Origin: Evansella cellulosilytica DSM 2522
GTDB taxonomy: Bacteria; Bacillota; Bacilli; Bacillales; Salisediminibacteriaceae
Length of the DNA stretch: 64,000 bases
NCBI RefSeq assembly: GCF_000177235.2
Contig: NC_014829.1
Coordinates: forward strand, 4,340,001 to 4,404,000
Reading direction: 5' to 3'
The translations under genes were made by a program, and so were the position numbers. The notes under the pieces were generated by a model. That model was not told the DNA's origin and made no database searches. It saw nothing but the letters and a program-made list of their open reading frames with translations. This document shows, in pieces, positions 1 to 64,000 of the stretch. The stretch's first letter is position 1; every line of letters starts with the position of its first letter.

Positions 1-11
1 TGGTCCTTGTT

Positions 12-467
12 TTATCTATGGCCTTCTTTACGTGCTTGAATATATCCGTAGTATTTACAAGTTCCATTCCTTGTTAAGTCGTCAACTTCAAAGCCACATT
101 TTTTATAGAAAGAGAAGTTTTCAGATGAAGTATGTGCAAACCAATCGCCGTGGGGCAGCTTGTGAACGCAAAGCTCTACTAGCTTTTTCCCTACTCCCCT
201 TCCACGATAGTCTGATAAAACTATTAAATCTAATATATTTGCAACCATGATTTTATCTGAAATTACTCTAACCATCCCTACTAATTTTTCATCATCCCAG
301 ACTGTAAATGCCCAAGTAGCATTTTTAAATATGAGAGAAAATTTTTCTCTTTGCCAAGAAGGCGTATGTTTAGTCCAACCAGCATCTTGAAAAAGTGATT
401 CAACTAAGTCAGCAGGAATATTGTCAGTGCCCTCTCTAATGATTAATCCATGATAGTACTGATACAT
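12..467 (-). CDS. GNAT family N-acetyltransferase
   Basis: Single-domain GNAT acetyltransferase of 151 aa, expected to move an acetyl group from acetyl-CoA to an amine; the substrate cannot be told. The acetyl-CoA pyrophosphate loop is visible as YRGRGVGKK (about residues 87-95), preceded by the strand NILDLIVL and followed by the usual C-terminal FYKKCGFEVDD. I start at the ATG at 467 because GGGGGAG lies about 9 nt upstream. The frame stays open for 45 more codons to 602, but that extension is translated repeat (see 503-822) and has no ribosome site. The stop codon lies near the window edge, so the downstream neighbour is unknown. Confidence 0.85.
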   Translation of the reverse strand: MYQYYHGLIIREGTDNIPADLVESLFQDAGWTKHTPSWQREKFSLIFKNATWAFTVWDDEKLVGMVRVISDKIMVANILDLIVLSDYRGRGVGKKLVELCVHKLPHGDWFAHTSSENFSFYKKCGFEVDDLTRNGTCKYYGYIQARKEGHR

Positions 468-502
468 GTTTGTAAGCTCCCCCATTCTAGTTAAGAAAGT
501 TA

Positions 503-822
503 ATAGGGACGGTTCGGAACCAGTGAAAAAGTACTTGTATTTAGTGAGCTCCCTAATAAATATAAGGTTATTAGAATATAGGAGTTGAAGAGACCTATGC
601 AAACTCGCTTTCCGCGGGCGGCTGGTAAGCCTCCTCTATGCTGCGCATCTGCGGGGTCTTACCTCTGCCTTTATTCCCGCAGGAGTCTCGCTTGCTTCGG
701 TCTCATCAACTCTTTCTATAAATCTATAAATTAGGTACTCTGAATAAAAATGCAACAATATATTAATTCTTACACTTTTTCAGCGGTCTCGGACGGTTCT
801 CGTTCGCCGTTCTCCCATTTTA
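503..822. repeat. composite dispersed repeat, copy 1
   Basis: Non-coding element also present at 3683-4096. It opens with AATAGGGACGGTTCGGAACC and AGTGAAAAAGTACTT. It has a GC-rich centre with CTCGCTTTCCGCGGGCGGC and TTCCCGCAGGAGTCTCG, and closes with ACTTTTTCAGCGGTCTCGGACGGTTCTCG. The ends are inverted (AGTGAAAAAGTA against ACTTTTTCA). It looks like one repeat nested inside halves of the GGGACGG palindrome. A related core occurs at 53926-54042. Confidence 0.75.
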
Positions 823-875
823 CCGGTTAGTAGTGCCAATAGTGACTGTTACCCCTCGCCCCTTCACCTAGTGAA

Positions 876-1328
876 TTAATTCTCACTTAGTTTTTCAGCG
901 ATTTGTTTTAAGTGGTGCGTGTCGTGCTTTACGAAAATCTTAGTGAAGCTTTCAACAGAGAGTTTCCTCTTGCCACCACCAATAGTAAATCTCATATTTC
1001 CGTCTAAACTTACTAGTTTTCCCGTCAGTACTTGTCTAGTCTCTACAAAACGATCTACGATAGCTTCGACTGGCTCATCTTGAAGAAATGAAATCGCTTC
1101 GGCGTTATGCTCATCATGATCAGGAAACTTTCGTAGATCAGCACCGTCGTGCATATCCGGAAGCATCCGTTCGAGATTAAATTTATCCCAGTAATAGAGA
1201 TGACCGATGATTTCTCTCACCGACCATTTACCTTCTTGTATAGGTTCACAAAGCTTTTCCTCCGGTACACCTTGTAGTTTTAAAACTTCCTCACATGCAC
1301 TCGCAAATTCCTTGAACGTTTTTTTCAT
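876..1328 (-). CDS. DinB family protein
   Basis: 150-aa four-helix DinB/YfiT-type protein. The helix with IIGHLYYWDKF (about residues 40-50) and the C-terminal KHDTHHLKQI carry the spaced histidines that form the metal site in this superfamily. Members of the superfamily are metal-binding proteins that include thiol-dependent S-transferases; the substrate here is unknown. The start has a strong GGAGGTGAG site. The length is typical. It lies on the same strand as the acetyltransferase at 1355-2122, with a 26-nt gap, so the two are probably co-transcribed. Confidence 0.85.
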   Translation of the reverse strand: MKKTFKEFASACEEVLKLQGVPEEKLCEPIQEGKWSVREIIGHLYYWDKFNLERMLPDMHDGADLRKFPDHDEHNAEAISFLQDEPVEAIVDRFVETRQVLTGKLVSLDGNMRFTIGGGKRKLSVESFTKIFVKHDTHHLKQIAEKLSEN

Positions 1329-1354
1329 GGGCTCACCTCCATATCAGTCTGCTG

Positions 1355-2122
1355 CTAAACATTTATGTAGTACGTGTCATATCGTTCTTTAAAAATGTAG
1401 CCAAGTTTCTCGGCAAGATGAATAGATTCTTCGTTCGCGCCATCCCAACTAGCATATTTCCCTCTATGTAAACAATCTAGTATTATGGCAGCTGCTACTA
1501 TAGTTGCTAAACCTTTCTTTCTAAAGTTTGGGTGAGTGGCAACTTCTATTTCGATACCGTCGTTGTATATACTATACGATGTTGCCGCAGATACTACTTG
1601 GTCATCATGGGAAATAGCATACCCCACGCCTCTATTAATAAAATCATCTATCGATTCGAACTGACTTACAAAATCTTCGGAGAGCTCTTGGAATGTGGGA
1701 TCCTCAGCTACTTTTTTATCTACTTTTTGCATTTTATACTCTTTTGGTAATTGAGAAGCTATTTTTTCTAAATGTGTCCTCTGTAAATGCTCACGATTCT
1801 TACTGAAGCGATAGCGCTGAAATTTTTCAAATGAATCTTTATGAACTTTCTCGATCCGCTCTTTCCATTCAGTGCTCTGCACAATGACTAGTGGAAACTC
1901 GGGAAGATTGTGTAGTAACTGTTCCGCTCCTTCTGCATAAGGGTCCCCTGCATAAAATACGAAAATGCCTACCGTTATTTGTGCAACGGTTGGCGTTTCA
2001 ACGTTATTTACCCATGCCTTCCCCATGTGGCCTTGGAGATAGGATAGTACAATTGTGCTATCAAATTTTGCAAACATAGGGACTAACTTTTCCCTAACAT
2101 GTTGATCGGCTTCAAAAATCAT
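1355..2122 (-). CDS. GNAT acetyltransferase, two-part (GNAT_acetyltran type)
   Basis: 255-aa protein with a divergent N-terminal half and a C-terminal GNAT fold. The C-terminal part shows IEIEVATHPNFRKKGLAT (about residues 192-209), an acetyl-CoA loop of the RxxGxA type, and ends with AEKLGYIFKERYDTYYI, the usual GNAT beta6-beta7 region. This arrangement matches the bacillary GNAT_acetyltran family, whose substrates are mostly unknown. An AAGGAATG ribosome site precedes the ATG at 2122. It reads into the DinB gene 26 nt downstream. Confidence 0.8.
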   Translation of the reverse strand: MIFEADQHVREKLVPMFAKFDSTIVLSYLQGHMGKAWVNNVETPTVAQITVGIFVFYAGDPYAEGAEQLLHNLPEFPLVIVQSTEWKERIEKVHKDSFEKFQRYRFSKNREHLQRTHLEKIASQLPKEYKMQKVDKKVAEDPTFQELSEDFVSQFESIDDFINRGVGYAISHDDQVVSAATSYSIYNDGIEIEVATHPNFRKKGLATIVAAAIILDCLHRGKYASWDGANEESIHLAEKLGYIFKERYDTYYINV

Positions 2123-2482
2123 TACATTCCTTCTTTCATCTATATTTAGTCGTTTCCTGTAAATTTTCGCAAGATATTTCGGTAAAAAAACGTGCTACAA
2201 TGCTACATACATGCTCGAAATAGCAAGAAAATTATTATGACAGTAATAATAAAAGATAAACAGCCGTTCGGTGGCTGGCCAGTATGCGCCCTCGCTAGTG
2301 CATTGTTAAATCCACTTCCTGGACTATTCCTTTGTTCTTTTCTCACTAAACGATCCCGTGTGGTTTCTTTCGTCAATTGCCACGCCCCCTATTCATCCCC
2401 ATATACGGATTAAAGGGAAAGAAGTTTCTTGTTGTAGCTGCCCATACCGGTTTTCTTTGTGAAAAATTGATGTGTAATGCTT
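2123..2482. other. intergenic stretch without a supported gene
   Basis: Between the GNAT gene and the VOC gene. A plus-strand open frame from about 2237 to 2413 (MTVIIKDKQPFGGWPVC...) has no ribosome site and no recognisable family. I treat it as chance or as a decayed remnant. No hairpin terminator was seen. Confidence 0.4.
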
Positions 2483-2848
2483 TTAATCGGTACGTTTTAT
2501 CATTTCAACCCGATTTCCAAACGGATCGCGAAATTCAAATCGCTCATAGCCTGGGATCGGTACTGAATCTAGAATTTCTATCTTGTTTTCCTCTAATACG
2601 TGACGCCAGTATGGCACATCCTCCACTTCATATGCTAAATGCGCTTTCGTTGTCAATCGATCAAAACCGTCTTCCGTACCAACATGAACTTCTTTATCAC
2701 CTACTTGTAACCAAAATCCACCTCTCCCTTTCAACGAATCAGGCTTTTCCATTTCAGGTAATTGCAGTATGTGACAATAAAAACGTCTCCCTTCCTCCTC
2801 CGCTCCTTTTGGTATCGTAATCTGCGCATGATGCAAACCAATAATCAT
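2483..2848 (-). CDS. VOC family protein (glyoxalase/dioxygenase-like)
   Basis: 121-aa vicinal-oxygen-chelate protein made of two beta-alpha-beta-beta-beta repeats. Typical elements are the N-terminal GLHHAQITIP with its metal-type His, the middle KAHLAYEVEDV, and the C-terminal GYERFEFRDPFGNRVEMI, whose final Glu is the usual metal ligand. Such proteins include glyoxalases, extradiol dioxygenases and fosfomycin-type resistance enzymes; I cannot choose among them. The start at 2848 has AAAAGGAGAGG upstream. Likely monocistronic. A half palindrome of the GGGACGG family lies just upstream at 2866-2896. Confidence 0.85.
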   Translation of the reverse strand: MIIGLHHAQITIPKGAEEEGRRFYCHILQLPEMEKPDSLKGRGGFWLQVGDKEVHVGTEDGFDRLTTKAHLAYEVEDVPYWRHVLEENKIEILDSVPIPGYERFEFRDPFGNRVEMIKRTD

Positions 2849-2865
2849 ACATATCCTCTCCTTTT

Positions 2866-2896
2866 GGCTAATGGGGACGGTTCTCGTTTGCCGGAT
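2866..2896. repeat. GGGACGG palindrome, decayed half copy
   Basis: GGCTAATGGGGACGG followed by TTCTCGTTTGCC, the left arm of the palindrome seen complete elsewhere; the right arm is reduced to a short TTTGCCG. Confidence 0.7.
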
Positions 2897-3008
2897 TTGC
2901 CGAAACTTCCATACTTACATAGTTTTAGAGTTTAGATTTTATGTCTAGAGACAACGTGTAGTCTTCAAAACGTAGTAGAGCCATCTCCCCCTACAGCTCG
3001 CAGTTTTT

Positions 3009-3650
3009 TCATTCATCGGGAGGTAATTTATAAGTAACCTCGCCTTTTTCGTTTAAAAACTCCATTCTTGGTACGTCATTTTTATCTACAACCATACGAA
3101 TTCTTTCATTTCCTTTAGAATCCATTAACTGAACCGAAACATCTCCGTCTTTATTTTTCCCCATAAACGCTCTATGGGCATTGCCTTTTAAGAGCTCCTT
3201 CGTTTGTTGTTCTTTAATCTCATCACTTATTTGTGATTGTTTAATTTGCTTATGTTTTTCAACTAACTCGGACAGAGGGATGTTTGGCCTATCATAGATA
3301 GAAAAACCATAAAGCCTATCATCATTTTCGTCGCTATAATGAACTTGGACAACTTGATCTGTATTGTATTGATCAAATGTTAATGATGCTGTCGCACTGT
3401 AGTTTCCTTCCTCATCCTCCTCACTTCCATAAATAAGACCGCCACATTCTTCTCCTTTACCATTGAAAAAAATGATTCCGGAATCCGGGTCATTTTGTCT
3501 GTGCCCAGGGGCTATGTCCACACCACCCATGATTAATGGAGGTATATTATCTTGGTTGAATAACGTCATTTTGACCTTACCACTTTTATCAACAATATTT
3601 AGTTTTTCAACATCGAGTTCAGTAAACTTTTCTTTTTTGTGTTCAGACAT
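3009..3650 (-). CDS. conserved hypothetical protein, acidic, soluble
   Basis: 213-aa protein with no signal peptide or membrane segment. It begins with a short coil, then LDVEKLNIVDKSGKVKMTLF. A similar motif recurs near the C-terminus (VQLMDSKGNERIRMVV, then MEFLNEKGEVTYKL), suggesting a repeated beta-strand unit. In the middle, SGIIFFNGKGEECGGLIYGS and ASLTFDQYNTDQVVQVHY are the sort of segments I remember from an unnamed family in Gram-positive and gliding bacteria. I know no function for it and assign none. The ATG at 3650 is preceded by AGGAATACA. It stands alone between repeat elements. Confidence 0.75.
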   Translation of the reverse strand: MSEHKKEKFTELDVEKLNIVDKSGKVKMTLFNQDNIPPLIMGGVDIAPGHRQNDPDSGIIFFNGKGEECGGLIYGSEEDEEGNYSATASLTFDQYNTDQVVQVHYSDENDDRLYGFSIYDRPNIPLSELVEKHKQIKQSQISDEIKEQQTKELLKGNAHRAFMGKNKDGDVSVQLMDSKGNERIRMVVDKNDVPRMEFLNEKGEVTYKLPPDE

Positions 3651-3682
3651 ATTGTATTCCTGCTTTCTACGGTTAGTATGCT

Positions 3683-4042
3683 AATGGGGACGGTCCGGAA
3701 CCAGTGAAAAAGTACTTACCCTTTAAGTATAGGCTAATAAATATAAGGTTATTTGAATATAGAAGTTGATGAGATCTGTGCAAACTCGCTTTCCGCGGGC
3801 GGCTGGTGAGCCTCCTTGATGCTTTGCATCTACGTAGTCTCACCCCTGCCTTTTCTCCCTCAGGAAAGAGCGTCGCTTCGTCGCCTAATGCTTCGAGTTG
3901 TCTCGACGGATACGCTTCAAAGCATATGCTCGTAGAGGAAGAGACAGTTACCTCGATTGCTCCGGTCTCATCAACCTATTCTATAATTAGATATATTGAA
4001 TATTAATACAATAAAATATCAAGATTTCTACTTTTTCAGCGG
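3683..4042. repeat. composite dispersed repeat, copy 2
   Basis: Second copy of the element at 503-822, with the same opening (GGGACGGTCCGGAACCAGTG), the same core (CGCTTTCCGCGGGCGGCTGG) and the same closing arm CTTTTTCAGCGGTCTCGGA. It carries about 90 extra bases in the core (about 3865-3960) with its own small inverted repeats, such as GCTTCAAAGC. It runs straight into the complete palindrome at 4046-4096. Confidence 0.75.
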
Positions 4043-4045
4043 TCT

Positions 4046-4096
4046 CGGACGGTTCTCGTTTGCCGCAAGGGCAAACGAGAACCGTCCCCATTAGCC
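4046..4096. repeat. GGGACGG palindrome, complete
   Basis: GGACGGTTCTCGTTTGCC, loop GCAAG, then GGCAAACGAGAACCGTCC and CCATTAGCC: an 18-bp near-perfect stem ending just before the stop of the gene at 4106. Confidence 0.85.
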
Positions 4097-4105
4097 TTAT
4101 TAGCT

Positions 4106-5494
4106 TTATATTTCTCGAGAGAGGCGGATCATGTCTCTGCACTGTATGCCATTCTCGAAAATTTCTTCGTTATAGTGTGTCATGAAATAATCTTTTTCGA
4201 TAGTTGTTATTCTAAATCCACATTTTTGATAAAGAGCAAGTTGCCCTATGCTAGAATTACCGGTACCCACTTCGATTGATTTGTAGCCCTTTGATTTTGC
4301 TATCTTAATGGCGTCCATTACTAATCGTCTGCCAATCCCTTGTCCTTGGTGTTTAGGATCAACTGCAACATTGACTAACTCGACTGTATGTGGTCCTGAA
4401 GATAGTAAAACATAAACGCCAATAGCTTGATTGTTTATTTCCGCAATATAGCAATTTCCCCTTTTCAAATAATCCTCTACCATTCTTTCAGATGGGTCAG
4501 CTAATAGCAATAACTGCATTGGCGGTTTCTCGGTTTTAGCTAATCGTCTAATGTTCATAGCGTTCTCGACATTGGATAGTTGATAGGTAATGAGCGATGG
4601 TGTTGTTGAAAAGGGGAATACCTTCAACATTTCTAATGAGTAAGGATCGGTAGAGTCGACTTCAGCCTCAATACACTCATAACCTTTACTATTAGCATCA
4701 TTTATTTGCATCGCTGTTAGTAATAGTAATAGATTTGCATTATTGACGCCCTTTGTACCTCTCCAACCAAGTTCCAAAACTTGATTATTTTCTCCTTCAT
4801 GCATGAATGCAAATGCCAAAATTTCGTTACTTTCAGACAAAGCGATGTAACTACTGTCAAGCATCGTATCCTCATTAAAAATTAACTCTCCCCATGTATG
4901 TACATCACTTATTCCGGGTGGATTTTTCTTATGCGTCTGTTCATATGTATCCTTTACCATTAAGATCAATCTTTTTGTTACGTTCTCGTCTTCTTTTATT
5001 TCCTTAAATGATTTTATTGAGACATTAGTTTTTTCATATTTTTTTATGAAGCTCTCATATAAACCTTTCATCTTTGAGATATGTAACAATGGCAAATAAG
5101 TACGTCTCATTTCTTTAAAACCATTTTTCTCATAAAAGTCCTTCAAAAAATAGTTTGTTTCTGAAATTGAAGTTTGCAATGGATAAGTCAGGTCTTGCAT
5201 TTTTATTTGATCTAACAGTTCGGCCTCTACAGCTATGTTGCGATAAAGTGGATGAACGACTAACGAAAAATATGTGCAATTAGGATGAAACTTTGTTTTC
5301 CATGCTGTAATGGCGCCTATTACTTCTCCTATTTTCATAGCAACATATGTACAGCTATTATTTGAATTTTTCAAGCCCCGTTCAAAGAAATGTTGAGAAT
5401 AATCGTCGCTCGGGAAACAGATAGTCAATAAACTTCTTAGAGAATAACTATGTCTAGACTCACATTTTTCATAAATAATTTTTTCATTCACCAC
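4106..5494 (-). CDS. tandem double-GNAT acetyltransferase
   Basis: 462-aa protein with two GNAT-like halves. The N-terminal half has a degenerate loop (VVHPLYRNIAVEAELL, about residues 80-95) lacking the GxGxG/A pattern, so it may not bind acetyl-CoA. The C-terminal half (about 315-460) is canonical: VDPKHQGQGIGRRLVMDA, then ALYQKCGFRITTIEKDYF. One active and one structural domain is my inference. The start is one of two adjacent GTG codons near 5494 with AGGTGAAT upstream. The SAM methyltransferase upstream on the same strand (43-nt gap) probably shares its transcript. The stop lies close to the palindrome at 4046-4096. Confidence 0.85.
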   Translation of the reverse strand: MVNEKIIYEKCESRHSYSLRSLLTICFPSDDYSQHFFERGLKNSNNSCTYVAMKIGEVIGAITAWKTKFHPNCTYFSLVVHPLYRNIAVEAELLDQIKMQDLTYPLQTSISETNYFLKDFYEKNGFKEMRRTYLPLLHISKMKGLYESFIKKYEKTNVSIKSFKEIKEDENVTKRLILMVKDTYEQTHKKNPPGISDVHTWGELIFNEDTMLDSSYIALSESNEILAFAFMHEGENNQVLELGWRGTKGVNNANLLLLLTAMQINDANSKGYECIEAEVDSTDPYSLEMLKVFPFSTTPSLITYQLSNVENAMNIRRLAKTEKPPMQLLLLADPSERMVEDYLKRGNCYIAEINNQAIGVYVLLSSGPHTVELVNVAVDPKHQGQGIGRRLVMDAIKIAKSKGYKSIEVGTGNSSIGQLALYQKCGFRITTIEKDYFMTHYNEEIFENGIQCRDMIRLSREI

Positions 5495-5536
5495 TTTTAT
5501 TCACCTGTCTCATTTTACTTTTTTGAAAATCACGTT

Positions 5537-6325
5537 TTAAATCCGCTTCAATATAGAAATATAACACCCATGAAGAATAGGATGCTTTACATCTCCAAAT
5601 TCTTTATGTAAGTGATTGTATATTTCTTCTAATATTTGATTTTGAGTCGCTTCATCAAACTGGGACAACCATGAAAGCGACCCTACTCTGCCACACCATT
5701 CTGCATTTGTAAATGGAACAGTATACTCGAACTTATACGTTTCTGTTAAATCAAACCGATTTTGCTTCCATTCTTGAAACCATTCTACTGGAAAACTATT
5801 GATGAATTGCTTCGAATTTTGCTTAGACCCAGCTGGCTTTATCACGCCATTTGGCATATATCGTTTTACAATTTCAACTGTATCCGATATCACCTTCGAC
5901 CCCGAAATAAAGCCGGAGTCCATGATCAATATTGTGCCACGATCCTTTAGAATTCTTTTCATTTCATCCATTGTCTTTTGTCTGTCAAACCAATGCCAAG
6001 CTCGCAATACAGTGATGTAATCAAACTTCTCACTTTCTAAGCTAGTAGATTCTGCGAAATGATTAACATAATTAATTGTTACACCTTCGTTTTTGTCCAG
6101 CACTTTAGCTTCCTCTATTAGCTCTCTTGATGGCTCCACCCCAGTGACGGTTGCCCCTTCCCTACACAGAGCACGACTTAAAACACCAGTCCCTGAACCA
6201 AAATCTGCGACACTTTTCCCCGTAAAACTTACTCCTCTTATTTTTAAACTATCCATTAATTCATTCGGCAAATCGTTTCGAAACTGTGCATATCTTCTAG
6301 CCACATTACCGAAATTCACATCCAT
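5537..6325 (-). CDS. class I SAM-dependent methyltransferase
   Basis: 262-aa cytosolic Rossmann methyltransferase. Motif I is VADFGSGTGVLSRAL (about residues 39-53), the acidic end of strand 2 is GVEPSRELIEEA, and motif IV is YITVLRAWHWFDR, a wording typical of the UbiE/Methyltransf_11 group. The substrate is unknown. The start has GGAGGTGGAGAG just upstream. It is the first gene of a probable pair with the double GNAT at 4106-5494. Confidence 0.88.
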   Translation of the reverse strand: MDVNFGNVARRYAQFRNDLPNELMDSLKIRGVSFTGKSVADFGSGTGVLSRALCREGATVTGVEPSRELIEEAKVLDKNEGVTINYVNHFAESTSLESEKFDYITVLRAWHWFDRQKTMDEMKRILKDRGTILIMDSGFISGSKVISDTVEIVKRYMPNGVIKPAGSKQNSKQFINSFPVEWFQEWKQNRFDLTETYKFEYTVPFTNAEWCGRVGSLSWLSQFDEATQNQILEEIYNHLHKEFGDVKHPILHGCYISILKRI

Positions 6326-6356
6326 CTCTCCACCTCCAGGCTAATATGGCTAATAG

Positions 6357-6402
6357 CGGCTAATAGGGACGGTTCTCATTTGCCAAATTTGCCAAATGCA
6401 AG
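6357..6402. repeat. GGGACGG palindrome, degenerate copy
   Basis: Left arm GGCTAATAGGGACGGTTCTC then ATTTGCCAAATTTGCCAAAT; the right arm is lost. Several GGCTAAT-type words are stacked just before it (6340-6366). Confidence 0.65.
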
Positions 6403-6932
6403 TACCATTTCTGTCAGGTAAAAGAAATTAAAACCTGGAACAAAAACTCTTACCACGTCTCCTAATCTTTCGTCTACTCTATTAATTTCTATATTTTTAC
6501 ACAAGTTCCTTTTTGATTGGCAAATAAAGAGTGTGAATGAACCCGGTGGTCCCAATTTGTCAGGGTATTAACGTCGTCCAATAGGAAAAAAAAATATCAC
6601 AATCTACCAAAAAGAAAGATGCTGAGAATTCCATCTTTTGTTGCATGCGTATAAAAAAGGACATGGAGTTCTACTAAGTAGTTCGGTTCGTGAGGATAAA
6701 AAGCAAATATTACCGTAATTATTAGACCAAATAGATAGCTAATTGGACTAGGATTTTTTATTGATATAACAAGGTTTCCCCTTAATTTATTCTCTAATTG
6801 GCCCCCGAAATATCGTACTAAAAAATGCTCATTATTCAAAATTTGATTTTGTATACTAAATTAGCTGCAAATTTCCTATCTAATATGGTGCTGAATTAGG
6901 TGGGAATTAAGTAACCAATAATGATACATGTA
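6403..6932. other. AT-rich stretch without a supported gene
   Basis: A minus-strand frame at 6597-6839 would code 80 aa with one hydrophobic stretch (SYLFGLIITVIFAFY). It begins with TTG and lacks a ribosome site, so I do not call it a gene. A decayed membrane-protein fragment is possible. Confidence 0.4.
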
Positions 6933-6966
6933 AAAGAACCAACTACACAAGAGTAGTCGGTTCTTT
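6933..6966 (-). terminator. hairpin downstream of the GNAT gene at 7044
   Basis: AAAGAACCAACTAC, loop, GTAGTCGGTTCTTT: a 14-bp stem with one wobble pair. The T tract on the minus strand is short (TTCTTTT). Confidence 0.55.
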
Positions 6967-7043
6967 AGGATTAAATGTAATTATTTCATCTTCAACTAAC
7001 GGAGTGCCTATAGTATAAGTAAAGTACTTCACAACTCTCGGTT

Positions 7044-7631
7044 TTAAAAAGTGAAATCTTTAAATACACTCTTCTTGATTCGGTCCCACTCTCTGTAAAT
7101 AATGCTAAAGTATACATCGTCTCGACTTTGACCTGATGAATTAATATAGTTTGCTCTAAATATACCTTCTTGGGTAGCTCCCAACTTTTTTATTGCATTT
7201 TGTGAGCGAGTATTTTCAATATCCGCACTAAACTGCACCCGTCTAAAATTCATAACTTCAAACGCATATTTCAATAGTTCATATTTACAAGCAAAATTTA
7301 ATCCTGTCCCTCTATAGGGTTTACCATACCAAGTCCATCCTATTTCTAACCGTTTGTTATTAAACTGAATATTTCCGTATCTTGTTGAACCAGCTACCTC
7401 GTTAGTTCTTTTGTCAATAATTATAAACGGATATGAATTTCCCACTTCTCTTTGTTCAGCAGTTTCCACAATGTACTTTTCCAAATCCTCTTCATTTTTA
7501 CAATCAATTGTATAATGTACTTCCTCATCATAGATAATTTTTTTTATCTGCTCCTTGTAAATTTCTTCAAATGGCACTAATTTCACAATATTATTTTCCA
7601 ATATTATGTTGTTAGAATAAAAGTCATTCAT
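7044..7631 (-). CDS. GNAT acetyltransferase, RimJ/RimL type
   Basis: 195-aa acetyltransferase of the Acetyltransf_3 group. The N-terminus ENNIVKLVPFEEIYKEQI is typical of the RimJ/RimL class. RLEIGWTWYGKPYRGTGLNF holds the acetyl-CoA loop, and RRVQFSADIENTRSQNAIKK followed by LGATQEGIFR is a signature of this class. Relatives acetylate ribosomal proteins or small amines; the substrate here is unknown. Ribosome site GGGAGAGACGG. The palindrome at 7653-7712 sits directly before the ribosome site, leaving no room for a separate promoter, so it is probably read from the methyltransferase gene upstream. Confidence 0.88.
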   Translation of the reverse strand: MNDFYSNNIILENNIVKLVPFEEIYKEQIKKIIYDEEVHYTIDCKNEEDLEKYIVETAEQREVGNSYPFIIIDKRTNEVAGSTRYGNIQFNNKRLEIGWTWYGKPYRGTGLNFACKYELLKYAFEVMNFRRVQFSADIENTRSQNAIKKLGATQEGIFRANYINSSGQSRDDVYFSIIYREWDRIKKSVFKDFTF

Positions 7632-7652
7632 CGTTCCGTCTCTCCCTAAATA

Positions 7653-7712
7653 GGTTAATGGGGACGGTTCTCGTTTGCCTAAAATGGCGAACGAGGTCCG
7701 TCCCCATTAGCC
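7653..7712. repeat. GGGACGG palindrome, complete, overlaps a stop codon
   Basis: GGTTAATGGGGACGG...TCTCGTTTGCC, short loop, GGCGAACGAGGTCCGTCCCC, ATTAGCC. Its right end (GGCTAA on the minus strand) supplies the last Gly codon and the stop of the methyltransferase gene at 7707-8483. Confidence 0.85.
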
Positions 7713-8483
7713 TTTTTTGCATATGTATATCATTTGATTGCTTTGGTTTGTTATTGTCGTACCATTCCAATCTTGAAAAACATTAACAATTTTTAATCCG
7801 TTTGATGTTAATGTACGTTCCATTTCTTGAGGGAAAACATATCGCAAGCTTATATTAGTCTTTAATTCATCAACCACGTCATTATTATAGATGTATTTTC
7901 TTATTGTCGTATTGTGCTGTACTTGTTTTAAAGAATCATAACTACTGATCGTATATACATCAACTTTATTTTCTGATCTATCATCAATATACGTCTTCCA
8001 GTACTCTAGTTCGTTTTCTACTAATAATTCTTTCTCATTCGGAAATCTTGTTCCGAAAATGAATACTCCATCTTCACTTAAATGTTTGTACACCCCTGTT
8101 AATAGATTATCTTGATCTTCATTCGTAAGAAAATGTTGGAACGAATTACCGACACAGTAGATCAGATTGCTTTTAACATTCAATTTTAACCGTGTACAAT
8201 CTTGCTTCACCCATTCGATTTGCAAATCAAGGTCGTTTGATTTTTTGACCGCTTCTTGTAACATTCCTTGATGCACGTCAACTCCTATTAATCGATAGCC
8301 TTTTGCTGCTAAAGGAATCGTTGCCCTCCCTGTACCACATGCCAAATCAATGATGACACCTTCTGTTTGAGCTGCCCACTTCTCCAAAAACTTGACGTCA
8401 TCCATATAAGTATTATTTTCCACATCATATATGGTGGGATTTTCGTATTCTTCGAAATTACTCAATGTTGTTTTCTCTGTCAT
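7707..8483 (-). CDS. class I SAM-dependent methyltransferase
   Basis: 258-aa Rossmann methyltransferase, Methyltransf_25 type. Motif I is VIIDLACGTGRATIPLAAKG (about residues 40-59), motif II GVDVHQGMLQEA, and the post-motif region LIYCVGNSFQHFL. The C-terminal half is a mixed beta sheet, as in small-molecule methyltransferases. Substrate unknown. Start ATG at 8483 with AAAGGAAG. The reading frame ends KKG-stop, with the stop inside the palindrome at 7653-7712, so the C-terminus may have been reset by repeat insertion. Probably co-transcribed with the GNAT gene at 7044. Confidence 0.88.
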   Translation of the reverse strand: MTEKTTLSNFEEYENPTIYDVENNTYMDDVKFLEKWAAQTEGVIIDLACGTGRATIPLAAKGYRLIGVDVHQGMLQEAVKKSNDLDLQIEWVKQDCTRLKLNVKSNLIYCVGNSFQHFLTNEDQDNLLTGVYKHLSEDGVFIFGTRFPNEKELLVENELEYWKTYIDDRSENKVDVYTISSYDSLKQVQHNTTIRKYIYNNDVVDELKTNISLRYVFPQEMERTLTSNGLKIVNVFQDWNGTTITNQSNQMIYICKKG

Positions 8484-8559
8484 ATCTTTTCTTCCTTTAT
8501 AAAAAAATTAGTAGCATAAATTCACCTAAATAAATCAGATTCCTTTAGTATAGTTACAA

Positions 8560-8877
8560 CTATAGATCGTCCATCCCCACTACCATGATTAAGCTAACAA
8601 TCCAAATAACTACCGCAGGAACAAAATATATTACGGCCAATGCTGCATCGATAGGGACGAAAATCACAGATAAGTAGAAACAAATGTACGAATAAAATAG
8701 CACCATCGTTATGAGAGCCGCTATTACTGAACCCCCATACACAATTAAGCCTAATCCTGGAATGAATATATTAGCTACGATGCTCACACGTTTTTTGAAG
8801 GATTTATGTGCTCTTTTTACTCTCTCGATTTCCTTATTCATCTCTCTCTTTAATCCCTTAATTTCTTCTTCTCGCAC
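8560..8877 (-). CDS. small membrane protein with basic N-terminal helix
   Basis: About 105 aa: a charged, probably helical N-terminus (EEIKGLKREMNKEIERVKRA), then three hydrophobic segments (IANIFIPGLGLIVYGGSVIA, TMVLFYSYICFYLSVIFVPI, VIYFVPAVVIWIVSLIMVVG). No family was recognised. I prefer the GTG at 8877, which has GGAG about 8 nt upstream; an ATG at 8895 in the same frame lacks a ribosome site. Confidence 0.65.
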   Translation of the reverse strand: MREEEIKGLKREMNKEIERVKRAHKSFKKRVSIVANIFIPGLGLIVYGGSVIAALITMVLFYSYICFYLSVIFVPIDAALAVIYFVPAVVIWIVSLIMVVGMDDL

Positions 8878-9032
8878 AACTCTCACTCCATCCATTTATT
8901 ATATTCGTTCTAAGTCATTCCTGGATGTCATGTTTAAAACAGCACCTATATTGTTAAGCGCAGTATCGTTCTCCATATTAACTTTAACACTTTTTTCCAT
9001 CATTGAACATGATAGCTTAAGAGGTTAATAGA

Positions 9033-9090
9033 GGTTAATAGGGACGGTTCTCGTTGGCCAACTGGCGAACGAGAACCGTCCCCATTAGCC
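9033..9090. repeat. GGGACGG palindrome, complete
   Basis: GGTTAATAGGGACGG, TCTCGTTGGCC, loop AACT, GGCGAACGAGAACCGTCCCC, ATTAGCC. The first word GAGGTTAATA is doubled (9021-9040). It lies about 70 bases before the lipoprotein gene at 9160. Confidence 0.85.
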
Positions 9091-9159
9091 ATTCCCTATT
9101 GAATTGTCGTGACAAACAAGTTACCATTATTTAGGAATGGTATTACAGGAGGTATATTT

Positions 9160-10866
9160 GTGAATAAACATTTTAATAAACTATGTTTCTTATTTGTTAG
9201 TAGTGCAATTTTCATCGGTTGTAGTAATGAGGAGTTAACTGCGATAGAAGTTTTAGAGAATACTATTGATGCAATGGACGATATAAATGAGTTCCGTTTT
9301 GTGCTCGATTCCCATGCCGAAGATCAAGATGGGCAACAAATCGTTATATCAAGTGAAGGAAATGTTCAATATACACCTCTCGCTGCACATATGAAACTTG
9401 AAAGTGACTATGATGACGAACACCAAGTTAAAACGGAAGTCTATATATCAGATGATGCTATTTATCATCAAGGTACTCGAGTGGCCGAGACGGATGCTGA
9501 ATGGATTGGAAACGACTATTCTCATACCCCACCAACGCCACATGAACAATTCGATCTCATAAAAGAATTTAGTGATTCCTTTACTTTTATAGAAGAAAGA
9601 GACTATTACCATTTTACTTTATCGACATATGATGACGGATTAGACAATTTACTATCAACGATATTTCCTTTTTTTCACGTACAAGACGATCCTCTTCTTG
9701 AAATAATGCTTTACATACTTCGATCTGAAGGAATAGTTGAACAATTAAATTATGAATTTACAATTAATAAAGATACATTCATGCGAGAATCAGAATTAAT
9801 TGAGCTGTTATTGGACGTGGGAAATCCAGACATTGATGACATGACATTTATGGAACAAATAAACATTACTTATGATTATACTGACACGGAACCTGTTTTC
9901 ATCCCTGACGAGGTTATTGATAATGCAAGAAAAATTGGAGAAAACATGTCAGATAGCCTAATAGATTTGGAAATTGATACCGAAACTTCTATTGAAGAAG
10001 AAAAAGGCATTTCGGATGGGAATCATTTTAATGGGGCTAAATTTACTACAGATGGTGAGTGGATTTATTTTGCTGACGATCATCACATTGAGGGGATCTA
10101 TCGCTTTAAAGCTGATGAGATCGACAATCATGTTGAAAAATTATCTGATGACATTGCAGCTAACATAAACGTCACTGACGATTGGATTTATTACGAGGAT
10201 CGCTCAAAAGATTCACACGTATATAGAATGAGTAAAGACGGCTCCGAAATAGAACAGGTTATAAGCGACAATACTATCGATGTACGTGTGATAGATGAAA
10301 CGCTTTATTATAAAAACTTTAATGGGCATAATCAGCGTTCACTATACGCTACTCAGCTCTCTCCTACTACAACAACGACATTCACTCTCGTTGATCATGT
10401 ATTTCGTTTTACCATTCATCAAGGGAACGTTTTCTATCAAGGGGATGATCACCATTTGTACGTAACGGATGTCGATCCAAATGATAATGCGAACTTTCCT
10501 TTTATAAGTCACCGTGTTGGTACTTTTCAAGCATTAGACGAATATATTTATTACGAAAACAGTGAAGACGGCCATTCTCTATACCGCATTTCAACTGACG
10601 GGTATCGTGTGGAAAAACTAACAGAAGCAGAGTCGCAAGGGTTTAATGTAACAGAAGACAGTCTATTTTTCACCAATGCATCTGATGATGAAGCATTGTA
10701 TAGGTTAGATTTAGATACACTCGAAAAAACAAAATTGGACGACCGTGGCTTTTCCATTCACGTGATTGACGACCTTGTGTTTTACCAAAAACACATTAGT
10801 AGCTTCGAGCTTGGCTGGTTTGTCATTAATAAAGATGGTACCAACCCAAGACAAATCAACTTTTAG
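9160..10866 (+). CDS. lipoprotein with C-terminal beta-propeller-like (DUF5050-type) repeats
   Basis: 568-aa predicted lipoprotein. The signal peptide ends in the lipobox IFIGC, followed by SNEE. Residues about 30-270 resemble the LolA-like fold of bacillary DUF6612-type lipoproteins (AIEVLENTIDAMDDINEFRF). Residues about 305-565 are repeated units of the form DGEWIYFADD..IYRFKAD and DDWIYYEDRS..VYRMSKDG, as in DUF5050 propellers. Start GTG at 9160 with AGGAGGT upstream; an ATG at 9109 lacks a site. Strongly acidic, fitting an extracellular protein at high pH. It is the only plus-strand gene in the first 23 kb. Its TAG stop abuts the palindrome at 10866. Ligand unknown. Confidence 0.82.
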   Translation: MNKHFNKLCFLFVSSAIFIGCSNEELTAIEVLENTIDAMDDINEFRFVLDSHAEDQDGQQIVISSEGNVQYTPLAAHMKLESDYDDEHQVKTEVYISDDAIYHQGTRVAETDAEWIGNDYSHTPPTPHEQFDLIKEFSDSFTFIEERDYYHFTLSTYDDGLDNLLSTIFPFFHVQDDPLLEIMLYILRSEGIVEQLNYEFTINKDTFMRESELIELLLDVGNPDIDDMTFMEQINITYDYTDTEPVFIPDEVIDNARKIGENMSDSLIDLEIDTETSIEEEKGISDGNHFNGAKFTTDGEWIYFADDHHIEGIYRFKADEIDNHVEKLSDDIAANINVTDDWIYYEDRSKDSHVYRMSKDGSEIEQVISDNTIDVRVIDETLYYKNFNGHNQRSLYATQLSPTTTTTFTLVDHVFRFTIHQGNVFYQGDDHHLYVTDVDPNDNANFPFISHRVGTFQALDEYIYYENSEDGHSLYRISTDGYRVEKLTEAESQGFNVTEDSLFFTNASDDEALYRLDLDTLEKTKLDDRGFSIHVIDDLVFYQKHISSFELGWFVINKDGTNPRQINF

Positions 10867-10949
10867 GCTAATAGGGACGGTTCTCGTTTGCCAACACATT
10901 GGCAAACAAGAACCGTCCCTATTTGCAGTCTCGAACCGTCCCTATTTGC
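10866..10949. repeat. GGGACGG palindrome, complete plus an extra arm
   Basis: GGCTAATAGGGACGG, TTCTCGTTTGCCAA, loop, TTGGCAAACAAGAACCGTCC, CTATTTGC, followed by a second right arm (TCGAACCGTCCCTATTTGCG). It starts immediately after the stop codon of the lipoprotein gene. Confidence 0.85.
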
Positions 10950-10952
10950 GCT

Positions 10953-11666
10953 TTAGCTTTCGTATTGTAATAATTCTGATACGGTTACAAAGCGATACCC
11001 TTGCTCCTTTAGTTCATGTATAATGCCTTCTACTGCGTTGAGTGATTCGATACGACTTTCATACATGACATGCAATAAGATAATGTCACCTGGCTCAATG
11101 TTCTCGACTACGTAGTTTGTTATTTTACTGGAATCTGAAGCTATTTCAGGATAAGATTCAGGCTCTAAGCTCCATAGAATTGTGCTTTTATCTTGGCTTG
11201 ATAAATAACGCGGTAGTACGAATAGCCTTCTCCCATAAGGTGGGCGAAACGTTATCTCTCCTTCATAGCCTATTTGCCTTATAAGCTCATCGGTTTTCTC
11301 TATTTCTTCCTTCACAAATGCATGAGACTTAAAAATCATTCGTTCATGTGAGTAGGTATGATTTCCAATTTCGTGGTCGTCGTCGACAATTTTTTTTGCA
11401 TCTTCAAAATATTCTTCAATTTCATACCCCGTCAAGTAAAAGGTCCCTTTAACATCATTTTCTCTTAAAATGTGCAAAATCTGGTCTGTATGTACCCCTG
11501 GACCATCGTCAAAAGTTAATGCTACTACTTTTTCATCGGTTTCTACATTTGTAACAAGTCCTCCAAAAAATTGTAATGATCTTGATTGAGACAATGCATT
11601 TAATAAGAAGGCTAAACCAATAAAAAGTAATGCCACTATCATGATAATAATTAAAAGTTTTTTCAT
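10953..11666 (-). CDS. polysaccharide deacetylase (NodB domain), membrane-anchored
   Basis: 237 aa: one N-terminal membrane anchor (LLIIIMIVALLFIGLAFLL), then a CE4 NodB domain. Motif 1 is ALTFDDGPG with the catalytic Asp and metal Asp, motif 2 is IGNHTYSHE with the metal histidines (HTYSH), motif 3 is FRPPYGRR, and motif 5 is GDIILLHVM. This points to an extracellular N-deacetylase acting on peptidoglycan or another amino-sugar polymer; a cell-wall target is inferred from the next gene, a wall hydrolase. Start ATG at 11666 with GGAGGATAGT. The frame is open 17 codons further upstream but without a ribosome site. Confidence 0.88.
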   Translation of the reverse strand: MKKLLIIIMIVALLFIGLAFLLNALSQSRSLQFFGGLVTNVETDEKVVALTFDDGPGVHTDQILHILRENDVKGTFYLTGYEIEEYFEDAKKIVDDDHEIGNHTYSHERMIFKSHAFVKEEIEKTDELIRQIGYEGEITFRPPYGRRLFVLPRYLSSQDKSTILWSLEPESYPEIASDSSKITNYVVENIEPGDIILLHVMYESRIESLNAVEGIIHELKEQGYRFVTVSELLQYES

Positions 11667-11783
11667 ACTATCCTCCACTGCTAATCCCATTTTCATGTGC
11701 AATGTAAAGTTAGACAATTACTTGCTTACAATACCAAATTAATACGTATTGGTCTACCTGCTTTTTTATAGGATAATTGTGGA

Positions 11784-11845
11784 GGTTAAAAGGGACGGTT
11801 CTTGTTTGCCAATGTGTTGGCAAACAAGAACCGTCCCTATTGGCC
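11784..11845. repeat. GGGACGG palindrome, complete
   Basis: GGTTAAAAGGGACGG, TTCTTGTTTGCCAA, loop TGTG, TTGGCAAACAAGAACCGTCC, CTATTGGCC: a 22-bp perfect arm pair. It is the last copy seen in the window and lies between two wall-enzyme genes. Confidence 0.87.
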
Positions 11846-11857
11846 TATTTGCCTCAT

Positions 11858-13486
11858 CTACTTGACTCGTTTGGCTCCTAGGTATCTTTGGCTCCAGTAG
11901 GAATTGTTCATGCTTGTAATTGTAACGCCTGTGGATGAGCCTGCGTGAATGAATTGGTTGTTCCCAATATAAATTCCATTATGAGATGGGCCGGCTTTAT
12001 ATGTTTCAAAAAATACGATGTCACCAACTTTGAGGTCGGTTACTGGTACTGCTGCATTCCATTGCTCAGCTACAGTTCTTGGCAGCGTCACACCGTTTTG
12101 TCTAAACACGAATTGAATAAATCCGCTACAGTCAAATCCTAGAGCGGTCGTACCTCCCCATAAGTATGGAACTCCTATAAAATTACCTGCATCAGCGACG
12201 AGGTTCAACGGGTTAAATGACGTTTTCGGGAGCATCGTCTCGACTGTTTTCAAATGAACAGCAGAGACTTCATCCAGCTTGTCCCACGTTGATTGTGTAA
12301 CAAGGCCATCTGAAACGAGTCCCCAATCCTTCTGAAATTGCGTCAATGCATTTTTCGTTATATCACCAAAGAACCCTGTTGGCTCTTGTTTAAAGTAGCC
12401 CAACACTTTTAATCGTGCTTGAAGCTCCGTAACTCCTACACCAGATTGGCCAACTCTTAGTAATGTTGTTGCATCGGCATTCGCGTTATTGTTGCTAGTC
12501 GGCGTTGTCGAAGAAGGATTATTTTTTTCCGTTAGCGCACGCTCTAGTGCTTGGAAAGTTTGTGGACCTGCAACGCCATCAACTTTTAAACTGTTTGCTT
12601 GCTGGAAGCTACGTACTGCATTTCTCGTAATTGGTCCAAAAATGGTTGTAACGTCACCTTGAAAATATCCAAGCTCCTTTAATGCCGTTTGTAGTGTGCG
12701 AACTTGTTCTCCTTGACTTCCTTCACGAAGAATAGACGTCATGCTGCCTATGCTTACAGGTGTGCTATTGTTAGTATTCGAGTTGTTCTTGCTTTGAGAA
12801 TTATTCGAGTTTTGCGTGTTATTGGACGTGTTCGTATTGTTATTATTATTTGTCGTCGTTGAGCTTGAATTGATTTCCTTATTGAGCGCCGCAATCGTCT
12901 GAGGGCCAGCAATACCATCGACCTTTAAGCCCCTAGCGCGTTGAAAATTTCGGACACCTTCCTGCGTGATTGTCCCATAGTATCCTGTGATCGCGTCATG
13001 GTTGAAGAAGCCTGTTTTCTTCAGGATGGTTTGTACTGCTTCTACGTCTTTCCCTCTTGAACCTACACGAAGGACATTCGTTGTCTTTATTTCACTTAAG
13101 TTTGTCGTTGTTTGCGTTGTTGTCGGTGTAGTCTGATTGTTCGATGTTTGGGTAACGTTTTGTGTCGGTTGTACCGACGTTGTGTTTGCCAATGCAGCAA
13201 ACGTGCGTGGACCAACAATGCCGTCAGCCTTCAAATTGTTTGCCCGTTGAAAATCTTGCACTGCTTTTCTCGTCACTTCACCAAAGTATCCTGTTGCTGT
13301 CGGATAATTAAAATAGCCCTTCTCTTTTAATTGCTCCTGAAGTACAACAACATCGTTTGACTTCACACCGAATGATAACGTTTTTTCCCCAAAGGACGCC
13401 TCCGCTATGCTTGGCATCGCTAGAAATACACCAGTCGCTGTAACAGAAGTTACGAGTGTAGCGCCTAACTTAGATTGTATTCCCAT
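11858..13486 (-). CDS. secreted peptidoglycan hydrolase, four PG-binding domains plus NlpC/P60
   Basis: 542 aa. Signal peptide ending at about SIAEA. Then four peptidoglycan-binding type 1 modules, each ending in a variant of KADGIVGPRTFAAL, separated by Thr/Asn/Ser-rich linkers. The C-terminal NlpC/P60 domain begins GVPYLWGGTT; catalytic Cys in FDCSGFIQFVF, His in PSHNGIYIG, third residue in QFIHAGSS. Family knowledge makes it a D-gamma-glutamyl-diamino-acid endopeptidase that cuts stem peptides, as in LytE/LytF/CwlS-type autolysins. Start ATG at 13486 with AGGTGGAG; the frame reaches 13531 without a better site. The last module (SDGLVTQSTWDKL) is the most divergent. Confidence 0.92.
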   Translation of the reverse strand: MGIQSKLGATLVTSVTATGVFLAMPSIAEASFGEKTLSFGVKSNDVVVLQEQLKEKGYFNYPTATGYFGEVTRKAVQDFQRANNLKADGIVGPRTFAALANTTSVQPTQNVTQTSNNQTTPTTTQTTTNLSEIKTTNVLRVGSRGKDVEAVQTILKKTGFFNHDAITGYYGTITQEGVRNFQRARGLKVDGIAGPQTIAALNKEINSSSTTTNNNNNTNTSNNTQNSNNSQSKNNSNTNNSTPVSIGSMTSILREGSQGEQVRTLQTALKELGYFQGDVTTIFGPITRNAVRSFQQANSLKVDGVAGPQTFQALERALTEKNNPSSTTPTSNNNANADATTLLRVGQSGVGVTELQARLKVLGYFKQEPTGFFGDITKNALTQFQKDWGLVSDGLVTQSTWDKLDEVSAVHLKTVETMLPKTSFNPLNLVADAGNFIGVPYLWGGTTALGFDCSGFIQFVFRQNGVTLPRTVAEQWNAAVPVTDLKVGDIVFFETYKAGPSHNGIYIGNNQFIHAGSSTGVTITSMNNSYWSQRYLGAKRVK

Positions 13487-13984
13487 TTCTCCACCTCTTT
13501 TTAGTTGTTTTATGTATAGAAGCGTACCCATATAAACGATTGCTTGAGTAACCTGTCGTTCAATGGGTTCATTTTCACTATATAGAACAAGTAGCGTTCA
13601 TGTCCGGATGTTCACTAAATAGAACGATATGAGATCACTATGTATCATTAGTTCCATGCCGAATCTACTTTTTTCATTCACTAAATAGAACGATCGTTTT
13701 AATCCAATTTTACCAAGATTTTCTGCAAAAAATTAGCTACTAATGACCTATTTTTATTACTTTTGACGCATTTTTTCAAACTTTTTTGACATGTTGTGAC
13801 ATTAAAAGTCCTCTTCTTAAAACATTCTTTCCTTTTGTCTTATCACCTTAGAAAAATGACATCATCTGAACTCAAAAAGAGCCTGGTAGTTAAACGGTCT
13901 TTATGCAATTTAGCCGACATATCGCTGTCAACTAAATGTGCGTTAGCCATTGCCCAAGCACTCCTGCACGCACCGTACAAAAGA
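13487..13984. other. intergenic stretch with a thrice-repeated TTCACTAAATAGAAC word
   Basis: TTCACTATATAGAAC at 13574, TTCACTAAATAGAACGAT at 13611 and again at 13677. The rest is AT-rich; no gene is supported (a plus frame 13796-14032 has no ribosome site). The words could be protein-binding sites upstream of the endopeptidase gene, or a small repeat family. Confidence 0.5.
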
Positions 13985-14018
13985 AAAAACCTAAGAGGGT
14001 GGCGACCTCCTAGGTTAT
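13985..14018 (-). terminator. Rho-independent terminator of the acidic lipoprotein cluster
   Basis: On the minus strand AACCTAGGAGG, loop, CCTCTTAGGTT followed by TTTTTCTTTT: an 11-bp stem with one mismatch and a clear T tract. Confidence 0.8.
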
Positions 14019-14125
14019 TTCATATATATTAAAAGGGGGGTAAAGAATCAAAATTGCTCAGCACGTACCTCACAATTTTTTATAGCTACATGTGGCTTTC
14101 TCGTATTGGAAATCTAAATCTACAC

Positions 14126-14431
14126 TTACTGTTCGTCTTCATCCTCATCTTCGTCGTACTCATCATCATTAAATTCTTCATCTGCATCGTTAATCTCTTC
14201 GTCATAATCATTATCGTCCATGTCTTCTAAACCATCATCGATATCCTCGTCAACAATATCGTCGTCAATACCTAAATCCTCATCGATTGGATCATCACCT
14301 AAGTTAGTGTCTGTACCCATAGGTTCCTCATCAACTAATGGATCTTCAGTATCACCAGCAGTACCACAACCTACGAGAACACCTACTGCTAAAACAGTTG
14401 ATAAAGCGGATAACACAATTTTCTTCTTCAT
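14126..14431 (-). CDS. acidic lipoprotein, paralogue 1 of 3
   Basis: 101 aa. The signal peptide ends in lipobox LVGC. The mature part is almost wholly Asp/Glu, in runs such as DDDIVDEDIDDGLEDMD and a C-terminus of DEDEDEDEQ. No folded domain is apparent. Start ATG at 14431 with CAGGAGGAG upstream. It lies in tandem with two shorter lipoproteins sharing the MKKK start and a Gly-Cys-Gly or Ala-Cys-Gly lipobox followed by acidic sequence. I infer a surface-tethered polyanion (cation or proton holding at high pH); no function is known to me. Confidence 0.82.
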   Translation of the reverse strand: MKKKIVLSALSTVLAVGVLVGCGTAGDTEDPLVDEEPMGTDTNLGDDPIDEDLGIDDDIVDEDIDDGLEDMDDNDYDEEINDADEEFNDDEYDEDEDEDEQ

Positions 14432-14543
14432 GTTAAGCTCCTCCTGTTAAGTCATAGCATTGAAAAATTATATTTTGCATGAAAATATAATTTTGTATAT
14501 ATATCATGACCTTAGGAGGAGCATTTTATGTTAGTAAATATTT

Positions 14544-14684
14544 TTACAAGTCGTCGTCTGCTGGTACCTCTTCATCAATTGGCTCCTGGTCTAACGGTTC
14601 TCCATCCTCCACATCACCACAAGCCGAAAGCATACCTACCGCGAAAAAACTTGCTAACATTGTTAAAAACATCTTTTTCTTCAT
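14544..14684 (-). CDS. small acidic lipoprotein, paralogue 2 of 3
   Basis: 46-aa gene: MKKKMFLTMLASFFAVGMLS then the lipobox ACG, then DVEDGEPLDQEPIDEEVPAD. The ATG at 14684 has CTAGGAGGAATCAAGG just upstream, a strong site. Too short for usual gene finders, but the complete lipoprotein signal, the ribosome site and the similarity to its two neighbours make it convincing. Confidence 0.78.
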   Translation of the reverse strand: MKKKMFLTMLASFFAVGMLSACGDVEDGEPLDQEPIDEEVPADDDL

Positions 14685-14734
14685 CCTTGATTCCTCCTAG
14701 TAAAAAATTTGTTATGTGTCTAGTTACAGTTTGT

Positions 14735-14860
14735 TTAAAAGTCTCCGCCATCCTCTTCAATCATTGGATCTTCCATATCCTCGTTTACATCACCGCAAGC
14801 TGCTAAAAAACCTACTGCAAAAACACTCGATAGAAATGCTAGAAATATTTTCTTTTTCAC
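14735..14860 (-). CDS. small acidic lipoprotein, paralogue 3 of 3
   Basis: 41-aa gene starting with GTG at 14860 behind AAGGAGGAAG: (M)KKKIFLAFLSSVFAVGFLA, lipobox ACGD, then VNEDMEDPMIEEDGGDF. Same layout as the two genes downstream on this strand. It is the first of the three, so the promoter should lie between 14861 and about 15000. The three may have separate or graded transcription; no terminator is visible between them. Confidence 0.75.
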   Translation of the reverse strand: MKKKIFLAFLSSVFAVGFLAACGDVNEDMEDPMIEEDGGDF

Positions 14861-15162
14861 CTTTACTTCCTCCTTAATTTTTCAATAAAGTTGGATGATG
14901 GTCTATATCGACCATGTAAAGGTGATTCTATCAACGATATAACCCGATAACAATGGCTTCAAACTTATTTAAACGCTTTTTTACATTTTCCCACAATTGT
15001 CATAATAGTCATAAACGTGTCACTCATTTTCAAGGCAACCGAATATACAGCACTTTCGAATTGTCCTAAAAGTTTCACTACTGTCGAAGCAATTATTCTG
15101 AAATCCCAATTTCTTTTTTTCACTTGAAAAATTATGTGAAAATGTCTTACACGCAATAAACT
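14861..15162. other. intergenic region upstream of the lipoprotein trio
   Basis: No supported gene. A minus frame at 14965-15156 (63 aa, RHFHIIFQVKKRNWDFRI) lacks a ribosome site and a family. Expected to hold the promoter of the lipoprotein genes. Confidence 0.4.
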
Positions 15163-15197
15163 AAAAAGCCCACTATAAGAAGGTTCTTATAGTGGAC
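15163..15197 (-). terminator. Rho-independent terminator of fabZ
   Basis: Minus strand: CCACTATAAGAA, loop CC, TTCTTATAGTGG then GCTTTTTAG. A 12-bp perfect stem with a T run, 60 bases past the fabZ stop. Confidence 0.88.
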
Positions 15198-15256
15198 TAC
15201 GGCGAGTATAGGCACCGAGACTTTCTATTCGTTTTCATGGTTCAACCAATACAGCC

Positions 15257-15688
15257 TTACTCTTTGTCTCCTAATGCAAACATAATCTCTGCTTCTGCAA
15301 CCGTTTTTCCTTCTACAGAGGCTACAGCTCTTCCTTTACCAATTTTACCGCGCAGACGTGTCATTTCCACCTCTAAGCGAAGCTGATCTCCCGGCTTCAC
15401 TTGTCCTTTAAAACGGCAACCGTCAATGCCTGCAAAAAAAGCTAACCTACCACGGTTTTCTTCTTTTTTAAGCATCGCGACAGCTCCGACCTGTGCAAGT
15501 GCCTCAATAATCAGCACCCCAGGCATCACTGGATAATCTGGAAAATGTCCATTAAAAAACTCTTCATTTGCAGTTACATTTTTAATCCCAACAGCACGCT
15601 GCCCTTCCTCTACCTCTAAAATACGGTCCACAAGCAAAAACGGATAACGGTGCGGAATAATTTCCTTTATTTCTTCAATTGACAACAT
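15257..15688 (-). CDS. fabZ: 3-hydroxyacyl-[acyl-carrier-protein] dehydratase FabZ
   Basis: 143-aa hotdog-fold dehydratase of type II fatty-acid synthesis, removing water from 3-hydroxyacyl-ACP to give trans-2-enoyl-ACP in the cytosol. The catalytic pair is His48 in [15 protein letters not shown] and Glu62 in [24 protein letters not shown] at the N-terminus is a FabZ hallmark that separates it from FabA. Full length. Single gene with its own terminator. Its place next to the flhP-flhO-mbl-spoIIID block follows Bacillus gene order. Confidence 0.97.
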
Positions 15689-15765
15689 TATTATGACCTC
15701 CTATAATATGTAGGCTATAACTTAGTTTACCACTCGTGCGGGAGTTTAGCTACTGAGTTGTTGTC

Positions 15766-16470
15766 TGTTTTGAACGATTCGAATTTTTTGAGTTGCGTGC
15801 GATTTTGTCCGAGTTACGAGCGATTCTGTCTAAGTTGCGTGCGATTTTACCAAAGTTACGTGCGATTCCGTCCAAGTTTTGTGCGATTTGCCAAATGTCT
15901 GGTAAAACACAACCAAAAAAAACACTCTTTCTCTACTCCGAAGCTCGAACCCTCTTTGACACTGTTGTTTCGATTAGCACTTTGGTCGAGCCTTACTCTT
16001 TTGAATTATTTCTCACGTGTTTTGAACGATTCCAACTGAGTTGTGTGCGATTTTGTCCGAGTTACGCGCGATTTCGTCTAAGTTGCGTGCGATTTTACCA
16101 AAGTTACGTGCGATTCTGTCCAAGTTGAGTGCGATTTGCCAAATGACTGGTAAAACACAACCAAAAAAAACACTCTTTCTCTACTCCGAAGCTCGAACCC
16201 TCTTTGCCCCTGTTCTTTCGATTATCACTTTGGTCGAGCCTTACTCTTTTGAATTATTTCTCACGTGTTTTGAACGATTCCAACTTAATTGCGTACGATT
16301 TTGTCCGAGTTACGCGCGATTTCGTCTAAGTTGCGTGCGATTTTACCAAAGTTACGTGCGATTCTGTCCAAGTTGTGCGCGATTTTACCAGAGTTACGCG
16401 CGATTTCGTCCAAGTTGCGTGCGATTTACCAAACAACTGGTAAATAATCCCCTCCCGAGTTACGCAAAAT
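15766..16470. repeat. 21-bp phased repeats inside about 250-bp tandem super-repeats
   Basis: Three super-repeats starting at 15766, 16018 and 16266 (TGTTTTGAACGATTC). Each holds a run of units exactly 21 bases long with consensus AAGTTRCGYGCGATTYTRYCC, followed, except in the truncated third, by a conserved 120-base tail (AACACTCTTTCTCTACTCCG...). The third copy has more 21-bp units and then fades near 16470. Plus-strand open frames here (repeating AILSKLR) are only translations of the repeat. Confidence 0.9.
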
Positions 16471-16507
16471 TTACCAATTAACCGGAAAAGACATCAACAC
16501 AAATAAA

Positions 16508-16547
16508 AACCGTACAAATAAGGTCGTCACTCCTTATTTGTACGGTT
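16508..16547 (-). terminator. Rho-independent terminator of the EpuA-family gene
   Basis: AACCGTACAAATAAGG and its exact complement CCTTATTTGTACGGTT around an 8-base loop; on the minus strand it is followed by TTTTATTTG. A 16-bp perfect stem. Confidence 0.9.
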
Positions 16548-16553
16548 CTACTT

Positions 16554-17258
16554 TTATCTATTATGTCTGTCTAGTGGTGTGTCGATGAAGATGAAGTCGT
16601 ATACGTTATACCACGTTTCCGCTTCGAGAACGTCACGGGGGTTACCGTCCCCTACGATTCCGAAACCGACCATTGTACCAGCAATCAAACTTCCGGCAAA
16701 TAAGGCTATAACAAAAATCAGCCTTATCCAGATAGGAATTAATCTTATTCGTCGGCGCTTTAAAAATTTCGCATCACGCTTTTCCTGTTTTGCTAGTTTC
16801 TTCTGCTTCCGACGTGCTTTCCGTGTATTCACGCCTTCTTCATCCTCATCTTCCACACTCTGTCCTAACTCCGAATCTTGATCCTCAATTATAGGCGCAG
16901 CTTTCTCTTCAAGCATGCGCTTACGGCGTGAGGACCTTGTTACCCCTTTTTCTATTTCATCTTTTTCTTTATCTTTGTCTATATTATTTTTCATTGAACT
17001 CGTCGATTCCACTTCCAATTCCTCTAGCTCATTGGAATGATCCCGCTCCTGCTTGCTATCACTAGGATCACGCTTTTCACCAATAGAATCACTTGCAGAT
17101 TCATCGCCACGAGGTGCAGCATCAGCATCAGAGAATGCTTGATTATGATCATCCGAAACAGATTGCGGCTCACCCGACCCTTGTTTTCCCTGAGGCTCTT
17201 CAAGCACTGTTGTCTTCTTTTCAGTTTTTGATCTATAACTCACATATTCTCTATTCAT
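16554..17258 (-). CDS. EpuA-family membrane protein (often labelled RNA polymerase beta-like)
   Basis: 234 aa. A long charged, disordered N-terminus (about residues 1-165, rich in Glu/Asp/Ser, then a basic RKARRKQKKLAKQEKRDAKF). One membrane segment (RLIPIWIRLIFVIALFAGSL), then the EpuA signature GFGIVGDGNPRDVL and a C-terminal WYNVYDFIF. The family is frequently misannotated as DNA-directed RNA polymerase beta subunit; no polymerase region is present. Its role is unclear. In bacilli it sits beside flhP/flhO as here. Ribosome site GAGGAGTAGG. The N-terminal extension seems longer than usual. Confidence 0.82.
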   Translation of the reverse strand: MNREYVSYRSKTEKKTTVLEEPQGKQGSGEPQSVSDDHNQAFSDADAAPRGDESASDSIGEKRDPSDSKQERDHSNELEELEVESTSSMKNNIDKDKEKDEIEKGVTRSSRRKRMLEEKAAPIIEDQDSELGQSVEDEDEEGVNTRKARRKQKKLAKQEKRDAKFLKRRRIRLIPIWIRLIFVIALFAGSLIAGTMVGFGIVGDGNPRDVLEAETWYNVYDFIFIDTPLDRHNR

Positions 17259-17300
17259 GACCTACTCCTCGGCATTTACGTCCTACGATGTATTTTAGCC

Positions 17301-18131
17301 TTAACGTATCGTATTGACAAGTCCCATCATCTCATCAGCGATCGAAATTGCCCGCGAGTTAAACTGATAATTACGCTGCGTCAGCATCATCTCCGTCATC
17401 TCACGACCCATATCCACATTCGACTGCTCCAGCATCCCTTGACTGAACACCTGCGCGCCAGCCGCCTCATTCAACACATCACCAAACGCCAAACCAAGCT
17501 CTTCAAGATTTGGGAAAACATACATGTTGTCACCTAACGATGTGAGTAATTGGGGCTTAGTTACCTGTACGAGCTGTAGTTCTCCGACAGCAACACTCTC
17601 TCCATTGTCTAGTGTAACCAATATTGCACCCTCATCAGTGATTCGCAATGACTCATAATGTCCTGGTACTGCAATTGGATTTCCGTCAGAGCCTAGCACG
17701 TAGTCTCCGTTTTGGTTAACAATAAAATTCTCGCCATCTACATCCGGATTTGGGCTAAAGTAAAATGCGCCATCGCGTGTAAAGCGGCGTGTGCCATCCT
17801 CAGCAGGTGCTAGTTCGAATAAGTAGCCCTTTTCCGTTAAGGCAATGTCTAGTTCGCGCTCTGTCGTTCTAAGTGCGCCTTGCTCCATACGGACAGCTGT
17901 TTGTCCAACAGCAGATCCCGATCCGACACGAATACCATTTGGCGTTGTTCTACCAATCTCATGGTGTGCATCTCTTTGGTTGTTCACTTGTTGGAACAAA
18001 AGGTCACTAAAAGAAACGTCGCGGCGCTTATAGCCTGTTGTGTTTAAATTAGCTAAATTGTTTCCGACAGTGTCTAGTTTTCTCTGCATCTGTCCCATAG
18101 TGACAGCGGAAGTAATCATCGATTGGTTCAC
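17301..18131 (-). CDS. flhP: flagellar hook-basal body protein FlhP (FlgG-like)
   Basis: 276-aa rod/hook family protein exported by the flagellar type III system. The N-terminal motif VGNNLANLNTTGYKRRDVSF and the C-terminal SQGMLEQSNVDMGREMTEMM with NYQFNSRAI are the conserved D0 helices of the FlgG/FlgE/FlgF group. I choose the GTG at 18131 (NQSMITSAV...) because GGGTGAAG lies just upstream; another GTG three codons earlier (18140) lacks a site. It follows flhO by 50-60 bases, likely one transcript, as in Bacillus subtilis. Confidence 0.9.
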   Translation of the reverse strand: MNQSMITSAVTMGQMQRKLDTVGNNLANLNTTGYKRRDVSFSDLLFQQVNNQRDAHHEIGRTTPNGIRVGSGSAVGQTAVRMEQGALRTTERELDIALTEKGYLFELAPAEDGTRRFTRDGAFYFSPNPDVDGENFIVNQNGDYVLGSDGNPIAVPGHYESLRITDEGAILVTLDNGESVAVGELQLVQVTKPQLLTSLGDNMYVFPNLEELGLAFGDVLNEAAGAQVFSQGMLEQSNVDMGREMTEMMLTQRNYQFNSRAISIADEMMGLVNTIR

Positions 18132-18190
18132 GTTCTTCACCCGAATTCATTGGATTTTTTTATATTACATATTATTTGTCTTCATTATTT

Positions 18191-19015
18191 TTATCGTAAG
18201 CGCCCGATGTCATTGACCGCTCTTTCTAAGCTTCGGTCATATGCTTGCAGCACACGTTGGTTTGCTTCAAACGTTCTCAGTGCGCTCATCATCTCTGTCA
18301 TTGTTTGTGCAGCATCAACGTTAGCCCGCTCAAGAAAGCCTTGTTGGAGCTGGAACGTTGCTTCAGCGTTATCAATGGCAGATTCAATGGCGTTGTCACC
18401 GTCATAACGTAAAAGGCCAGCACCTTCTTTCACAAGCTGATCTGGGTCAGCGATAAGTGCTATATCGAGCTGGGCAATAAATTGCTCGTTTGCATCTATT
18501 ATTTCGCCGTTGCTTCTAACGATAAAGTCTTCGTTTCCGACATTAATTCTATCTCCGTCAGCATCAAGCACGTAGTTTCCTTGGGACGTTGTTAAAAAGC
18601 CCGCTCCATCGACGGTAAAGTTACCGTTACGTGAATAGCGAAGATCACCTTCACTGTTTTCAATGACAAACATGAGTGCTGCTTGCTGTCCTGTTTCCTC
18701 ATTCGTTGGAACGACGCCTTGAAGTAGGGCTATGTCCGTTGAATTAAACGTTTCCTGCAGGTCACCTTGTCTGAAGTTCGGTGTACGTTCTTGCATATAT
18801 ACACCCGTCGAAAGCTCACCAATAACGTTTGTCCCAAATTTTTGCATATGGTTCGTTCCCATCGCTTGTATTAATTGATTAGGAAACGATCGTATCGACG
18901 CTTGGTCGGCTTTGTATCCAGGTGTTTCGATATTTGCTAAGTTGTTTGTTAACATTTCTTGGCGTCGCTGTTGTGTTATCATTCCAGCGCCTGCACTGTA
19001 TAATCCACGGAGCAT
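18191..19015 (-). CDS. flhO: flagellar hook-basal body protein FlhO (FlgG-like)
   Basis: 274 aa, paralogue of the next gene. Starts MLRGLYSAGAGMITQQRRQE with LTNNLANIETPGYKADQ, the typical FlhO opening. C-terminus QGFLERANVDAAQTMTEMMS and FEANQRVLQAYD match the rod-protein terminal helix. Expected to form part of the distal rod. Length and spacing to flhP agree with the Bacillus pair. The 148-base gap to mbl upstream should hold its promoter. Confidence 0.93.
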   Translation of the reverse strand: MLRGLYSAGAGMITQQRRQEMLTNNLANIETPGYKADQASIRSFPNQLIQAMGTNHMQKFGTNVIGELSTGVYMQERTPNFRQGDLQETFNSTDIALLQGVVPTNEETGQQAALMFVIENSEGDLRYSRNGNFTVDGAGFLTTSQGNYVLDADGDRINVGNEDFIVRSNGEIIDANEQFIAQLDIALIADPDQLVKEGAGLLRYDGDNAIESAIDNAEATFQLQQGFLERANVDAAQTMTEMMSALRTFEANQRVLQAYDRSLERAVNDIGRLR

Positions 19016-19163
19016 GGCTCCTCACCTCTTTATGTGTAATCAATCTTTATAGTTGCTTTTCTATCTATTATATCGGTATTATGTATAATTACTAAATGCT
19101 TTTTTGTATGTTACCAACATTTACTTGATTTTTTATTGGATAGCTTGTCCAACATAATAAGAG

Positions 19164-20165
19164 CTATTTTATTTTATTTCTAGTCACTCTATCTAAGTTT
19201 TCTAGTAATAGGCCTGTTCCGATCGCGACGCAATCCATTGGGCTTTCTGCAGCTAAGACTGGTACTTTTAATTCTTCTGACAACAGCTGTTCAATCCCAT
19301 GCAAATAGGCGCCTCCACCTGTTAAAATAATACCACGGTCAATGATATCAGCAGATAGCTCCGGCGGTGTTTTTTCTAAAACATTTTTTGAGGCTTGGAT
19401 GATGTGGTAAATCGCTTCTTCTAGCGCTTCACGCACTTCTTCTGATTTTACTGTGATCGTTCTCGGTAAACCGCTCACCATGTCCCGTCCTCGTATATCC
19501 ATTTCTTCGTTTCGACCACCAGGGAAGACTGTTCCAACGTTCATTTTGATTTCTTCTGCCGTACGTTCTCCAATTAGAAGCTTGTACTTTTTCTTAATAT
19601 AGGAGAGGATGTCATGATCAAAACGATCACCAGCAACTTTGATCGAAGAGGCGGTGACGATGTCTCCCATAGAAAGAACTGCAACATCCGTTGTTCCACC
19701 GCCGATGTCTACGACCATGTTACCACTTGGCTGATAAATATCCATACCTGCTCCTACAGCAGCTACTTTCGGTTCTTCTTCTAGGTAGATGTTTTTTCCA
19801 CCGCTTTTCTCAGCTGCTTCGCGAATCGCTTTTTGCTCAACAGAAGTGATATTTGTTGGACAACAAATTAAAATTCTTGGCTTTGCAAATAAGCCTTTCA
19901 CACGTATTTTGTTTAAAAAGTGTTTTAACATTGCTTCAGTTGTGTCAAAATCTGCAATTACGCCATCTCTTAATGGGCGTATTGCAACAATATTTCCCGG
20001 TGTTCGCCCAACCATGCGGAATGCTTCTTCCCCAACAGCAAGTACGCGGTTAGAGGATGTATCAATCGCTACAACTGATGGCTCGTTTAAGACAATTCCT
20101 TTTCCTCTCACATGAATAAGTACGTTTGCGGTTCCTAAATCAATTCCAATATCCCTTACGAACAT
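19164..20165 (-). CDS. mbl: rod-shape-determining protein Mbl (MreB family actin)
   Basis: 333-aa bacterial actin. Phosphate-1 loop DIGIDLGTANVLIHVRGKG at the N-terminus, phosphate-2 MVVDIGGGTTDVAVLS, and the adenosine motif GIILTGGGAYLHGIEQLL. It forms membrane-associated filaments that steer cell-wall synthesis along the side wall. I call Mbl rather than MreB or MreBH from position between flhO and spoIIID, where Bacillus has mbl. Full length; start ATG at 20165 with a ribosome site (GGGAGGAA). Confidence 0.94.
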   Translation of the reverse strand: MFVRDIGIDLGTANVLIHVRGKGIVLNEPSVVAIDTSSNRVLAVGEEAFRMVGRTPGNIVAIRPLRDGVIADFDTTEAMLKHFLNKIRVKGLFAKPRILICCPTNITSVEQKAIREAAEKSGGKNIYLEEEPKVAAVGAGMDIYQPSGNMVVDIGGGTTDVAVLSMGDIVTASSIKVAGDRFDHDILSYIKKKYKLLIGERTAEEIKMNVGTVFPGGRNEEMDIRGRDMVSGLPRTITVKSEEVREALEEAIYHIIQASKNVLEKTPPELSADIIDRGIILTGGGAYLHGIEQLLSEELKVPVLAAESPMDCVAIGTGLLLENLDRVTRNKIK

Positions 20166-20301
20166 TTTTTTTCCTCCCTGACACGTGATGGCAATTGACC
20201 GTATTATTTTCTTTATTTTGATCCGCTTCTACAATAGTTGTATTTCCATTGTACCATTTTATCATATTTTGACATATGAAAGTGGGAGGAATTGTATTTT
20301 T

Positions 20302-20586
20302 TTAAACTTTTGTTTCTAGTGGCCCCTCCTTTTTCGGTTCTGGCTTTCGATATTTCACCTTTGTTGCTTCTCCACCTCTTAAATGCCTAATGGATTTGTG
20401 ATAATCGAGTATTTCCTTTACTTCGTTCGCAAGCTCTGGATTGATTTCAGGAAGTCTTTCTGTTAGGTCCTTATGCACAGTACTTTTGGATACGCCAAAT
20501 TCCTTTGCAATGGTTCGAACTGTTTTCCTCGTCTCTACGATGTACCTTCCAATCTTGATCGTTCTCTCCTTGATGTAATCGTGCAC
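20302..20586 (-). CDS. spoIIID: sporulation transcription factor SpoIIID
   Basis: 94-aa helix-turn-helix regulator of the mother-cell programme. HDYIKERTIKIGRYIVETRK is the start region; the HTH is VRTIAKEFGVSKSTVHKDLT, and a basic tail (KVKYRKPEPKK) contacts DNA in the B. subtilis protein. I start at the GTG at 20586 with GGGAGGCGAGA upstream; this gives the usual length, whereas the open frame runs on to 20643 without a site. It follows the mbl region as in Bacillus. Family knowledge says sigma-E dependent; I did not identify the promoter. Confidence 0.95.
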   Translation of the reverse strand: MHDYIKERTIKIGRYIVETRKTVRTIAKEFGVSKSTVHKDLTERLPEINPELANEVKEILDYHKSIRHLRGGEATKVKYRKPEPKKEGPLETKV

Positions 20587-20984
20587 ACCTCTCGCCTCCC
20601 TAGAGTGTTTCTGGAGTTCAAAAAGACGAAGAAAAGACAGCACCCATGCTTGATTTCTCTTGGTGTCTCAGCTGCGTTTCCTGGGCTTGCAGGTCCACTG
20701 CCAACCTCCTCATACTTCTTGAACAACCTATCATTTTGGTAAGGTTTGTTAAATTTTATTAAGGGGGACAGTGAGATATGCATAAAACAAGGAAACAGCT
20801 TTTTTTTCATGCTGTTTCTGCTCATTCAATTGTCTGAATATTCCTTGACGTTAACACAATTTGGCCATGATTAAGTCACTTATTTTTTTAGAAAAAAACT
20901 TTTTTATTTTTCTTGAATCTGGTCATTTAACGTACTCAATACTCGTTTAATGCAGAGATGATTATCTCTGTTTTTTCCATATAA
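20587..20984. other. spoIIID upstream region
   Basis: About 400 bases without a supported gene; minus frames overlapping here are extensions of spoIIID or chance. Expected to contain the spoIIID promoter. A T-rich part lies near 20800-20910. Confidence 0.4.
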
Positions 20985-21090
20985 ATGGATAATCATATGT
21001 AACTCGGTATGAATCATGTGAAACGTGGGAGAAATCGTGCGTAACTTTGATAAAATCATGTCTAACTCCGTGCCAATCTTGCGAAAACTC
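20985..21090 (-). repeat. 21-bp phased repeat, short run
   Basis: Read on the minus strand: GAGTTAGACATGATTTTATC, AAGTTACGCACGATTTCTCC, ACGTTTCACATGATTCATAC, GAGTTACATATGATTATC, each spaced 21 bases, preceded by another degenerate unit (GAGTTTTCGCAAGATTGGC). Same consensus as the block at 15766-16470. Confidence 0.75.
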
Positions 21091-21119
21091 GCAACAAATC
21101 CACCGCCAAATAATTTATA

Positions 21120-21168
21120 AAACACAAAAACCCCGAGAGCTTATTGCCTCTCGGGATTTTTGTGTTTG
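21120..21168 (-). terminator. Rho-independent terminator downstream of spoIIQ
   Basis: CACAAAAACCCCGAGAGGC-type inverted repeat: CCCGAGAG, loop, CTCTCGGG flanked by AAAAA and TTTTTG, so it can act in both directions. It is 280 bases past the spoIIQ stop. Confidence 0.75.
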
Positions 21169-21445
21169 ACTTGATTCTCACAGGTGGAATGTGCAATTTC
21201 CTAGTTAACGAATGTTCTTCAAATTTACTACAACACTTCAGTTTAAAACTTTTCCAAGTGAACAAACTATTTGTTTTTGCTGCGATTTCTTGCCTCATAT
21301 AACTTAAGTAACAGTTCGCTCATCAACAGAGTAGTTGTTTTACTTGAAAATAATACTCCCTGTTGATGCTCTCACATCTTTCCAACTACGTTTAAAATGG
21401 AACAATGTTAGTGCCGTTATCGTCTTCAACAAATAGTCTTTCAAA

Positions 21446-22243
21446 TTATGATTCTGCTTGGAAATCTGTTTCTGGAAGCTCTTCTGCTCCAGATTGTTCA
21501 GCAATATCGTCTTCATTAAATTGTGGTAAAGCCGATAAGCCTTGTTCCATAAAGTCTAATGGATTTACAGGAATACCTTGTTTACGTAGTTCAAAGTGAA
21601 CGTGTACGCCAGCATCTGCATTGTATAGGTTACGTCCAGCTCTACCAATGACGTCACCTTGCTTCACTGTTTGTCCAGCTTCTACTAAAGAACCATCTAG
21701 ACTTTGATAGATTGTCACGATATCTTCATCGTGCTCAATGTGCACTACTTGTCCGAATAAAGCATCTTCTTCTGCTTTAATTACTGTACCGCTCATCGCA
21801 GCAGTGACATCAAAGCTTTCCCCTTCTTCAGAAGAAAGGTCGATACCTCTATTCATATAGTAGTAGTTGTTATAGTGTACGAGAGAGTTTGCTTGATCTT
21901 CTACAGAGTCATCAAAATCATAGAATGTACCTATAACACTTACTTCATTTTCATCTAACACTGGCATTTGGAAAACTTCATTTGTACCGGTTACCGGAAC
22001 TGCTTCTTCATCATCGTACGCAAACGGATCCTCGATGCCTTCAGGGTCGTTTATATTAAACTCTGAGTCACTTGGATCATTTGCTAGATCTTCCGTTCCA
22101 GCTAACCAAATAAATGTCGTTAATACTACTGCCGTTAATGTTAGATAGATTGCGGGCATTGCCCAACGTTTTTTCATTAGGCGCTTTAATTTCGCCTGTG
22201 TTCGCTCCCATGCGGATGTTTGTTTCTCCTCATGATTACTCAT
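21446..22243 (-). CDS. spoIIQ: stage II sporulation protein Q (degenerate LytM/M23 domain)
   Basis: 265-aa forespore membrane protein that, with SpoIIIAH from the mother cell, forms the engulfment channel. One N-terminal membrane segment (MPAIYLTLTAVVLTTFIWL), an acidic linker, then an M23-type domain. The C-terminal metal motif GVHVHFELR is kept, but the first metal His is replaced: the HxxxD position reads NRGIDL, so zinc-peptidase activity should be lost, as known for B. subtilis SpoIIQ. A C-terminal acidic tail follows (EELPETDFQAES). Position between spoIIID and spoIID agrees with Bacillus order. Confidence 0.93.
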   Translation of the reverse strand: MSNHEEKQTSAWERTQAKLKRLMKKRWAMPAIYLTLTAVVLTTFIWLAGTEDLANDPSDSEFNINDPEGIEDPFAYDDEEAVPVTGTNEVFQMPVLDENEVSVIGTFYDFDDSVEDQANSLVHYNNYYYMNRGIDLSSEEGESFDVTAAMSGTVIKAEEDALFGQVVHIEHDEDIVTIYQSLDGSLVEAGQTVKQGDVIGRAGRNLYNADAGVHVHFELRKQGIPVNPLDFMEQGLSALPQFNEDDIAEQSGAEELPETDFQAES

Positions 22244-22395
22244 AGTATCACCACCTCAGCAATCATTCTGATCAAATTGTCAGTACTTTATACACTTTTT
22301 AGAAAATTTTTCATTGTTTACACTACTTTTTAATAGATCTTGTAGTTTGCTAGAGGTGATGAGGGCTAACATTTGTCTTTAAAATAATAGAAAAA

Positions 22396-22434
22396 GGCGA
22401 CTCGAATGGTTGATTACTTACCATTTGAGTCGCC
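22396..22434 (-). terminator. Rho-independent terminator of the FxLYD lipoprotein gene
   Basis: GGCGACTCGAATGGT, 9-base loop, ACCATTTGAGTCGCC; on the minus strand followed by TTTTTCT. 15-bp stem with one mismatch. Confidence 0.9.
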
Positions 22435-22453
22435 CTATTATCATTTATTTTTC

Positions 22454-23557
22454 CTAAAAACCGCTTATTTCTATAATTTCATAGGAATCGACGTTTGGTT
22501 CAAAAATGAGTGCCTCAAACTTCCACGTTTCTCCAGGTTGTAGATCATTAATGTTATCAAACGTACTACCAATTCGGTTACCATCTTCATCATATAAGCT
22601 AATATCAATTTGAACGTAAGAATACGTTTCATCGCCTTCATTCACGATTGTGCCCTCTACATAGGAATAATAGTCGTCACTAACTAGCTTATGATCAACT
22701 ACCTCTAAATGAGAAGGATCAAAATCGGTATCAAACACGCTTAAGTCATAACCAAAAATATCAACTATTTCATAGTACGCAACGCCATCATCAAACACTA
22801 AAGCTTCAAATTCCCAAGTCTGCCCTGGTTCAAGGTTATTGATGTTGTCAAATGTACCACCAATGATATTGCCATTTTCATCAGTTAAACTTACATCGAC
22901 TTGGACGTAGGAGTATGTGCTATCTGATTCATTAACGATAGTTCCAACGACATACTGATAAAAGCCATCTGCAGCATAACCATGATCTGTTAATGTAAGT
23001 CCACCACCAAAGTCAATAGCCTCGCCGTCTGTAACAGCCGCTTCTGTGTCTTCATCATTTAAATAAGTTGCTTCAATAATCTCCGTATCATAGATTTTCC
23101 ATTCTCCGTTTTCCTTTTTCATTCTATTTAACGCTTCGACTTGATTATCCTGAAACTCAGGACCAGCTAATTTTTCTGTCGTTTGAATGAGCCTTACTTC
23201 GGCTTCATCACCAGTTATTTCGATTACTTCAATATCGTCAAGCGTATATTGCAAATCATAAACTTCAAATAACTGAGTGAGTTGCTCACGAGTAAGGTCA
23301 TATTGAGGTGAATCCGAATGCAGTGTCGACATATACAAGTCGATGTCTTCATTGTTACCCGCATCTAAATTTAATTGAATAACTTCAATAATAAGTTCTT
23401 CATCTGAAATTTCCTCTTCTTCTGGCTCCTGCTCCTCAATTTCCTCTGTTTCCTCTTCGGTTTCTTCCGCGTCGACATTTGCTTCCTCTTCTGAACCACA
23501 TGCGACTATGAAAAATAACAGCAGCATACTAAACAACAATAAAACAGTTTTTTTCAT
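22454..23557 (-). CDS. lipoprotein with NTF2-like and two FxLYD domains, paralogue A
   Basis: 367 aa. Signal peptide with lipobox IVAC. A linker made almost only of Glu/Asp/Thr (residues about 25-52). A region about 55-165 resembling an NTF2/SnoaL-like cone (IIEVIQLNLDAGNNEDIDLY). Then two FxLYD-type Ig-like domains, each with YVVGTIVNES..SYVQVDVSL and PGQTWEFEALVFD. The two repeats (about 180-270 and 280-367) are close to each other, pointing to internal duplication. Ligand unknown. The gene at 24254-25315 is a full-length paralogue. Start ATG at 23557. Confidence 0.8.
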   Translation of the reverse strand: MKKTVLLLFSMLLLFFIVACGSEEEANVDAEETEEETEEIEEQEPEEEEISDEELIIEVIQLNLDAGNNEDIDLYMSTLHSDSPQYDLTREQLTQLFEVYDLQYTLDDIEVIEITGDEAEVRLIQTTEKLAGPEFQDNQVEALNRMKKENGEWKIYDTEIIEATYLNDEDTEAAVTDGEAIDFGGGLTLTDHGYAADGFYQYVVGTIVNESDSTYSYVQVDVSLTDENGNIIGGTFDNINNLEPGQTWEFEALVFDDGVAYYEIVDIFGYDLSVFDTDFDPSHLEVVDHKLVSDDYYSYVEGTIVNEGDETYSYVQIDISLYDEDGNRIGSTFDNINDLQPGETWKFEALIFEPNVDSYEIIEISGF

Positions 23558-23941
23558 TCGTACAAAACTCCCTATATTTGATTTTTTATCTCGCGCCTAC
23601 GTTTTCAATGAGAATATGTATGTAGGAGGAGACCTCAATACCCCTAGTGAAAATTGCTTCGTTTCATAATATGCTCGACAACTGATCAGCAATTTTCACA
23701 CAATTTAATTATATATATCGCGAAACGTTTTGTTACCATTTTTTATGTGAATTGGAAATTCATTACTTTAGTAGGGCGTTGTGTTGTCGAATTTATAAAT
23801 CTTTGTGCTTATATCATAGGACGCTGCTTTAGGTGTTTTGTTTCGTTAACTGTCGGTGAGAGGGCGGGCAATTTTCATTTGAAACTATTGTATTCGAATA
23901 ATCGTAAATAGGATTACATTAATTCACTGGAGGTTTTTAAC
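23558..23941. other. divergent intergenic region between the lipoprotein and DUF4177 genes
   Basis: About 380 AT-rich bases with the promoters of both divergent genes expected. Plus frame 23654-23911 lacks a ribosome site. No strong hairpin was seen. Confidence 0.4.
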
Positions 23942-24130
23942 ATGTATGAATATAAATTTGTAAAAATTGACCTTAGTAGTTGGAACGGTAAACCGAAAGA
24001 AAACTACCATGATGTTATTGTGAACTACGCTAAGGATGGTTGGCGGTTTGTCCAGATCTTTGCTCCAGCTACGACAGGATATGGTCATGCTACTTATTTT
24101 GAGCTTATCTTCGAAAGATCTTTACATTGA
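23942..24130 (+). CDS. DUF4177 domain protein
   Basis: 62-aa protein consisting of one DUF4177 unit: [12 protein letters not shown] at the start, a helix with [19 protein letters not shown], and the final strand TYFELIFER. The family is small, soluble and of unknown function. Start ATG at 23942 with GGAGGTTTTTAAC. It is on the opposite strand between the two FxLYD lipoprotein genes and shares a terminator with the second. Confidence 0.85.
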
Positions 24131-24206
24131 AGGTGGTACTCGTTTTTTCTATAATCACTTGCGATGTGATAGGGATAATGGCCGTTTATTAAATGAAAAT
24201 GGGAAA

Positions 24207-24236
24207 AAGCCCTCCTCCAATGCGGAAAAGGGCTTC
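24207..24236. terminator. bidirectional terminator between convergent genes
   Basis: AAGCCCT, CCTCC...GGAAA, AGGGCTT with AAAA on one side and a T tract on the minus strand (GGGCTTTTTCCC). Serves DUF4177 (+) and the lipoprotein at 24254 (-). Confidence 0.65.
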
Positions 24237-24253
24237 ATGTTTTTCATTAAAGT

Positions 24254-25315
24254 TTACCATCCAAAAATATCAACGATTTCATAGGAATCAACGTTGCTAT
24301 TAAGAATAATTGCTTCAAAATTCCACGTTTCTCCTGAACGGAGATTGTTGACATTATCTAAAGTGCTTCCAACAAGGTTGCCATTGACATCAAATAAATT
24401 GACACTCACTTGCACATAATCAAATGTTTCGTTAGATTCATTTAATATTGAACCTACAACATAGGACGACCACTCATCACTTCTACTATCGTGATCAACT
24501 AAAGTTAATCCTTCGGACACATCTCCGTAGTTTGCATCATCATAATCAAGACCGTAAATATCAATAATTTCATAGTAGGCTACATTTTCATCAAACACTA
24601 ATGCTTCGAAGTTCCACGTTTGTCCTGCTGCAAAGTCCGTTATCATGTCAAAAGTGGAGCCCACAACATTCCCATCTTCATCAGTTAAAGTAATATCCAC
24701 TTGCACGAGAGAATAGCTGTTATTTGATTCATTTACTACCGAACCAATAACATACTCATTAAAGTCATCGTAAATATATTCATGATGTGTAAGTATTAAT
24801 CCACCACCGAAATCATGTCCGTCAGCGAGAGCTTCATTTACATAAGTGACATCAACAACTTCTGTCTCGGCAATTTTCCACTCACCTTCATACTTTCTCA
24901 TTGTATAAATGGCAACAGCTCGAGTGTCTGCTTCAAGAGCAAATTCATTTAATTGTACAATTTCTACCTTCGCTTCGTCTTCACCAATTTCTATTACTTC
25001 TACTTCTTCAGCTGTATATTTAATATCATTTTCTTGAAAAAATTGTGTTAGCTCCTCTTCTTGTGTGTCGAAGCCTTCTAACTCTGGATGAATTGTCGAC
25101 AAATACAAATCAACATCCTTTTTATTTGCCGCTTCAATATTTAAGCGAATGACCTCTAAAATACGCTCTTCCTCTGTTAACTCTTCTTCCTGTTCCTCAA
25201 TTTCTTCTGTCTCTTCTACTTCATCTGGCTCTACAGCAACTGCTTCTTCTTCAGGACTACATGCCGCCAAGAAAAATAAAGCGATGATGCTGACAACTAA
25301 GATCATTTTTTTCAT
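24254..25315 (-). CDS. lipoprotein with NTF2-like and two FxLYD domains, paralogue B
   Basis: 353 aa with the same layout as the gene at 22454-23557: lipobox LAAC, Glu-rich linker (EVEETEEIEEQEEELTEEER), NTF2-like region, and two FxLYD domains (YVIGSVVNESNNSYSLVQVD and YVVGSILNESNETFDYVQVS). The C-terminal end SYEIVDIFGW mirrors SYEIIEISGF of paralogue A. Start ATG at 25315 with GAGGGGAAATG upstream; the frame begins six codons earlier at 25333. The pair probably arose by local duplication, with the DUF4177 gene caught between. Confidence 0.8.
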   Translation of the reverse strand: MKKMILVVSIIALFFLAACSPEEEAVAVEPDEVEETEEIEEQEEELTEEERILEVIRLNIEAANKKDVDLYLSTIHPELEGFDTQEEELTQFFQENDIKYTAEEVEVIEIGEDEAKVEIVQLNEFALEADTRAVAIYTMRKYEGEWKIAETEVVDVTYVNEALADGHDFGGGLILTHHEYIYDDFNEYVIGSVVNESNNSYSLVQVDITLTDEDGNVVGSTFDMITDFAAGQTWNFEALVFDENVAYYEIIDIYGLDYDDANYGDVSEGLTLVDHDSRSDEWSSYVVGSILNESNETFDYVQVSVNLFDVNGNLVGSTLDNVNNLRSGETWNFEAIILNSNVDSYEIVDIFGW

Positions 25316-25450
25316 GATGTCATTTCCCCTCATATTTAGTTTTATTTTATAAATTTTATCACCTTTCTGGGAATTTGTCTTAATTTGTAATATAATATAT
25401 TATTTTGTGGAATAAAGTCCTAATTGATTGGGGATGGATGATTTGAGGTG

Positions 25451-25645
25451 AGGACACTGAAAAAGTGGTGTTCTTTCACTTTTGCAGTGTCCCTAAGCAA
25501 TGTGCGTAGCCGTCGCAATCGTTAAAAAGCCTGATAGGAGTGGGTTTCTCCTACCAGGCGAGCGACTGCAATACAAATAAAAGGCACTGAAAAAGTTGTT
25601 TTATACTTTTTCAGCGGCCTCAAAGAACACCACTTTTCAGTGCCC
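25451..25645. repeat. triple-hairpin dispersed element, copy 1
   Basis: Three hairpins in order: GACACTGAAAAAGTG..CACTTTTGCAGTGTC; GCCTGATAGGAG..CTCCTACCAGGC; GGCACTGAAAAAGT..ACTTTTTCAGCGGCC, then an extra arm (ACCACTTTTCAGTGCCC). A second copy is at 59678-59846. Confidence 0.85.
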
Positions 25646-25798
25646 TTATATGAGATGGCAGTATCTCCACTGATGAGGTTCTCTTTTGAGTTTATGCTAT
25701 TACATTTTCGTTAAAAGGGGTGGACTCGTGTTTGCGTGGTTTTCTCTGAATAGAACGTGCGGTGCTTTCCTTGTTTTTACTAACTACACAGAAATGTA

Positions 25799-26835
25799 AA
25801 AACGCTGTGGCTTTCCTTTCTTCGTCGATTCCCTCGTCCTAAAGGAATACTAAGCACTCTGGCTTTCCTTTCTTCGTCGATTTCCTCTTTCTAAAGGAAT
25901 ACTAAACGCTCTGGCTTTCCTTTCTACGCCGATTCCCTCGTCCTAAAGGAATACTAAGCACTCTGGCTTTCCTTTCTTCGTCGATTTCCTCTTTCTAAAG
26001 GAATACTAAACGCTCTAGCTTTCCTTTCTTCGTCGATTTCCTCTTTCTAAAGGAATACTAAACGCTCTGGCTTTCCTTTCTTCGTCGATTCCCTCGTCCT
26101 AAAGGAATACTAAACGCTCTAGCTTTCCTTTCTTCGTCGATTCCCTCGCCATAAAGGAATACTAAGCACTCTGGCTTTCCTTTCTACATCGATTTCCTCT
26201 TACTAAAGGAATACTAAACGCTCTGGCTTTCCTTTCTACGCCGATTTCCTCGTCCTAAAGGAATACTAAGCACTCTGGCTTTCCTTTCTACATCGATTCC
26301 CTCGACATAAAGGAATACTAAACACTCTGGCTTTCCTTTCTTCGTCGATTCCCTCGACATAAAGGAATACTAAGCACTCTGGCTTTCCTTTCTACGCCGA
26401 TTCCCTCGACATAAAGGAATACTAAGCACTCTGGCTTTCCTTTCTACATCGATTTCCTCTTACTAAAGGAATACTAAACGCTCTGGCTTTCCTTTCTACG
26501 CCGATTTCCTCGTCCTAAAGGAATACTAAGCACTCTGGCTTTCCTTTCTTCGTCGATTCCCTCGCCATAAAGGAATACTAAGCACTCTGGCTTTCCTTTC
26601 TACGCCGATTCCCTCGACATAAAGGAATACTAAACACTCTGGCTTTCCTTTCTACATCGATTCCCTCGACATAAAGGAATACTAAGCACTCTTGCTTTCC
26701 TTTCTACGCCGATTTCCTCGTCCTAAAGGAATACTAAGCACTCTGGCTTTCCTATCTTCGTCGATTCCCTCGCCATAAAGGAATACTAAACACTCTCGCT
26801 TTCCTTTCTACATCGATTTCGTTCTCCAGCTCCTT
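25799..26835. repeat. 52-bp tandem array, about 20 units
   Basis: AAAGGAATAC recurs every 52 bases from 25841 to 26777 (19 times, no phase slip), joined by CTCTGGCTTTCCTTTCT. Each unit has an inverted pair AAAGGAA/TTCCTTT and a variable part of about 20 bases in a few recurring forms (TACGCCGATT, TTCGTCGATT, TACATCGATT with CCCTCGACAT, TCCTCGTCCT or TCCTCTTACT). Non-coding: no frame runs through it with a start site. Confidence 0.95.
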
Positions 26836-26962
26836 TATAGAAAGTAGTGAGGTCCCTTTAGCAACTTCGTCTGGCAAAACTACTCCCTCGACCGATGTAT
26901 GAGAGGCTGTCCCATACGCCAATAAAAACACCCCAAATAGTTTGCTCGACCGACACCAATAT

Positions 26963-26987
26963 AAAAAGCCCACTTGTAGTGGACTTT
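26963..26987 (-). terminator. Rho-independent terminator, probably of spoIID
   Basis: Minus strand AGTCCACTACAAGTGGGCT followed by TTTTTA: an 8-bp stem around a 3-base loop. It lies 155 bases past the spoIID stop. Confidence 0.7.
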
Positions 26988-27143
26988 CAAGTGATTGCGC
27001 CGGCACCGCACATTATATAAATGGAAAATGAAAACGTAAAGAACAACATTTTTCAGTCCCCTCGAAAAACCAACCTTTTGAGCAACCCAGCGTCATAAGC
27101 ATAATTTTAAAATTTTGTTGTAGTTTAAATTCTCCTCATTATA

Positions 27144-28181
27144 TTATGAGTTTTCATTACGATTCTTCTGAGCTGAAATAGACCCTAGTACTTTTCCTGC
27201 ATCCTCAATTTCCACTGAATGATAGTAATGGTGAATGATATCCTCATAGGAATACCCTTCTTGGGCCATTCCATTTGCTCCATATTGGCTCATCCCTACA
27301 CCGTGACCATATCCAGTAGTTTTAATTATGATTGTGTCTCCATTACGCTCGATTGTAAAATCACTAGATCGTAAATCGAGATATTCTTCTCTCACTTCTC
27401 TACCAGTAAATGTTTTTCCACCAATATTCACTTCAGCTACTCGCCCACCAGAGCTTCGGCTAACTATTTCTGCTGGAGAGCCTTCCCCAATGGATACACC
27501 AAGCTTTTCTTCAAATTCAGCTACGGTCATGTGAACTTCGTCTTCGTATCTTGGTGAATGGACATCCCAAGGGCTCTCCACACCTCTTAAATAGGCAATT
27601 TCATCAGACCAATACTCTTCAGAGTTTTCTGTGTAGCCGTTACTCGTCGAAAAAAATGTAGCGGTAATTGGTGAACCATTGTGTGTAATGATTTGTCCAC
27701 TCGTTTCATACACCGCCTGCTTGATTCGCGCAATTTTCCAGTCATAATTTTCCCAGCGCTCGCGTAACTCCTCATCGTTATAATACACTTGGTGTTCGAC
27801 AGTATCTTTAATATCGGCTCCAGCTGGAACTCTCATATCGTTATCGAGTGCGAGTGACATAAAGTTAATAATGTACGTTCTAGCGGTTAACGCTTGTGCT
27901 TTTAGTGCTTCTAATTCAAATTCAGCCGGCATCTCTGCAGCAACAACTCCAACGATATAGTCTTCAAGTGGCACTTCTTCTACAGTACTTGTTGCTGTTC
28001 GGTAAACAGCAATTGTCTCCTCCTCTTCAAGCATTTGAATCATTGCTTTTTCTGCTTTTTCGTTCCCTTGATGATTTGAAGAGAATCCTGGCTCTTCTTC
28101 AGAAAATCCGAGGACGAGCAATGACGGAATGACGAGAACAACTGCTACAAATATAAGTCCAACTCCCATTATCTTTTTCAT
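27144..28181 (-). CDS. spoIID: stage II sporulation protein D (SpoIID lytic transglycosylase)
   Basis: 345-aa membrane-anchored peptidoglycan enzyme needed for engulfment; with SpoIIP and SpoIIM it dissolves septal wall. N-terminal membrane segment (GVGLIFVAVVLVIPSLLVLG). The SpoIID signature VVAAEMPAEFELEALKAQAL holds the catalytic Glu and is followed by ARTYI. The C-terminal GYGHGVGMSQYGANGMA is also characteristic. Start ATG at 28181 with GAGGTGG; the frame opens eight codons earlier without a site. Next to murAA, as in Bacillus. Confidence 0.95.
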   Translation of the reverse strand: MKKIMGVGLIFVAVVLVIPSLLVLGFSEEEPGFSSNHQGNEKAEKAMIQMLEEEETIAVYRTATSTVEEVPLEDYIVGVVAAEMPAEFELEALKAQALTARTYIINFMSLALDNDMRVPAGADIKDTVEHQVYYNDEELRERWENYDWKIARIKQAVYETSGQIITHNGSPITATFFSTSNGYTENSEEYWSDEIAYLRGVESPWDVHSPRYEDEVHMTVAEFEEKLGVSIGEGSPAEIVSRSSGGRVAEVNIGGKTFTGREVREEYLDLRSSDFTIERNGDTIIIKTTGYGHGVGMSQYGANGMAQEGYSYEDIIHHYYHSVEIEDAGKVLGSISAQKNRNENS

Positions 28182-28796
28182 AGGACCATCCACCTCATTA
28201 ATCATTAGTGCATTTCTTTTTTCATCTACATCAAATATCTATGAAATACTATTACTAGTTAGAACAAGTTTTCCGTAAAATATACTAGATTTTTATTTAT
28301 CTACTAGAAAATCTAGTTGTCCTATTCTTAGTCTGACGCCACATACGGCTTCTCTCTACTAAATATATCCCTCTATTAATTTTTCATATACTTGTAGTGT
28401 GTTTACCTTTGCACTAACTTAACTATTGATTGATGGGGGGGTTCTTTTTAATATCTATTGCACCATTTCTATGGGGGACTTAATTCTGATAAATTTGCCT
28501 AAAGTATGAAGGATTTTGAATGTGCAGGCTACGCTGAATTTGGTGACAACACTAGAGCTTTCAGGGGTTTTCACGAATAACTATATGAATTTCTACTCAT
28601 GGTGCTGCACTTTTGAGATGACTTCTACTGAGTTGCATTCGGCTACTTCACTTTTTTAGTTGTTGCCATCTGTAAAAACATTTCAGCAGTACTTTTATGT
28701 AGTTTATTTATTTCGTCCATTTCATTTAAAAGCCGATATTATGTGAAGAATTTTTTTACAATGTTATTACAATATACATTATTTTTCATAAGAGAA
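28182..28796. other. intergenic region between spoIID and murAA
   Basis: About 600 AT-rich bases without a supported gene; expected to hold the spoIID promoter. A run of G at 28433-28441 stands out. No repeat was seen. Confidence 0.4.
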
Positions 28797-28877
28797 ATGC
28801 ACTTTACATAGGTATACCGTGTAAAGTGCATTGATCTTGTTATATATTTTGTGTGTCACTCGTGGTGGAGTGACACA
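28797..28877 (-). terminator. two hairpins downstream of murAA
   Basis: ATGCACTTTACA..TGTAAAGTGCAT (28797-28831) and TGTGTCACTC..GAGTGACACA (28852-28877), both perfect stems of 10-12 bp. T tracts are weak, so transcript stabilisation is as likely as termination. Confidence 0.6.
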
Positions 28878-28918
28878 TGCAGTTCATGATTTTTGATCTA
28901 GAGAAGTAATTATAGTGT

Positions 28919-30244
28919 TTATGCAAAATTTGGATCCATCTTTAATGGTGCTGGTGCTTCGAGATTTTCTAGCTCTTCTTCGTCAATTTCAAAAACACGC
29001 TCGATTTCTGCTCCAAGACCTTTTAGTTTTCCTGCAAAGTCTACATAACCACGATCAATATGCTTTAACTCTGTTACACGTGTATAGCCATCAGCAACGA
29101 GTCCTGCTAAAATAAGTGCTGCACCAGCTCTTAGATCTGTTGCTCTCACTTCTGCACCTTGTAGCTCACTAGGACCTGTTACAATTGCTGAGCGGCCTTC
29201 AATTTTAATGTTACCGTTCATGCGGCGAAACTCTTCGACATGCATAAATCGATTTTCGAATACTGTTTCTGTAATGACACCTGATCCTTCAGCTCTTAGA
29301 AGTAATGCCATCATTTGTGATTGCATATCTGTTGGAAATCCTGGATGCGGCATCGTTTTAATATCAACCGCTTTTAAAGTTTCAGGACCTTTCACACGCA
29401 ATCCATTTGATTCTTCCTTAATGTCAACGCCCATTTCTGTCATCTTAGCGATGAGTGGACGAATGTGCTCTGGAAGAACATTTTCCACGAGAACATTTCC
29501 ACCAGAAATAGCAGCAGCGATCATAAACGTACCTGCTTCAATTCTGTCAGGTATGATGGTGTGATCTGCTCCAACTAATTCATCTACACCTTCAATACGA
29601 ATTGTGCCTGTTCCTGCGCCTCTTACCTTTGCTCCCATGGAGTTAAGGTATGTTGCAAGGCAAACAATTTCAGGCTCTTGTGCCGCATTCTCGATGATTG
29701 TAGATCCTTTTGCAGTGGATGCAGCCATCATAATGTTTTCTGTAGCCCCTACACTAGGGAAATCTAAATATATTTTTGTTCCCTCAAGTCGGCCGGCAAC
29801 CTTTGCCTCAATGTAGCCATTACCGATTTCTACTTCAGCTCCCATTGCTTCGAAGCCTTTTAAGTGTTGATCGATTGGTCTTGAGCCAATTGCACAACCA
29901 CCGGGTAGGGCAATTCGCGCGTGTCCCACACGGGCCAATAAAGGTCCCATCACTAGAAAAGATGCTCTCATTTTTCTAACATACTCAAATGGTGCCTCTG
30001 TATTTAATGTTTTTTCGGCATCTACAGTGATATGCCCATTATCATATTCCACTTCTGCATTTAAATTTCTTAAAACTTCGTTAATTGTGTATACATCAGC
30101 AAGTGCTGGTACATCATAAATGTTGCTCTTGCCTTTGCTGGCCAAAATGGATGCAGCGATGACCGGCAAAACGGCGTTTTTTGCTCCTTCGACTCGGACA
30201 GTGCCGTTCAAGCGCCTGCCACCGCGGACGATGATTTTTTCCAA
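28919..30244 (-). CDS. murAA: UDP-N-acetylglucosamine 1-carboxyvinyltransferase MurAA
   Basis: 441 aa. Catalyses the first committed step of peptidoglycan synthesis: enolpyruvyl transfer from PEP to UDP-GlcNAc in the cytosol. Active-site Cys117 is in [14 protein letters not shown], so the enzyme should be fosfomycin-sensitive in principle. The N-terminal [14 protein letters not shown] with the substrate Lys is intact. A short acidic tail ([13 protein letters not shown]) extends the C-terminus. MurAA rather than MurAB is chosen from its place beside spoIID and ywmB. Upstream gap to ywmB is 32 bases, likely one operon. Confidence 0.95.
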
Positions 30245-30276
30245 CGTATTCCCCTCCGCGTCCAGATTCTATACTA

Positions 30277-31053
30277 TTAATATTCAGTAGTAATTAGTGG
30301 CGTTCCAATTGTTACGGTTGTTTCTTCGCCCATTCCAGTTTGAATGGTGCGTAAAGCTACTTGCAAGTTCATTTCCTTTCCGTTAGTTTCCATTTGTTGA
30401 TCTAATAATGGAGTATATGCGGATAACGAAACGAACGTTTCTTCTTCTAGCTGTTCAACAACCTCTGCAGAATATGCTTCTACAATGCTTCTTCCCCATT
30501 GTTTTATCTCTACTTCATGCTCTGTCACTGTCCCTTGCACATTCATAAACAAATCATTTTTTTCAAATTTGGCTATAGTAGATGAAGGTTCAAACAGTTC
30601 AGAGTATGTGGATTGCCAATCAGCTTTTGCCTTAAATGCTGCTTCGTAAATAGTATATGCGTCATATCCATCTTTTGATGAAGATGATGGCATCACATAA
30701 ATCGAAAGTTTCTCATTATATGACGCTGTTGGGTTTTGAAAAGTTCCAACCCATTTTTGGTAATCTGCTGTTTCTGAAAACGTCCATTCCACCCGTTCAT
30801 TCGTGGCTTTCCATTGCTCCATGTAGATCATCACTTCATTATATGAAACAAAGTTGTGTTGGTGATTGCGTCCGTAAATATGAACTTGCTCAGGATCAAC
30901 TTTCACTTCACGCATTGTTTCTTTAATGTATTGCAGTGTGTCCTCTGGGTCTTGATTGCTTTCTGAACGAGTAAGATTTTCTTCAAATAAAAATGTCATG
31001 CTAATAAGAAGTAACACTGAAACCAGTACGAAAAATTGTTTTTTATTCCCCAT
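30277..31053 (-). CDS. ywmB: YwmB-family protein (TATA-box-binding-like fold)
   Basis: 258 aa. One N-terminal hydrophobic segment (QFFVLVSVLLLISMTFLF) acting as signal or anchor, then an extracytoplasmic mixed region. Assignment rests on position immediately upstream of murAA and downstream of a DUF1146 gene, on length, and on the general pattern (SIYVMPSSSSKDGYDAYTIY). The family has no settled function. Start ATG at 31053 with GGGAGAGGA; the frame opens 26 codons earlier (31131), which would add a non-hydrophobic extension. Confidence 0.8.
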   Translation of the reverse strand: MGNKKQFFVLVSVLLLISMTFLFEENLTRSESNQDPEDTLQYIKETMREVKVDPEQVHIYGRNHQHNFVSYNEVMIYMEQWKATNERVEWTFSETADYQKWVGTFQNPTASYNEKLSIYVMPSSSSKDGYDAYTIYEAAFKAKADWQSTYSELFEPSSTIAKFEKNDLFMNVQGTVTEHEVEIKQWGRSIVEAYSAEVVEQLEEETFVSLSAYTPLLDQQMETNGKEMNLQVALRTIQTGMGEETTVTIGTPLITTEY

Positions 31054-31321
31054 TTGTAATCCTCTCCCTAAAAACCGTTTCAATGAACGATTATCTCTTA
31101 TTAGCATTGTTGCCGTTTGAGAGGAAGACATACATGGAAGTAATCACTAAAACGTGACAAATAACGCGCTTTTCCGCACATAGAGACACTGCTATTCACT
31201 TAAGTCTTTTTATGTGAATAATTGCTATCGAAATTTACGTATAGCGAAACATTTCTTAAGTGGTTTAAGTATCATTTCAGCTTCTGTCTTATTTAAGAAC
31301 GTTTTTAGTTTTGAGACGTTT

Positions 31322-31555
31322 CTAAAACAAAAATCTCAAATTCATTGCCCAATTTAAGTAATTCAGCAAGAAGCTACTTACTAAATAGGTCAATGCAATA
31401 GCTACGAGAATTACTAAAGTTTTTGCTTTTGGACTATCCGGGTCGGTAAAAAATATGTCCAGTTTAAAGGACGATAATGATTTCCAGACTACGATGAGCA
31501 CCATTAAGCTAACGGTAATGTTTAATAATGCCTGCTGTCCAATTTCTTCAAGCAA
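31322..31555 (-). CDS. ywzB: DUF1146 membrane protein (YwzB)
   Basis: 77-aa protein with two membrane helices (LLNITVSLMVLIVVWKSL and TLVILVAIALTYLVSSFLL) joined by a loop FFTDPDSPKAK. It matches YwzB in size, topology and place between the atp/nuo region and ywmB. Starts with TTG at 31555 behind GGGGGAAT. Function unknown. Confidence 0.85.
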   Translation of the reverse strand: MLEEIGQQALLNITVSLMVLIVVWKSLSSFKLDIFFTDPDSPKAKTLVILVAIALTYLVSSFLLNYLNWAMNLRFLF

Positions 31556-32368
31556 AGTAATTCCCCCATAACGAAAAATTTCTCTATTTCTTTTTAGCGT
31601 ATTTCTAGAGTTGTAAGTAATTTATGAACATACGCTCACAATGTTAATAATAGCGAATTCTTTTGTAAAATGCTATTCATTTTTTTTCCTTTTCCTTACT
31701 AATTTACAGAAATGTTTCACGAAAAGTAATGACGATTAAAAAAATTAGTTTTGTCGTTCGCGAGGGTGAAACCATTGTCCAATATGAGAAGTTTTTTCAA
31801 AGGGGAAATATGTTAATTGTTGAAAGCGTTTATATATCATACATATTCTTTGAAAAATATTATGAGTTTATTACAAAAATTGAGTCGAAAGCACTAAAAT
31901 TTTTCAAGCTTTATTGGACATTATGCTAATTTTTACTACTTTACATATTATTTAAAAACACTAACCAAGATGCATGGATTTTTCTATAAATGATTATGAT
32001 AATTTGTTGGCGCTGAATTGTGATACTTTATTTAGGTTGGGGGAGCCCTGCCTATCTACAGTTTTGATGCTTGAGAGGAATTCTATCGGCAATTTTTTTG
32101 TTTCTGCTACGTAAATATCGTGAACTGCTCTGCTCTATTGGCACTTTGACTAATTTTTCTCTTTCCTTTATGTCGTGTGCTCTATCGGCACTTCACTCTT
32201 TTTTTCTCCTCCTTATATGCTCTGACTCTTCCAAAAACCTCACTCAAACCGGTTACCACTCTATATTGTTCAAATAGCTGATGGTGATTATTAACGTTGT
32301 TTGGACGAACTCGAAGTAGTTGCATGTAAATAACATGAAACCAACCCCTCACATTCCACAACACACAT
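31556..32368. other. intergenic region between nuoN and ywzB
   Basis: About 810 bases without a supported gene. A plus frame 31729-31929 has no ribosome site. From 32085 to 32205 a degenerate word recurs (CTATCGGCAATTTTT, CTCTATTGGCACTTTGAC, CTCTATCGGCACTTCAC). Confidence 0.45.
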
Positions 32369-32399
32369 AAAAACCACTCTCAGCACTGAGAGTGGTTTT
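32369..32399. terminator. Rho-independent terminator of the nuo operon
   Basis: AAAACCACTCTCAG, CA, CTGAGAGTGGTTTT: 14-bp perfect stem flanked by A and T tracts, just past the nuoN stop. Confidence 0.9.
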
Positions 32400-32408
32400 A
32401 AACACTAA

Positions 32409-33893
32409 CTAAAACATCCAGTTGATGTATGGCATCCAGTTTGTTAATAAACCTGGAAGGAGCCCTAGAATGACTGTGAATGCTAACGTCACTGAGACAA
32501 CAACTGATAAGCCAAATGGCGTTTGCAGCTGTGATGCATCAGGGTTTGGTTCACGCATAAACATTTGCCTTATGATCACGAAGTAGTAATAGAAGGATAC
32601 TACACTTGCTACGATCATAATGATTGATAGCCAAATCATATCTGCCGTGATTGCTCCTGTAAATATCCATGCCTTTCCTGCGAAGCCAGCCGTTAATGGA
32701 AGGCCGGCTAGTGACACTAAGAATATTGCCATCGAAACAGCCATATAAGGTGCTCTCTTATATAGTCCGTTAAAGGTAGACAAATCTTCTTTTCCTGCAT
32801 CCTCCGTTACTAGTGTGATGACTGCAAAAGCACCAGCGGTCATTAGTACATATGCTACTGCATAAAACGCAATCATACCGAGTGATACAGTCATGTAGCC
32901 TTCGTTTCCTAGCTTAAACAAGATTGCAACTGGCACGAGAAGATAACCTGCTTGTGCAATACCAGAGTAAGCCATTAGTCGTTTCACGTTACGCTGGGTA
33001 AGCGCGATGACGTTCCCGACAATCATTGTAATAGCAGCAATGATTGGGAAAACGATGTACCAATGATCTGAGAGCGCATTTGCCATGCCTAAGCCATACG
33101 AGATGAATAGGACACGTATGAGGATGGCAAAGCCAGCGATTTTTGAAACGATTGATAAAAATGCTGTAACTGGCGTTGGCGATCCTTCGTATACGTCTGG
33201 CGCCCACATGTGAAATGGTACGGACGAAATTTTGAATCCAAAACCACCGAGAATGAATAGAAAGCTCATAATGATGATAAATGGATAGTCTGCATATAAG
33301 CTTTGCATCGAAAGCGCAATGTCGATAAGACTTGTTGAGCCGGTTAAACCGTACAAGAACGACATTCCATATAGAATGAAGGCTGACGCAGTACCACCAA
33401 GCACAACGTATTTAATAGCGCCTTCTGTAGACTTGCGGTTATATTTTTTAAATGCCGCTAAACAGTAAGTGGAAATACTGAGTAGCTCTAGACCAACAAA
33501 TAGCGTAATTAAATCAGCGGATGACACCATAATCATTGCACCTAGCGTAGCAAAGAGCATGAGGGAATAATACTCCCCTTGGTAAACGTCTTTGTTACGT
33601 TCTAAGTAATGCATGCTAATAGCAATGACCATGATTACTCCGAAGATAATAATTAACTTAAAGATTCTCGCGAATGAGTCTACGACGAAAATTTCCTCAA
33701 TAGAGCCGCCTGTCGAGTTCGTGAACAAGACGAGCACGAAAGTGACGACGAGCGCTAAAATACTCATTCGGCCTAGAAATGGCTTCTTACCGTGAATGCC
33801 TGTCATGAAATCAATCGTAAAAATGATTAAGGCAAGGGCAGCTAATACGATTTCCGGAGTCATTAAAGACCAGTTTGCATCAAAAGCGGACAT
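32409..33893 (-). CDS. nuoN: complex I subunit NuoN (antiporter-like)
   Basis: 494-aa membrane subunit of the proton-pumping arm, with about 14 hydrophobic helices. The antiporter-type core is visible: GGFGFKISSVPFHMWAPDVY (the discontinuous TM7 region with Lys and His), FVGLELLSISTYCLAAFKKY (Glu in helix 5), and NVKRLMAYSGIAQAGYLL (helix 8 region). Last gene of the eleven-gene operon, six bases after nuoM. Confidence 0.95.
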   Translation of the reverse strand: MSAFDANWSLMTPEIVLAALALIIFTIDFMTGIHGKKPFLGRMSILALVVTFVLVLFTNSTGGSIEEIFVVDSFARIFKLIIIFGVIMVIAISMHYLERNKDVYQGEYYSLMLFATLGAMIMVSSADLITLFVGLELLSISTYCLAAFKKYNRKSTEGAIKYVVLGGTASAFILYGMSFLYGLTGSTSLIDIALSMQSLYADYPFIIIMSFLFILGGFGFKISSVPFHMWAPDVYEGSPTPVTAFLSIVSKIAGFAILIRVLFISYGLGMANALSDHWYIVFPIIAAITMIVGNVIALTQRNVKRLMAYSGIAQAGYLLVPVAILFKLGNEGYMTVSLGMIAFYAVAYVLMTAGAFAVITLVTEDAGKEDLSTFNGLYKRAPYMAVSMAIFLVSLAGLPLTAGFAGKAWIFTGAITADMIWLSIIMIVASVVSFYYYFVIIRQMFMREPNPDASQLQTPFGLSVVVSVTLAFTVILGLLPGLLTNWMPYINWMF

Positions 33894-33898
33894 TGTCT

Positions 33899-35413
33899 TT
33901 AACCCCCTATCTTCGACACAATGTCGATTACTGTAATGTTAATGACGTCACTTAAGATGTTCGGATATACACCAATAAGTAAGCTAAATGCGAGCAAACC
34001 GATCATTGGGATGTATTCCAGTGGACGTGCATCTTTTAGTTCTTTATATTTATCGTCTAACTGACCGAACGTCGTACGCTGCATTGCCCATAACAAGTAA
34101 GCAGCCGTTAAAATAATACCAATTCCTCCGATGACACCGAACCAAGCTGCAGCTGGTAAAATGCTAGCATCAGCTCCGAAAATACCGATGAATGCGAGCA
34201 ATTCACTCACAAAGCCTGAAAGACCTGGTAATCCTACAGAAGCCATTGCTGCTGCGAGCATAAATCCTGCTAAAATCGGTATCGACTTTGATAAGCCACC
34301 AAGCTCGGAAATAGTACGTGTTTTCGTTCTTTCGTATATTGCACCTACCATAAAGAATAGAAGTGCTGCGATAAAGCCATGTGATACGAGCTGGAAGATT
34401 GCCCCTTGCATTCCTGATTCTGTGAATGAAGCAATTCCTAATAGCACGATACCCATATGACTAATACTCGAGAAAGCAACGAGACGCTTTAAATCCGTTT
34501 GAACGAGTGCGAGTAATGCTCCATAGATGATGTTCACGACACCGAGCAGTGCAATTAATGTTGCGAAGCGCGCTGCTTGATCTGGGAAAACACCAATCCC
34601 GATACGAATTAAACCGTATCCACCCATTTTCAGAAGGACACCAGCTAAAATCATACTAGCAGCTGTTGGTGCTTCGACGTGGGCATTTGGTAGCCACGTA
34701 TGGAATGGAAAAATAGGAAGCTTTACTGCGAATGCAACGAATAGTGCTAAAAACAATCCTGCTTTTACAGTCGAGGACACTTCTACGTTTGCAAAAATGT
34801 CAGCGAGTACGATCATGTTAAATGTTGCATAGCCACTCGCTTGTAGTGCCACGTAGTACATTGCAATGAATGTAATGAACATGATTGCACTACCTAAGCC
34901 TGTGTATAGTAAAAACTTAAATGCTGCGTATTCCTTTGCTTTACCACCCCAAATCGCGATAATGAAAAACATTGGGATAAGTGTTAGCTCAAAGAATAGG
35001 AAGAATAGGAACATATCTAGTGCAACGAATACTCCTAGCATCCCTGTTAGTAGGACGAGTGTCCAAACGTAAAACTCTTTTACACGATTTTGAATCGTAA
35101 ATGACGCGAATATCGATAGCGTTGTTACGATCGTCGTTAGTACGAGTAACGGTGCCGATAATCCGTCTACACCTAAGTGATAGTTAATTTGGAGAAAACC
35201 TAAGTCAAACCATTGGAAAAAGTGATTCATTTGCATATCTGGGTTTGCACGGTCAAACATTCCCCAAACAACGAGTGATACGACTAACGCGAGTATCGAA
35301 GTCCCCGTTGCGATAGAACGAACTAAATTTTTGTTTTCTTTAGGTACTGTTAATATGAGCAATGCCCCGGCTAATGGTAAAAATACAAGCCATGTGAGTA
35401 TGAATGGGTTCAT
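33899..35413 (-). CDS. nuoM: complex I subunit NuoM (antiporter-like)
   Basis: 504 aa, about 14 membrane helices. LFFELTLIPMFFIIAIWGGK holds the helix-5 Glu. KLPIFPFHTWLPNAHVEAPT is the helix-7 signature, and VQTDLKRLVAFSSISHMG the helix-8 Lys region. Forms the middle proton channel of the membrane arm. It overlaps nuoL by four bases, so translation is coupled. Confidence 0.96.
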   Translation of the reverse strand: MNPFILTWLVFLPLAGALLILTVPKENKNLVRSIATGTSILALVVSLVVWGMFDRANPDMQMNHFFQWFDLGFLQINYHLGVDGLSAPLLVLTTIVTTLSIFASFTIQNRVKEFYVWTLVLLTGMLGVFVALDMFLFFLFFELTLIPMFFIIAIWGGKAKEYAAFKFLLYTGLGSAIMFITFIAMYYVALQASGYATFNMIVLADIFANVEVSSTVKAGLFLALFVAFAVKLPIFPFHTWLPNAHVEAPTAASMILAGVLLKMGGYGLIRIGIGVFPDQAARFATLIALLGVVNIIYGALLALVQTDLKRLVAFSSISHMGIVLLGIASFTESGMQGAIFQLVSHGFIAALLFFMVGAIYERTKTRTISELGGLSKSIPILAGFMLAAAMASVGLPGLSGFVSELLAFIGIFGADASILPAAAWFGVIGGIGIILTAAYLLWAMQRTTFGQLDDKYKELKDARPLEYIPMIGLLAFSLLIGVYPNILSDVINITVIDIVSKIGG

Positions 35414-37272
35414 CCGATATACCCCCCTACTACGAAGGCAATTGCTACTACAATCAATCCTCCGATGAGTGTTACAAGTCCGTATGTTTGTACTTGACCA
35501 TCATGCGTTTTCGCAAAAGCACGCCCTGTACCGCGTGTTGCGCGACCGACGAAGTTGACGATGCCGTCAACAATGATACGATCCATGTCGTAGAACAGCT
35601 TTCCGATAGCTACTGTTGGTCTGACAAACACTGTTTGATATATTTCATCGATATACCATTTGTTAAGAAATAACTTATGAACAGCTGGTAGTTTTTTCGC
35701 AAAGAAGTCTTCACTAATGACGCCCTTCCAGTACATTGCAGCGGCAAGACCGATACCTGCAACGGCGACTGCTATCGAAACGGCAGCTAACCAAAGCTCA
35801 CCATGTGGCTGATATCCGACGTTTAACCCTTGCGTTAAAAACCCTTCTAATTGATGGCCAAAGAACGGCGCATTAACTAAACCAGCAACGACAGCTAACA
35901 CAGCGAGAACCGATAGTGGAACGGTCATGAACTTAGAATTCTCATGTGGTTCGTGGTCGCCACGAAATTTTCCAGTAAAGGCTTTAAAGAATAGACGGAA
36001 CATATAGAACGCTGTCATAAAGGCGGTAATGAGTGCAATCGTAAATAGGAACATGTCACCGTTTATGAATGCAGACGCTAATATTTCCTCTTTACTCCAG
36101 AAACCAGCGAATGGGAAGATTCCTGCGATCGCAAGTGAACCGAGTAAAAATGTAATGGATGTAACTTTCATGCGGCTCCATAAGCCACCCATTTTTCTTA
36201 TATCTTGCCTATGATGCACGGCATAAATGACGCTTCCTGCGCCTAGGAATAGAAGTGCTTTGAAGAAGGCGTGTGTCATTAAATGGAACATTCCTGCAAC
36301 ATAGCCTGCAGTTCCGAGTGCGAGCATCATGAATCCGAGCTGGCTAATCGTAGAGTATGCTAGAATTCGTTTTATATCTGTATTCACGAGCGCAATGGTC
36401 GCGGCGAAAAACGCGGTGATTGCCCCTGTGTACGCGACAACTGTCATAGCAGTACTTGATGCTAGGAATAATGGGTACATCACACCAACTAAGTACACCC
36501 CTGCTGCAACCATTGTTGCGGCGTGGATAAGTGCAGATACTGGTGTTGGACCTTCCATCGCATCTGGTAGCCAGACGTGAAGCGGGAATTGAGCTGATTT
36601 ACCAACGGCACCTAAGAAGATACAGATGGCAATGACGGTGATCATCGTATCGTTAATGAGTCCTGCTTCAAGGGCTGCGAATATTTCTCCATATTCGAAC
36701 GAGCCTGTTTGGTTGAAGAGGATGACGAGTCCGATGAGTAAACCAACGTCACCAATACGAGTCGTAAGGAATGCTTTTTTCGCTGCCGCTGCTGCTTCTG
36801 GCTTAAAGAACCAAAATCCGACGAGCAGGAACGAACAAAGTCCTACTAACTCCCAGAAAATGAAGAGCTGTAAAATATTCGGTGCAAGCACCAATCCGAG
36901 CATGGAGAAGGAAAACAAGCCAAGGTACGCGTAAAACATGTGGATGCGATCGTCTTCATGCATGTATTCCTTTGAAAATATGTGTACGAGTAAACTCACG
37001 AGGGTTACGACGATGAGCATCATCGCGTTAAGCGGTGTTACTTCGAATCCCATGGTGATTGTACTCGTTCCAAATGTTAGCCATTCTAAGACAAATGTGT
37101 ACGTTTCTCCACCAATTCGTTCAACTAGGACAATTATGGACAGGATGAACGACAAGGCCATCGCTGTTATTCCGACGTAGGCAGCTTTTTGTTTGAGCAT
37201 TTTCCCTACAAATAACAGTATGATGAAGGCGATTAGTGGAAAAACTGGAATTAACCAGGCATTTTGTATCAT
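35410..37272 (-). CDS. nuoL: complex I subunit NuoL (distal antiporter-like)
   Basis: 620 aa, the largest membrane subunit. FWELVGLCSFLLVGFWFFKP contains the helix-5 Glu. KSAQFPLHVWLPDAMEGPTP is the helix-7 motif, and NTDIKRILAYSTISQLGFMM helix 8. The C-terminal part (after about residue 500) includes a charged, laterally running section ending in a membrane helix, as in NuoL of other bacteria. Distal proton channel. Start ATG at 37272. Confidence 0.96.
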   Translation of the reverse strand: MIQNAWLIPVFPLIAFIILLFVGKMLKQKAAYVGITAMALSFILSIIVLVERIGGETYTFVLEWLTFGTSTITMGFEVTPLNAMMLIVVTLVSLLVHIFSKEYMHEDDRIHMFYAYLGLFSFSMLGLVLAPNILQLFIFWELVGLCSFLLVGFWFFKPEAAAAAKKAFLTTRIGDVGLLIGLVILFNQTGSFEYGEIFAALEAGLINDTMITVIAICIFLGAVGKSAQFPLHVWLPDAMEGPTPVSALIHAATMVAAGVYLVGVMYPLFLASSTAMTVVAYTGAITAFFAATIALVNTDIKRILAYSTISQLGFMMLALGTAGYVAGMFHLMTHAFFKALLFLGAGSVIYAVHHRQDIRKMGGLWSRMKVTSITFLLGSLAIAGIFPFAGFWSKEEILASAFINGDMFLFTIALITAFMTAFYMFRLFFKAFTGKFRGDHEPHENSKFMTVPLSVLAVLAVVAGLVNAPFFGHQLEGFLTQGLNVGYQPHGELWLAAVSIAVAVAGIGLAAAMYWKGVISEDFFAKKLPAVHKLFLNKWYIDEIYQTVFVRPTVAIGKLFYDMDRIIVDGIVNFVGRATRGTGRAFAKTHDGQVQTYGLVTLIGGLIVVAIAFVVGGYIG

Positions 37273-37347
37273 ACCATCACCTTTTCCTCTATTAATCTGT
37301 GTTTTTTATACAGACGTTCGTTTTTTCGTTCAAAATCATTCATCGGA

Positions 37348-37656
37348 TTACCAACGTAGTAGGTCATGTTTTATGACATCGATTGATTCTCTATTTTTGT
37401 AGAGAGCAATCAGTATCGCAAGCCCTACTGCCACTTCTGCAGCTGCAACGGCAATGATAAACAATGTAAACACTTGCCCTGTTATTCCTGCTGCAGGGCC
37501 AATACTTGAAAACGCGACTAAGTTAATGTTTACAGCGTTAAGCATAAGTTCCACACTGGCAAGTACGATGACTAAATGTCGTCTTGTCAACACACCATAA
37601 AGTCCTATGCAAAACAAAATGGCCGCTAGTGCTAAAAAGAGATTAATGGAGACCAT
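37348..37656 (-). CDS. nuoK: complex I subunit NuoK
   Basis: 102 aa with three membrane helices, homologous to ND4L and Mrp[21 protein letters not shown] carries the conserved helix-2 Glu of the proton path, and [19 protein letters not shown] holds the helix-3 Glu. Starts just before the end of nuoJ on the same strand. Confidence 0.95.
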
Positions 37657-37657
37657 A

Positions 37658-38152
37658 TCATTCCGCCTCCTTCCGCGCTATAACGATGGCACCGATGAGC
37701 GCTGCCGTAAGCAAAAAGCCCATTGCTAAAAAGGCGACAACGTAATGGCCATATAGTTCTAGTCCAATTGCTTCTGCTGTACCTTCATACGGCTCACTTG
37801 CTGGGAGATCTAGACCTAAAATGCCGTATAGCATAAAGCCAAGTAATGTCGCGACACCGATAAAGCTAAGCACGCGATGCGCTCTGCGCGGGTGTGCGCT
37901 AAAGGTAACATTGCGGTGCTCGGTCATCATCATACCGAAGATAAACAGAATCGTAACCGCACCTGCGTAAACGATGATCTGTATGATCCCGATAAAGTCA
38001 GCGCCTAGTAAAAAATACAACCCTGCAATGGCGAAGAAGACGAACGCCATCGATACAACTCGGTGCGAGATGCGTCTAAGCTGGAGAACGAGTACAGAAC
38101 ACGCGATGGCTAATATTGCGAGAATGAGAAAGATGATCATTTGCGTATTCAC
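37658..38152 (-). CDS. nuoJ: complex I subunit NuoJ
   Basis: 164 aa with five hydrophobic helices; [20 protein letters not shown] is the conserved helix-3 region with the pi-bulge Tyr. It starts with GTG at 38152, overlapping the nuoI stop by four bases. GAGGTGAACG precedes the start. Confidence 0.95.
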
Positions 38153-38604
38153 TTACGTTCACCTCTTTCTCCCATCTCAGGCACAGGGTCTGATTCCTCG
38201 TAGTAGCCATACACATGGTTGTTTGTTAACCATTCAATATCTTTAAAATGCTCAGAACGATTAAACGAGCTTAAATTATCGTAACGCGCTGTCATCACGA
38301 TCGCATCTGTCGGACATACCTCTGTACAGAAGTCACAAAGGATACAGCCTTGGAAATCGATGTTATACGTATCAATAATTTTTTTCTTCGGATTCTCTTC
38401 GGATTTTTTCCCTGTAAGTGTAATTACGTCTGTCGGGCATGCTGTTACGCATAAATTACATACGATACATTTATCTGGAAAAAATCGATGGATTCCTCGG
38501 AAACGTTCCGGCATAACTACTTGTTCATCAGGATATTGGATGGTGATCTTTTTCTTCCTAAAGTAGTTAAAGGTTACGCCGAAGCCTTTTAATAATCGAA
38601 ACAT
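38149..38604 (-). CDS. nuoI: complex I subunit NuoI (2x[4Fe-4S] ferredoxin-like)
   Basis: 151 aa. Two complete [4Fe-4S] motifs: CIVCNLCVTACPTDV and CILCDFCTEVCPTDA, the sites of clusters N6a and N6b. In this organism NuoI is the first electron carrier encoded in the operon, since no NuoE, F or G is present, so its docking face probably meets an unknown donor. It is directly followed by nuoJ with overlap. Confidence 0.96.
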   Translation of the reverse strand: MFRLLKGFGVTFNYFRKKKITIQYPDEQVVMPERFRGIHRFFPDKCIVCNLCVTACPTDVITLTGKKSEENPKKKIIDTYNIDFQGCILCDFCTEVCPTDAIVMTARYDNLSSFNRSEHFKDIEWLTNNHVYGYYEESDPVPEMGERGERK

Positions 38605-38605
38605 T

Positions 38606-39568
38606 TTACCACCCCATCCCCACTTTTAATATTGCAGTAATTACGATGTTCAGTAATGCTAACGGAATGAGAACCTTCCAGCAAAATTGCATCAGTTTAT
38701 CCACTCTCGCTCTCGGTAACGTAGCACGAAGCCAGAACCATACGAACATGAATAAACACATTTTCAGTAGGAACCAAACAACACCTGGTAAAAACGCTGG
38801 CCCTAACCATCCGCCTAGGAATAATGTCGTAGCAAATGCAGCGATGGCAATTGCATACGTATATTCTGCAAGCATAAAGAACGCGAATCTAAATCCAGAG
38901 TATTCCGTATGATAACCTGATACGAGCTCCGACTCTGCTTCAGGTAAGTCAAATGGTGAGCGATTTAGTTCGGCTATAGCAGAAATCATGTAAATAACAA
39001 AGCCTAGGAATTGTGGAATGATAAACCACATCCCAATTTCAGCTTGGAAAAATACGATGTCTCGTAAGTTTAACGAGCCTGCTAATATGACGATCCCAAG
39101 AATTGATAGTACGAGTGGTAGCTCATAGCTGATCATCTGGGATACACCACGTATCGCCCCTAGTAAGGAATACTTGTTATTGGAGCTCCATCCTCCCATA
39201 AGTACTCCTAGCATTGTCATCGAGGATACACCTAGAAAGTAAAGAACACCGATATTCAAATCTGCAGCATACAGATTTTCACTCCAAGAAATGACGGCGA
39301 ACACCATAAACGCTGGTGCAAAGGCAATGACTGGTGCCATGATAAAAATTGTTCTGTCTGCGCCTCTAGGAATGATATCCTCTTTCATCAGAAGCTTTGT
39401 TACGTCTGCGATTGTTTGCATCATACCCCAAAGTCCGTGTCGGTTTGGACCGTTACGCACTTGCATATATCCGATTACTTTTCGCTCAAAAAGGATCGTA
39501 TAGGTAACAGCCCCGAGTAAGGCCCCTAATACAGCTACGGCATATATGACCATATATAGGAGATCCAT
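38606..39568 (-). CDS. nuoH: complex I subunit NuoH
   Basis: 320-aa membrane subunit that links the quinone site to the pumping arm, with eight hydrophobic helices. Signatures: FERKVIGYMQVRNGPNRHGL (first loop) and AELNRSPFDLPEAESELVSG, the acidic loop lining the quinone cavity, followed by YHTEYSGFRFA. The first base overlaps nuoD's last. Confidence 0.96.
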   Translation of the reverse strand: MDLLYMVIYAVAVLGALLGAVTYTILFERKVIGYMQVRNGPNRHGLWGMMQTIADVTKLLMKEDIIPRGADRTIFIMAPVIAFAPAFMVFAVISWSENLYAADLNIGVLYFLGVSSMTMLGVLMGGWSSNNKYSLLGAIRGVSQMISYELPLVLSILGIVILAGSLNLRDIVFFQAEIGMWFIIPQFLGFVIYMISAIAELNRSPFDLPEAESELVSGYHTEYSGFRFAFFMLAEYTYAIAIAAFATTLFLGGWLGPAFLPGVVWFLLKMCLFMFVWFWLRATLPRARVDKLMQFCWKVLIPLALLNIVITAILKVGMGW

Positions 39569-40680
39569 TACGCATCAACCTCCCCGAGTACGATATCTAA
39601 GCTTCCGAATATAGCTACGAGGTCTTGTATGTTTTGTCCGATCAGTAATTCTTGTAAAATAGATACGTTTACGAAAGATGGTCGGCGCAGTTTGATACGA
39701 TAAGGCTTGTTTTTTCCATTACTAATCGCATAAACACCGATTTCTCCCTTAGATGCTTCCGCACGTGTGTACGCTTCACCAGCAGGTGGTTTGATCATCA
39801 TAATACGCTTTCCTTTTTTCGTAATGATGTCTCCGCCTTCAGGTATTTGCTCACATGCTTGCTCAATGATTTTCAGAGATTCATATAGCTCTGCAATTCT
39901 CACTTTATAACGGGCAAACACATCGCCTTCTTCTCTTACTGGAATATCGAAGTCGAACCGGTCATAAATCGAATAAGGCTCTTCTTTTCTAATGTCAATG
40001 TTCACGCCACTTGCTCTCGCTAGTGGTCCTGAAAGACCCCAATTAATGACTTGTTCTTTCGTTAGCTTCCCAACCCCCATCGTACGAGATTGGAAAATTT
40101 CATTTCCTGTAACGAGCGTGTCATACTCGGCGATGTTTTCACGAAGCACGTTTACTTTTTCTTTTACTCTATCAATCCATCCGTCTGGTGCATCCCATTT
40201 CACTCCACCGATACGCATGTAGTTAAAGGTCATTCTTGCTCCACTGATTTCATTCAGTAAATCTAAGCAATGATCACGATCACGGAATGCGTAAAGGAAT
40301 GGGCTTAGGGCACCAATATCTAGTAAATATGTACCCCACCAAACTAAGTGACTTGCGATTCGGTTGAGTTCCATCGTGATGACGCGTAAATATTCAGCAC
40401 GCTCTGGAATCTCCCAACCTAGTAGTTTCTCAACTGCTGCGCAATATACGTAGTTGTTCGTCATCGCATTCATATAATCGAGACGATCTGTGTAAGGAAT
40501 AAACTGTGTATACATGAAGCGTTCTGCTAGTTTTTCGGATCCACGGTGTAAGTAGCCCATCACTGGTTCTACCTTTCTAATCGTTTCCCCATCGACTTCC
40601 ACTACGATTCGAAATACTCCGTGTGTACTAGGGTGTTGTGGACCCATGTTTAATGTCATCGTTTCTGTTTTTATCGACAT
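39568..40680 (-). CDS. nuoD: complex I subunit NuoD (49-kDa)
   Basis: 370 aa, related to [NiFe]-hydrogenase large subunits. NMGPQHPSTHGVFRIVVE holds the quinone-headgroup His in the beta1-beta2 loop; the protein ends FGSLDIVLGEVDA with the conserved final Asp and Arg-free tail. Not fused to NuoC (the genes are separate). Ribosome site GGGGGTG before ATG at 40680. Confidence 0.96.
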   Translation of the reverse strand: MSIKTETMTLNMGPQHPSTHGVFRIVVEVDGETIRKVEPVMGYLHRGSEKLAERFMYTQFIPYTDRLDYMNAMTNNYVYCAAVEKLLGWEIPERAEYLRVITMELNRIASHLVWWGTYLLDIGALSPFLYAFRDRDHCLDLLNEISGARMTFNYMRIGGVKWDAPDGWIDRVKEKVNVLRENIAEYDTLVTGNEIFQSRTMGVGKLTKEQVINWGLSGPLARASGVNIDIRKEEPYSIYDRFDFDIPVREEGDVFARYKVRIAELYESLKIIEQACEQIPEGGDIITKKGKRIMMIKPPAGEAYTRAEASKGEIGVYAISNGKNKPYRIKLRRPSFVNVSILQELLIGQNIQDLVAIFGSLDIVLGEVDA

Positions 40681-40694
40681 CCGTTCGGCACCCC

Positions 40695-41234
40695 CTAATC
40701 CAGCCCGAGAGCTTTTTTATCAGTAATGTAGTCTTTCCTGAGTGGATGGCCTTCCCACTCATCTTGGAGCAAAATACGCTTTAAATTCCAATGGCCTGGG
40801 AAATCAATTCCTAATAAATCATAAATTTCTCTTTCCATATAATCAGCCGCTTTCCATATAGAATCTACAGAAATGACCGACGGGTTCTCTCTTGACGTTC
40901 TCACCTTCACATATAAATAATGCTTCTTCGTTGTTGAGTAAAAATTGTAAACGACTTCCATATGTTCATCATAGTCAACACCCGTCACACAGGAAAGGAA
41001 ATCAAATTGTAGTTCCGGATCATCGCGGAGTGCTTTTGCGACGTTTTCTTTCCATTGTTCTGAAGTAAGAATGATCATTGGTCTATCAAAATTGAGCAAT
41101 GCGAGCTCTTCTTGTTCTTCTTGCTCTTCTTCGGATTCGGCGGATTCTTCATCAGCCGTTTTAAGTGTCAGTGTCTCTTCTCCTAGTACATTGTTCACTT
41201 TTTTCACGACTAACTCTAATACTTCCTGACTCAT
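40695..41234 (-). CDS. nuoC: complex I subunit NuoC (30-kDa) with acidic insert
   Basis: 179 aa. The conserved C-terminal core contains [17 protein letters not shown], the family signature. Residues about 26-44 form a Glu-rich insert ([18 protein letters not shown]) not found in E. coli. The start ATG overlaps the nuoB stop (ATGA). Part of the quinone-module hydrophilic arm. Confidence 0.94.
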
Positions 41235-41758
41235 TCTTGCCCCACCTTCTCTCCTTTTGCTTCACGGCGAATTTTCTCACGAAGCAAGTCTACACCATCT
41301 AGTAACGCAGGTGGTGTTGGTGGACACCCTGGCACGTAAACATCAACTGGAACAACTTTGTCAACACCGTTTACTACGCTATATGCCTCTTTGTATGGAC
41401 CCCCACATGTTGCACAGGATCCCATGGAAATTACCCATTTTGGCTCTGGCATTTGGTCATATAATGTTCTCAACACAGGCGCCATTTTAGATGTAACTGT
41501 ACCTGCAACAATCATGACATCGGAATGCCTCGGTGACGCTCGGAAAATAACTCCAAATCTATCAAAGTCATACCTCGCTGCCCCTGTCCCCATCATCTCA
41601 ATTGCACAGCATGCTAGCCCAAATGATAATGGCCATAACGAACGTGTACGTGACCACGCTTTTAACTGTTCAACCTTTGTGAAAAATACATTCCTTTTTA
41701 TGTCCTCTAGAATTCGAGGGTCATACTGTTCTGTGTCTTTAAAGCCTTTTAGTTCCAT
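41231..41758 (-). CDS. nuoB: complex I subunit NuoB (cluster N2)
   Basis: 175 aa. All four ligands of cluster N2 are present: the tandem Cys in [18 protein letters not shown], one in [10 protein letters not shown] and one in [14 protein letters not shown]. It passes electrons to quinone. I start at the ATG at 41758 with AAGGTG upstream; an earlier ATG at 41779 lies inside nuoA. The start overlaps the nuoA end by ten bases. Confidence 0.96.
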
Positions 41759-42120
41759 TCTAGCACCTTCTTTTTCCAAGAATATGCAAGCCCTAAGCCT
41801 AGAATTGCAATGAAGATTAACATGGCATTAAGACCTACCCAACCGAGCTGACCTAAAGCTACAGCCCACGGGTATAAGAAAACGGTTTCAATATCAAAGA
41901 TCACAAACTCAAGTGCTACGATGTAATACGCAACGTGATACCTCACTTGCGCATCACCTGTTGGCTCAATCCCACTCTCGTACGTTTGTAGCTTCTTGCT
42001 GTAAGGATTATTTGGGCGAAGCAAACGTCCAAATGTGAGCGCAACTACTGGAAGTGCTACACCTAATACCATGAAGATTAACACATAAATATAGTTGTCA
42101 AAATATACTCCCAGCCCCAT
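41749..42120 (-). CDS. nuoA: complex I subunit NuoA
   Basis: 123 aa with three membrane helices. The loop [20 protein letters not shown] is the family signature (ESG..P.G.A), and [12 protein letters not shown] holds the conserved acidic helix. Start ATG at 42120 with GGAGGGGAG; the frame runs to 42192 but that part has no site and crosses the likely promoter. First gene of the operon. Confidence 0.95.
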
Positions 42121-42172
42121 AACTTCTCTCCCCTCCATGTGATATAGTAAATTTATACTTGTTCCAATTAAA

Positions 42173-42202
42173 AGTATAACAAAGCAGTTCAAAAAATGTC
42201 TA
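42173..42202 (-). promoter_or_regulatory. candidate sigma-A promoter of the nuo operon
   Basis: Minus strand TAGACA, 18-base spacer, TATACT, about 50 bases before the nuoA start. -10 is one mismatch from consensus, -35 one mismatch. Confidence 0.45.
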
Positions 42203-43377
42203 TATTATTAGGAATTATCGCAATTTTATAGTTATTACATTAGTAATATTGTTAAGTCTGTTTTCATGTCATGTCGACAGGCTTGAAGCCTTGGTATATA
42301 TAGGTTTTATCTCTTTTTCATATGTTGATTTAATTAGAATTACTATAAATACTGAATTATTTTATTTTTCCGGCATTACAGGTGTGTTATGGTGAAAAAT
42401 ATGAACTGTTTTTTTCTGTTTTACTAGATTGGTATATAAGTGTTGACGTTTTGCTTCTGTTGTCTATGACAATACTCCTGTTTTACAAACAATCCTCCTT
42501 TATTCTTACATTTTTCTTCCTTCTAGGACTAATACAGTATTTCCTGGGTAATATAACAGGCTTGTTAATTGTACTTATTTAATAATTATGTTTTAAAAAG
42601 CATTTCGTATTACAAAATTTCTTGATTTTTTTGTGAAAAACTAGCAGATTATTTTGAAGTGATAATAATAGTAAATTTGGCGGTCTCATGTGATCGCTAC
42701 TATGACTCGTTTTTAGGTTACGCAAACCCGCTTGTCAGCTTTGGAAACTGTAAAGAAAAATCTCTATACAATAGTCGATTCAATCAAAGCACCTATTATG
42801 ACAATTTGTCTTATTTTTATGAGGGGATTTTTGAGGATCTCTTGTGGAATTAAATATGGATTTGAATTTTTCCGGATCTTTTATGGAATAAATATGGATT
42901 GGAATTTTTCCGGATCTTTTATGGAATAAATATGGATTGGAATTCTCTTATTTGTTGTTTGTTAGTTTTAGTTTGTTTCTGTGGTCATTATTTTAGTTAC
43001 TTTTTATGCAGTGTATCATTTGTTGTTATAATCTTGTTTTTTTAATCTTGTATCTTTTTTGTTTTTTAATCTTGTTTTTTTGATAGTGGTTGTGCTATTT
43101 AGTTGTCGTTGCTGCTTTTTTTCTTCGTTCCGTTTTTGATGCAAGCTTGTTTTTCTACACTCATTTAACCCTGTTGTTTTTCTTCTCCAAGAGTGTGTTA
43201 GATTAAGTCGTACATAATTTGTAACAATTCTAGTGAAATTTATAGAGGTTATTTCTAATAGGATGTCGTATTTACATTTGAAGAATTAGTGTTTAAAAAA
43301 TTATCAATTCAGTGCAGTTCACGATAAACACTTTTTTCGGATAAACAATATATCTTAAAATGAGGAGTGATTGTTTC
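42203..43377. other. AT-rich gap between nuoA and the transposase gene
   Basis: About 1.2 kb without a supported gene. A plus frame from GTG 42382 to 42582 would code a two-helix hydrophobic peptide (LLSMTILLFYKQSSFILTFF) but has no ribosome site; it could be a decayed membrane gene. The 38-bp repeat at 42851-42945 lies here, followed by a T-rich part near 43030-43090. Confidence 0.45.
42851..42945. repeat. 38-bp tandem repeat, 2.5 copies
   Basis: TAAATATGGATTGGAATTTT followed by TCCGGATCTTTTATGGAA at 42851, 42889 and (partial) 42927, spaced 38 bases. Confidence 0.85.
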
Positions 43378-43935
43378 ATGGCTTATGAAAAACGAAATTG
43401 GGAGCTCGGCCGACACTATCATATTTTCAATCGTAAGAGTAGGAGGGACACTTTATTTTACAAAGATGACGATTTTATATTTTTTTTGAATATACTACAC
43501 GCGACAAGCCTCAAATACCCTTTTAAAATTTCGGCCTACTGCCTGATGAAGAATCATTACCATCTCCAAATATTTTCTAATCACCTTCCACTATCACCAA
43601 TTATGGAGCAAATAAATAAACTGTATGCAAGATACTTTAACCATAAATACAATCATAGTGGCCCCCTGTTTGAAGACCGTTTTAAATCAATTCCCGTAAA
43701 AGATAATCATGGAATGATAACGCTAAGCAGATACATACATTATAATCCAGTACATCAAAAGAATAATCGCTACCGCACTCCAGAGGTTTATAAATGGAGT
43801 AGCTATACATTCTATTTACCATCAACTCCCGCTAATGAAATCCCCACATTTTTAGATACTACTCCTATCTTGAACCAATTCCAAGGAAATGAATACGAAA
43901 AGAAAGCAAGGTATATTGATTGGTGTAAATACTGA
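43378..43935 (+). CDS. REP-associated-type tyrosine transposase (Y1_Tnp, HUH)
   Basis: 185 aa. The HUH metal motif is KNHYHLQIF (residues 59-67, H60-Y-H62); the N-terminal GRHYHIFNRKSRRDTLF is typical of this transposase group. The catalytic-tyrosine helix is in YARYFNHKYNHSGPLFEDRF, followed by HYNPVHQ and YKWSSY. The group acts on single-stranded DNA hairpins and is often a single-copy gene tied to palindromic repeats. Start ATG at 43378 with GAGGAG; an ATG six codons upstream overlaps that site. Intact, convergent to atpC, with the 91-bp hairpin array starting about 215 bases downstream. No flanking IS ends were recognised. Confidence 0.9.
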   Translation: MAYEKRNWELGRHYHIFNRKSRRDTLFYKDDDFIFFLNILHATSLKYPFKISAYCLMKNHYHLQIFSNHLPLSPIMEQINKLYARYFNHKYNHSGPLFEDRFKSIPVKDNHGMITLSRYIHYNPVHQKNNRYRTPEVYKWSSYTFYLPSTPANEIPTFLDTTPILNQFQGNEYEKKARYIDWCKY

Positions 43936-44150
43936 TTTATTTAAATTGATTTTGGGAGATGGGGCATAGCAGGACTGCGTTTGTGCGCTATTTTTTGGAT
44001 GGATGGAGCATAGTGTCTTGCGTTTGTGTGCTATTTTTGCGTGGTCGTGCAGTTTGCGCATTTATGGAGCGGAATTATGTGTGGGTAGTTTAGTTGAGAT
44101 GGAGCTGGTATCGAAGGTCGTTTTATCTTTGTGGGATGAGTATCTTTTCT

Positions 44151-45660
44151 TTATGAAGGTGAGAGTTTTGAACCCGGGTTCGTTGTAACCCGGGTTACTT
44201 TCCCTCACCTTCAATCGCGCTCATGCTCCTGTTTTCTCTCTTTTTGAAGGTGAGAGTTTTGAACCCGGGTTCGTTCTAACCCGGGTTACTTTTCCTCACC
44301 TTCAAACTCTCTCATTCTCTTGTTTTCTCCCTTTTTGAAGGTGAGAGTTTTGAACCCGGGTTCACTTTAACCCGGGTTACTTTTCCTCACCTTCAATCGC
44401 GCTCATGCTCTTGTTTTCTCTCTTTTTGAAGGTGAGAATTTTGAACCCGGGTTCGTTCTAACCCGGGTTACTTTCCCTCACCTTCAATCGCGCTCATGCT
44501 CTTGTTTCCTCTCTTTTTGAAGGTGAGAATTTTGAACCCGGGTTCGTTGTAACCCGGGTTACTTTCCCTCACCTTCAAACTCTCTCATGCTCTTGTTTTC
44601 TCCCTTTTTGAAGGTGAGAGTTTTGAACCCGGGTTCACTTTAACCCGGGTTACTTTTCCTCACCTTCAATCGCGCTCATGCTCTTGTTTTCTCTCTTTTT
44701 GAAGGTGAGAATTTTGAACCCGGGTTCGTTCTAACCCGGGTTACTTTCCCTCACCTTCAATCGCGCTCATGCTCTTGTTTCCTCTCTTTTTGAAGGTGAG
44801 AATTTTGAACCCGGGTTCGTTGTAACCCGGGTTACTTTCCCTCACCTTCAAACTCTCTCATGCTCTTGTTTTCTCCCTTTTTGAAGGTGAGAGTTTTGAA
44901 CCCGGGTTCGTTGTAACCCGGGTTACTTTCCCTTACCTTCAAACTCTCTCATGCTCTTGTTTTCTCTCTTTTTGAAGGTGAGAATTTTGAACCCGGGTTC
45001 GTTCTAACCCGGGTTACTTTCCCTCACCTTCAATCGCGCTCATACTCTTGTTTCCTCTCTTTTTGAAGGTGAGAGTTTTGAACCCGGGTTCGTTGTAACC
45101 CGGGTTACTTTCCCTCACCTTCAATCGCGATCATGCTCTTGTTTTCTCTCTTTTTGAAGGTGAGAGTTTTGAACCCGGGTTCGCTTTAACCCGGGTTACT
45201 TTCCCTCACCTTCAATCGCGCTCATGCTCCTGTTTTCTCTCTTTTTGAAGGTGAGAGTTTTGAACCCGGGTTCGTTGTAACCCGGGTTACTTTCCCCACC
45301 TTCAATCGCGCTCATACTCTTGTTTCCTCTCTTTTTGAAGGTGAGAATTTTGAACCCGGGTTCGTTCTAACCCGGGTTACTTTCCCTCACCTTCAAACTC
45401 TCTCATGCTCTTGTTTCCTCTCTTTTTGAAGGTGAGAATTTTGAACCCGGGTTCGTTCTAACCCGGGTTACTTTCCCTCACCTTCAATCGCGCTCATACT
45501 CCTGTTTCCTCTCTTTTTGAAGGTGAGAGATTTGAACCCGGGTTCGTTGTAACCCGGGTTACTTTTCCTCACCTTCAATCGCGCTCATGCTCTTGTTTCC
45601 TCTCTTTTTGAAGGTGAGAATTTTGAACCCGGGTTCGTTGTAACCCGGGTTCGCACCACC
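44151..45660. repeat. 91-bp hairpin array, 17 units
   Basis: Units begin at 44155 and every 91 bases after (one 90-base step at 45247-45337), last at 45610. Each has an outer inverted pair TTGAAGGTGAG/CTCACCTTCAA enclosing two perfect palindromes, GAACCCGGGTTC and GTAACCCGGGTTAC, which can also pair with each other. Between hairpins is a spacer in two main forms, TCGCGCTCATGCTC or ACTCTCTCATGCTC. The last unit decays into CCCCCGGGTTCACC. No CRISPR-like unique spacers. Confidence 0.95.
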
Positions 45661-45717
45661 CCCGGGTTCACCTCCCCCCCCTATTCCAAAGAAAATACTC
45701 CCCTCCCCAACATCAAA

Positions 45718-45760
45718 AAAACACATAAAACTAGCTTCACAAAGCTAGTTTTATGTGTTT

Positions 45761-45761
<1 letters not shown>
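45718..45761 (-). terminator. Rho-independent terminator of the atp operon
   Basis: AAAACACATAAAACTAGCTT, loop CACA, and the exact complement: a 20-bp perfect stem touching the atpC stop, with A/T tracts on both sides. Confidence 0.92.
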
Positions 45762-47757
<1,996 letters not shown>

Positions 47758-47826
47758 TTACATCCTAAATGACCACGTTGGAGTGAAATCGTTTAAGAAA
47801 AATACGTTATTTTTCTTCTATGTTTA

Positions 47827-48705
<879 letters not shown>

Positions 48706-48815
48706 TCACCACCTTTACTTACGAATTGCTGTATTCGGCAAAAAGCTGGGAAAAGACATGCATGAAGCATCATTTTCCCATTTATTTTTTAACCGTAAGT
48801 GATAAGTATTTATGC

Positions 48816-50877
<2,062 letters not shown>

Positions 50878-50881
<4 letters not shown>

Positions 50882-51375
50882 AGCTCTTCGCCCACTTCTT
50901 TAAGCGTTTCTTGAATGAGCTTTTCTTGTTCCTTTTCATCCAATTCCTTTTCGATCACTTTAGATGCAACAAGGACTGACAAGGTAGAAACTTGCTCACG
51001 AAGCGCGGAGATAGCTCGCTCTTTTTCATTATTAATTTCAGCAAGTGCTGATTGCTTCATGCGTTCAGCTTCAGTTCGTGCATTGGAGACGATTTCTTCC
51101 GCTTGCTGCTCGCTTAGTTTTGTTGCTTTTTCAATAATACCTTTCGCTTCTTGACGGGCCTCTTGAATTGCTTCCCGTTGTTCAGCTAAATATTTTTCTG
51201 CTTCTTTACGATTTTTTTCTGCAGAATTAATTTGGTCAGCAATGTGGTTTTCACGGTCTTCCATCATCTTAAGAATTGGTCCTAGTGCGAACCTTTTCAA
51301 TAAGAACATGAGTGCGAGGAAAGCCAAAAGCTGATAACCAGCATTAATCCATGCAATATCTTGAAGATCAAACAA
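50878..51375 (-). CDS. atpF: ATP synthase subunit b
   Basis: 165 aa. N-terminal membrane helix (NAGYQLLAFLALMFLLKRFA) followed by a long charged coiled coil (AEKNRKEAEKYLAEQREAIQ ... ATKLSEQQAEEIVSNARTEA). Peripheral stalk dimer. Starts with TTG at 51375 behind AGGAGGCG. Confidence 0.96.
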
Positions 51376-51655
51376 CGATTTTCGCCTCCTTCATACAGTA
51401 ATATCTAGAAAACACCATTCTATCATTATGTTTTTTTACGTTACGTTCCATTTCTACAACTATGAAAACATAAAAGGAATGGCGAAGAGTGTGTATGTAA
51501 CGTTCTCCGCCATAATAGCATATAAGGTCATTGCCTCACGTATTAATCTGTTCGATAAATGCTTTCATCGGCAGGTTAGTTATTGAGGCAATGGCGACTA
51601 AAGCTAGTAAGCTTATGTGCGCAGAATAAAAGGATATATGCTAAAGGTGTTAGCC
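51376..51655 (-). promoter_or_regulatory. 280-base intercistronic region between atpE and atpF
   Basis: Contains a perfect 10-base inverted pair CATTGCCTCA..TGAGGCAATG about 55 bases apart, and GGCGAAGAG..CTCCGCC. It may set the ratio of c subunit to the rest by mRNA processing or stability. No gene. Confidence 0.5.
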
Positions 51656-51871
51656 TTAAATATTACCTAATAACATGAAGGCAATAACGATAGCAAAGAT
51701 AGGAATCGCCTCTACTAATGGTGCACCGATGAATAATAGTAATTGAAGTGGACCTCTCATCTCAGGTTGACGAGTTACCCCTTGAACGACACTACGTACT
51801 ACGATTGCTACACCAAACGCCCCTGCTACTGCAGCGATACTTGCAACTATTGCTACTGAAAGAAATTCCAT
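51656..51871 (-). CDS. atpE: ATP synthase subunit c, alkaliphile type
   Basis: 71-aa hairpin of two membrane helices; the rotor ring. Proton-carrying Glu54 lies in [13 protein letters not shown], where Pro51 and Pro57 give the PxxExxP pattern known from alkaliphilic Bacillus. Helix 1 has [10 protein letters not shown] (16-A-x-A-x-G-x-A-22), one step from the alkaliphile AxAxAxA. Polar loop [10 protein letters not shown]. Followed by the long gap to atpF. Confidence 0.97.
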
Positions 51872-52016
51872 TATTAATATCCTCCTTTAAAATTCCATTG
51901 ATTATTGTTTTTATTTGTAACGCCCTAAAAAATATAAGAGCAAGATTACCAAAGTTTATACTTGAAAAGTGTTGCTGTGCTTTAGCACTTTTATTGTGCA
52001 TAAAGCAGTTTCATGT

Positions 52017-52742
52017 TTAATGTTCCTCGTTCACTTTGTGTGCCATGTACACCATTGTAAGCATACAGAAAATAAATGCTTGTAGCGATCCAATAAATAG
52101 TCCAAACACTTGTAATGCAATGAGCGGTAAGAACATTGCAACCCCCCATGCAACGGTGCTTGCACCGAGACCAACTAGCATGACCATTAGTACTTCCTTT
52201 GCAAATACGTTGGCATAAAGACGCATTCCAAGAGTGAGGGTGTTGGAAAAGTCCTCAATAATTTTAAATGGAAATAAGAATGGTACTGGACGGAAATAGT
52301 CCTTCCCATATTCTTTAGGTCCTTTAAGCTTTAATGCATAGAAATGCGTTAATATGATGATGAAAGCTGCTAATGAAATCGTAAGTACAGGGTCTGCTGT
52401 AGGAGAATGCCAGTAAACATAGTGTTCTGTTTTAGTCGCAAGCTCAAACGGTAGCCCAGCCATATTAGCTACGAAAACATAGAGAATTAATGTCGTACCT
52501 AGCACGACAAAGTGCTTCCCTTGCTTCCAATCCATATTTGTACTGATGATATTTTTGATAAACTGTAATAAGTATTCGACTGCGTTTTGTGCTCCTGTCG
52601 GGTACATTTTCACTTTCCTCGACATAAAAAAGAGGACAAAAAACACGATTGCCATGACAACAGTAGTCATGAAAATACCGGTGAGGTCCACCTTTAACCA
52701 AGGGTTATCAAAAAGCTCAATCACTGGTTTCTTATTATCCAA
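52017..52742 (-). CDS. atpB: ATP synthase subunit a, alkaliphile type
   Basis: 241 aa with several membrane helices. The essential Arg (residue 174 here, 172 in B. pseudofirmus numbering) is in LGMRLYANVFAKEVLMV. The Lys eight residues on matches alkaliphile Lys180, and the Gly 40 residues on (VFGLFIGSLQ) matches Gly212. Both are known to matter for ATP synthesis at high pH. C-terminus AFIFCMLTMVYMAHKVNEE. Confidence 0.97.
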   Translation of the reverse strand: MDNKKPVIELFDNPWLKVDLTGIFMTTVVMAIVFFVLFFMSRKVKMYPTGAQNAVEYLLQFIKNIISTNMDWKQGKHFVVLGTTLILYVFVANMAGLPFELATKTEHYVYWHSPTADPVLTISLAAFIIILTHFYALKLKGPKEYGKDYFRPVPFLFPFKIIEDFSNTLTLGMRLYANVFAKEVLMVMLVGLGASTVAWGVAMFLPLIALQVFGLFIGSLQAFIFCMLTMVYMAHKVNEEH

Positions 52743-52798
52743 CCATTTTCACCTCTTTTCTCTGTTACTCTAGGTTTGTACATTTTTTGCCATGCACA

Positions 52799-53179
52799 TT
52801 AGCGATTAAGGTGCTTAATGTGAAACATAGGTTCTATTAATATAATGAAATAGGTTATTGCTAAACCTATGATGACACCTTCGATTTGTAGGTATTCAGG
52901 AAAACGCATTGCGATTGTTACAGCTAAGACCGCAGCGATAATTCGTGTTAGCGTTCCAAAAATCACAAGACTCGGTCTTTTTTTTCCGTCAAACACTTCG
53001 CCAATTCGCTTCACTTGCAAATATGTATTAATAAGATTAATTAAGCTGAAGCTTGCTCCAAATACAATTCCTAAGAAGAGTGGGGAATTAGAAAGTATAA
53101 AAGCGAGTATAAGAAAAACTGCAATGATAACGATTGTAAAAATAGTGTACCTTTTCGCTGCCACTTTATAATCCATCAT
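52799..53179 (-). CDS. atpI: ATP synthase protein I
   Basis: 126 aa with four hydrophobic helices (IFTIVIIAVFLILAFIL; PLFLGIVFGASFSLINLINT; IIAAVLAVTIAM; VIIGLAITYFIILIEPMF). AtpI is known to help c-ring assembly and has been linked to Mg2+/Ca2+ handling in an alkaliphile together with AtpZ. Overlaps atpZ by four bases. Confidence 0.9.
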   Translation of the reverse strand: MMDYKVAAKRYTIFTIVIIAVFLILAFILSNSPLFLGIVFGASFSLINLINTYLQVKRIGEVFDGKKRPSLVIFGTLTRIIAAVLAVTIAMRFPEYLQIEGVIIGLAITYFIILIEPMFHIKHLNR

Positions 53180-53412
53180 GATGATTCTTCTCCTAGAAAT
53201 TTGCGAATAGCAAAGTATATTCCTGTTATCGCAGTTCCAATACCTAAAAGTACACCAAGCCCAATAAATAAACCATCTCCATCAAATCGGTTATCTGCCC
53301 ACCTACCAGTAAACACACCAACAAGTATTGAACCTACAAGGTAAGAACTCATTGTCGTCATCAGTGCAAGTGCTTTTACTGTGCTTCGAAATTTAGATGA
53401 AGGTTCTGACAT
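53176..53412 (-). CDS. atpZ: AtpZ/AtpI-type small membrane protein
   Basis: 78 aa with two membrane helices; VGVFTGRWADNRFDGDGLFI followed by GLGVLLGIGTAITGIYF is the AtpZ family pattern. First gene of the operon, as in B. pseudofirmus OF4, where AtpZ and AtpI support growth at low Mg2+ and high pH. Start ATG at 53412 with GAGGAGAA. Confidence 0.88.
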   Translation of the reverse strand: MSEPSSKFRSTVKALALMTTMSSYLVGSILVGVFTGRWADNRFDGDGLFIGLGVLLGIGTAITGIYFAIRKFLGEESS

Positions 53413-53493
53413 AGTTTTCTCCTCAAGCTTGAGTCCTAGTCTAAAACAACTTCGTTAACAAAAAGTTTGTGCACTACTGAATTATCCTTTGTA

Positions 53494-53522
53494 ATCGTAC
53501 CAATACCGCATATCCCTGTCAA
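53494..53522 (-). promoter_or_regulatory. sigma-A-type promoter of the atp operon
   Basis: Minus strand TTGACA, spacer of exactly 17 bases (GGGATATGCGGTATTGG), TACGAT. About 80 bases upstream of atpZ. -35 is perfect, -10 has two mismatches. Confidence 0.65.
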
Positions 53523-54178
53523 TAAATCCTATCTATGTATCATAAAAAAAACTCTCTTATACATAAGGGTTAAGCGCTTTCTTGTTCACACTTTTTTCTA
53601 ATAAAGTTCACACAGTAGACACAATTTCTATTATACATAAAAAGTATTAGTCTGTCTTTGCTAAATTGCGGAAAAATAATATTTTTAATTTTCAATAAAT
53701 TAATGACTCCTCTTTATCATCCTTTATCCTTTATTTTCCATTATACTAACAAAAGAATTCCTACTTTTTACATATATATATGCTTTCAAATTATCCCGAT
53801 TTTATTCTTTTTTTACTATAATGAATCAATTTCATCATTCACTTTCTAAAAAAAATCATAGTCTCAGAATAAGTATCATCTCATTAAAAAATCTCTTGTT
53901 AACTTAACTTTGTTGTTGATTTTCACTTCAGGCTACTCGCTTGCCGCGGGCAAGGCTTCAGCTAATCGGGGGAAACCCACCCCGATGGATCTTCAGCTCT
54001 TGCTTTTCCCGCAGGCGTCTCGTATCCTTTCGTTTCAATCAACAATTGCACAAAGTGTAGTAATTATGCTGATACTGAATAATAAGTTCGACATTTGGGG
54101 AGGTAATCATTTTTTCATACTTTTTATAAATTGACACGTAAGGCTCAATAATTATGAAATTCATTCTAATACAAAAGA
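53523..54178. other. intergenic region between atpZ and the protease gene
   Basis: AT-rich, no supported gene. Holds the atp promoter at its edge, a TTAAGCGCTTTC word near 53571 and the repeat core at 53926-54042. Confidence 0.45.
53926..54042. repeat. composite dispersed repeat, copy 3 (core only)
   Basis: ACTCGCTTGCCGCGGGCAAG, a central CGGGG..CCCCG hairpin (ATCGGGGGAAACCCACCCCGAT), then TTCCCGCAGGCGTCTCG: the same order as in the cores at 595-712 and 3775-3976, without the GGGACGG arms. Confidence 0.7.
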
Positions 54179-54223
54179 GGGAAACACATTAGGTTGTTTT
54201 TCACCTATTGTGTTTCCCTTTTT
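54179..54223 (-). terminator. Rho-independent terminator of the protease gene
   Basis: GGGAAACACATTAGGT, 8-base loop, ACCTATTGTGTTTCCC followed by TTTTT on the plus side and a T-rich tract on the minus strand; 16-bp stem with one mismatch. Confidence 0.82.
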
Positions 54224-54243
54224 GGTAATGTGTGACGCGTTCA

Positions 54244-56523
54244 TTAGTTTCCTTCTTCTCCCCAAGATCCAATGTATATTTCCTTTTCAATTGTATCTTC
54301 ATGGCCGTCTTTTTCTGCAAATATTAACGCTTTATATACGCCAGGCTTTACTTCCATCTTCACATCTTGTTCAAACATTCCTCTGTCTATGTTTGATTGT
54401 ACATCGACGTAATCAATAAACTGAAACGTATCAGGGTCATACAAAGCAATTCCAAACGTATCGATGCCACCAGGGAAATACACTTCATAATGATATTTAT
54501 GTGGTTCCGGTGTTTGTTCAAACACGAATGCCATTAATCTTGGATATTCCGGCTCTTCCACAAAGAACAAATATGGCACTTGAATTGTTTCTGAGCCACT
54601 TTTCACTTCAATGACGTCGTGATAAATCCCTTCTTCAAATACAGATGGGAAAACATCCATCGTTACTGGTACTGTTTTCGTTTCTCCAGGCGATAGATAA
54701 ATCGCAAAAGGCACTTTCCACTGAATACCATCAGGCACTTCAAAAGGTGGTTCTATCGTGTACTTCTTTCGCTTATCTGAAAGATTTTCTATCGTGATCT
54801 CTACTTTTTTCTCTACTCTTCTATCGGTCCTTAGCCACTTACCGAACGATAATGATCCAGGATACACAAGCGTTTCCGTGTTTAGCGCTTCGTTCATTTG
54901 AATTCTTCCTGTTCCTTGGACGTGTGGTGGGTATATCTCTCCTTCTTTGTCGCTAATTGGCTTCGCTGTATTCATAATCGCCGCTTTTATTTGCTCAGGT
55001 GTCCAATCTGGATACTTTTGCTTTAAGAGTGCTGCAACTCCAGCTACATGTGGTGCAGACATACTTGTTCCATTCAAATCTTGGTAGCCCCGTGGAATTG
55101 TACTATCAATGGCTACCCCTGGTGCAACGACATCAGGCTTAATATCCCATGTGTGGGTCACTGGTCCCCGTGAGCTAAAAGGTGCCATAAAGTCTTCCTC
55201 TTCACGGTAAATCGTTCTTAAGATTACCTCTTCTTTCTCTATCTTTTTTAATAAATCTTCCCCAGCTTCTTTTGAAATGCTTACTACCGGGATGCCCATT
55301 GGTTCTTCAAGCAAACCAGCAAATTCACCGTCTGTATGGTTAAAAATAATGAGTGCCTCTGCACCTGCGCTTTCAGCAATTCGTGCTTTATACGTAAAGC
55401 TTATTTCTCCACGCTTCGCTATGACGATTTTTCCTCTCACATCTTCGTTTGCGTAATCCTCTTTTTTTCCTAATCCGACATATTGAAGAGGATATGCTCT
55501 TCTTAACTCCCACTTTTCCGAATTTTGCATTGGTATAATTGGAATTTCATTTTTATCTTGTGCACTTGTAGTCAAATACGGTACTCGCATTGGTGGTGTG
55601 GAGGCACCAACAGAAATCGCTTTTGATGACGTACCTGGTGATCCAACCGTCCATAAGTTAGGTCCACTGTTCCCGTTGGAGGTGACAGCGACTACTCCTT
55701 GTTCGACTGCTTTATCTAATGCAATACTTGTTGGCCAATCAGGTCCATTTACTGTATTGCCTAATGAAAGGTTGATGACATCTACACCATCTTCGACTGC
55801 TTTTTCGATAGCTTCGATTACTTGCTCTGTCGTCCCCATCCCCGTTGGACCGAGCGTTCTGTAAGCATAAATTTCTGCGTCTGGCGCAACGCCTTTCAAT
55901 CTCCCATCTGCGGCAATGATTCCAGCTACATGTGTGCCATGTAACGTAGGGCGTCCTTCTGTATGCTTTGTTTCCATCGGATCATCGTCCTCATCGACGA
56001 TATCGTAACCACCGTAATAGCTGTTTTTTAAATCAGGATGCTCATAATCAATGCCTGTGTCGATGACGCCAACTTTTACACCTTTACCAGTTAACTTGTC
56101 ACCTTCTTCATCTAACATGCTTCTAATTTCATTTCCACCAATGAAGGGGACACTTTCGTCTAGAGATGGTTCATAATAGGCAATCTCGTCTACTCTATTT
56201 ACATTTAAAAAGCTAGCAAGCCGTTCTGCGTCTTTCCTCTTCACCTCTAGCGAAACACCGTTGTATAGCTTCGTAAATGTTTTGCGAATGTTAGCCGAAG
56301 GTATTTCTTCTTTGATTTTTTCTACTAATTCTAATGGGTCACCTAATGCTTCTATAATGTATACTGATTTTTCGTCACTTCTGTCTGGATATGCTGGTCT
56401 TTCAGGAAACATAACAGGTGCCGCTTCTAGCTTTGTCGCATTGACCGATCCGTTCTCTATTGCTGGTACGAATAAAATGAGAGTAAGTAAAACAAGGGTA
56501 AATATCTTGTTTCTCGTGCTCAT
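54244..56523 (-). CDS. secreted subtilisin-like serine protease with PA domain
   Basis: 759 aa. Signal peptide (IFTLVLLTLILFVPAI), an I9-type propeptide (about 50-120), then the S8 catalytic domain: Asp155 in GVIDTGIDYEHPD, His195 in LHGTHVAGI, Ser487 in NGTSMSAPHVAG, oxyanion Asn in TSNGNSGP. A protease-associated (PA) domain is inserted at about 345-440 (ARIAESAGAEALIIFNH). C-terminal region (about 560-759) is beta-rich with a Fn3-like middle part. The layout matches minor extracellular protease Vpr and kin. Start ATG at 56523 with AAGGGTGATG. Single gene. Confidence 0.93.
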   Translation of the reverse strand: MSTRNKIFTLVLLTLILFVPAIENGSVNATKLEAAPVMFPERPAYPDRSDEKSVYIIEALGDPLELVEKIKEEIPSANIRKTFTKLYNGVSLEVKRKDAERLASFLNVNRVDEIAYYEPSLDESVPFIGGNEIRSMLDEEGDKLTGKGVKVGVIDTGIDYEHPDLKNSYYGGYDIVDEDDDPMETKHTEGRPTLHGTHVAGIIAADGRLKGVAPDAEIYAYRTLGPTGMGTTEQVIEAIEKAVEDGVDVINLSLGNTVNGPDWPTSIALDKAVEQGVVAVTSNGNSGPNLWTVGSPGTSSKAISVGASTPPMRVPYLTTSAQDKNEIPIIPMQNSEKWELRRAYPLQYVGLGKKEDYANEDVRGKIVIAKRGEISFTYKARIAESAGAEALIIFNHTDGEFAGLLEEPMGIPVVSISKEAGEDLLKKIEKEEVILRTIYREEEDFMAPFSSRGPVTHTWDIKPDVVAPGVAIDSTIPRGYQDLNGTSMSAPHVAGVAALLKQKYPDWTPEQIKAAIMNTAKPISDKEGEIYPPHVQGTGRIQMNEALNTETLVYPGSLSFGKWLRTDRRVEKKVEITIENLSDKRKKYTIEPPFEVPDGIQWKVPFAIYLSPGETKTVPVTMDVFPSVFEEGIYHDVIEVKSGSETIQVPYLFFVEEPEYPRLMAFVFEQTPEPHKYHYEVYFPGGIDTFGIALYDPDTFQFIDYVDVQSNIDRGMFEQDVKMEVKPGVYKALIFAEKDGHEDTIEKEIYIGSWGEEGN

Positions 56524-57522
56524 GGATGCATCACCCTTCTTTTTTGTATAGTATTGGATCGTTTAATTTGTTGGCTTGTCTGCTAATTTATGACTCCTTT
56601 TTAATCATGTTTTTTTATCTTTCCAAGGTCCTTTCATTTTCATGCAAGTGGTTTTTACGTTGTGGAGGATTCGGACGGAGCTAAGAGCGTTTTCAGATGG
56701 AGTTATCGATAATTCAGATCGAGTTTCGGTTGAGTTTCACATGATTCAGATCGAGTTTGGTATGATTTAACATTTTAAGGAAAATTATTACGATCTGCTC
56801 AGATGGAAAAAAACGCCCCCGGTCCATCTGGAACAACCCGTTCGGATGACGCGAAGAAAATGCAAATATGCTCTCGGATTAACAAAGAAAACAACAATAT
56901 AAAAAGCGTTTTCTCTTAGATTAACTTCAATACGTAGAACACTCTCCTTGTATTCGGAATGGATTAACTTAAAATCGGTATACCTGTTGCTTAAGATTGA
57001 ATTCTTCAATATCTTTCTTGTAATAGGTTTCACCGTTGGATATCCAAATGAGGTTAATATAGAAGTCTCCCTATCCTTATCAGCGAAGGAAAATAAGCGG
57101 AGAATTTCCGATTAAATTGAAAACTGAGCTTGTTTTGGTCTATATAAGCGGAGAATTTCCGGCTATTCAAACCTAAAGCCCTTTTTTTCAAGAGCTTCGA
57201 GTTAATAGGCGGAATCTCTCCGTCTATTTAGCCTGTTTTCATTGCCTATTTTTTAATTAAGGGAAATTTCTCCGCTTATTTATCAGACCGGGTGCATAAC
57301 CAGAAATCATAATCCATAAGTGCGGAGCCTTATGAGCCCAGACAGTTCTCTTCTCCTTTTCGAATCGCTAGGTTCTGTATAGAGAGCAAATTCACGTATG
57401 TTTTAACACCCAAAATAACACCAATGCATACATTTATTCACCCTCGTCAGTTGGTGTGCTAAAAAAATTGCCTGTTGAAACACATAGTATTGCGCTTAAA
57501 TATTGATATGACAACATAAAAA
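56524..57522. other. 1-kb gap with two small repeat families
   Basis: No supported gene; a minus frame 56788-57033 lacks a site. At about 56680-56770 the 21-bp phased family reappears (GAGTTATCGATAATTCAGATC, GAGTTTCACATGATTCAGATC, GAGTTTGGTATGATT). At 57093-57281 a second family of direct and inverted words occurs (separate entry). Confidence 0.55.
57093..57281. repeat. AATAAGCGGAGAATTTCC direct and inverted repeats
   Basis: ATAAGCGGAGAATTTCCG at 57093 and 57143, a self-palindromic variant (AATAGGCGGAATCTCTCCGTCTATT) at 57204, and the inverted form GGAAATTTCTCCGCTTATTT at 57262. Confidence 0.75.
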
Positions 57523-57554
57523 GGAGATGTAATTAGCGGGCTAATTGCATCTCC
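57523..57554 (-). terminator. Rho-independent terminator of the aldo/keto reductase gene
   Basis: GGAGATGTAATTAG, loop CGGG, CTAATTGCATCTCC; followed by TTTTTATG on the minus strand. Confidence 0.85.
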
Positions 57555-57624
57555 AAAAGCTATTGTTTGTTCCGTCTTCTCCCTCTCAACCGAACGGGTT
57601 ACCATTTGGAAGGGGGCGTGCTAC

Positions 57625-58464
57625 TTACACTCGATTAAATTCATCTGGATTTGGACCGACGCGCTCGTCTTCGTTTAGTGCGTTGATTTTTTCCATATCC
57701 TCATTTGTAAGTTCGAAATTAAACACATCTGCGTTTTCAGCGATTCGATGTGGTTTTACCGATTTAGGAATTGTTACAACTTCATTTTGTAAATCCCAGC
57801 GTAAAATGACTTGAGATACTGACTTGTTATATTTGTTTGCAATCTCTGTTAATGTCGGATGATCAAGAAGCTGTCCTTGCATTAATGGGGACCAAGCTTC
57901 AAGCTGGATATTATTGTTTTTACAAAAAGTGTGTAATTCCTTTTGTGTTAGTTTAGGATGATATTCTACTTGGTTCACCATCGGTACGATGTCACATTGA
58001 TCAATCACGTCTTGCAGGTGGTGAACTTGGAAGTTACTGACTCCGATTGCACGAATTTTGCCATCGTTATAAAGCTTCTCTAGTGCCTTCCACGTATCAA
58101 TATATTTTCCTTCAGCAGGAACTGGCCAGTGAATTAAATATAGATCTAAATAATCAAGGCCAAGCTTGTTTAGCGTTTCATCGAAAGCAGCTAACGTCTT
58201 GTCATAGCCTTGGTTTGAGTTCCAAACCTTTGATGTAATGAAGAGTTCTTCACGTGGCACATTTACTTCAGCAATTGCTTTACCAACACCTTCTTCATTG
58301 CCGTATATTGCCGCTGTATCAATGCTTCTGTAGCCATGCTCAATCGCTGCTTTCACAGAGCTTACAACTTCTTCCCCATCTTGCACTTTAAAAACACCAA
58401 GTCCTAGCCAAGGCATTTTCACTCCATTATGTAGTGTTGTTGCGCTTTGTAAGTCTTTTAGCAT
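57625..58464 (-). CDS. aldo/keto reductase (YvgN/2,5-diketogluconate reductase type)
   Basis: 279-aa NADPH-dependent TIM-barrel reductase of aldehydes or ketones. Catalytic tetrad: Asp and Tyr in RSIDTAAIYGNE, Lys in FITSKVWN, His in YLIHWPVP. The cofactor region is VTIPKSVKPHRIAENADVF. Close in type to the Bacillus glyoxal/methylglyoxal reductases. Start ATG at 58464 with AAGGAGAG; the frame is open 18 codons further but without a site. Head-to-tail with the epimerase gene, gap 75 bases. Confidence 0.92.
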   Translation of the reverse strand: MLKDLQSATTLHNGVKMPWLGLGVFKVQDGEEVVSSVKAAIEHGYRSIDTAAIYGNEEGVGKAIAEVNVPREELFITSKVWNSNQGYDKTLAAFDETLNKLGLDYLDLYLIHWPVPAEGKYIDTWKALEKLYNDGKIRAIGVSNFQVHHLQDVIDQCDIVPMVNQVEYHPKLTQKELHTFCKNNNIQLEAWSPLMQGQLLDHPTLTEIANKYNKSVSQVILRWDLQNEVVTIPKSVKPHRIAENADVFNFELTNEDMEKINALNEDERVGPNPDEFNRV

Positions 58465-58538
58465 ACGTACACTCTCCTTATTCGTATTTTTATCAAAAAT
58501 GGTTTGCTTAGGAAGCAAACTTCATTTTTCAACAGAAG

Positions 58539-59384
58539 TTATAGCTTAACGTAATCTCTCCACTTATGGACTGGCTGCCAATTCAATAATTTTTTAGCTT
58601 TTTCGTTACTTAATAACGTTTCGTAGCCTGAAATCTCCTTTTTCAGTTCTACTTCTGGAAAAACGGATGACATTAGTTCTTTACTTTCTATGTCCATGCT
58701 CGTTTCATCTGCCGCTAAATTTAGCGCAACCGAGCCAAGCCCGTCCGTTTCAACAGCTAATCGATACGCAGTTGCAGCATCTCTCGTATCAATATAACTC
58801 CAAACGATTGTTTTTCTTATTTCTGGGTTATGAATAAAGTCCGGAAAATTTTGATACATTTCTGGAGTAATCACATTCCCTAAACGCATAGATACTACTT
58901 GCATGCCTGTTCTTTGGTTAATCATATCAGCTGTTTTTTCATTAACGATTTTAGACAATCCGTAGCTTTCTTCCGGTAATTGTGGATGCTCTTCGTCAAC
59001 CGGTACGTACTGTGGTGTTAAGTTTTGCTTTGAAAAGCAGATTCCATAAGAGGATTCGCTCGATGAAATGACTGCTTTCTTGATTCCTAATGTGCTAGCG
59101 GCTTCAAGAATATTATATGTAGACATTACATTGTTTTCAAATGTTACCTCATTCGGATGAGAATAAGCTACAGGTATTGCTGCTAAGTGGATAACCGCAT
59201 CCGCTCCAGCTAACACGCCATATACTTCACCTAGATTTGTTAAATCAACAATTACTGTCTGACAAAGCGGCTCTGCTGGATGCTTTAAATCTGCATTGAC
59301 TACCTCATAGCCATGATTTAAAAATTCTTTTATAACATCTCTACCTAAAAGGCCACTTCCACCAGTTACTACTACTTTTCCCAT
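58539..59384 (-). CDS. NAD-dependent epimerase/dehydratase (extended SDR)
   Basis: 281 aa. Nucleotide motif VVTGGSGLLGRDVI at the N-terminus; active-site pattern SSSESSYG followed by EESYGLSKIVNEK, giving Ser and the YxxxK pair. Extended SDRs act on nucleotide sugars or related carbonyls; the substrate cannot be read. Start ATG at 59384 with GAGGAG seven bases upstream; an ATG one codon earlier is too close. The frame extends to 59492 without a site. Confidence 0.88.
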   Translation of the reverse strand: MGKVVVTGGSGLLGRDVIKEFLNHGYEVVNADLKHPAEPLCQTVIVDLTNLGEVYGVLAGADAVIHLAAIPVAYSHPNEVTFENNVMSTYNILEAASTLGIKKAVISSSESSYGICFSKQNLTPQYVPVDEEHPQLPEESYGLSKIVNEKTADMINQRTGMQVVSMRLGNVITPEMYQNFPDFIHNPEIRKTIVWSYIDTRDAATAYRLAVETDGLGSVALNLAADETSMDIESKELMSSVFPEVELKKEISGYETLLSNEKAKKLLNWQPVHKWRDYVKL

Positions 59385-59677
59385 CATCCCACTCCTCATT
59401 AAACTTCTTTTTTGAATCGTTCGTGACACTGTGAAGTATACGCGTTCTATTTTATTTAAACAATTACTGAAATTTTGTAAATATAATAACACTCTGTTGA
59501 TTAAGTATAGTTAGGGTTAGTTACTTACTTTTATTGTGTTGGTGGTTCGTACGGGGTTGTGCATTTGACTTTTTCGTAGTTACGCATGGTTCACCCAAAG
59601 TTACACACGATTTACCAATTTCATTCCAATATTCACTAACGAAAGAGGACTCAAAAGGTAAAACTAACCTTTTAAGA
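59385..59677. other. intergenic region with degenerate 21-bp phased units
   Basis: At about 59570-59615 TAGTTACGCATGGTTCACCCA and AAGTTACACACGATTTACC follow the 21-bp consensus. No gene is supported. Confidence 0.5.
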
Positions 59678-59846
59678 AGGCCACTGAAAAAGTGGCGTTC
59701 TTTCACTTTTTCAGTGGCCTAAGCAATGTGTGAAGTCGTTGCAATCGTTTAAAAGCCTGATAGGAATGGGTTTATCCTATCAGGCGCGCAACTGCAATAC
59801 AAATAAAAGGCACTGAAAAAGTTGTTTTGTACTTTTTCAGTGACCT
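59678..59846. repeat. triple-hairpin dispersed element, copy 2
   Basis: GGCCACTGAAAAAGTG..CACTTTTTCAGTGGCC, GCCTGATAGGA..TCCTATCAGGC, and GGCACTGAAAAAGT..ACTTTTTCAGTGACC, with the same linkers as copy 1 (CTAAGCAATGTG, GCAATCGTT, CAATACAAATAAAA). Confidence 0.88.
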
Positions 59847-59873
59847 CCCTTTTTAGTCCCTCTTTAGCAATCG

Positions 59874-60503
59874 TTATTTTGTTCCAAATAAGCGGTCTCC
59901 AGCGTCTCCTAGTCCTGGTACGATGTAGCCTTTTTCATTAAGTCTATCGTCCATTGCAGCTAAGTAGATGTCAACGTCAGGATGGTGCTTCTGTACTTCC
60001 TCGACTCCTTCAGGTGCTGCAACTAAACACATGAGCTTCATGTTTTTAGCGCCACGCTTTTTCAATGAGTTGATAGCCTCAACAGCCGATCCGCCTGTAG
60101 CAAGCATTGGATCGATGACAATGAATTCACGTTCTTCAACGTCTTTCGGAAGCTTGACGTAATACTCAACTGGCTTTAACGTTTCTGGGTCACGGTATAG
60201 ACCGACATGTCCAACTTTTGCTGCTGGAATAAGTTTTAAAATACCGTCAACCATACCTAATCCTGCTCTTAGTATCGGAACAAGCCCAAGCTTTTTCCCA
60301 GCAATTTGTTTACTCTTGGCTAAGCCAACTGGCGTTTCGACTTCGACATCTTGTAGCGGTAGGTCTCTCGTAATTTCAAATGCCATGAGGCTAGCTACCT
60401 CATCAATGAGCTCACGAAACTCCTTTGTACCTGTATTTTTATTTCTTATGTAAGTTAACTTATGTTGAATAAGCGGATGATCAAAAACAAACACTTTACT
60501 CAT
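59874..60503 (-). CDS. upp: uracil phosphoribosyltransferase
   Basis: 209 aa. Converts uracil and PRPP to UMP (pyrimidine salvage). PRPP loop [18 protein letters not shown]; uracil-binding [17 protein letters not shown] at the C-terminus. N-terminus [20 protein letters not shown] is typical. Ribosome site AAAGGAGC before ATG at 60503. Position upstream of glyA and near atp follows Bacillus order. Confidence 0.97.
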
Positions 60504-60718
60504 TTAAAAAGCTCCTTTTTGTTTCAATGACACATTGTCATTGAAATATTTTTCTGTTTTTCTCCACATTCTCTTTGAAAATTCTACATAAAAATGGTGT
60601 GTGATTCAAGCAACAATTTACTTTTATCTTATTATGTTACTTATTTTTCACATTTATCATCTATTATTTTGAGGGAACCGCTATGAATGGTGTATACTGA
60701 AACGGTAAATTTAGGCTG

Positions 60719-61030
60719 ATGGATGGAGTGGAAAATCACTTGAATTCGCTATTATACTTTCCTATTTATATTTTTCCGATTATTGGTGTTGTTGCAGTTG
60801 GCTTCTTTTTTTCTGAAAATCGTAAAGAAGAAGCACTTTTTTTAAAGTTGGTTGGTTTTTTCTTTCTCGGTACGCTAATTTTTTGGTACAGCTTTTTTCC
60901 TATTGCAGTCGGACTAGCTGTTGGTTTTTATCTTATCCATCGTTTTCGCAAGGTAAATGTGAAAGCGAAGAGAATCGTGCTTATTTGTGGATTTATCGTT
61001 GCTGTTATTAGTGAATGGATTGTTTTTTAA
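60719..61030 (+). CDS. small membrane protein, unknown family
   Basis: 103 aa with three hydrophobic segments (LLYFPIYIFPIIGVVAVGFF; LVGFFFLGTLIFWYSFFPIA; IVLICGFIVAVISEWIVF) and short basic loops (RFRKVNVKAKR). No family was recognised. The start is unclear: ATG at 60719 lacks a clean ribosome site, while a GTG three codons on (VENHLNSLL) has GGATGGA. Opposite in strand to upp and convergent with glyA, sharing a terminator with it. Confidence 0.6.
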   Translation: MDGVENHLNSLLYFPIYIFPIIGVVAVGFFFSENRKEEALFLKLVGFFFLGTLIFWYSFFPIAVGLAVGFYLIHRFRKVNVKAKRIVLICGFIVAVISEWIVF

Positions 61031-61044
61031 ATAGGAATAAGAAA

Positions 61045-61080
61045 AGAAACGCCCTAGCTGTATCGAGCTGGGGCGTTTCT
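61045..61080. terminator. bidirectional terminator between the membrane gene and glyA
   Basis: AGAAACGCCCTAGCT, 6-base loop, AGCTGGGGCGTTTCT with A and T tracts on both sides (TTTTCTT); stem about 15 bp with one G-T pair. Confidence 0.88.
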
Positions 61081-61092
61081 TTTCTTACCTTA

Positions 61093-62364
61093 TTATAGAG
61101 AGTATTTGTCGTAAAGTGGGAATTGTGCTGTTAATGCTTCCACATCTTTGCGTGCTTTTGCTAGTACTTCCTCGTTGTCGTGTGCTTTCAATACAGATGC
61201 AATAATTTCACCTGTTTTTGCCATTGCTTCTTCATTAAAGCCGCGTGAAGTTGCTGCTGCCGTTCCGATACGAAGGCCGCTCGTTACGAATGGACTTTCT
61301 GGATCGTAAGGAATCGTGTTTTTATTCGTTGTAATCGCTACTTCGTCCAGCGCCTCTTCTGCAATTTTTCCAGTAATACCTAAGCTACGAAGGTCTAAAA
61401 GCACTAGGTGGTTGTCTGTTCCACCTGATACTAAATCAATGCCGTTTTCCGTTAATGCTGTTGCTAAAGCTACGGCATTCTTTTTCACTTGCTCTGAGTA
61501 TTGTTTGAACTCGTCAGTAAGTGCTTCACCTAATGCCACTGCTTTTGCAGAAATTACGTGCATTAATGGACCGCCTTGAAGCCCTGGAAAAATGGCTTTA
61601 TCGATTTTCTTGCCGTATTCTTCTTTACATAGGATCATCCCACCGCGAGGTCCGCGTAACGTCTTGTGTGTTGTCGTAGTGACGAAATCTGCATATGGTA
61701 CGGGGTTTGGATGGTGGCCAGTTGCTACTAATCCAGCAATGTGAGCCATATCTACCATTAAGTAAGCGCCAACTTCGTCTGCAATTTCACGGAACTTTGC
61801 AAAGTCAATTTCTCTTGGATATGCTGATGCACCTGCTACGATCATTTTAGGCTTGTTTTCTACCGCTTTCGCGCGCACATCCTCGTAATTGATTTTCCCA
61901 GTTTCCTTGTCCACGCCGTACTCAATAAAATTATATTGCTTACCACTGAAGTTTACTGGGCTTCCGTGTGTTAAGTGCCCACCGTGGGATAAGTTCATGC
62001 CAAGTACTGTGTCACCAACTTCTAAAAATGCAAAGTAAACAGCCATGTTCGCTTGTGCACCAGAGTGTGGTTGTACGTTTGCATGCTCAGCACCAAATAG
62101 CTCTTTCGCACGGTCTCTTGCAATGTCCTCAACAACATCAACATGCTCACAGCCACCGTAGTAACGCTTATGCGGGTAGCCTTCTGCATACTTATTTGTT
62201 AATACAGATCCTTGCGCTTCCATTACAGCTTCTGAGACGAAGTTTTCTGACGCGATTAACTCAATGTTCGATCGCTGGCGACCAAGCTCTGCTTCAATCG
62301 CTTTATATACTTCTACATCTTGCTTTTTTACTGCAGGTAATTTACCAGTTTGTGTTGTAGTCAC
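61093..62364 (-). CDS. glyA: serine hydroxymethyltransferase
   Basis: 423 aa. PLP enzyme interconverting serine and glycine with tetrahydrofolate, the main one-carbon source. PLP Lys in [18 protein letters not shown]; folate/PLP residues in [20 protein letters not shown] and [18 protein letters not shown]. Full length. Start ATG at 62364 with GGAGGATTCCCCCG. Lies 124 bases downstream of ywlG on the same strand. Confidence 0.97.
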
Positions 62365-62487
62365 GGGGGAATCCTCCTTCTAATCGTAAAAAATAGTTCT
62401 CTCTTAAGTAAAACATTTTAAGAGTATGCCGAACTGGTTTTCTTTCATAAATTCTATCTTCTCTTAAAATGAGAGAAATTTCAATCA

Positions 62488-63057
62488 TTAATGACAAGAT
62501 TGGTTATTTTTTCCCGTATGATAAATCGCTCGTTCACCGCCGATTAGCTTTGGACGAGTCGTCGCCATCGTCATATGCGCTTCGCCAATCGTTTTTATTT
62601 TACTCCGTACCGGTACTGCAACTCGCTTTAAGTGCATACCAATGAGTGTGTCGCCTATATCTATTCCTGCATCTGCTTTTATTTCTTCGACTAAAACAGG
62701 GGATGTCATGTTTTCAAATGCGAAGGCTGCCATGGATCCTCCTGCAGATGGAATAGGGATAGCGGAAACACGCTCGTAACCGTATTTGTCTGCTACATTA
62801 CCTTGGATAACTAACGCTCTATTTAAATGCTCACAGCATTGAAAAGCGAGATCGACACCTGTTTTCTCGGCGAAATCGTGCAATGCAGTCCAAATTTCTG
62901 CCGCTGCATCAACTGTGCCTGCACTCCCTATATGCTTTCCAATAACCTCGCTCGTACTCGTGCCAACTACGAGCAGCTGGCCTTCTTCTAGCTTTGCTAC
63001 CTCTTGAAGATCATCCAACACTGTTTTTACTGAATGTTTGATCGATGAAAAATCCAA
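62488..63057 (-). CDS. ywlG: YwlG/TIGR01440 family protein
   Basis: 189 aa, UPF0340 family. Signature parts: GQLLVVGTSTSEVIGKHIGS, LAFQCCEHLNRALVI and MHLKRVAVPVRSKIKTIGEA. Function unknown. I start at the TTG at 63057 behind AAAGGAGGGAGAATC, which gives the usual length; the frame opens at 63111 in the rpiB end with no site. Sits between rpiB and glyA as in Bacillus. Confidence 0.9.
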   Translation of the reverse strand: MDFSSIKHSVKTVLDDLQEVAKLEEGQLLVVGTSTSEVIGKHIGSAGTVDAAAEIWTALHDFAEKTGVDLAFQCCEHLNRALVIQGNVADKYGYERVSAIPIPSAGGSMAAFAFENMTSPVLVEEIKADAGIDIGDTLIGMHLKRVAVPVRSKIKTIGEAHMTMATTRPKLIGGERAIYHTGKNNQSCH

Positions 63058-63107
63058 CAGGATTCTCCCTCCTTTGTAGTAGACGAAGGAATGAAGGCTG
63101 AGACACC

Positions 63108-63560
63108 TCACCCTTCATTACCTTTGTTTTCGTATTCTGCTATTTTTCCTATTCTTTGGAGATGACGTCCACCTTCAAACTCCGTTGATAGCCAGATCCG
63201 TACAATTTCCAATGCAACTCCTGGGCCAATTACACGTGCGCCCATCGCTAACACGTTCGTATCGTTATGCTCACGTGTTGCTTTTGCGGAAAATAAATCA
63301 TGTACAAGTGCACAGCGTACACCTTTTACTTTGTTCGCTGCAATTGACATGCCGATGCCTGTCCCACAAATAAGAATGCCACGATCGACATCTCCTCTTG
63401 CGACTTTTTCAGCTACTGGCAAACCATAATCAGCGTAATCGACAGATTGAGAACAATCACATCCGGCGTCTTCTACTTCTATATTCATCTCGTTTAATAA
63501 TTGCTTGATTTGCTCTTTTAGATCATATCCTCCATGATCCGCTCCAATCGCTACCTTCAA
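63108..63560 (-). CDS. rpiB: ribose-5-phosphate isomerase B / sugar-phosphate isomerase
   Basis: 150 aa. VAIGADHGGYDLKEQIKQLL holds the phosphate loop and the ring-opening His region; catalytic Cys in ILICGTGIGMSIAANKVKGV; DCSQSVDYADYGLPVAE is conserved. Interconverts ribulose 5-phosphate and ribose 5-phosphate, or a related sugar phosphate. Same gene as ywlF of B. subtilis. Confidence 0.94.
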   Translation of the reverse strand: MKVAIGADHGGYDLKEQIKQLLNEMNIEVEDAGCDCSQSVDYADYGLPVAEKVARGDVDRGILICGTGIGMSIAANKVKGVRCALVHDLFSAKATREHNDTNVLAMGARVIGPGVALEIVRIWLSTEFEGGRHLQRIGKIAEYENKGNEG

Positions 63561-63661
63561 TTTACTTCCTCCTCATTTCCAACGACGTTGTTCCTCTATG
63601 TCTATAGTAGCGTATATACGAAATTTTCCAACACTTTTTTCTCGTTTTATAAGAAAAACGT

Positions 63662-63685
63662 ATAACAGCTTCATCAAGCTGTTAT
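63662..63685 (-). terminator. hairpin downstream of ywlE
   Basis: ATAACAGCTT, CATC, AAGCTGTTAT: 10-bp perfect stem; on the minus strand a T run follows three bases later (ACGTTTTTC). Confidence 0.7.
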
Positions 63686-63735
63686 TAAAGTCTTTTCTTT
63701 AACTCGATGGAATTTCGCCGAAGACTTCATACGAC

Positions 63736-64000
63736 TTAGTTTTCCTTCTCAAGCTTTTCTATCAATTTATTTATTGCTTGTTCAATTTCTTTAGCTGTGT
63801 TTTCATACATTTCTTCTGTCCCACCATACGGGTCACTAATGTCAAAGCCAGGCAGTTCAGAGGCAAGCTGATAAATTGCTTCTTGTTCGTTTTCTAATTC
63901 TCTTATCAATTGCTCTCTTTGTTCTTCTGTATTTTGCTCATTCCCATGCAATGAAGCCCTTTTTAGTTCAAACTGTGCTACACGCTTTTTAAAGCGTTCT
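63736..64000 (-). CDS. ywlE: low-molecular-weight protein phosphatase YwlE, C-terminal part
   Basis: Partial: the frame runs off the window edge, so the N-terminus with the CX5R loop is not seen. The visible 87 residues include FDISDPYGGTEEMYENTAKE, where DP(Y/F)GG holds the general-acid Asp of this phosphatase family, and a charged helix with EEQREQLIRELENEQEAIYQ that many bacillary members have. In B. subtilis YwlE is a protein-arginine phosphatase. Its place upstream of rpiB supports the call. A short open frame from the ATG-like codon at 63951 is not the true start. Confidence 0.82.
   Translation of the reverse strand, partial: ERFKKRVAQFELKRASLHGNEQNTEEQREQLIRELENEQEAIYQLASELPGFDISDPYGGTEEMYENTAKEIEQAINKLIEKLEKEN

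Follow-up and report, generated by a model that had tools for sequence, protein, structure and literature searches.

The window analysed here, a stretch of 64,000 nucleotides of Evansella cellulosilytica DSM 2522 (G000:C1:4340001-4404000, where G000 is the genome, a single 4,681,672-bp contig), is probably home to a RAYT-REP system that comprises a RAYT fixed in the chromosome, a directional array of its cognate hairpins on the 3′ side, and ten related arrays elsewhere, grown by duplication. From the sequence we infer that the RAYT would act on these hairpins. RAYTs (TnpA-REP) with REP sequences and REPINs were first described in Gammaproteobacteria, according to passages of PMC2817692, PMC3116915, PMC6006769 and PMC8049555. 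RAYT-REP systems are thus known, and it is the long, one-way arrays of Bacillaceae, with their complete replication polarity, that look like a new observation; our literature search, mainly of the main texts of freely accessible papers, returned no RAYT-linked tandem arrays in Bacillaceae.

Transposase gene and array in the window

The transposase gene (43378..43935, + strand) encodes 185 aa, or 191 aa in the form starting from 43360. Its product scored 48.5 bits against Pfam Y1_Tnp (cut-off 23) and 49.3 bits against the NCBIfam model REP_Tyr_transpos (NF047646), missing the curated score of 80, as did all three proteins concerned (49.3, 53.3 and 66.8 bits); it may thus be a distant member or belong to a sister subfamily. 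The residues H60, H62, Y119, N123 and P124, which make up the HUH and Y---NP motifs, were invariant across 16 aligned sequences, and these motifs are the class 2 TnpA-Y1 signature in the parts of PMC6006769 that we used. The structure model of the protein (pLDDT 93.9) was submitted to Foldseek, for which the top of 1019 matches (E ≤ 10) was 4er8, the complex of the RAYT of E. coli with a REP hairpin, with E 7.2e-8 and TM 0.65/0.72. A phmmer search of solved structures with the transposase found nothing. Judging by the catalytic residues and the predicted fold, the gene is a RAYT-type Y1 transposase.

The locus lies between nuoA (41749..42192, − strand, Pfam Oxidored_q4) and atpC (45761..46162, − strand, leading-strand orientation, Pfam ATP synthase delta/epsilon). 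A hairpin followed by a T tract (45714..45765, − strand, recognised by eye) is located 3′ of atpC and is likely the atp terminator. No REP was found 5′ of the RAYT, and the array of this kind is present on the 3′ side only; a 38-bp repeat in three copies occurs on the 5′ side, at 42827-42944.

An earlier note, made from the letters alone, had described 17 units of 91 bp with a single one-base slip, about 215 bases past an intact Y1 transposase gene. Both statements were confirmed: Tandem Repeats Finder reported the array at 44148-45651 (+ strand; period 91, 16.5 copies, 93% matches, score 2567), the unit starts are 91 apart with one exception of 90, the last unit is truncated, and 212 bases separate the end of the gene at 43935 from the array. 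This gap (43936..44147) has no second copy in the G000 genome, where it matched only itself. Read on the + strand, each unit consists of a 63-nt hairpin and a 28-nt CTC-rich linker, the arms TTGAAGGTGAG / CTCACCTTCAA enclosing two AACCCGGGTT palindromes 16 bp apart; the GAG-rich sense is on the − strand, which is also the leading strand. The truncated unit is followed by degenerate GC-rich remnants, identified by eye (45607..45680, + strand). Units 3-5 are pairwise identical to units 6-8, which corresponds to a 273-bp three-unit duplication (44334..44879, + strand). Local growth therefore resembles recombination or slippage, and the transposase, which the earlier note had named as a possible amplifier of the hairpins, is better placed as their disperser.

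The predicted hairpin of the unit is strong, and, as noted earlier, no T run follows it on either strand of the unit (by eye), for which reason intrinsic terminators were rejected. CRISPR was rejected since the linkers are near-copies of each other and not unique spacers, and known RNA families since all Rfam matches in the window array were below gathering scores. Nucleoid-occlusion (Noc) sites, which have the CCCGGG core in common with the unit, were set aside as the bases flanking this core differ. Searches of plasmid and phage collections with 44000-45760 and 44152-44700 gave no match.

The unit family and its association with the transposase

A unit search at E ≤ 0.001 found 11 arrays in G000, that is ten besides the one in the window, at 0.88, 1.03, 1.53, 1.63, 3.10, 3.76, 3.83, 3.93, 3.95, 4.385 and 4.525 Mb, with 85 palindrome pairs in all (at most two substitutions). 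With the family at 11 places, a barrier specific to the interval between the atp and nuo operons, one of the possibilities raised earlier, is not supported. Ten of the 11 arrays are distant from the transposase, literally the outcome that the earlier note had held to speak against a link between the two; action in trans would also give it. No gene was found inside the arrays of the family.

According to the repeat finder, each of the 11 arrays has a period of 91, and indels were few. Consensus units were compared for ten of them (L037 was dropped for having too few clean units; 83 of the 85 units were used), and the frequency of site differences was 0.000 in the palindromes, 0.537 in the six-base loop and 0.294 in the linker; the right arm did not differ either. 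The inner stem hardly varies, and the changes in the left arm, at positions 8, 9 and 13, are uncompensated in the right arm among 66 distinct hairpins, so that inside G000 covariation does not speak for a selected outer stem. As for the ends of the arrays (nine viewed, by eye), the 5′ foot of the GAG-sense hairpin, CTCACCTTC, is the exact end of five, two end within three bases of it and two elsewhere, while the opposite boundary is variable. The foot GT[AG]G is not in the G000 consensus unit; it occurs anywhere in 21 of the 85 real units, and anywhere in eight of ten typed consensus units from seven genomes (the typed G000 unit has 93 letters, two too long).

The invariance of the palindromes in ten consensus units, with loop and linker drifting, is what would be expected of a protein-binding array under selection, in which a dimeric host protein would sit on the paired AACCCGGGTT palindromes for nucleoid organisation, for segregation or as a polar signal for a translocase, the RAYT being a neighbour or a mere tool of spread. 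The constant period, the polarity of the arrays and the interval from 1.63 to 3.10 Mb, around the terminus, in which no array was found, would agree with this reading too, although we know of no candidate protein for such an array. We hold it to be rather unlikely, since only pieces of 23-41 nt of the unit, in the linker or reaching into it, were found in three of 59 other genomes, and since hairpins change from one species to the next and, within a genome, go with the array beside the RAYT, as a transposase substrate would.

The linker pattern CTCWTNCTCNCGTTTYCTC was present in four of the 35 family genomes, G000 included (reversed-pattern control: 0), and a longer linker pattern with at most two mismatches in 11 of the 35 (reversed control: no more than 1 match on either strand of any genome). 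In the relatives, the linker motifs are surrounded by tandem units whose length is mostly 86 to 111 bp and whose hairpins are different; in G004, for example, these have TTCCAGGAA pairs, and in G033 GTAGGTGCTAC arms. The 89-bp array of G005 matches neither linker pattern. On this comparison of sequences, the CTC-rich linker is common to most of these genomes while the hairpin changes. The claim that the hairpin core is more conserved than the spacer thus holds within the G000 genome but is reversed between species.

We also observed that unit spacing in the G004 arrays (L217, L219, L223, L224) takes the values 86, 91, 101 and 111 bp, which would suit a blockwise gain or loss of inner palindromes. 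A hairpin element, CTGCGACGAGTAACCGCAGGAGC, forms 32-bp repeats in three genomes (L160:3684-3816, L161:7632-7700, L240, L234:1807-2221) and is also embedded in the array units of G033, where the period becomes 122 bp. Between atpC and nuoA of G007, which has no RAYT at this place, there is a degenerate linker motif, possibly a relic (G007:C26:84421).

RAYT homologues were present in 25 of the 35 family genomes, with 71 matches listed, and 26 loci were examined, namely the 24 with the highest scores and, in addition, two distant homologues in G000. Seven of these, one per genome and from two genera (G000, G003, G004, G005, G010, G020, G033), have a tandem array that starts 27-251 bp downstream and has the same orientation, with differing hairpins; in G020 the unit is 272 bp long, in 1.9 copies, with no motif match at four substitutions. 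The other 19 loci, the closest homologues (G008, G009) among them, have no such array. One of these 19, the second RAYT copy of G009, has 15/45-bp repeats on both sides. Seven genomes, from two genera, have the RAYT between atpC and nuoA, five of them with the array (G000, G005, G010, G020, G033) and two without it (G008, G024), and in G003 and G004 RAYT and array occur together at another locus. At the atpC-nuoA loci, identity to the window is 40-53% for the RAYT versus 78-89% for AtpC, and hence the RAYT is kept in place and evolves fast. Of the control stretches, 300 kb in all and chosen regardless of arrays, three contained a 52-nt array, one contained repeats taken as coding, and none contained an array of this class.

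When the linker was masked, 26 of 31 dispersed arrays were closest to the RAYT-adjacent array of their own genome, and the five mismatches were all between G003 and G004; this own-genome matching could also stem from homogenisation within each genome. A tree of the 26 homologues does not unite the array-bearing RAYTs: the array label needs 5 changes, a number as low in 73 of 500 shuffles, which makes its clustering not significant.

The earlier note had suggested that the presence of arrays and of the transposase should correlate across genomes, and the answer depends on the definitions, which were set after the data had been seen (the strict set includes G007, with scattered single motifs, and G005 counts as being without motif). 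With a strong RAYT, the association appears both for the strict motif (7/7 versus 10/28, p 0.003) and for the loose one (7/9 versus 10/26, p 0.049); with any RAYT it does not appear for either (7/7 versus 18/28, p 0.071; 7/9 versus 18/26, p 0.49). The leading idea of that note, a transposase-linked hairpin family, found its support in the adjacency in seven genomes and in the polarity of the arrays.

That most RAYT loci examined lack an array, and that the window array contains a three-unit duplication, would both suit a passive satellite, namely hairpin DNA amplified by lagging-strand slippage with the RAYT as a bystander once inserted nearby; other satellite classes do exist in these genomes, as parts of PMC8161180 report. 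Nevertheless, slippage alone would not bring a family to 11 loci, and the adjacency has a fixed order and orientation in seven genomes at two chromosomal positions, on which grounds we judge a passive satellite quite improbable.

In other groups, 80 loci with 27-45% identity to the RAYT were obtained when named genomes were scanned. Distant Y1 genes of other phyla (L108, L109, L110, L113 and L079) have palindromic tandem repeats of 48-129 bp next to them, and in the last four of these the repeats are present on both sides of the gene.

Orientation relative to replication

In G000, the − strand carries the four arrays from 0.88 to 1.63 Mb and the + strand the seven from 3.10 to 4.53 Mb. The dnaA gene lies at base 139 of G000 (ORF, Pfam), and the sampled GC skew changes sign at 2.40-2.48 Mb, with near-zero samples at 3.40 and 4.15 Mb. 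From the strand switch, together with dnaA and the skew, it follows that all 11 arrays face the same way with respect to the fork: their GAG-rich sense is that of the leading strand and thus of the lagging-strand template.

We then considered 37 arrays, the 11 of G000 and 26 from six relatives, and evaluated the local GC skew with the array masked. The orientation agrees with replication in all 37, three skews being weak (< 0.02); the single-motif loci L215, L220 and L235, which are consistent, and the RAYT locus L239 of G020 were omitted from this count. Since some arrays are orthologous (for example the arrays of the atpC locus and, judging by the ORFs around them, three pairs shared by G003 and G004), we estimate about 30 independent loci. 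In G003 and G004, in which a DnaA homologue was located, the orientation of the motifs listed flips across dnaA and near its antipode.

Neighbouring genes were classified from mechanical ORFs of at least 80 aa, which gave, before correction for rRNA, 20 arrays between two co-oriented genes, 12 in convergent, 3 in divergent and 2 in opposed contexts. Because L231 and L232 of G033 directly follow same-sense rRNA operons, the counts were corrected to 21 between co-oriented genes, 13 convergent, 2 divergent and 1 opposed to both neighbours. Both of these G033 arrays (L231:4636-4968, L232:4659-4900) start right after the 5S gene. For 16 arrays the orientation is not dictated by the neighbours, and all 16 run along replication (two-sided binomial ~3e-5). 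The three exceptional arrays weigh most in separating replication from transcription: the neighbours of the divergent L213 and L228 and of the opposed L038 are Pfam-recognised (except for one of the six ORFs, the 147-aa one downstream of L228), and L038, at 1.527 Mb, lies between two lagging-strand genes. In the GAG sense, the remaining 34 arrays are 3′ of a co-oriented gene (two rRNA operons and one tRNA cluster being counted), and for this reason transcription and replication are separated only partly.

This co-orientation in 34 of 37 arrays, with the strong predicted hairpin and the transcription of 52-nt satellites in B. coagulans (in passages of PMC8625621), is what would favour an RNA or transcription-linked element, either a structured 3′ tail or a mark at the 3′ end of leading-strand operons with strong expression, a reading that we consider highly improbable, since the window array is beyond the likely atpC terminator, no Rfam family reached its gathering score in that array, and the three arrays that do not follow a co-oriented gene, one of them opposing both neighbours, are still oriented along replication.

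If a RAYT-REP system is at work, as we think probable, the RAYT would cut the hairpin-bearing strand while this is single-stranded on the lagging-strand template and would rejoin it into single-stranded intergenic DNA, after which slippage or unequal recombination would lengthen and homogenise each array, and hairpin and RAYT would change together. Acting on GAG-sense hairpins of the lagging-strand template, the RAYT would let each new copy keep one polarity, and newly gained arrays would be expected to show this polarity and an exact boundary on the GAAGGTGAG side. Parts of PMC6006769 describe IS200/IS605-family Y1 transposases as cutting hairpin-bearing single strands and targeting the lagging-strand template. 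Polarity alone does not single out the RAYT, as the 52-nt satellites described below, which have no known Y1 partner, lean likewise.

REPINs are inverted pairs, in which the choice of strand is hidden, and to our knowledge the way in which RAYTs spread REPs is unsettled. Directional arrays would reveal this choice, with the repeat strand always being the lagging-strand template. They may also point to an origin for constant-size bacterial satellites and offer a Gram-positive system for testing RAYT action, replication coupling and the co-evolution of enzyme and hairpin.

Known systems and other satellites

The locus has in common with RAYT-REP systems a Y1 transposase with HUH and Y---NP motifs, cognate palindromic repeats both beside the RAYT and dispersed between genes, and a vertically inherited RAYT. 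It departs from them in its units, which are mostly long (86-111 bp), directional and in tandem, in contrast to the inverted pairs of REPINs, in the GT[AG]G foot, missing in G000, and in its hosts, which are Bacillaceae; unlike in a REPtron, the RAYT is not flanked by inverted REPs on both sides, the arrays being 3′ only. Ordered tandem arrays do occur among the GI-GIII REPs of Pseudomonas fluorescens SBW25, where, in passages of PMC3116915, five arrays near 2 Mb run forward and six near 4 Mb run in reverse, the two groups being on opposite sides of the chromosome. This is the same kind of polarity, there mentioned in passing, and it fits the mechanism proposed above; the SBW25 arrays differ in that their REP types alternate, at distances of 112 and 72 bp, and those passages contain no test of gene context. 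With IS200/IS605 elements the system shares Y1 chemistry, hairpin recognition and lagging-strand-template targeting, whereas insertion sequences carry their own transposase, and within these arrays no gene was found.

The closest description in Bacillus is that of the constant-size satellites in PMC8161180, which in the parts available have species-specific sequence, constant period and complementary short sequences within the unit, and which cover B. cellulosilyticus (4.68 Mb, 36.5% GC, 64 tandem repeats, with the 52-nt families 37_52_10 and 61_52_6). Those satellites are of 52 and 20-21 nt, in contrast to the 91-nt unit with a transposase partner described here. In the same parts of PMC8161180, repeat families are named for these two lengths only, a table has 8 repeats over 53 nt for B. 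cellulosilyticus, among which, in the supplement, the 91-nt arrays may figure, and we found no analysis of orientation, strand, replication, hairpin, palindrome or transposase.

The families 37_52_10 and 61_52_6 resemble the G000 arrays L144 and L139 and recur genome-wide. Among the matches listed (L256-L275, L139), 20 of the 25 loci of these two families with at least two signals run along replication (p 0.004), those against it being at 0.651, 1.174, 1.178, 1.194 and 2.836 Mb, in addition to two single signals; three of the five cluster at 1.174-1.194 Mb. The ~91-nt and 52-nt directional satellites of Bacillaceae might be one phenomenon, with hairpin-plus-purine-linker units laid on the lagging-strand template by single-strand transposases; their polarity would then preserve, like a fossil, the direction of replication, and turnover driven by the RAYT would explain why size and place last while the sequence changes. 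We regard this generalisation as doubtful.

The window itself contains a 52-nt satellite of 19 copies (25808-26818), which is pyrimidine-rich on the + strand and so purine-rich on the leading strand, and a nested 21/42/248-bp array (15789-16431), probably of the known 20-21-nt satellite class. Finally, the region 3′ of atpC, which in the window is occupied by the RAYT and its array, contains 52-nt arrays of 34 and 11 copies in G002 and G001 (L162:7767-9554 and L163:1-566) and 21/42/82-bp arrays in G003 and G004 (L160:9186-9592 and L161:1893-2225), that is unrelated satellites in the same place.
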